From a virus: a DNA stretch of 24,800 bases. The position numbers and the translations under genes were made by a program. The DNA is taken from positions 1-24,800 of IMG/VR virus record IMGVR_UViG_3300033144_001501; one strand, written 5' to 3'. Position 1 is the stretch's first letter. Each line of letters begins with the position of its first letter. The notes beneath the pieces are model-generated. The model was not told the DNA's origin. It was given only the letters and a program-made list of their open reading frames with translations, and made no database searches. Positions 1 to 24,800 of the stretch are shown piece by piece.

Positions 1-2143
1 TTAAATTTTTACCGATTTTATCTTCTCTGTCAAGCAACGTCATAACAACTTTCGTACTATTTAATGTACTACGTTTTGCATACCCAAAGTAAACACAATT
101 AACTTTAGCTTTAATATCATCAGGGATATGAATATCAGAAAAACTAACACCCATTGTCTTACTAGTTGTGTTAATATCGTTGAAATTATTTTTACTAACT
201 TTAAGGTCAGCCCATACAGTAGGATCGTCAATAGTATTTTGTCTTTCACAAAACATCTGAATTTTCCAACCAGGTTGAAAAGTAAAGAAAAGTCTAGACG
301 CGTGTATGTGGGCTGTACCACTACCAAAAGCACTAGCTCCTTGTGTGTCTCCGTCCTGATAGTGAACATCTCCATTAGGAGATATAACTCTAACTTGTAT
401 ATAAGTATTACTACTTGCTCGTACTCTTAAAGAATAATCAACTCTTACTTTAATAGTTGTATTACATTCAATTATTAATCCATCAATAGTTTGAAGAATA
501 TTAAATTCAGGACCTGTTATAGGATTACTAATAAAATCTAACCTAAGAGTATCTCCACCTGCATTCCAATCATGTGAGTTTTGCTGGTCTGTCTCCCAGC
601 TAAGTTCAGTAGCAGTACCAACTGTTGGCGTATAAAATGAATTACCGAATCCATCTAATTTATTAAGACTTGGAAACTTATGGTGACGAACATTTAAATT
701 ACGTAAGGTTCCAATCACAACTCCATTATCATCTTTAATATCTGAACAATCTAAATCGGGATAAACTTCATTCTCATTCTCCCAAAAACTCATGTCACCA
801 TTAGACTTAGCATTGTTAAAAAACTGAAAATATTTACCGCTTGGAGCAACTAATAAAGCTTCTGCTAAATCGTTTGAAGGATTGGTACCGTTAATGGTTG
901 ATATAAGAGCATCATCTTCATATGCCGCTATACCTATCGGAGTAGGTCCAAGACCTGGAATATGAAACCAATCGCTAATTGTACCATCAAGTAATCCAAA
1001 TGCGCAATAAAATGCCATCACTTCATCACTAGGAAAACTCTTCTTATCAAATATCATAATAGGGTCTTTAAAAGATCCACTATATTGTCCAATACTAACA
1101 TCCTCAGTACGTATCCATTTAGCCTTTATATTATTAGCATAAGCTTGATAATCAATTTCACTATCTTTTTTAAGATTAGCTAAATGTAAACGGTTCTCAA
1201 GAAATATACCAGTATGTACTCTAGAATAAGATACATTAGGTACAGCAAGTTGTGCAACAGGTACTTCTACGGCAGACTCTGCACCAGTCACAGTAAATGT
1301 AAAACTACTATCTGTAAATTCTTTTACAGTAAGAATTTTAGCAGTAAGTACTCCAGCATTCCTTGCAATAATCCCAATTTTAAGCTTAGTAAACTCACTA
1401 GAAAGATTATCCAAAGTAACTGTAAAACTCTTCGATGTAAAATCACCACCAACTAAACCACCTGGCGCACCATCAATTAAATTATAATCATCAGTACTAT
1501 CATCATCAGTAATAATAATAGGATTAGAAGGAGGTGAGAAGTTAGTAGTACTTCCGTCAGGGTGCTCATAAGCTCGTACAACATAGTACGCGCCTACTAA
1601 TAATTCACCTCCACCATCATGTACGGCATCAAGAGTTATATTAAGACAGGTAAGGTCTGGAAAAAGCTTTAATAAAACAAGGTCTTCAACATCTAATGGG
1701 AGTTTGCCTACAGGATCTACCTCAAAAGGTAAACAATCAATGTTTAAAACCTTTGGAGGGTTAGCATCGTCTGCAAGTCCATCCCACCATGTAATAATAC
1801 GTTCACCTTTAAAGTTATAAGTGTAGTCTCCACGAATTGGGTTATTAATGTTAAAATTTAAGCCAGTAGAAGCTAGAATTAGTTTATCGAAACCCATGTC
1901 GTCATATACGACTATTTCACCTAACCCAGCATCGACTGTAAAAACAACTAAAGAAGAGTTTAAAGTAATGAAGCCAATAATGTCTCCATCAAGGTCAAGA
2001 AATTCAGATAATCTACTAAAGGATTGTTCACTAGATACGTTTCGTATTGAGCTACCAATACTTATATTACGTGCGTGTAGCCAAGAGCCTTGAGGTGTTT
2101 TATCAATTGTAGTTTGTCTATATATTCCTTTATTTACTTCCAT
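1..2143 (-). CDS. Large crassvirus tail-tip protein (muzzle/hub-like), partial at window edge
   Basis: Reading the minus strand from the ATG at 2143 gives 714 sense codons with no stop up to base 1, so this is the N-terminal part of a long protein that continues outside the window. It begins MEVNKGIYRQTTIDKTPQGS and soon has WLHARNISI. This resembles the start (N-K-G-x-N-x-x, P-x-G-T/S, A-R/L-N) of the giant tail proteins that crAss-like phages carry beside their neck genes. The rest is beta-rich, with an early TWWDG segment and repeated Thr/Ser/Asn-rich strands, as expected of a virion surface or tail-lumen protein. The start lies just after the 149-aa neck ORF, whose stop is at 2146. The tail position is well supported. 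Whether it is the muzzle, the hub or a stabilisation protein is inferred from family memory and context. Confidence 0.75.
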   Translation of the reverse strand, partial: MEVNKGIYRQTTIDKTPQGSWLHARNISIGSSIRNVSSEQSFSRLSEFLDLDGDIIGFITLNSSLVVFTVDAGLGEIVVYDDMGFDKLILASTGLNFNINNPIRGDYTYNFKGERIITWWDGLADDANPPKVLNIDCLPFEVDPVGKLPLDVEDLVLLKLFPDLTCLNITLDAVHDGGGELLVGAYYVVRAYEHPDGSTTNFSPPSNPIIITDDDSTDDYNLIDGAPGGLVGGDFTSKSFTVTLDNLSSEFTKLKIGIIARNAGVLTAKILTVKEFTDSSFTFTVTGAESAVEVPVAQLAVPNVSYSRVHTGIFLENRLHLANLKKDSEIDYQAYANNIKAKWIRTEDVSIGQYSGSFKDPIMIFDKKSFPSDEVMAFYCAFGLLDGTISDWFHIPGLGPTPIGIAAYEDDALISTINGTNPSNDLAEALLVAPSGKYFQFFNNAKSNGDMSFWENENEVYPDLDCSDIKDDNGVVIGTLRNLNVRHHKFPSLNKLDGFGNSFYTPTVGTATELSWETDQQNSHDWNAGGDTLRLDFISNPITGPEFNILQTIDGLIIECNTTIKVRVDYSLRVRASSNTYIQVRVISPNGDVHYQDGDTQGASAFGSGTAHIHASRLFFTFQPGWKIQMFCERQNTIDDPTVWADLKVSKNNFNDINTTSKTMGVSFSDIHIPDDIKAKVNCVYFGYAKRSTLNSTKVVMTLLDREDKIGKNL

Positions 2144-2145
2144 TT

Positions 2146-2595
2146 CTATTTAATTATTGCAGGAGCAGTGAATTGAGTAATATCAAAATTAAGCCCATTA
2201 GTAGTATCGAAATAATACTTCTGCTCTGTGAAGTAATCTTCGTGTCTATTAATTCTAGGAAGAAGTTGTATCCAATTTCGAGCGACCTTGGCCATCTTCT
2301 CTGGGGTAATACGTTTGACACTATTTTGACCTCTAGGGTAATCTCTAAACCATTTAGCTTCTACACTATCATATGTATGAACTGGATGAACATTACCTTG
2401 TCCTAACCATTTCATAAGAATATACCAACTAAGTGCGTTAGTAACTAGTGTATCATCTGGAACAAGAGGGTATCCACATTCGTCTAGAGGCATGCCATAA
2501 TAATATATCTTACCACTTCCTTTCTCAAATTTAAAATGTAGAAAACTACCTCTAAGTTCATAGAACGGAAATGTAATGTCAGAAATTGTGAGCAT
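2146..2595 (-). CDS. C-terminal half of a split crassvirus neck/ring-type structural protein
   Basis: This 149-aa protein contains GKIYYYGMPLDECGYPLVPDD followed by a WYILMKWL helix, and ends in a QLLPRINRHEDYF region. I recognise this as the second half of a conserved crAss-like phage virion protein (pattern Y-x-G-x-P-x-D-x-x-G-x-P-L-V/I-P-D-D, then W-x-x-L-I/L-P). In relatives it is normally fused to the domain encoded just upstream at 2848-2579. Here it starts at an ATG 17 nt before the end of that ORF, in a different frame. It may be translated separately by coupling at the overlap, or joined to the first half by a frameshift. The family assignment is from memory of the pattern and the exact ring position is unknown. 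Confidence 0.65.
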   Translation of the reverse strand: MLTISDITFPFYELRGSFLHFKFEKGSGKIYYYGMPLDECGYPLVPDDTLVTNALSWYILMKWLGQGNVHPVHTYDSVEAKWFRDYPRGQNSVKRITPEKMAKVARNWIQLLPRINRHEDYFTEQKYYFDTTNGLNFDITQFTAPAIIK

Positions 2596-2848
2596 CTAAT
2601 CCTTCGGCTCCGTCAATTTCAGTTATACGGATAGCGCCTATTTGAAGAACATCACAAGGTACTTTAACCCTGTTACTTTCAATAACAATTTTAGCTGTTT
2701 TCTTAACGTAATTAGGAGACATTTTCATAATGTCGAGAGCTTCGGCAATCCATTCAATAGCATCTATTTCAAAAGATGTATTTTGTGGTTTAAAATCACG
2801 AATGACCTTACCTACTATAGCTGATGATGAAACATATTGTATAGACAT
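2579..2848 (-). CDS. N-terminal half of a split crassvirus neck/ring-type structural protein
   Basis: This is an 89-aa protein. Residues 5-45 carry the pattern of a conserved crassvirus virion protein: SSSAIVGKVIRDF, then AIEWIAEALDIM, followed by VKVPCDVLQIGAIRI (R-x-K/x-L/V-P-C-D-L/V). In relatives a longer C-terminal part follows in the same ORF. Here the ORF stops with TGA at 2579-2581, after which the matching C-terminal part continues in the +1 frame (2595-2146). The start ATG overlaps the stop of the 299-aa gene by one base (TAATG), which indicates translational coupling. Likely role: neck or connector component of the virion. Confidence 0.65.
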   Translation of the reverse strand: MSIQYVSSSAIVGKVIRDFKPQNTSFEIDAIEWIAEALDIMKMSPNYVKKTAKIVIESNRVKVPCDVLQIGAIRITEIDGAEGLDAHNF

Positions 2849-3747
2849 TAGTATTTATATTTTATAGTATGGTTGGGGTTAGCTTCAATAAATTCGTAGA
2901 GAGCTTTAACGTTACCAATCTTACCAGTTGTTGGAAAAAATGTATAGTAATAAGCGTTCTTAACACTAATTACTTTCTTTGACCAATACCATTCATACTT
3001 GTAACGGTCAGTTCGATAGCATCTCCACTTCTCTCCGTCGGGATGTGTCTTTTCATTATAAGGTATTCCACCTCTTGCCACAATCTCTTTTCTTTTTTGA
3101 AAAGAAGCTGGGTTATTAATCTCGGGATTCTTGCGTATCCTCTTTTGAATTCTAATGTAAGTAAGACCGTACCCCATATGTAGTTCATATCCTTCTTCAA
3201 TAATGGCTTTAGAAATTCTAGTATTAAATTGTTTAATAACTCGAAACCAAACTTTATAAGGAACTTTTCTACGATTGCAAGTAGCAATCTTCTTTTTAAT
3301 GTTAAGAAATCTTTGATTAACAATTAAGTATGCTTGCCAAGCAATCTTAAAATTCTCTAAGTGAATAAAGCCTTCTTTATGCTTAAAAAAAGATAAAGTA
3401 CTAAGTCTGGAACTACTGATAATACTATCGAAACTCATATTAGAGAAGTCATTGATAGCGTCTTCATGTTTACGTAATTGCGTATATAGATAGCTCTTAC
3501 TCATTAAAATAGTTTTAAGACTAATCTCTAAGTCTGAGATAGTCTTATCTAATTGAGCATTGAACTTATTCCATAAATCCTTAGGCCGTAAAGTTAAGTC
3601 TTTTTCAACTTCTTTAGCTGCTTTCTTATGAGCTTTTCTTTCTTCGTTATACTTAGCTGAATACACTTTTGTCGTACCTGCTTTTTTAACAGGTACGACA
3701 AAAGGCTTAAAGTCTTTGAAAAAATCATCTTGCATCTCCGTCGACAT
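2848..3747 (-). CDS. Conserved Bacteroidota-phage protein of unknown function, basic
   Basis: This is a 299-aa Lys/Arg-rich protein. The N-terminal third is highly charged and probably helical (KYNEERKAHKKAAKEVEKD). The middle holds a VPYKVWFRVIKQFNTRISKAI segment followed by GYELHMGYGLTYIRIQKRIR. This resembles a pattern seen in structural clusters of many Bacteroidota phages, where a residue string like 'fN-x-x-I-s-x-x-I-x-x-G' precedes a 'lG-x-x-x-I-x-K' strand. I cannot name its function. Its place between two neck-type genes and its basic charge suggest a minor virion or assembly protein. The ATG at 3747 gives a 23-nt overlap with the upstream gene; an in-frame ATG at 3735 would give an 11-nt overlap. 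Confidence 0.7.
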   Translation of the reverse strand: MSTEMQDDFFKDFKPFVVPVKKAGTTKVYSAKYNEERKAHKKAAKEVEKDLTLRPKDLWNKFNAQLDKTISDLEISLKTILMSKSYLYTQLRKHEDAINDFSNMSFDSIISSSRLSTLSFFKHKEGFIHLENFKIAWQAYLIVNQRFLNIKKKIATCNRRKVPYKVWFRVIKQFNTRISKAIIEEGYELHMGYGLTYIRIQKRIRKNPEINNPASFQKRKEIVARGGIPYNEKTHPDGEKWRCYRTDRYKYEWYWSKKVISVKNAYYYTFFPTTGKIGNVKALYEFIEANPNHTIKYKY

Positions 3748-4369
3748 TTACTTCTTTTTCAGGTATTTGTAATGCTAGTTCACTACTCTTCATTCCAGCG
3801 TAGATTCTAGCTAAATAATCAGCAGGCATTGGAAATTCATCATCGTCTGAAACACAGTTATCAGGATTAGTGATACATTTGTCATTCCACTCGGCCGGGT
3901 CAACTCCCACACCTGTTATACTAATCCATTTAAATTTACCGCCAGTAACGACATAAATATAGTCATTAATATAATACCAAATTGTAGCCTTACTTGTAAA
4001 CTTAGCGAACCTCTGATATTTTACTTCAGCTAATTCAGATTCTTTCCAAGCAGGTGAAATAAGTCTAATAGGACCAATCCGATAAAAAAGATTTCCTTTA
4101 GTTCTAACAGGCTTTGGAACTTGATTCTTAGTCCTAAGTAAAGTACAACCTACTTGTACACAGACCGAATCTAATTCATCAACAGTTATTAACTCATCTA
4201 TATAACGTTGGAGTAAATCTTTACTTTGCCCATTTCGTTCAAAATCCTGACGAGCAAATAGCGCACGATAGTATTTAATAGTGAATTTAATACGACGAAC
4301 TAAAGCTATATCATCACTCTTCCCAACACTTTCTGCATAAGCGTACGCTATCTCATTTAATGATGCCAT
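3725..4369 (-). CDS. Neck/adaptor (ring-type) protein, crassvirus
   Basis: This is a 214-aa protein. Residues about 3-45 (LNEIAYAYAESVGKSDDIAL, then FTIKYYRALFARQDF) match the opening helices of small head-to-tail adaptor proteins in crAss-like and other Bacteroidota podoviruses (pattern: NE, then sDD-x-x-x-x-R-x-I, then R-a-x-x-x-R-Q-D). They are followed by YIDELITVDELDSVC, a beta-rich core and an acidic, proline-containing tail (DDDEFPMPADYLARI). Such proteins form a 12-mer ring under the portal. The gene sits in the tail segment between a short hypothetical gene and the basic 299-aa gene. The adaptor family is inferred from pattern; the ring position cannot be assigned. Confidence 0.65.
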   Translation of the reverse strand: MASLNEIAYAYAESVGKSDDIALVRRIKFTIKYYRALFARQDFERNGQSKDLLQRYIDELITVDELDSVCVQVGCTLLRTKNQVPKPVRTKGNLFYRIGPIRLISPAWKESELAEVKYQRFAKFTSKATIWYYINDYIYVVTGGKFKWISITGVGVDPAEWNDKCITNPDNCVSDDDEFPMPADYLARIYAGMKSSELALQIPEKEVNVDGDAR

Positions 4370-4380
4370 AGTTAATTAAT

Positions 4381-4773
4381 TTAATAGTTTTCAGAAATAT
4401 ATGTATCTAGAGCGGTTTGAATACTATCTTTCATAATTTGATCATAAATTCCCATTAACGGGAGACTTATATTTGTATTCTGCGCGGTTAACCACCACCC
4501 ATTATTTAACTCAACATATAAATCTTTAATGTGATTTTCAAGTGCGAATACTTCTTCAATAGTATGTACACCTGTCACAACATCAATATATCTATCTGCC
4601 GTAAAATCAATAACATACGCATTACCATCAATTATTCTAGAATTATACTGTTTTACATATAATTGCTTAATTTCTACAGTATCTACGATTTCTGTGAAAC
4701 CAACAGGTTGCTCTAATTCAAAAACAATTGAAGGGATAGGTTCATTATCTTCTTTATAAAATTTTCTAAACAT
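4381..4773 (-). CDS. Hypothetical structural-cluster protein
   Basis: This is a 130-aa protein with no motif I recognise. It is acidic and mostly beta-like in its first 80 residues (IVFELEQPVGFTEIVDTVEI and YVIDFTADRYIDVV), then has a NNGWWLTAQNTN turn and a C-terminal helix. It is separated from the upstream 193-aa fibre-like gene by 19 nt and from the downstream adaptor gene by 11 nt, so it belongs to the same transcript. Its position suggests a small virion or assembly protein. No function can be assigned. Confidence 0.6.
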   Translation of the reverse strand: MFRKFYKEDNEPIPSIVFELEQPVGFTEIVDTVEIKQLYVKQYNSRIIDGNAYVIDFTADRYIDVVTGVHTIEEVFALENHIKDLYVELNNGWWLTAQNTNISLPLMGIYDQIMKDSIQTALDTYISENY

Positions 4774-4792
4774 CTTTATTATATTTTTATAA

Positions 4793-5332
4793 TTATCCGA
4801 TTCTATTATAAGGTCTGTATCTTAGAGAAATATGGTCATACCAAAATATAGCAGTTTCATTCTCTTTGATAGTCTTATCTGGGCCATTATCTCTTAATAG
4901 AATTCTATTAGCAGCAGCGCTACTTGAGTCATTATTTTTAAATTTAATTGTATCATTAGTGTCAATATTACATATACCAAAAAATCTATTAACACCCGCT
5001 GGAGGAGCTTGGAATCCTGTAATTACTCTACTTCCATTAATAGCTTGCCTAATCATATTACAAGTACTAAAGCCAGTAGGATTGTAATCATCCTGATCTG
5101 CATTTAATATAGTAGGCGATATAATAAAGTCAGTAATTTGTGTTATACCTGTTGCATTAGCGTAGTCAAAAGAACCTCCTCCACTACTAATAGCAGTATA
5201 GACAGCGCCAGTCCAATAATAAGATATATTTGTAGCTTCATCTATATATAAAACATTACTTTCCCCTGTTGCGGGAAAAGATGCTAAATTAGCATAGGCT
5301 TTTACACTTTGTGTAATTATGTTAAAACTCAT
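4793..5332 (-). CDS. Small fibre-like virion protein
   Basis: I place the start at the ATG at 5332 (MSFNIITQSVKAYANLASFP), 4 nt after the upstream stop, giving 179 aa; a longer in-frame ATG at 5374 would overlap the upstream gene by 38 nt. Residues about 16-45 (FPATGESNVLYIDEATNISYYWTGAVY) match a short module common in phage fibres, 'P-a-T-G-x-x-x-v-L-Y-I-D-x-a-T-n-x-x-Y-x-W-x-G-x-Y'. A SSGGG linker and a beta-rich C-terminal domain follow (FFGICNIDTNDTIKF). The protein is short for a complete receptor-binding fibre and probably works with the coiled-coil neighbour upstream, as a head-fibre or tail-fibre component. It carries one copy of the oriented AGCCAGTAG motif, at 5071. Confidence 0.65.
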   Translation of the reverse strand: MSFNIITQSVKAYANLASFPATGESNVLYIDEATNISYYWTGAVYTAISSGGGSFDYANATGITQITDFIISPTILNADQDDYNPTGFSTCNMIRQAINGSRVITGFQAPPAGVNRFFGICNIDTNDTIKFKNNDSSSAAANRILLRDNGPDKTIKENETAIFWYDHISLRYRPYNRIG

Positions 5333-5336
5333 TAGC

Positions 5337-5810
5337 TTATTGTTTAATGGTGAAGAATAGAGTACCGGTACCATTAAAGGTAACAGGATTTAAACTACTA
5401 TCATCTGCTTCAAATGTAGTACCATGGATAGTAGAACCTCCTCCCAAACTTTGAGGATAAATTTGTGCTTTACCATCTATAGTAACAGTGATAGCACCTA
5501 TACAAATAAATGATAATTTTTTATATGACGCCATGACAAGAGCCGAAGGATTCACTTTAAGACCATGCGTAGGAGAATTGCTGCCAGTCATCTTTTGCAA
5601 TTCTACTATATTAGTAGTCGTATTAGTCTTTATAGACTGTAATTGAGCAATTTGAGTAGCCATGTCTGCAACAATAGTTTGAAGTTCTGCAATTTCAAGT
5701 AATTGATTAGCTGCTGAAGCATCTCCACCGCCACCTCCACCAATACCGGCTACAATTAGTTCTAATTCTTTTTGTAATCTATCGAGTTTTTTCTTTAAGT
5801 CCGTATTCAT
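5337..5810 (-). CDS. Coiled-coil protein with glycine linker and beta domain, fibre-like
   Basis: This 157-aa protein has three clear parts. Residues 1-20 are a charged helix (LKKKLDRLQKELELIVAGI). A run of glycines (GGGGGG) follows, then a heptad-like helix up to about residue 70 (LLEIAELQTIVADMATQIAQ). The C-terminal part is a small beta domain with SYKKLSFICIGAITVTIDG and a final NGTGTLFFTIKQ, which resembles the beta module found at the ends of Bacteroidota-phage fibre proteins. Such proteins usually trimerise through the coiled coil. Its ATG overlaps the stop of the 226-aa gene by one base. Head-fibre versus tail-fibre placement is uncertain. Confidence 0.65.
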   Translation of the reverse strand: MNTDLKKKLDRLQKELELIVAGIGGGGGGDASAANQLLEIAELQTIVADMATQIAQLQSIKTNTTTNIVELQKMTGSNSPTHGLKVNPSALVMASYKKLSFICIGAITVTIDGKAQIYPQSLGGGSTIHGTTFEADDSSLNPVTFNGTGTLFFTIKQ

Positions 5811-6490
5811 TATTTGTTGTTTAAATTGTCATTTAATAGAGTATCTAAATCTCCATTCATTCTGTCAAAAGATTCAGCACCACTGTGTACCATAATTTCA
5901 AGACATAATGAGTATTGATGTAATATACAATATAGTCTATTATATAAGCTTCCCGCTTTATCATAACTTAATATCTCAAGACTAGAATCAGTTGTTACTG
6001 ATAGTTCTTTCTTACGCCACACATCTACCTTACGAAGAACTACTTCAACGTTTATATTACTTTCAATCTTATCCTGTAGATAAGCTCTAAATCTTGTATC
6101 GTACTCAGTCTCTCTCCAATGTGCTTGCCCTAATAAAACATGCTGTAAACTAATTTCAGTGCTATTCACTAAATCAATGTTGAGAATTGTTTCTACAGAT
6201 TCTTTATTTATATTTATAATAATCTGTACATAGTCTTTGAACAATTGAAACTTTTGTTCATTGTCAAAAATAGAGTACAAATTACTTATCTTATCAAGAT
6301 TAATAGTTTCAAACTTAATAAAGATGTAATGATTTTTCAAATCTTCGTGACTAAGACTTGAATTACCTCCTACGATACGAAGGAATCTATTAGTAAAAGC
6401 TTCACGTAGTGCTCGCCCTTTAAAAATTGTTGCGAACATAGTTAAAAAACTAATTACGCAGAGAATGATTGCTGCAGTTATAGCATCCAT
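5810..6490 (-). CDS. Protein with one N-terminal membrane helix, function unknown
   Basis: This is a 226-aa protein. Residues about 4-22 (ITAAIILCVISFLTMFATI) form a single hydrophobic helix, followed at once by positive residues (KGRALREAF), typical of an inner-membrane anchor with the rest in the cytoplasm. The remainder is soluble, rich in Asp, Asn and Leu, with several helices. It lies inside the tail/fibre segment, 33 nt after the 122-aa gene and coupled by a one-base overlap to the coiled-coil gene. It could be a virion protein released into the membrane during DNA entry, or a lysis-related protein. I do not recognise the family. Confidence 0.6.
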   Translation of the reverse strand: MDAITAAIILCVISFLTMFATIFKGRALREAFTNRFLRIVGGNSSLSHEDLKNHYIFIKFETINLDKISNLYSIFDNEQKFQLFKDYVQIIININKESVETILNIDLVNSTEISLQHVLLGQAHWRETEYDTRFRAYLQDKIESNINVEVVLRKVDVWRKKELSVTTDSSLEILSYDKAGSLYNRLYCILHQYSLCLEIMVHSGAESFDRMNGDLDTLLNDNLNNK

Positions 6491-6523
6491 GTTGATGTTA
6501 AAGTTAGTAATAGTTAAGAAATT

Positions 6524-6892
6524 TTATGCAGTAACTGCAAGTATATCTATTCCTATTGTATCAAAAAGAAGTTTTAAATCAATTCCAATACAACGAAAGC
6601 AAGCACGTAACTCAGCAATTTTATAAAATTCGAGTAAATACTCTAAAGTATAATCACCGCTTAACACGTCATTATAAAATATAATAACAAGTAAAAAAGC
6701 TTGTTGATATTGCATAGTTCCAGCAGGAAGATTAGAAGTACCTTCAATATCTTCGTCTTTAATTTGCTGAATAATTAATGCTCTTATCTTACTAGCATAT
6801 ATAGCATATACTTGTGCATATGCGTTATTAAGTTTTTTACAATTAAGTAAAGGATCATTAAGAACAGCCACAGTCTCCAGTGTTTGTATCAA
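6524..6892 (-). CDS. Conserved small crassvirus-type protein, unknown function
   Basis: This 122-aa protein is almost wholly helical and ends with AELRACFRCIGIDLKLLFDTIG. A C-terminal 'C-F-R-C-x-G-I-D' box of this kind occurs in small proteins next to the Cys-rich structural gene in crAss-like phages. No ATG fits the N-terminus: the first usable start is a TTG at 6892, or a GTG at 6871 that would remove seven residues. Either choice overlaps the 619-aa gene, whose stop is at 6858. The overlap and the weak start suggest translation coupled to the upstream gene. Function unknown. Confidence 0.6.
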   Translation of the reverse strand: MIQTLETVAVLNDPLLNCKKLNNAYAQVYAIYASKIRALIIQQIKDEDIEGTSNLPAGTMQYQQAFLLVIIFYNDVLSGDYTLEYLLEFYKIAELRACFRCIGIDLKLLFDTIGIDILAVTA

Positions 6893-8717
6893 CAGTAGTC
6901 ACATCACAATTACCGCAATACTCTTTAATTCGAGTAAGATATTGCTGCATAGTTAACAAAGTGTCTAAGTCGCTAGGTTGAAAAGTAGTGAATATAAAAT
7001 TCTGTAAATAAAGTCCATTTAATAATGCTAAATAATTAAACGTAAGAATTGAGAAAGCACTAAAATCATACATGTCTTGAGGAGTTTTCTTACAAAGTCC
7101 TCCACAATTACCTCCACAAGCGCAATCAGCTTTTGGATTACAAACTCTAGTCTTAGTGAATTCAACAAAGCACGCTTTCATTGCGCAATCAACTGGGATA
7201 ACATAATACGTAGTACCTTCAATAATAATTCTATAAATACCGTCTTCTGTAAAGTTAACTTCATATACCACACATGATAGTAAATTAAAGACTGGTATAT
7301 ACTCTTGCCATGTTGCATCTATATTGAGACTCTCTACTGCAACACTTATAGGTGTAGTGGATAAACTAGTTACAGTAAATTTACCGCACTCTAATTTATC
7401 AATTTTAAAATTAGTACACCCAGTAAATGTTTCAATCTTTTCACAAGTAAAGTATAAAGATGAGACTACACACTTTACAGAATAATCTCCTATTTCAGGA
7501 AATATTACATCAACTCTAGTATCTACTAAAGGATCTAATGGATTAAGTGGAGTTACTTTTGAGTCAGTACTAACTTGTTCACCGCACGCATCATAGACTG
7601 TAGCTTCGATAGTAACTTCTTCTACGGACACAATCGCTAAATCGTCCACATTAAGAGAAGTAATAGCATCTACATCAAGTATAAATTGAGCGTAATTACT
7701 ACCGCCTATAACAAGACAGTCATCAGTACAACAACTATCGCAAGTAACTCCACAACTAAAGGCAGGGATAAGAACTAATCCATCAAATGTTAAATCACCG
7801 AATGTACAAGTATCAATAGGTGTAGCTATACATCCTACAATCTCGTATACAGTAGATATCATTTTAATAGCGGGGCCACTGTAACAAGGCAACATCGCAC
7901 TATGCGTAGTAGCAAGTATATCTTCATTTATATCTCTATACTCCACACTATCTTTTAGATTAGAGTAATTAGCATAGAGATATAAATTATTTGAAAAGGG
8001 TTCTCGCCATCCTACAAAATTAGCGTAGGCTAGATTTTGAGTAGGTGAGTTACTACCACCGGCTAGATTAATTATTGGAGGGGTATTACCAGTATATCCG
8101 GCACCTAACGTATAAGTTAAAGTAGCAGTATTTGTAGGATTGGCAGCATTCCAAGCAGCTACTTGCGCATCAACTGTAGGCCCACCCGGCAAAAGAATAA
8201 TAATACTATTACCGATAGTACCTGGATTGTCAGCCACTATTTCAAAGGTAATACCAATTGCAGGACTAAGTACACCACTAGTTGCGTAAGTATCTGGATA
8301 AGTTGAGGGTATCATAACTAAATACATATCCTCATTAATACTTGTTGCAGGTATATTTGGATTAATTCCAATATCATAACCAAAAGTAGTAAAACTACGA
8401 GTTATTGGAAAATACTCTGCTTTATTTATCACAATCGCTATATCAACATTATCTGCTAAGTTTGTTACAGTGAGTCCAATAGCAACATACAAACTATTTT
8501 CAAGAGTAACTGTATCAATAGTTACATTCCCAGAGAGTACGGGTAATGGACTATGGAGGAACGTACCAGATGCAAGATTAGTAAAACTAATAGTTTCTAC
8601 ACCATTTATCAATATACTACCGCTAATATCTGTGTAATCACTTTGTATAGTAGGCCCGCATATCATCGGAGAACTTGGGTCATACACTACCTCTTGTATG
8701 TTAAATCTTAATATCAC
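6858..8717 (-). CDS. Cysteine-rich beta-domain virion protein
   Basis: This is a 619-aa protein read from a GTG at 8717; an in-frame stop lies seven codons upstream and no ATG occurs before codon 18. The first 340 residues are Thr/Ser/Asn-rich beta strands typical of surface virion domains. Cysteine clusters then appear: CGVTCDSCCTDDC near the middle and ACGGNCGGLCKK near residue 545. A helical segment follows (YDFSAFSILTFNYLALLNGL), and the end has EYCGNCD and a final GDCGCS. The order 'Cys box, then YDF-x-A-x-x-x-L helix, then YCxxC' recurs in structural genes of crAss-like phages. It is the first gene after a strong terminator, so it should have its own promoter or depend on readthrough. 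Likely a head or tail decoration or fibre-type protein; paired cysteines may bind metal. Confidence 0.65.
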   Translation of the reverse strand: MILRFNIQEVVYDPSSPMICGPTIQSDYTDISGSILINGVETISFTNLASGTFLHSPLPVLSGNVTIDTVTLENSLYVAIGLTVTNLADNVDIAIVINKAEYFPITRSFTTFGYDIGINPNIPATSINEDMYLVMIPSTYPDTYATSGVLSPAIGITFEIVADNPGTIGNSIIILLPGGPTVDAQVAAWNAANPTNTATLTYTLGAGYTGNTPPIINLAGGSNSPTQNLAYANFVGWREPFSNNLYLYANYSNLKDSVEYRDINEDILATTHSAMLPCYSGPAIKMISTVYEIVGCIATPIDTCTFGDLTFDGLVLIPAFSCGVTCDSCCTDDCLVIGGSNYAQFILDVDAITSLNVDDLAIVSVEEVTIEATVYDACGEQVSTDSKVTPLNPLDPLVDTRVDVIFPEIGDYSVKCVVSSLYFTCEKIETFTGCTNFKIDKLECGKFTVTSLSTTPISVAVESLNIDATWQEYIPVFNLLSCVVYEVNFTEDGIYRIIIEGTTYYVIPVDCAMKACFVEFTKTRVCNPKADCACGGNCGGLCKKTPQDMYDFSAFSILTFNYLALLNGLYLQNFIFTTFQPSDLDTLLTMQQYLTRIKEYCGNCDVTTVDTNTGDCGCS

Positions 8718-8737
8718 GTTCTTGAGTTTAAGATGTT

Positions 8738-8771
8738 AAAAAAAAGGCTACTACGCTATGCAGTAGCCTTT
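8738..8771 (-). terminator. Strong intrinsic terminator after the head segment
   Basis: On the minus strand a perfect 10-bp stem (AAAGGCTACT with AGTAGCCTTT, 8743-8752 and 8762-8771) closes a 9-nt loop and is followed by eight U residues. It lies 15 nt after the stop of the 315-aa gene and ends about 20 nt before the GTG of the 619-aa gene. It separates the packaging/head segment from the tail segment. Confidence 0.9.
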
Positions 8772-8786
8772 GGAATCATGGAAATA

Positions 8787-9734
8787 TTAAAGCGTACTAA
8801 AAGCAGCAGGTCCACTTCCTGTACTAGGTATTGCAGTAACAAGCAAACCTAAGATAGTATCAATGTCACCAACAACTGCCGCCCCATCAGGGAAGAATGC
8901 TGACACACCAATGATAGCGGAATTCTGACTATTAATCGGACCACGACTTTCTGCTTCCCAGTTTAATTGATAGCAAACATACGTTTCGCCAGCAACAACC
9001 ACATCAGGTTTAGAAAATAATTGACGAGGAAACCAAAAAGGACTGGTATCACCTTCATAGATTTTACCTTCAGCCTCAAGCAATAAAAGATCGTCAGCAT
9101 CACCTTCAGAATAAACAGTAGGCGTAGTTAATGTTTGAACGGCCTCTTCAAATACGGGACCACCAAAACCAACTTGGAATACTTCATTCTTGCGCTTAGC
9201 TGTCAGTGTAAATGAAACACCAGCTACAACAACAGCGGCATCAACAAATCTACTTTGTGCGTTAATCTTATCAATCATACGCTGTAAATAAGTAGTATTA
9301 GTATCTGAAGCCTTAGAACCTGTACTATGACGGTCTTTTTGAACTGCAGGCTCAATACCATCTTGTTGTTCCCAAACAACCACTTCACCTTCTTCATCTG
9401 CAATAAACGAAGTAGGAAAATTAAGAGGTGTTACAGTAACTACTTGAAGTACTGGCGCAACATAAGCGCATTTAGCTCTATGAAAAGCGTCACGGTCAAT
9501 AAATTGAGTCACCAATACATCAGTCGCACGACCTATGGCAAAGAAAAAGGATTTAACACCTACAAAAAATGAAGCAGGAGATGCGGTTTCAACGATGCGA
9601 TTATCTTCTGTAAAGATAGCGACAGCACCTGGTGAAAGTAATTGAATTTCATTGAAGTCAGCAATTGTGCCACCTCCAACTCTATCCTTGTAAGGAAGGT
9701 CTTTCCCTACTACGAAATCGAACATTGAAGTCAT
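8787..9734 (-). CDS. Structural protein, last gene of the head segment
   Basis: This is a 315-aa protein beginning MTSMFDFVVGKDLPYKDRVG (ATG at 9734, with a second ATG three codons later). It has an alternating beta pattern early (IQLLSPGAVAIFTEDNRIVE) and a second domain from about residue 155 (YLQRMIDKINAQSRFVDAAV). Codon use is more G+C-rich than its neighbours, and a strong terminator follows directly. Both fit a highly expressed virion protein. By size and position (three genes after the major capsid gene) it may be an auxiliary capsid protein or a tube-like protein. I cannot choose between these from sequence alone. Confidence 0.65.
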   Translation of the reverse strand: MTSMFDFVVGKDLPYKDRVGGGTIADFNEIQLLSPGAVAIFTEDNRIVETASPASFFVGVKSFFFAIGRATDVLVTQFIDRDAFHRAKCAYVAPVLQVVTVTPLNFPTSFIADEEGEVVVWEQQDGIEPAVQKDRHSTGSKASDTNTTYLQRMIDKINAQSRFVDAAVVVAGVSFTLTAKRKNEVFQVGFGGPVFEEAVQTLTTPTVYSEGDADDLLLLEAEGKIYEGDTSPFWFPRQLFSKPDVVVAGETYVCYQLNWEAESRGPINSQNSAIIGVSAFFPDGAAVVGDIDTILGLLVTAIPSTGSGPAAFSTL

Positions 9735-9746
9735 TAGTATATGATT

Positions 9747-10775
9747 TTATTCGTGAGATTTATTAATAAATTGTGTTAGTTGTTTCACATCTCTTGGGTT
9801 ACCAATGAATACACTAGCGGCATCAACTGCTATGTCAACAATCTTGTCATGACGACTTTCATGTATTTCACAAGAAACATCAAGAAATGAGTTTATAGGT
9901 TTAGGCTTTCTGTAATAAACAATTTCAATATCAGTCGAAGCAAAAGTATTTCGATGATGTAATAAAAGACGATTATCAGTAAGTTCTGTTATAGGGCTAT
10001 CCTCTTTGGTAGTCTGGTACGGATTAGCAATGAATGCTGATACGAATTGACTATCAATAAGACGAGTCTCCTTCTTTAAGTTATTACCTACTAAAGCGGC
10101 ATATTGCTCATGAGGTTGTAAAGTAAAGGAAGCAGACGTAGTTAAAGCGCCTGTAATAACCATTGTCACTTTATCGAGATTATCTTTATCACTAACAAAG
10201 ATGAAATTATTTGGTTTATAAATGTCTCCATATTTCTCCCAATAAACCTTCACGTCAGTTTCCTTTCGATTAGTTTCATAAATGGCAAAATTATGTATCA
10301 AAAACTTAGAGTCATTAGTTCCCATAACAGGGAACTTAGGATAGTCGCTTCTCTGAGCCAGTAGAAGGTCAGGAGTTGCATCATTGTACTCTAAAGTCCA
10401 TTTAAAATCCTGGTAAACATCAGTGATAGTAGTCTCGTCGTCAAATGGTAAATAAGCAATATACAAACTTGCACTCTCTTTAGTTAAATCAAGCCCGTTG
10501 CAATCATAGATTAGCTTGCTATTAGCTGTAATGAAATCAAAGAAATCATAAGGTAGGACAGAGTATAACACGCTATCTTCAAGAACATACATAGGTACTG
10601 TCTTCTTAGTAACTAGTGTTTGTAAATCGTCATAACGCTTGTTAGTAACTTGATGACCTTCTTGTTTGCGATTACCTTCATTAGGCGGAAGAGTAGTTCT
10701 AAAAAACTTATGCATAGCATAGTTCAAAAGAATATCTTTCTCAATCATCTGTACGTGCATCTCTTTCCAAAACAT
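9747..10775 (-). CDS. Conserved neck/connector-type structural protein
   Basis: This is a 342-aa protein. Its N-terminal region contains ILLNYAMHKFFRTTLPP, then N-K-R-Y-D-D-L-Q-T-L-V, and then SVLPYDFFDFI. This order (LN-x-A-x-x-x-F, a short variable stretch, x-x-x-D-D-L-x-x-L-V, L-P-x-D-F) is widespread in structural genes of crAss-like and other Bacteroidota phages. A beta-rich centre and a C-terminal helical region follow (KIVDIAVDAASVFIGNPRDV). The gene is 6 nt from the 352-aa gene upstream and 12 nt from the 315-aa gene downstream. It carries one copy of the oriented motif at 10356. Role as a head-to-tail connector component is inferred. Confidence 0.65.
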   Translation of the reverse strand: MFWKEMHVQMIEKDILLNYAMHKFFRTTLPPNEGNRKQEGHQVTNKRYDDLQTLVTKKTVPMYVLEDSVLYSVLPYDFFDFITANSKLIYDCNGLDLTKESASLYIAYLPFDDETTITDVYQDFKWTLEYNDATPDLLLAQRSDYPKFPVMGTNDSKFLIHNFAIYETNRKETDVKVYWEKYGDIYKPNNFIFVSDKDNLDKVTMVITGALTTSASFTLQPHEQYAALVGNNLKKETRLIDSQFVSAFIANPYQTTKEDSPITELTDNRLLLHHRNTFASTDIEIVYYRKPKPINSFLDVSCEIHESRHDKIVDIAVDAASVFIGNPRDVKQLTQFINKSHE

Positions 10776-10781
10776 AGTTCC

Positions 10782-11840
10782 TTACTTTTTAAAAGCTTGC
10801 AGTCTAGCACTGATTTGCTGTTTGACTTCCAGATTCTTTTCATCCTCTAGAAACATAATAGCTTCATCAATGTTGCTACCAATTTTTACATTGTCACCGT
10901 AATAAATAGTATCAGTGTGTGGAATACGACGTAACACGTCATAGTTAATACACTGTTCGACCATTGCCTTTTTGGCTAGTTTTTTATCATCTACTACAAG
11001 AGTAAATTGAACAGGATATTTATTAATGAGTTCAAACAAAAGTAAATCTTGTTCATCATTTGTTTTAGCAGGGAAATCTTTATTCTCACTTTGACGGAGT
11101 TTTTCAATTTCCTTATGCATGATAGCGATAACAAACTTAACACGTTCTCTATCACCAATCAATTCAGCATACTTAAGAGTAGCATCCTTCTTGGCCATAG
11201 CCATACGATGATCAGCTTTAACAGTTACTCCAGCATCAACGATATAATACTTTATCTTTGCAGATTTGTGAATATATTTGATATCAAGAGCAACCTGAGA
11301 GAACGCAAGACAGTACCGATAAAAGATGTAATTATTAATATTCATAGGCGTACCAACAGTTTGACGTATAGAGAAATCTTCCTCGAATCTACGTGTTTTT
11401 AGGTTAGTTTTACCAATAATACTTTCTTCCCATCTTTTGTAACGCTTAGCTTCTTTTGTAGCTTCAGCTCTACCTTCTTGTGCATCCTTTTCGCTATCAT
11501 ACTCAAAACCTACTTCAAGTCTTAACCCACCACCTTTGCCATTCTTGTCATTTGCAGGGATGGCAACAGATAAGTCAAGCCAATACTCTTCAGCTTTCTT
11601 CTCAAAGTTTACATCATCTTTAGAGATACCTAAGATTCTAGGTAAGTATTCTTTCTCTTCATGCTTATTAAGCCCTCTAAGAATAGAGCCATTGCTCTTG
11701 TACACACTACCTATCTTTTCCTTATTATGGATAACCTCTAATCCAATATTACCTACCATTCTAGCTAGCTTAGCAACATTGGTTTTAAGATGTATATAAA
11801 CAATCTTTTTATCCTGTATTATACGCATTGTATCATTCAT
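10782..11840 (-). CDS. Conserved protein downstream of the major capsid gene, unknown function
   Basis: This is a 352-aa, Lys/Glu-rich protein. Residues about 65-85 (YLPRILGISKDDVNFEKKAE) are followed by EYWLDLSVAIPANDKNGKGG and a segment rich in charged helix. The middle holds NINNYIFYRYCLAF. The end is strongly helical and basic. It starts at the ATG at 11840, 69 nt after the MCP stop. I do not recognise a function. Genes at this position in crAss-like phages are conserved and virion-associated, so a minor capsid or assembly protein is possible. Confidence 0.65.
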   Translation of the reverse strand: MNDTMRIIQDKKIVYIHLKTNVAKLARMVGNIGLEVIHNKEKIGSVYKSNGSILRGLNKHEEKEYLPRILGISKDDVNFEKKAEEYWLDLSVAIPANDKNGKGGGLRLEVGFEYDSEKDAQEGRAEATKEAKRYKRWEESIIGKTNLKTRRFEEDFSIRQTVGTPMNINNYIFYRYCLAFSQVALDIKYIHKSAKIKYYIVDAGVTVKADHRMAMAKKDATLKYAELIGDRERVKFVIAIMHKEIEKLRQSENKDFPAKTNDEQDLLLFELINKYPVQFTLVVDDKKLAKKAMVEQCINYDVLRRIPHTDTIYYGDNVKIGSNIDEAIMFLEDEKNLEVKQQISARLQAFKK

Positions 11841-11909
11841 GATATTCTTTTTATTTTCTGTTAGACCTTAATGGCCTACACTAATTTCTAGAATTATTAA
11901 ACCACTGAC

Positions 11910-13382
11910 TTAGTCAGCGAGGTCACAACGAAGTGTAAAACAGTGCGTATTACGTCTAATATTAATAGACTTACTACACATGAAGTGGATGTGTGACGCA
12001 TCCTGTTCAGTACCTAAAGCGTAAACTCCTTTATTACCTGTAAAACGGTAAGGAGTATCTGCCATACCTTGGAGCAAACCAGTTCTCATGGCACGTCCTT
12101 TTTGGTGATACATTTGAACGTTCTTCTTACCGTCATAAGTAGACATGTCAATGAAGTACATCTCGTAAGATGTCATCGGAAGAGAAGTCTTAGGATGACG
12201 TGGAGCTTTCATAGCACGACTACCTAAATCAAGAAGTGGTAGATGCTGTACAGTAATAACGTGGCCATCTTTGTGGGTATACTTTGTGAAGTAACCTCCA
12301 AGAGTTAAATTACTACCTGAACCACCAATGAATTTACTAGACTGTACTTGATTGAAACCTAATTGGCGAGCCTCATCTTTCATAGCTTCGTCAAATTCTT
12401 CGGCACCACCAGTTCCAGTAAACAAGCGAACATCCATCATTTCAGTATCGCTAGCTCCAAACATTACATCTCTTACCACACCTTTAATCTTGCGTGCGGT
12501 TAATTTAGAGTAAGTATCATTGTTTGGAATTTGGTCAAGAACACCGGCACAAGTGGGAATAGGAAGACCTGTTTTAGGATCTTTAACAGGAATTACACCG
12601 TCTGGGCGACGATTATAGCGAGAATACCATAAGTGCTCTTCAACGCATTGCTTCCATTGAAGCATGAACTGCCATTGCTCGAAAGCAACCCAAAGATTAG
12701 TGGACTTACTACCCATTTTAAACTGACATTCGACAGTTCTATTAGATACGTTACCACCAAGTCTCCAAGACTTTCTAAGAAAACTCAACTGATTCTTCAT
12801 CTTACCGGGTGCAACAAAATTGCTTTCATTACCCATAGAAAGAGATTCAGAAACAGGAGCACCACCGACCATAGCCCATAAAGTACCAGGTACAAGTTCA
12901 CTGACTGGACAGAAGTCGAAACGACCGTCATACATCATTTGAAGTTCATACTTATAGTATTGTCCAACTTGAACTGGACGAGAGACTATACGCGCTTGGA
13001 CGTCACCGGCACTCTCAATGATGTGGTCAACTTTCGCCCAATTGGTTTTAAACATTACATAAAAATGTGTGTGATTAATTCCAGGTTTATCAAGTGCTCC
13101 ATATGTAGAACTAATAACAGTAATCGCTTTGTCAAGCTTGTTGATTACGTCATAAGTATACTGGACATCTTGAACACCAATACTTCCTTCATATCCTTCA
13201 CTAAGGAAGGAAAGAGGGAACTGCTTATCTTTACGACCCATAAGATGAGTGAGGACAGGATCGAGTTGGTCAGGGCGCGTCAATAGCGCATTAACTAAAC
13301 TGTTTTGGTCTGTGAACCCTCGCCCATCAAATGTATCATGATAGACAACATTAGCTGTCGTTTGAACATTAGTAAAAGACAT
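11910..13382 (-). CDS. Major capsid protein, HK97 fold (crassvirus type)
   Basis: This 490-aa protein builds the icosahedral head. Length and position (after portal and a scaffold-like gene) are as in crAss-like phages, whose major capsid proteins are about 490-510 aa with an HK97 fold. The N-terminus (VVYHDTFDGRGFTDQNSLVN) is followed by LLTRPDQLDPVLTHLMGRKD and FPLSFLSEGYEGSIGVQDVQ. A Trp/Gln-rich segment (LWVAFEQWQFMLQW) and GTGGAEEFDEAMKDEARQLG follow. The 55-nt gap before the ATG contains a T-rich leader and no Shine-Dalgarno match, as is usual in Bacteroidota. Codon use is more G+C-rich than the tail genes, consistent with high expression. Confidence 0.88.
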   Translation of the reverse strand: MSFTNVQTTANVVYHDTFDGRGFTDQNSLVNALLTRPDQLDPVLTHLMGRKDKQFPLSFLSEGYEGSIGVQDVQYTYDVINKLDKAITVISSTYGALDKPGINHTHFYVMFKTNWAKVDHIIESAGDVQARIVSRPVQVGQYYKYELQMMYDGRFDFCPVSELVPGTLWAMVGGAPVSESLSMGNESNFVAPGKMKNQLSFLRKSWRLGGNVSNRTVECQFKMGSKSTNLWVAFEQWQFMLQWKQCVEEHLWYSRYNRRPDGVIPVKDPKTGLPIPTCAGVLDQIPNNDTYSKLTARKIKGVVRDVMFGASDTEMMDVRLFTGTGGAEEFDEAMKDEARQLGFNQVQSSKFIGGSGSNLTLGGYFTKYTHKDGHVITVQHLPLLDLGSRAMKAPRHPKTSLPMTSYEMYFIDMSTYDGKKNVQMYHQKGRAMRTGLLQGMADTPYRFTGNKGVYALGTEQDASHIHFMCSKSINIRRNTHCFTLRCDLAD

Positions 13383-13437
13383 AAAAAATGATTTAAAAAA
13401 GTTTGAATAAATGAATCGGTTACGTCTCTAATCTATT

Positions 13438-14799
13438 TTACTTTAATTTTAGATTAGCGACAGTAATACCGTCTAAATTTGTTGTGGTCTTCTGTGAAGG
13501 GATACCTCCTACAATTTTAAGACCTCTATTTTTTCTACTACTTAGTCTAAGGTCTTTTGCTTTTTTATCGGCAACTTCCATAGCTACTAGTTTGCTTAAG
13601 TCAAAATTTAAATAGCGCATTAATGCTAGTTTTACATTTAGAGTTGTATTCTCTTCAGTGTTTTTAGCACCGTCAATCATCTCTTGAGTATTACCCCATT
13701 GGTCAACTGGGTCACGCATATAACTATAGAATCCTTGTCGTACATTCTTAGGTATTTTTAGATTTCCTATTTCACCTTTAGTAACAACAGAGTCTTCAAT
13801 GCCTGACCAAAATGCTCTATCCGTTTCCTCATACTCAGCAATAATACTTTGATTATTAACGTCTCTTTGACGTTCCATCTCTTGCTCTGCATTAGCGAGA
13901 ATCTTTTGAGAATTAATTGCTGTATCTCTATCAGTACCAGCAGATTCAGTATACTCATAAAAACTCTTAGCCTGCTGGTCAATAATTGCTTTTTGAGCAT
14001 TAGTTTGAGCGTCGTAGTTACGAGCTACACGATACTCTGCAACGATAAGGTCCCTATACAATACTTGCATATTAGCCTTGTTATTTGCGGTTTCTTCTCC
14101 AATTTTAATGTTACGGAAAGTTGTAGGAACATTAAAAAAGTTACTTTCATCACCACCTGCAATCAGATGATTTAGAAAAGCTTTAGCTTTAGGATGCTTA
14201 GCAAATGTAATATCTTCAGCTCTCTTAGCTTTAATAGTACTAGCATCATCAACCATTTTTGCAATACCTGCGTGACTGTTATCGTAAGATAGAGCATTAC
14301 CTTCCTCATCTATTAGCTCTACTCCTAGGTCATCTTTTAACATCTTTTGCAAAATAATTACATCTTCATTCGAAGGAATCGTAACATTACCTTCTTCATC
14401 AATCTCGTAACTACCTTTCTTATGAAGTATGTTACCCTCTTGGTCTACTATATCTCCAGCCTCGTTGACAACTGCTTCGACATCTGCTTCATCCTCTCCT
14501 GTTTCAGTTTCCTCTGTAAGAGGCTCTACAGGTTCTGAGGTTTTAACTGTTTCAATCTTTTTCCAGTTACCTTCGGTATCAAGTTCAGCTACTTGTTTTC
14601 CGCTACTGTCGACCATAAATTTATTATCGTCTGTAAAATCAACTCCATTATGAGTTGTAAGTAATTGTTGCTGTTGTTCTGTGTGTGTTGTACTGTCAAC
14701 GTTATCAACATTTTCGATAGTCTCTGTGTAACTACCTGAGTCTCCAAGGTTACCAATGGTCACATCGCTGATATTCATTTTATCTTCTGGATTAGGCAT
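13438..14799 (-). CDS. Acidic scaffold-like protein between portal and capsid genes
   Basis: This is a 453-aa protein. The first 150 residues are very acidic and low in complexity (EPLTEETETGEDEADVEAVV) and contain four near-repeats of the form 'x-D-E-E/x-G-N' (IVDQEGNILHKKG, YEIDEEGNVTIPS, VELIDEEGNALSY). The rest is helical and charged, with a Gln-rich stretch (NAQKAIIDQQAKSFYEY) and a basic C-terminus (KNRGLKIVGGIPSQ). A long helical acidic protein between portal and major capsid genes fits a scaffolding protein that is removed or cleaved during head assembly. No protease motif was seen. Function is inferred from position and composition. Confidence 0.6.
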   Translation of the reverse strand: MPNPEDKMNISDVTIGNLGDSGSYTETIENVDNVDSTTHTEQQQQLLTTHNGVDFTDDNKFMVDSSGKQVAELDTEGNWKKIETVKTSEPVEPLTEETETGEDEADVEAVVNEAGDIVDQEGNILHKKGSYEIDEEGNVTIPSNEDVIILQKMLKDDLGVELIDEEGNALSYDNSHAGIAKMVDDASTIKAKRAEDITFAKHPKAKAFLNHLIAGGDESNFFNVPTTFRNIKIGEETANNKANMQVLYRDLIVAEYRVARNYDAQTNAQKAIIDQQAKSFYEYTESAGTDRDTAINSQKILANAEQEMERQRDVNNQSIIAEYEETDRAFWSGIEDSVVTKGEIGNLKIPKNVRQGFYSYMRDPVDQWGNTQEMIDGAKNTEENTTLNVKLALMRYLNFDLSKLVAMEVADKKAKDLRLSSRKNRGLKIVGGIPSQKTTTNLDGITVANLKLK

Positions 14800-14826
14800 T
14801 GTAATATATTTATAATTGTTAAAAAT

Positions 14827-17196
14827 CTATTTATCGTATTGGTTTCTATTCTCTTTAGCGATAGCTAGAGCATTAGCGTTATTCTCTCGTTTGAGTTGTG
14901 TAGAGTCAGCAAGTGAATTATGTTTTCTACGACTGTCTTCCTTCTTACTTATACTGGCTTGTGCGCCTGCAGTATCGACACTAGATTCTATATCTGCTGT
15001 ATCATCAGCTAAATCACTAAGAGTATCAATCTGACTAGAAATATGTGCAGCATCAACTTTAGCTTTAGCTTGTATTTGTGCCACCATAATATCTGTTTGA
15101 TTCTTGCCATCTTGAATAGCTTGGTCACCTTGTACCTTCATCTGCATCTGTTGCGTTTTCTGTTGTTCGAGACTTTGTTGAAACTCTCTTTCAGCAGCTA
15201 ACCCTTCTTTAACGTAACGCTTCATCTTAGCAATACTATTAGCATCTGCCAATTCAAGTAACGTATCAGCCGTAGCACCATTTTGTCCTAATGTCAATAA
15301 CATCCCTTGAATCTTTTCTACCTTCTCTTGTTCAAACGTGCTATTCATTGCGAATATATTAAAGTCAGATTCCATGTAATCAAGTGCTTCATCAGCATTC
15401 ATTTCAAACCATGCAGTTCTACCGTCTGAATTAATATAAGCAGCTTTTTTTCCATCAATGAAAGCAACCTTACTAATATCTAGCAAACCTCTATAATCAC
15501 TCTCCATGAACTTATCGAACTGAAAAAACATTGGAGCAGTTTGAGTAGATGCTCCGGCAACAGCTTGCTCATTTGTTGCTTTACCGTCACTCGCATAAGT
15601 TGCTCCATAACGCTGACGATTCATTCCGATTAAATCCCAACACTCATCTTTTATACTAAGGAGGTTCTGCCACATCTTATCCATGGCATTACCAAGAGAC
15701 ATATCAATAGCTTTAATACCGCCTATAAACTGTTGTGCATTAGGTGCAGTTTCATCGTAAATCATAAAGCCAAGAGCTTCCATAAAATAGAAGAACTTAT
15801 CTTCATCCCAACCGTCACCATCAGGTATCATACCTTGTGGGAGAGCCATGATTTTATCCTTGTTCTTAGCCAGTAGGAGTTCCCAGCGATAATGGAATAT
15901 ATTATATAGAACTTGGTAAGGAATCATCTGTTTAACTTTGCTGTCAATACTAGACAATCTATATCCAAAAATAGCTCCATTATAAGGCAATTTACAAGTC
16001 GCCATATTATTTATCATATGACGTTGAGTAGCTCCTCTACCTCCACCTAAGTGAAATCTCTCATCAAGTCTATAATTCTCGTACCACTCACGAACAATAA
16101 GTTCTTCCAATTCAATATCCCCAGCGTCCTTATCAAGCTTGTACGTATCATCGACCATCATTTCTTTCATACCTCCGAAATCATCATAGTAATGGAGAAT
16201 ATAAGCTTTAGTAATAGTATTCCATACTGTATGATACATAGTAACATTTCTACTATCTGTTATACCATTACTACTATCACCACTTCTACTACTAGTATCG
16301 AAAGCAGAACCTAAATCAGTGAACTCAGAAAATGTACTATCCTCGAACATAGTTTCGTCCAAGAACTTGAGTATCTCTTTTTTATCTTTATGTTCACTAA
16401 TCTCTTTAAAAAATCTACTAAGAACTTCTGTACCAGTTACCTTATAAGCAACAACAGCAGCTTCTGCATCTTCCGCATTCTTACTGTTACCCCATCCAAG
16501 AACAGATATATCACGAGGGTCAATTACAGTATAAGCAACATCGTCATGACGAGCTTCTTTAAATGTGAAACAACGACCTACTACAATCCAGTCGTACATA
16601 AGTTCAAGAATCTTACTATCAATACTTACACTCTCTTGTATATATTCAAGTGCATTCTGCCCTAAGATAGCACGTACATCATCATAGTCTTCTTCAAACT
16701 GCGCCTGTGTTTCTGCCATAGGCTGTTGCTCTTGTGAAGCAACACCTGTTGGAATACCTAATTCATTAAGTTGATTGATAAATCCTTGAGCAACTGCCAT
16801 TGACATATGTTCAGTAAGTGCTTCTTTACGCTTTGTAGTAGCGTCCGGGTTACCTACAGTAACAATAGCTCCAGTAGGTCTTTTAGATGTTTCGCCAATA
16901 AAGGAATGAATAATTGGTTTAATAATATCATAGTTCCTTAACTTAGCAGGAAACCTCTTAAATGATTCATCCTCTGTATTCAAAGGGTTCGTAACATACT
17001 TATAAGAATCAGTATCTAAAAGCCCTTCAGCTGCATCATAAAGAGTTTGTAATTCACTTCTACGATTCGAGTCTATACTACTTGAACGTATATAGTAATC
17101 ACACATTGAATTAATATAATCCTCATCTTTTTGCTTAGATGTGGTGATATGAGATAATTCAAAATTTCTACCTTTATTCTTTACACCGTGTGCCAT
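14827..17196 (-). CDS. Portal protein
   Basis: This 789-aa protein forms the dodecameric ring at the head vertex through which DNA is packaged. Residues 81-108 contain FPAKLRNYDIIKPIIHSFIG followed by ETSKRPTG, a signature I associate with crassvirus portals (F-P-x-x-x-R-x-Y-x-I-I-x-P-I-I, then G-E-x-x-x-R-P). The wing and stem region lies in the middle (ILELMYDWIVVGRCFTFKEA). The last 120 residues are a Gln-rich coiled coil (REFQQSLEQQKTQQMQMKVQ), as in portals with a barrel. It starts 9 nt after the TerL stop, so the two are co-transcribed. One copy of the oriented motif lies at 15868. Confidence 0.9.
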   Translation of the reverse strand: MAHGVKNKGRNFELSHITTSKQKDEDYINSMCDYYIRSSSIDSNRRSELQTLYDAAEGLLDTDSYKYVTNPLNTEDESFKRFPAKLRNYDIIKPIIHSFIGETSKRPTGAIVTVGNPDATTKRKEALTEHMSMAVAQGFINQLNELGIPTGVASQEQQPMAETQAQFEEDYDDVRAILGQNALEYIQESVSIDSKILELMYDWIVVGRCFTFKEARHDDVAYTVIDPRDISVLGWGNSKNAEDAEAAVVAYKVTGTEVLSRFFKEISEHKDKKEILKFLDETMFEDSTFSEFTDLGSAFDTSSRSGDSSNGITDSRNVTMYHTVWNTITKAYILHYYDDFGGMKEMMVDDTYKLDKDAGDIELEELIVREWYENYRLDERFHLGGGRGATQRHMINNMATCKLPYNGAIFGYRLSSIDSKVKQMIPYQVLYNIFHYRWELLLAKNKDKIMALPQGMIPDGDGWDEDKFFYFMEALGFMIYDETAPNAQQFIGGIKAIDMSLGNAMDKMWQNLLSIKDECWDLIGMNRQRYGATYASDGKATNEQAVAGASTQTAPMFFQFDKFMESDYRGLLDISKVAFIDGKKAAYINSDGRTAWFEMNADEALDYMESDFNIFAMNSTFEQEKVEKIQGMLLTLGQNGATADTLLELADANSIAKMKRYVKEGLAAEREFQQSLEQQKTQQMQMKVQGDQAIQDGKNQTDIMVAQIQAKAKVDAAHISSQIDTLSDLADDTADIESSVDTAGAQASISKKEDSRRKHNSLADSTQLKRENNANALAIAKENRNQYDK

Positions 17197-17205
17197 AATA
17201 ATTAT

Positions 17206-19545
17206 TTAAAAAAGCTGTCGATTACCTAAAATACTATTCTTTTTATACTGCTTGGGAGGAGTTCTTTCCTCATGGTCGTACTCCTTGATAATGAACTCCC
17301 CTATAATCAGTGACGACACTCTATCGAAATTGCCCTTTTTGTTCCACTTTAGCAACTCTCTTAGCAACCCCGCATCGTATATATATGATAGAAAAGTTTT
17401 ATCTATTCCTGTGTCAGAGTCAATTCCAACGACTTGCGTAAGGTGGTCCCGAAGGTATATAACACCTTTGTCCAGTCTTGCCGGAGTCATGTGCATACCA
17501 TATCCACGACCTGCTTTCCCACTTAGTTCCTTTGCAAATTGCATCTCAGGTTCCTTACAAAGGTAATGAGTAGCTCTCTTCTTACGCATAAAGGGTATTA
17601 CGTCACCCCTATCGTTCTCAAACATTAACTTAGCGTTGTATCTCTTTAACTGGTATAGTACTTGTTGATTATATTTATCCATTGTATCAGGACGTCCTAC
17701 AACAGATGCCACAAGAATAGAACCTTTACTTCCTGTATATTTGTTAGCTAACTGATATATATAAGTTGCGGCAACTGAATTCTGTGTAGTTATAAACTCT
17801 TTCTCTTTATCAACTCCATAAGGATCTTGCATAGCAACATATAAACCATTTGGTACTTTACTTTTCTTATCTCTCCAAGGACCCTGCCACTCAACAGCAC
17901 AACCATGTGGGTTAGTGCCTTTCTTCCTAGGAAATTCCTCAAGAGGGTAATGAATCTTTATTCCAGATTTCTGCAAAGTCTCGTTAAGTTGAAGTTCAAC
18001 ACCATGAGTCCCACCAGATACATAAACACCACAACGTCTAGCGTGTTTAATATGTGGACTACGTAATACAAAATTAAGTTGTGCTTGTATCTCTTCAGTA
18101 GGGAAAATGTTATTACTATCTCTAGCAAACGCTTCAGCTGGACAGTTTGCTCTCTGACCACACCAGCGCGTATAACTACTCTCATTGACTGATACAATTC
18201 GCTTAATCTCTTTTTTCTTAAGGAAAGACTCAGTTGCACTTTCATAGTCTGTATTACCTTCGTAATCCATATGACCCTCAAGGGAATCTATATGCGCATA
18301 GAAGTAGCAACAAGGAGTTCCTTCGGCAGAGTCGTCCCAAAGGTTATTACAGGGTAATATATCAAAGGCATCAGGATTATAACAAACTTCTTCAAAGGCA
18401 GCCCAGTTAGCATCTTTAGTACCACCTGTACCCCAACCTGTCATAAATCCTACCTTATTATCTCCGGCCTCTGTTACAGAAACAGTTACATCATATGTCT
18501 CCACGAAGTTTGGAAACTTACCCATTTCCTCAAACTGTGCTTCAACTGCATCTTTACCGATAAGACAATCTGCATTATTACCTGCTGATAATATAATGAC
18601 CTCTGATTGATAACCTTTCTTAACAGTAGAACCTTTTTCTTTATAACCAAAGGATAGAGTAGATTTCGTATCCGTTAGTCTATGCTTGCCCCAATCAGTG
18701 GTTTCCCATATATGGTCAGCATATGATACAGTCATATTGAAGAGAGCCTTCTCACCTGTATTCAAATATTTTAAATCAAATGCAACTTGAGCAGTTGTCG
18801 TATGTGGGTAAAGGTCAGCGTTATTAAATGCACACCAAGCATTCCAATATGATTGTCCTTTACGTCTAGCCTTACCGTAAAAGAAATTCTTACCAATACG
18901 CTTCGCAAACATTCTAGCAGTACTGACATGATACTGTGCGTCAAAAAAGCTGGGAAAATCTATCTTCTTCTCTACTACCTTATTTGCGCCAATCTTCTTC
19001 ATAAGACTTTGGACAATACTAGACTCAGTAGAGATTGTCTTCTTCTTAGAAGCTTTCTTTATCTCTTCTACTGTAATATCATCCTCATCAACTGTTCTCT
19101 TAATCGGAGCATAATTAAGAAAACCATAATATTCACCATTGATATAAACTTTTCTTCTCTTACCGTCTTTATCAACTCCCGCCCATGCGGTCATTCCATT
19201 CTTACGTCTATATTCTTCTCTATCCCAATACTCTTCATACTCAGCAGAGTCATACTCTGGGTCAGCCTTCGTATAAACTTCGTACTTCTTATAGAATAGA
19301 GCAGATTGACGAAATACATCTACATCAATGAACTTAAGTTCTGATTGAGGCTCTGACTCATATAGTGGCCGAGGAATGAAATCACCGTCGTTATTATTAG
19401 TACCATACTTCTGTCCATTCTCAAAGTACTTTTGAATTACCCAAACAAAAGCTATATCAGGATTATTAAACTCTTTCTCAACATCTAATGATTGTTTGAG
19501 TAGAGCAATGTTCCTTTTATCTGTTATTTTACCGAGTACTTCCAT
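17206..19545 (-). CDS. terL: Terminase large subunit (ATPase and nuclease)
   Basis: This 779-aa protein is the packaging motor. Residues 224-233 (GKARRKGQSY) form the divergent Walker A loop of crassvirus terminases, and AQFEEMGKFPNF near 336-347 fits Walker B with the catalytic glutamate. The C-terminal RNase H-fold nuclease is visible from YVAMQDPYG (Asp574), through FENDRGD (643-648), to NFDRVSSLIIGEF near 739 (Asp741), giving the expected acidic triad. The long N-terminal region before the ATPase (about 200 residues) is typical of this phage group. The gene is first in its segment, after a structured terminator. No inteins or frame breaks were seen. Confidence 0.92.
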   Translation of the reverse strand: MEVLGKITDKRNIALLKQSLDVEKEFNNPDIAFVWVIQKYFENGQKYGTNNNDGDFIPRPLYESEPQSELKFIDVDVFRQSALFYKKYEVYTKADPEYDSAEYEEYWDREEYRRKNGMTAWAGVDKDGKRRKVYINGEYYGFLNYAPIKRTVDEDDITVEEIKKASKKKTISTESSIVQSLMKKIGANKVVEKKIDFPSFFDAQYHVSTARMFAKRIGKNFFYGKARRKGQSYWNAWCAFNNADLYPHTTTAQVAFDLKYLNTGEKALFNMTVSYADHIWETTDWGKHRLTDTKSTLSFGYKEKGSTVKKGYQSEVIILSAGNNADCLIGKDAVEAQFEEMGKFPNFVETYDVTVSVTEAGDNKVGFMTGWGTGGTKDANWAAFEEVCYNPDAFDILPCNNLWDDSAEGTPCCYFYAHIDSLEGHMDYEGNTDYESATESFLKKKEIKRIVSVNESSYTRWCGQRANCPAEAFARDSNNIFPTEEIQAQLNFVLRSPHIKHARRCGVYVSGGTHGVELQLNETLQKSGIKIHYPLEEFPRKKGTNPHGCAVEWQGPWRDKKSKVPNGLYVAMQDPYGVDKEKEFITTQNSVAATYIYQLANKYTGSKGSILVASVVGRPDTMDKYNQQVLYQLKRYNAKLMFENDRGDVIPFMRKKRATHYLCKEPEMQFAKELSGKAGRGYGMHMTPARLDKGVIYLRDHLTQVVGIDSDTGIDKTFLSYIYDAGLLRELLKWNKKGNFDRVSSLIIGEFIIKEYDHEERTPPKQYKKNSILGNRQLF

Positions 19546-19632
19546 GTTATATTACGTGTCACTATTCTAATTATATAGCACAATATAGACAATAACTTTG
19601 AAAATCTATACTATATATATAGGGATAAAAAA
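19546..19632 (-). promoter_or_regulatory. Likely promoter region for the TerL/head segment
   Basis: Between the terminator at 19633-19703 and the TerL start lie about 87 nt of AT-rich DNA. On the minus strand it holds a TATATAAT-like element (complement of 19570-19580) and, upstream of it, a TTTTCAAAG and a TATATATATAG tract. A segment following a strong terminator needs a start site, so a promoter here is likely. It does not match the Bacteroides TAnnTTTG consensus exactly, and the precise boxes are uncertain. Confidence 0.35.
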
Positions 19633-19703
19633 ATCCCTTCTAAGGCTATACCAGTGGCCGATTAGGGGGTAATCCGTACGCCAGTTTAGCCAGTAGAAGG
19701 GAT
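19626..19703 (-). terminator. Elaborate hairpin terminator before terL
   Basis: On the minus strand the RNA folds into stacked stems. The outer stem is 10 bp (ATCCCTTCTA with TAGAAGGGAT, 19633-19642 and 19694-19703). Next come GGCTA/TAGCC (19644-19648 and 19687-19691), then TGGC/GCCA (19655-19658 and 19680-19683), and a terminal GATTA/TAATC stem with a five-base loop (19660-19674). A run of seven U follows. It lies 24 nt after the 115-aa gene stop. It contains one copy of the oriented AGCCAGTAG motif (19688-19696). The complexity exceeds what termination needs. Confidence 0.8.
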
Positions 19704-19727
19704 AAAAATTAGACATTCATTTAATGC

Positions 19728-20075
19728 CTAACTTTGATAAGTAGTTGCGATATCACTGAACATAGCAGCGTAGAACTTAGTGGACTTACCAATTAAATTC
19801 CAATGTGCGGGTTTCCACCATTGAAACTTTTTGACTTGACCTTCTTTCTTACCCGAGGTATGAATCCAATTAGCCTCGAAGAAGATAAGTCCTGCCTCAA
19901 CTATCTTAAGAACTTTCTTAAGTCTATCAATATGTTTATTAGCATCACTTTTTGCTGAATTGCGAGCACCTGCTATAGAATTATTCGGAGCAGCGAGAGC
20001 AATCATGTTATTAAGAAATTCTTGACTACCTAGCAGCCCATCGTATGTAGCTTGGCGTTGTTGTAATAGTAACAT
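19728..20075 (-). CDS. Small protein upstream of terL, possible small terminase subunit
   Basis: This is a 115-aa protein. It has an N-terminal helical region (LLLQQRQATYDGLLGSQEFL), a polar central helix (KSDANKHIDRLKKVLKIVEA) and an aromatic C-terminus (FQWWKPAHWNLIGKSTKFYA). I recognise no family. It lies immediately before the TerL gene but is separated from it by a strong terminator. Small size, helical content and position make a small terminase subunit one possibility; crassvirus small terminases are not well defined. An unrelated accessory role is equally possible. Confidence 0.55.
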   Translation of the reverse strand: MLLLQQRQATYDGLLGSQEFLNNMIALAAPNNSIAGARNSAKSDANKHIDRLKKVLKIVEAGLIFFEANWIHTSGKKEGQVKKFQWWKPAHWNLIGKSTKFYAAMFSDIATTYQS

Positions 20076-20080
20076 TGTTA

Positions 20081-21100
20081 TTAATAATTTAAAGGTTTAC
20101 GTCTAGGACGTTTAGAAATAGATTGTAAAGCAAGTAACCTGTCAATGTGCTCAGGCATATACTTAATATTATAAAACTTAGGTTCATGATGATATTCCTC
20201 AGTACCTTTCATCTCAATCCGTAAATGACATAGTATAAGACTTTTACATTTTAATCCCCATAGTTCACATATGCGAGCATATAAACTAAGCTGTAATGTA
20301 TAGATAGAACCTTTACACTTTTGTAAATCTTGTATAGGAGCATGCATCCTATCATCCTTCTTAACCCACTTATCAGTTTTCACTTTATCTGTTCGTCCAG
20401 CGTTCCATACCTTTTCGTAATAACCGCTCTCAAACTTTAACGGGTCTTTGTTAGTCTTCCAGTCAACAATAACAAATTCTTTATTCTCATTAACTGCTAT
20501 GATATCAATCATACCACTAACCTTATGTTTATATGAGTAGACTCTTTTCTCTGCAAAGAGAGTATAACCTTTCTCAATAAGTTTCTTAAGTACTTTAAGT
20601 ACTGCTGGGTGTGTATCCGCTAAAGCACTTTTATCTAAAGCTTCTACATCTTTGAGAGCAAGTTTGAAACTAGGTAATTCATGAATTGCAAGAGAATGGT
20701 TTACAGTCTTCTTATCATATATTTGATTAACAGAGTTCTCTAAATAATCATGCTCACGATTTCCACGCTCACAAGCTTGAGCTGCATTCTCATCCCATTC
20801 CTTATTAACAAGACCAGGTGACTTCTTAAATGTTACAATACCTGTCTTAAGTTCTTCGATAGTATAGTACCGACCTTCGTCAGTCCTACTTGTTTTAAAG
20901 AATACACGAAGTGGGATATCAGGTCTCGGTTTACCGAACATACCAAACTCTTGGTCAGCTGCTCGATAAAATGCCCAAAACTCTTTAGGGAATGTAGGAG
21001 TATACTTTCCTATAAGTTGGGTAGCACTAGTATAAACATTACCTTCATCGTCTGTGTATCTATGATGTTCGGCATTAAAGAATATCTGAACCTTTTTCAT
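20081..21100 (-). CDS. PD-(D/E)XK (RecB-like) nuclease
   Basis: This is a 339-aa predicted nuclease that cuts or trims DNA with metal-ion catalysis. The core is visible: an acidic residue in LFAEKRVYS (Glu184), the strand GMIDIIA with Asp199, then VIVDWKTNKD giving the D-x-K pair Asp213/Lys215, and the downstream helix YTLQLSLYARI with the Gln/Tyr of RecB-family nucleases. An N-terminal helix has RGNREHDYLE (His117), also typical of this group. A related nuclease is commonly found near the packaging genes of crAss-like phages. Start ATG overlaps the previous stop by four bases (ATGA). Likely roles are recombination, replication or DNA processing for packaging. Confidence 0.85.
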   Translation of the reverse strand: MKKVQIFFNAEHHRYTDDEGNVYTSATQLIGKYTPTFPKEFWAFYRAADQEFGMFGKPRPDIPLRVFFKTSRTDEGRYYTIEELKTGIVTFKKSPGLVNKEWDENAAQACERGNREHDYLENSVNQIYDKKTVNHSLAIHELPSFKLALKDVEALDKSALADTHPAVLKVLKKLIEKGYTLFAEKRVYSYKHKVSGMIDIIAVNENKEFVIVDWKTNKDPLKFESGYYEKVWNAGRTDKVKTDKWVKKDDRMHAPIQDLQKCKGSIYTLQLSLYARICELWGLKCKSLILCHLRIEMKGTEEYHHEPKFYNIKYMPEHIDRLLALQSISKRPRRKPLNY

Positions 21101-21282
21101 ATCTTGTTTTTATTGTTTAGCTTGCTCTTCTTGATTATATGGTCTGTATTGTTTATCTTACTTTGTTTAATCAAAGACTGAAGTTCCTTTTTGAATAGGT
21201 TATCAAACCATGTCTTGACAGGGTCGTATACATGTCGTGTAATCACCTTCTTAGAAGGCTGAGGAATACCGTGATGCTCCAT
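21097..21282 (-). CDS. Small basic hypothetical protein
   Basis: This 61-aa Lys/Asn-rich protein (calculated by eye to be strongly basic) contains YDPVKTWFDNLFKKELQSLI and ends in KKSKLNNKNKI. It overlaps the upstream stop by one base (TAATG) and the nuclease start by four bases, so it is clearly embedded in a tightly packed operon. That packing is the main support for it being real. No function recognised; nucleic-acid binding is possible from charge alone. Confidence 0.55.
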   Translation of the reverse strand: MEHHGIPQPSKKVITRHVYDPVKTWFDNLFKKELQSLIKQSKINNTDHIIKKSKLNNKNKI

Positions 21283-21542
21283 TACAATATCTTTAAAATC
21301 TTAACTTGCTTAATGATTCTTTTTCTAGTACTATATTTATTACTAGGTTCATCGCGATAAGTACCATCTTCGCAATCATCACACAGTTCAAGAAGGTCAT
21401 ATTCAGCGTGGCCATAATGAATAATACCCCAGTCTTCTGCTTCTTCTCTATCTTCAAAAGCAAGGTTATTAGTACCTTTAAATGCAGTACCTTTTTTAAT
21501 TGCTTCTTGAGTAATAGTTCCAATTTTAGTTATAGCTATCAT
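21282..21542 (-). CDS. Small acidic hypothetical protein
   Basis: This 86-aa protein has an acidic middle (AFEDREEAEDWGIIHYGHAE, then LLELCDDCEDGTYRDE) with two cysteines in a C-D-D-C box, and a basic C-terminus. It lies 12 nt after the 144-aa gene and is coupled to the next gene by a one-base overlap. The DREEAEDWGI stretch resembles small phage proteins with a ferredoxin-like or 'SPOR-like' fold, but the match is weak. No function assigned. Confidence 0.55.
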   Translation of the reverse strand: MIAITKIGTITQEAIKKGTAFKGTNNLAFEDREEAEDWGIIHYGHAEYDLLELCDDCEDGTYRDEPSNKYSTRKRIIKQVKILKIL

Positions 21543-21554
21543 AATATCTTATAT

Positions 21555-21989
21555 TCATTTAATATTCATTTGTTGTAAGAGTCTTTTAAACTCTGACTTG
21601 TTCTTTATATTATAAAATGAATTAAGTAACTCTACGTTACAGTTGTGGACAGTTGGGTCAACAAATAGACAACCAATGGATGAACCATCTCTTGTAATAT
21701 TTAATTCATCATACTCCGTATCTTCTCCTACACCAAGTACTTCAACTTTGTAACCGAGGGACTCAATACATTCTTTACTAAGTTTCTTAACACGTATCCG
21801 CCCTTCGTTAATATAATCTTTAAAACATTTTAGTCTGCAATCAAGGGGGACATATACTGTATTCCATCCAAGTTTATTTTGCCAATGCAGTTCGCGATGT
21901 CCATGTAATTGACGTTCGTCGTAATTAAGTTGATATTCGAACCCGACATGGAATTCTTCAATTGTTGGAGTATAATAATTATCTTTCAT
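21555..21989 (-). CDS. Hypothetical protein with the 'TPTIEEFHVGFEY' N-terminal motif
   Basis: This is a 144-aa protein. Its N-terminus (YYTPTIEEFHVGFEYQLN) is a motif I know from many small hypothetical proteins of Bacteroidota phages, including crAss-like ones. A Trp-containing strand region (LHWQNKLGWNTVYVPL) and a C-terminal LNSFYNIKNKSEFKRLLQQM helix follow. The function of this motif is not known to me. It sits between the 219-aa gene and the small acidic gene in the same transcript. Confidence 0.65.
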   Translation of the reverse strand: MKDNYYTPTIEEFHVGFEYQLNYDERQLHGHRELHWQNKLGWNTVYVPLDCRLKCFKDYINEGRIRVKKLSKECIESLGYKVEVLGVGEDTEYDELNITRDGSSIGCLFVDPTVHNCNVELLNSFYNIKNKSEFKRLLQQMNIK

Positions 21990-21995
21990 AACATT

Positions 21996-22655
21996 TTATT
22001 TAGGGTCTTCTCTGTTACGTTTAATTTTATCTCCTTGTAGCTTCTTGGCAGTACCTGCTTCCTTACGTACTTTATCCTGTAAAGAAGTAACCCCATCAAG
22101 AGTCTTGGGGAGTTTAGTTCCTATATCCAATATCTCTTTGATGTTCATCTGGATGATCTTGTTAGTCTCCATTACTTGAACAGCGGTCTCAGCGGTTAAG
22201 CCTTCTTGTAATCTACTATTATTATTCTTAATGACTAATTCCATTTGAACAATATATGACTCAATTGCGGTAGCAGACATAGCTAAACCCTTTTGAAGAG
22301 CGATAAGAATACGGGCGGAAGGAATGTAGTAATCAATAACTTCTTTATAGATTCTAATTCCTTCCTTCACTTCTGCGTTAACTGACCATTCAGCTGGTAA
22401 TTTACAGTCGCGCTTTGCTTTGATAGGACGTTCATAAGTAGATAAACCACTATGGTACGTATCCCAGTCTGCCATAAAGTAGATATACTTTAACTCCATA
22501 GTGTTGATAATCTTCTTTCGACCATCAGCGTCACCTTTTGTTGTACGCTTCCGTTTAAGAATTGTAGCAAAAGGTTCCATACCTCGTACGGCATCATGGT
22601 TGATTGTAAGTGTACCATCAGTGTCTACACTAAATGGTTTAACTATTCCTATCAT
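21996..22655 (-). CDS. Helical conserved crassvirus protein, possibly virion-associated
   Basis: This is a 219-aa, mostly helical protein. The N-terminal third has a P-F-x-T-I-L region with several basic residues (KRKRTTKGDADGRKKI), then YIYFMADWDTYHSGLSTYER. This resembles a conserved crassvirus protein pattern (K-x-x-A-x-x-E-x-x-Y-I-Y, D-x-x-S-x-Y, R). The C-terminal part is a long helix ending in a basic tail (KLQGDKIKRNREDPK). It is first in its transcript, after a terminator and hairpin. I infer a structural or assembly role from relatives' position and cannot name a specific function. Confidence 0.6.
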   Translation of the reverse strand: MIGIVKPFSVDTDGTLTINHDAVRGMEPFATILKRKRTTKGDADGRKKIINTMELKYIYFMADWDTYHSGLSTYERPIKAKRDCKLPAEWSVNAEVKEGIRIYKEVIDYYIPSARILIALQKGLAMSATAIESYIVQMELVIKNNNSRLQEGLTAETAVQVMETNKIIQMNIKEILDIGTKLPKTLDGVTSLQDKVRKEAGTAKKLQGDKIKRNREDPK

Positions 22656-22692
22656 TGTTATTTATATTTAACATTAGGTATAAACATAGAGA

Positions 22693-22718
22693 ACCCGCTA
22701 TCTTTCTAGACAGCGGGT
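22693..22718 (-). other. Stable hairpin just upstream of the 219-aa gene
   Basis: A 7-bp GC-rich stem (ACCCGCT with AGCGGGT) continues after one mismatch into three more pairs with a four-base loop. On the minus strand a TTATAATG element lies just before it and a moderately U-rich stretch just after. It could be a second weak terminator behind the IHF-like gene, or the 5' hairpin of the next transcript started from the TATAAT-like box. Both readings fit the sequence. Confidence 0.5.
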
Positions 22719-22743
22719 CTATACATTATAAGAACACCCAATT

Positions 22744-22800
22744 AAAAACTTAGTTAATTATCAATCAGTATATCTGTAAAATCTGGTTGATAATTAAGTT
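22744..22800 (-). terminator. Hairpin terminator after the IHF-like gene
   Basis: Two stems, AACTTA/TAAGTT and ATTATCAA/TTGATAAT, pair with a four-base bulge across a 22-nt loop (22747-22800). On the minus strand it is followed by a run of U. On the plus strand a TATATTTTTG follows, so it might work both ways. It closes the 154-aa/IHF transcript, 56 nt after the stop. Confidence 0.65.
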
Positions 22801-22855
22801 ATATTTTTGTTCGGTTACCAATTAGGTGCCGTTCTTAATTATCTTTGATGAGGAC

Positions 22856-23125
22856 TTAGTTACTCTCCTCATCGTTAGCATCTGCTGAACTACTACGCAT
22901 GTGCGGTTCGTAAAACCTCTTATGAGGCGCTATATGCTTATCCCTACCTTCTTTTACATAAAACCTTCCTAATCTAGGAAGTTCAACAAATTGCTTACTA
23001 GCTATCGCCTTACTTACAGCTTCAAATTGGAAATCAATGATAGAAAAAACATCTTCTTCATTTAGTTTCAATTCAGCGTTAGCGATTTGTTGAATAATAT
23101 GAATGTTTGTCTTATCCGTTCGCAT
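22856..23125 (-). CDS. IHF/HU-like DNA-bending protein
   Basis: I start this at the ATG at 23125 (MRTDKTNIHIIQQIANAELK), giving 89 aa, the usual HU/IHF size; an in-frame ATG at 23170 would only add a basic stretch overlapping the upstream gene. The helical dimerisation region (VFSIIDFQFEAVSKAIASKQ) is followed by FVELPRLGRFYVKEGRDKHI, which fits the 'V-x-L-x-x-x-G-x-F-x-x-x-x-R' beta arm of the family. Crassviruses carry an IHF-like subunit in or next to the structural block. It may bend phage DNA during packaging, replication or transcription control. Its start lies inside the end of the 154-aa gene (14-nt overlap). Confidence 0.85.
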   Translation of the reverse strand: MRTDKTNIHIIQQIANAELKLNEEDVFSIIDFQFEAVSKAIASKQFVELPRLGRFYVKEGRDKHIAPHKRFYEPHMRSSSADANDEESN

Positions 23126-23576
23126 GACCCGCTGCTTCTCTTTTAATCTTCTGTTCACAAGCAAGTGCAAATAAACCTAGACACTCTCTCATAAGAATTA
23201 AGAAACATTGGTCAACAGCACGTTGTGCGCTACCGTGAGTAGGTTTCCCTCCTTTCTTTGCAATCTCAATTCTTGTGTTAATTGTATAAAGTGTTCCTTG
23301 CTTTGTTATCTTGCCTTTCTTGTCAAGATGAGCAAGAACATACTTTAATTCAATTGTGTAATCTTTCTCTTTACTAGCTCCAATAATAACGCTTTTACTT
23401 GCGTCATAAAGACGCACGTCAATACGGTATTGTTTTTGGATATTCCTCTTTTGCATATCAACATTGAAACTATCTAAACAATTAAGTACTCCTTGCTGTA
23501 CAGCAGTAGGTTTGTCGTTAATTGCTTGAAGAATTTCTTTAATAGTTGATTTACCTTTTACTTGATGTTCTTTCAT
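23112..23576 (-). CDS. Hypothetical protein, first gene of the leftward block
   Basis: This is a 154-aa protein, basic, with an N-terminal helix (STIKEILQAINDKPTAVQQG), a beta-rich centre (QYRIDVRLYDASKSVIIGAS then YTIELKYVLAHL) and a C-terminal helix with Cys residues (QCFLILMRECLGLFALACEQ). I recognise no named family. It overlaps the IHF-like gene, which suggests related function or at least coupled expression. A Bacteroides-type promoter lies about 40 nt upstream. Confidence 0.65.
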   Translation of the reverse strand: MKEHQVKGKSTIKEILQAINDKPTAVQQGVLNCLDSFNVDMQKRNIQKQYRIDVRLYDASKSVIIGASKEKDYTIELKYVLAHLDKKGKITKQGTLYTINTRIEIAKKGGKPTHGSAQRAVDQCFLILMRECLGLFALACEQKIKREAAGHANG

Positions 23577-23810
23577 ACTATGTATAAGATTTAGTGTAAT
23601 GGCTTGCGCCTTATTCGTTAGTACAAAGATAATCCTTTAGTATCACTTCTACAACTATTAACGTACTATATAGTATAATAGTTTCAATAAATATCACTAT
23701 TTGTGGTATTAACATTGACTTATTGCGCTATGTAATATAGTATGTACTATATATGCGTTAGTATTATTTAGTACATTAGTTAGTACATTAGTTAGTAGAT
23801 GATTGATTTG
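23577..23810 (-). promoter_or_regulatory. Left half of the divergent control region: host-type promoter plus operator-like repeats
   Basis: On the minus strand TATCTTTG (23624-23631) matches the Bacteroides -7 box TAnnTTTG, with GTTG 20 nt upstream (23652-23655) near the -33 TTTG box. This would start transcription about 40 nt before the 154-aa gene. Further right lie a perfect palindrome TACTATATAGTA (23664-23675), an inverted repeat ATATAGTA-TG-TACTATAT (23735-23752) and four TTAGTA units (23758, 23768, 23780, 23792) spaced 10, 12 and 12 bp. The last units form a perfect tandem 12-bp repeat TTAGTACATTAG. These look like binding sites for a regulator. Confidence 0.6.
23768..23797. repeat. 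Tandem 12-bp direct repeat
   Basis: TTAGTACATTAG occurs twice in direct tandem (23768-23779 and 23780-23791), followed by a third partial unit TTAGTA. The helical-turn spacing places the same bases on nearly the same DNA face, as for cooperative protein binding. Confidence 0.8.
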
Positions 23811-23853
23811 AGCCAGTAGGAGATGACAGTTCATCCCATCGACTCTACTGGCT
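23811..23853. other. Inverted pair of the oriented motif forming a hairpin
   Basis: AGCCAGTAG (23811-23819) and its exact reverse complement CTACTGGCT (23845-23853) enclose a smaller GATGA/TCATC hairpin (23822-23835). The left copy has the orientation of the other five copies in the leftward genes; the right copy faces the rightward region. No U-run follows on either strand, so this is not a usual terminator. Confidence 0.75.
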
Positions 23854-23957
23854 TATATAAATTTTCTATATATGTTAAAGAAATGTTAAAGCCAACAATT
23901 TATGTACAACATGTTAGTAAAAATGTTATCTTATATATATAGAGAATATAGTACAAA
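23854..23957 (+). promoter_or_regulatory. Likely promoter and leader of the rightward small unit
   Basis: AT-rich DNA with an 11-bp direct repeat (ATGTTAAAG-AA then ATGTTAAAG-CC, near 23873-23892), a near-palindrome ATGTACAACAT (23903-23913) and a TTATATATATAGAG tract upstream of the ATG at 23958. The unit has a clear terminator further on, so a promoter is expected here. The exact boxes cannot be fixed; no TAnnTTTG match is seen. Confidence 0.35.
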
Positions 23958-24101
23958 ATGATTACAGAAATTATTGTAAGTTTAATAGAGTATATTATGC
24001 TGAAGCATGTTAACCCTGGCACCGGAGGTAAGCCACCATGTGAAAGTGACTATTATTCTTCTCGTATTAGAAAGATTAGTAGTCATATAGACAGAGAATA
24101 G
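23958..24101 (+). CDS. Possible 47-aa small protein
   Basis: An ATG-to-TAG frame of 47 codons lies on the plus strand. It starts MITEIIVSLIEYIMLKHVNP, then has GTGGKPPCESDYYSSRI and ends SSHIDRE. The first 15 residues could form a hydrophobic helix and the rest is polar. A weak AGAGAA lies about 12 nt before the ATG. It would be a single-gene unit with a promoter-like region ahead and an intrinsic terminator 32 nt after the stop. A GC-rich segment inside it also folds as RNA, so it could be a noncoding RNA instead. No homologue recognised. Confidence 0.4.
   Translation: MITEIIVSLIEYIMLKHVNPGTGGKPPCESDYYSSRIRKISSHIDRE
24017..24035 (+). other. Compact GC-rich RNA hairpin inside the 47-codon frame
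   Basis: TGGCACC pairs with GGT-AA-GCCA across a three-base GGA loop (24017-24035), with an AA bulge. It sits in a short GC-rich island in otherwise very AT-rich DNA, which hints that RNA structure is under selection here. Confidence 0.4.
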
Positions 24102-24133
24102 ATTTTTGCTTTATTTAGGTAAGTTTTGGTAAG

Positions 24134-24166
24134 CCTAGTTGGACAGATGTTCGACTAGGTATTTTT
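24134..24166 (+). terminator. Intrinsic terminator of the small rightward unit
   Basis: CCTAGTTG (24134-24141) pairs with CGACTAGG (24152-24159), one G-U pair included, across a 10-nt loop and is followed by TATTTTT. It ends the unit that carries the 47-codon frame. Confidence 0.75.
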
Positions 24167-24187
24167 AACTTATTAAATTGAGTGTTA

Positions 24188-24262
24188 TGATATAATGTCC
24201 CGTCCCTAGAGTAAGTATTGGGGTTACCCTAATCAGATGTAATGTTTGGTTAGGGATTTTTT
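24188..24262 (+). ncRNA. Candidate small RNA unit with extended -10 promoter and terminator
   Basis: TGATATAAT (24188-24196) is an extended -10 box. About 7 nt later a transcript would begin, run about 60 nt with CCC and GGGG segments that could pair in alternative ways, and end at a terminator (CCCTAATC with GGTTAGGG, 24227-24234 and 24248-24255, then six T). No ORF fits. No clear -35 box or Bacteroides -33 box is seen, so the unit is plausible but not certain. Confidence 0.4.
24227..24262 (+). terminator. Intrinsic terminator, plus strand
   Basis: CCCTAATC pairs with GGTTAGGG (eight pairs, one wobble) across a 13-nt loop and is followed by TTTTTT at 24257-24262. Confidence 0.75.
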
Positions 24263-24453
24263 ATGTTATGTTGGGAATGTTTGATAGATGATTAGTACGT
24301 TTATGTTTAATATGTTTTGTTGATTAGTTGTTTAAATGATTAATTGTATGTTGTGTAAGAGGATATGTTTTGTTTGGTAAGACTTGGAAAAATTTATTTT
24401 AAAATTTATTTTATGGGTTTGTAGGATACGTGCGGTTACCACCATTTTAAAAA
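24263..24453. other. C-depleted, T/G-rich stretch with AT-rich tandem repeat
   Basis: From 24263 to about 24387 the plus strand has only about two C in 125 bases but many G and T, a very strong strand bias. It ends in a tandem AAATTTATTTT repeat (about 24390-24412). No ORF longer than about ten codons is open on the plus strand; a minus-strand frame across this and the hairpin is a low-complexity by-product. The composition would favour strand opening or an RNA-DNA hybrid. Confidence 0.5.
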
Positions 24454-24559
24454 CAAAACAAAATAAATTCAAAACAAATACCCCCCCACTTATTTGAAAA
24501 GAAACAAGTTTCTCTTCAGATAAGTGAGGCGATATTTGTTTTGAATTTATTTTGTTTTG
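24454..24559. repeat. Long near-perfect inverted repeat (106-nt hairpin)
   Basis: The outer arms (24454-24480 and 24533-24559) are 27 bp and perfectly complementary, made of A, C and T on one strand. Inside, 24487-24505 pairs with 24508-24526 (17 Watson-Crick pairs, one G-U, one mismatch) around a two-base AA loop. Between the two stems lie CCCCCC on the left and AGGCGA on the right, which can form a few further C-G pairs. It is too long for a normal terminator and could be a cruciform in DNA or a long stem in RNA. Confidence 0.85.
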
Positions 24560-24713
24560 CTGCTGCAATAGTAGTTTATCAGCGTAGCGCTAGCATTGTG
24601 TATGTATTTTATGTTATGTATGCCTTAATATTTCTATTTTACGTGTATGCCTTAAAGTACAATTTGCCTTATCATTAATAACACAAAATCAATAGAGCTT
24701 AAATCCATAAACA
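24560..24713. other. AT-rich spacer with short repeats, no gene seen
   Basis: No convincing ORF. It contains a palindrome TAGCGCTA just after the long hairpin and a direct repeat GTATGCCTTAA (24618-24628 and 24645-24655), with a third shorter GCCTTA at 24666. Probably part of the same control region. Confidence 0.45.
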
Positions 24714-24800
24714 ATGTACATCACTATCATTAACATGATAGCAATGTACATCAACCCTCAACTTAGGTTTGATATGTACATTTCATTACTCAAAACTTAT
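24714..24800. repeat. 30-bp-periodic ATGTACAT array, cut by the window end
   Basis: The palindrome ATGTACAT begins at 24714, 24744 and 24774, exactly 30 bp apart. Each full 22-bp interval holds its own dyad: a perfect CTATCAT-TAAC-ATGATAG in the first and an imperfect one (24752-24771) in the second. The first two copies share ATGTACATCA. The array may continue beyond the window. Confidence 0.7.

Follow-up and report, generated by a model that had tools for sequence, protein, structure and literature searches.

In crAss-like phages, a virion RNA polymerase transcribes the early genes (PMC10136315; PMC8375218), and a literature search found no described early promoters, origins or virion RNA polymerase DNA signals for these phages. 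The promoters of the N4-type virion RNA polymerase (vRNAP) are small hairpins with a 3-base loop and a GC-rich heptamer centered at -11 (PMC4496689). Template switching, in turn, is a documented maker of hairpins (PMC8794818, PMC7202029). The present analysis concerns a long palindrome in a control region that, like its equivalents in p-crAssphage, crAss001, phi14:2 and FpV4, lies at the boundary of the late (terminase, portal, capsid) and early modules. The stretch of DNA analyzed (the window), an IMG/VR record of 24.8 kb, is part of the genome of an uncultivated crAss-like phage. Its TerL, portal and MCP genes, all three on the - strand, have PHROG matches with E values of 1e-90 to 1e-92, and the Crassvirales-type terminase, portal and capsid genes occur in order together with an IHF-like gene, as in the order Crassvirales and its relatives. 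TerL identity to named Crassvirales is 24-31%, and judged by this marker the window's clade is not close to any genus among the TerL matches.

Five relatives were recovered in viral-contig searches, namely L002 (98%) and then L003, L004, L005 and L023 (TerL 64-76%); the homologous control region is retained only in L003 and L004, both of which are distant (TerL 73-76%). Searches with the IHF-like and 154-aa proteins returned only three relatives, all among those already recovered, and a terminase search of genome contigs gave no match. L004 (IMGVR_UViG_3300030372_004928) is 80,496 bp long and its portal gene is apparently split across the contig ends, so it is near complete; in it, the control region divides the late module from an early module on the opposite strand. 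The giant virion RNA polymerase gene lies outside the window, and a 5367-aa ORF is present at the expected place in L004. At 80 kb, this near-complete genome is small for the order, and its clade is possibly a new family-level lineage.

In the window, the palindrome sits in a gene-poor region, 1.2 kb or more in length, with the leftward late module before it and the rightward early side after it. The contig stops 241 nt past it, and the early genes of this phage lie beyond the contig end. That the hairpin marks a boundary had been proposed in the first-pass annotation, and the relatives bear this out, placing it in the early/late control region at which the modules of a crAss-like phage diverge. 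The features of this region are the following.

23624..23654, - strand: late promoter of the Bacteroidetes type, TTG-N20-TATCTTTG, some 50 nt ahead of the 154-aa late gene
23812..23852, no strand: inverted repeat GCCAGTAG-N25-CTACTGGC, in the window and 3/3 relatives, with a spacer of 25-36
24133..24160, + strand: second rightward intrinsic terminator, from the terminator scan
24227..24255, + strand: rightward intrinsic terminator, from the same scan, with counterparts in L003 and L004
24454..24559, no strand: imperfect palindrome (hairpin), arms 24454-24505 and 24508-24559, AA loop 24506-24507
24462..24505, + strand: left arm, ancestral by comparison with L003 (80% identity, BLAST E 1.3e-4)
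24475..24494, + strand: conserved C-run element CAAATACCCCCCCACTTATT, with AAATACCCCCC(C)AC kept at the equivalent position of L003 and L004, matching FpV4 CCCYCACTYATT
24508..24559, - strand: right arm, apparently derived, an inverted copy of the left arm in which C7 reads TCGCCTC on the - strand; unmatched in L003 at that place
24703..24776, + strand: early-side motif ATCCATAAAC...AACCCTCAACTTAGGTTTGAT, with counterparts upstream of early genes (three in L004, two in L003)

From the late to the early side, the conserved order is late promoter, GCCAGTAG/CTACTGGC inverted repeat, rightward terminator, C-run element and repeated early-side motif. The late promoter pattern, TTG-N20-TAnnTTTG ahead of the first late gene, has an equal layout in L003, L004 and, by eye, L005, and the inverted repeat stands about 150-200 nt upstream of it. 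When the GCCAGTAG palindrome was used as bait, 113 stretches were returned; among the loci read, the AATACCCCC element was found only in known relatives. The rightward terminator reads CCCTAATC...TTAGGG-T6. The early-side motif, TACTTAAAATACCATAAAC...ACCTTCGACTTAGGTTTAG, has three copies in L004, two in L003 and one in the window, and is a candidate early promoter of this clade as far as its sequence and placement indicate.

The palindrome comprises two arms that are complementary at 47 of 52 positions. A perfect outer stem of 27 bp (24454-24480 paired with 24533-24559) is followed by C7 (24481-24487) opposite GAGGCGA (24526-24532), with three mismatches, and then by an inner stem of 18 positions with two. 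The first-pass annotation had described a 106-nt near-perfect hairpin at these coordinates with a two-base loop and a 27-bp perfect outer stem, all of which was confirmed; its inner stem exists but is one position shorter than the 19 given. Apart from an overlapping TTG-started ORF that was judged meaningless, the region is gene-free, as had been noted, and the C7 tract is the sole C6+/G6+ run within the 24.8 kb. Folded as DNA, the hairpin reaches -34 kcal/mol on the + strand and -39.6 on the - strand (z = -13.6 and -15.4), with equally stable structures in 0/200 shuffles; overall, the folding lay 11-15 standard deviations beyond shuffles. The 27-bp stem is the longest exact stem of the window, the runner-up being 15. 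In 100 Markov-simulated versions of the intergenic region, perfect stems reached at most 14, with the longest per version averaging 9.5. The pairing is thus far beyond chance, as the earlier remark that it is rarely kept by chance had anticipated.

The two arms appear to have different histories. When positions 24256-24800 were searched with blastn against the relatives, two significant islands were found in L003, 24462-24505 (80%) and 24622-24679 (78%), separated by 160 nt in the window and by 156 nt in L003, which leaves no net insertion; in L004 the match is restricted to the C-run. The right arm had no match at that place in L003, the one relative with a significant match. Because the left arm is matched in L003, the right arm is not and the spacing is kept, the left arm appears to be ancestral and the right arm an in-place reverse-complement copy of it. 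The comparison identifies the left arm with its C-run as the old, conserved part: AAATACCCCCC(C)AC is kept in 3/3 control regions (window, L003 and L004) at equal place and spacing, and the C-run is also the sole C6+/G6+ run in the 80 kb of L004. The 27-bp stem, by contrast, is absent from L003 and L004, which have only short local hairpins just past the C-run; an exact search for the 27-nt arm found 0 matches in the viral collection, and blastn searches of phages and plasmids gave none. Judged from these relatives, the long pairing is peculiar to the window's lineage, and conservation of the pairing itself, whose lack in relatives the first-pass annotation had named as refuting its reading, was not supported, the retained parts being the C-run element and a short neighboring hairpin.

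This arrangement is that of a quasi-palindrome, in which one arm is homologous to a relative and the other is its reverse-complement copy, with no net change in length. A template switch during replication could have produced, in situ, a reversed copy of about 50 nt of the left arm, with the right arm replacing local sequence rather than adding to it. The likeness to described template-switch quasi-palindromes extends to an imperfect inverted repeat with one ancestral arm and the other newly copied in place without net insertion (PMC8794818, PMC7202029), whereas here the ancestral state is deduced from one distant relative. If this is true, the hairpin would be a naturally occurring case of inverted copying, in place, within a control site. 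Arms of 52 bp are, as far as is known, long for events of this kind.

C-rich motifs are found in the corresponding regions of other crAss-like phages. In FpV4, a Flavobacterium phage of the crAss-like group that has been cultivated, CCCYCACTYATT (a pattern picked after viewing the window and FpV4) occurs in exactly five perfect copies, and all five are on the early strand and upstream of early genes; downstream of two of them, ORFs of 56 and 87 codons start after 92 and 59 nt. The C-run element resembles the FpV4 early-strand motif, AAAACCCTCACTTATT, in its CCCYCACTYATT core, in the TTCAAAA ahead of some copies and in its position in the divergent region on the early strand. It differs in that the five FpV4 copies are direct and none is within a long hairpin, whereas the window has one intact and one decayed inverted copy. 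In phi14:2, only two near copies were found in 100 kb, AATTCCCCCCTCACTTATG and ATCATCCCCCACTCTTT, which form an outward-pointing pair in a 270-bp divergent region and precede the flanking start codons by about 70 and 90 nt. A position matrix built from the FpV4 sites alone ranked the hairpin arms 1st and 2nd in the window (16.0 and 12.7), the right arm being no independent match; a score of 16.0 was reached in 4/30 window-sized Markov copies and in 1/200 intergenic-sized ones. The link between the FpV4 motif and the hairpin arms is therefore best regarded as suggestive.

The divergent regions of 12 crAss-like phages together contain 16 C5+/G5+ runs against 1.7 expected, about ninefold, or 11 against 1.2 when the window's clade is left aside; the comparison DNA is mostly coding, and the effect size is uncertain. 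C5 runs are absent from the divergent regions of crAss001, p-crAss and cr3_1. p-crAss and cr11_1 have another C-rich element, ACYCCCCGTRGAGGA, arranged in inverted pairs. The window shares with these control regions the C/G runs seen in most of them and the inverted C-rich pairs of phi14:2, p-crAss and cr11_1, but the paired elements in those phages are about 85-125 bp apart and form no single continuous stem. The placement expected of an early promoter or leader, namely on the early strand, ahead of early genes, in several phages, is clear in FpV4 and consistent in phi14:2; the window's clade has one conserved C-run copy upstream of the early side, the early genes being past the contig end. 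A sequence element that recurs across the divergent regions of several crAss-like families and is linked with the early strand in the cultivated FpV4 offers a concrete candidate signal.

Collectively, these comparisons lead us to favor, tentatively, a reading in which the hairpin is an inverted pair of a C-rich cis-element in a divergent control region, its right arm made by template switching, and the element controls early, perhaps also late, transcription. The C-run probably belongs to a poorly described gene-control site. The C-rich element would act as a DNA-level control site, and either a phage factor or the virion RNA polymerase may recognize it, while the long stem would be an elaboration confined to this lineage, with or without added function. 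The hairpin itself, if it acts at all, probably acts as DNA, because it stands some 850 nt upstream of the late promoter and past the rightward terminator.

A neutral origin, in which template switching recently left the palindrome as a scar in spacer DNA and added no function to that of the C-run already there, is unlikely but deserves weight: the pairing is missing in the relatives, there is no net insertion and no record in the viral collection carries the arm. Long palindromes are unstable. What speaks against a mere scar is that the 27-bp outer stem is perfect and that 3/5 arm mismatches cluster within 7/52 positions, the duplicated G-run, which hints at some constraint (p = 0.014, in a test chosen post hoc); these mismatches leave just one intact C-run in the palindrome.

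A replication origin or primer site, with the C-run as template of a stable rG:dC hybrid or the hairpin as marker of single-strand initiation, seems improbable. The divergent boundary, the AT-rich surroundings, the TAGTACAATATA repeats of L003 and the adjacent conserved inverted repeat would suit an origin. The first-pass annotation had proposed cumulative GC skew as a check, and the minimum in the near-complete L004 does fall here, but the skew follows the gene strand everywhere in that genome and so does not discriminate; moreover, the related FpV4 motif is scattered upstream of separate early genes, which fits promoters or leaders better. Doubtful as well is a bolder version of the transcriptional reading, in which C5-C7 with a CACTTATT-like sequence would be a virion RNA polymerase or early regulator site conserved across families and the palindrome a cruciform serving as a bidirectional early/late switch.

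It is still less probable that the hairpin works as a regulatory RNA, with a transcript, most likely leftward, folding into the 106-nt stem to control stability or translation. The - strand does fold better as RNA (-61.6 vs -50.9 kcal/mol), because three mismatches turn into G-U pairs, but the position of the hairpin, about 850 nt upstream of the late promoter and between the rightward terminator and the early-side motif, probably puts it outside the main transcripts. No Rfam family was matched at gathering score; an Rfam search of the hairpin gave only sub-threshold miRNA-type matches, caused by the long stem.

It is very improbable that the palindrome extrudes into a cruciform and serves the giant crAss-like virion RNA polymerase as a promoter hairpin of the N4 kind. 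The parallel, a works-like comparison only, is that a phage equipped with a virion RNA polymerase has an inverted repeat in its early control region: this polymerase reads the early genes of crAss-like phages (PMC10136315), N4 vRNAP requires extruded hairpins (PMC4496689), and short hairpins follow the C-run in L003 and L004. However, N4 hairpins are small, with a 3-base loop and conserved sequences within 18 bases, whereas the window's stem is far longer and is unconserved as a stem; compared by inspection, stem and loop do not fit the N4 type (PMC4496689), the sequence does not match and the polymerases are of different superfamilies. An assembly or amplification artefact, for which the single metagenomic contig and the 241 nt to its end could speak, is unlikely to the point of being hardly credible, because the sequence on either side matches L003 at nearly equal spacing (160 vs 156), and the arms differ at 5 positions; a contig chimera is likewise unlikely.

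Other classes were rejected. The hairpin is not an intrinsic terminator: the scan calls those at 24133 and 24227 but passes over the hairpin, whose stem is AT-rich and has no T tail, in keeping with the earlier view that the pairing exceeds terminator needs. A mobile palindromic (MITE-like) or insertion element is contradicted by the colinear spacing with L003 and by the lack of a second copy in the window, the viral collection and plasmids. The recombination or resolution site once suggested found no support, and neither did a protelomerase telomere site, the center being an unpaired AA with unrelated conserved sequence running on both sides.

Several further observations concern the repeats and small ORFs of these regions. 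A 47-codon rightward ORF (MITEIIVSLIEYIMLKHVNPGTGG...) at 23960-24103, followed by the two terminators, was not seen in L003 or L004. At about 20327-20390 of the L003 contig, an AT-rich part of the control region carries three iteron-like direct repeats, TAGTACAATATA, 24 nt apart. Copies of the early-side motif, ATACCATAAAC...ACCTTCGACTTAGGTTTAG, are at 10256, 10585 and 11056 of the L004 contig and at 20924 and 22832 of the L003 contig; the motif is in noncoding DNA on the early strand, has a TAnnTTTG-like box and resembles the FpV4 early motif. In p-crAss (BK010471, L041), ACCCCCCGTAGAGGATG repeats at 2980, 3405, 10523, 10726, 20494, 30928, 35023 and 37732 are scattered in both orientations, mostly within late genes, and ACCCCCCGTAGAGGATG also forms inverted pairs in the divergent regions of p-crAss and cr11_1 (L158).
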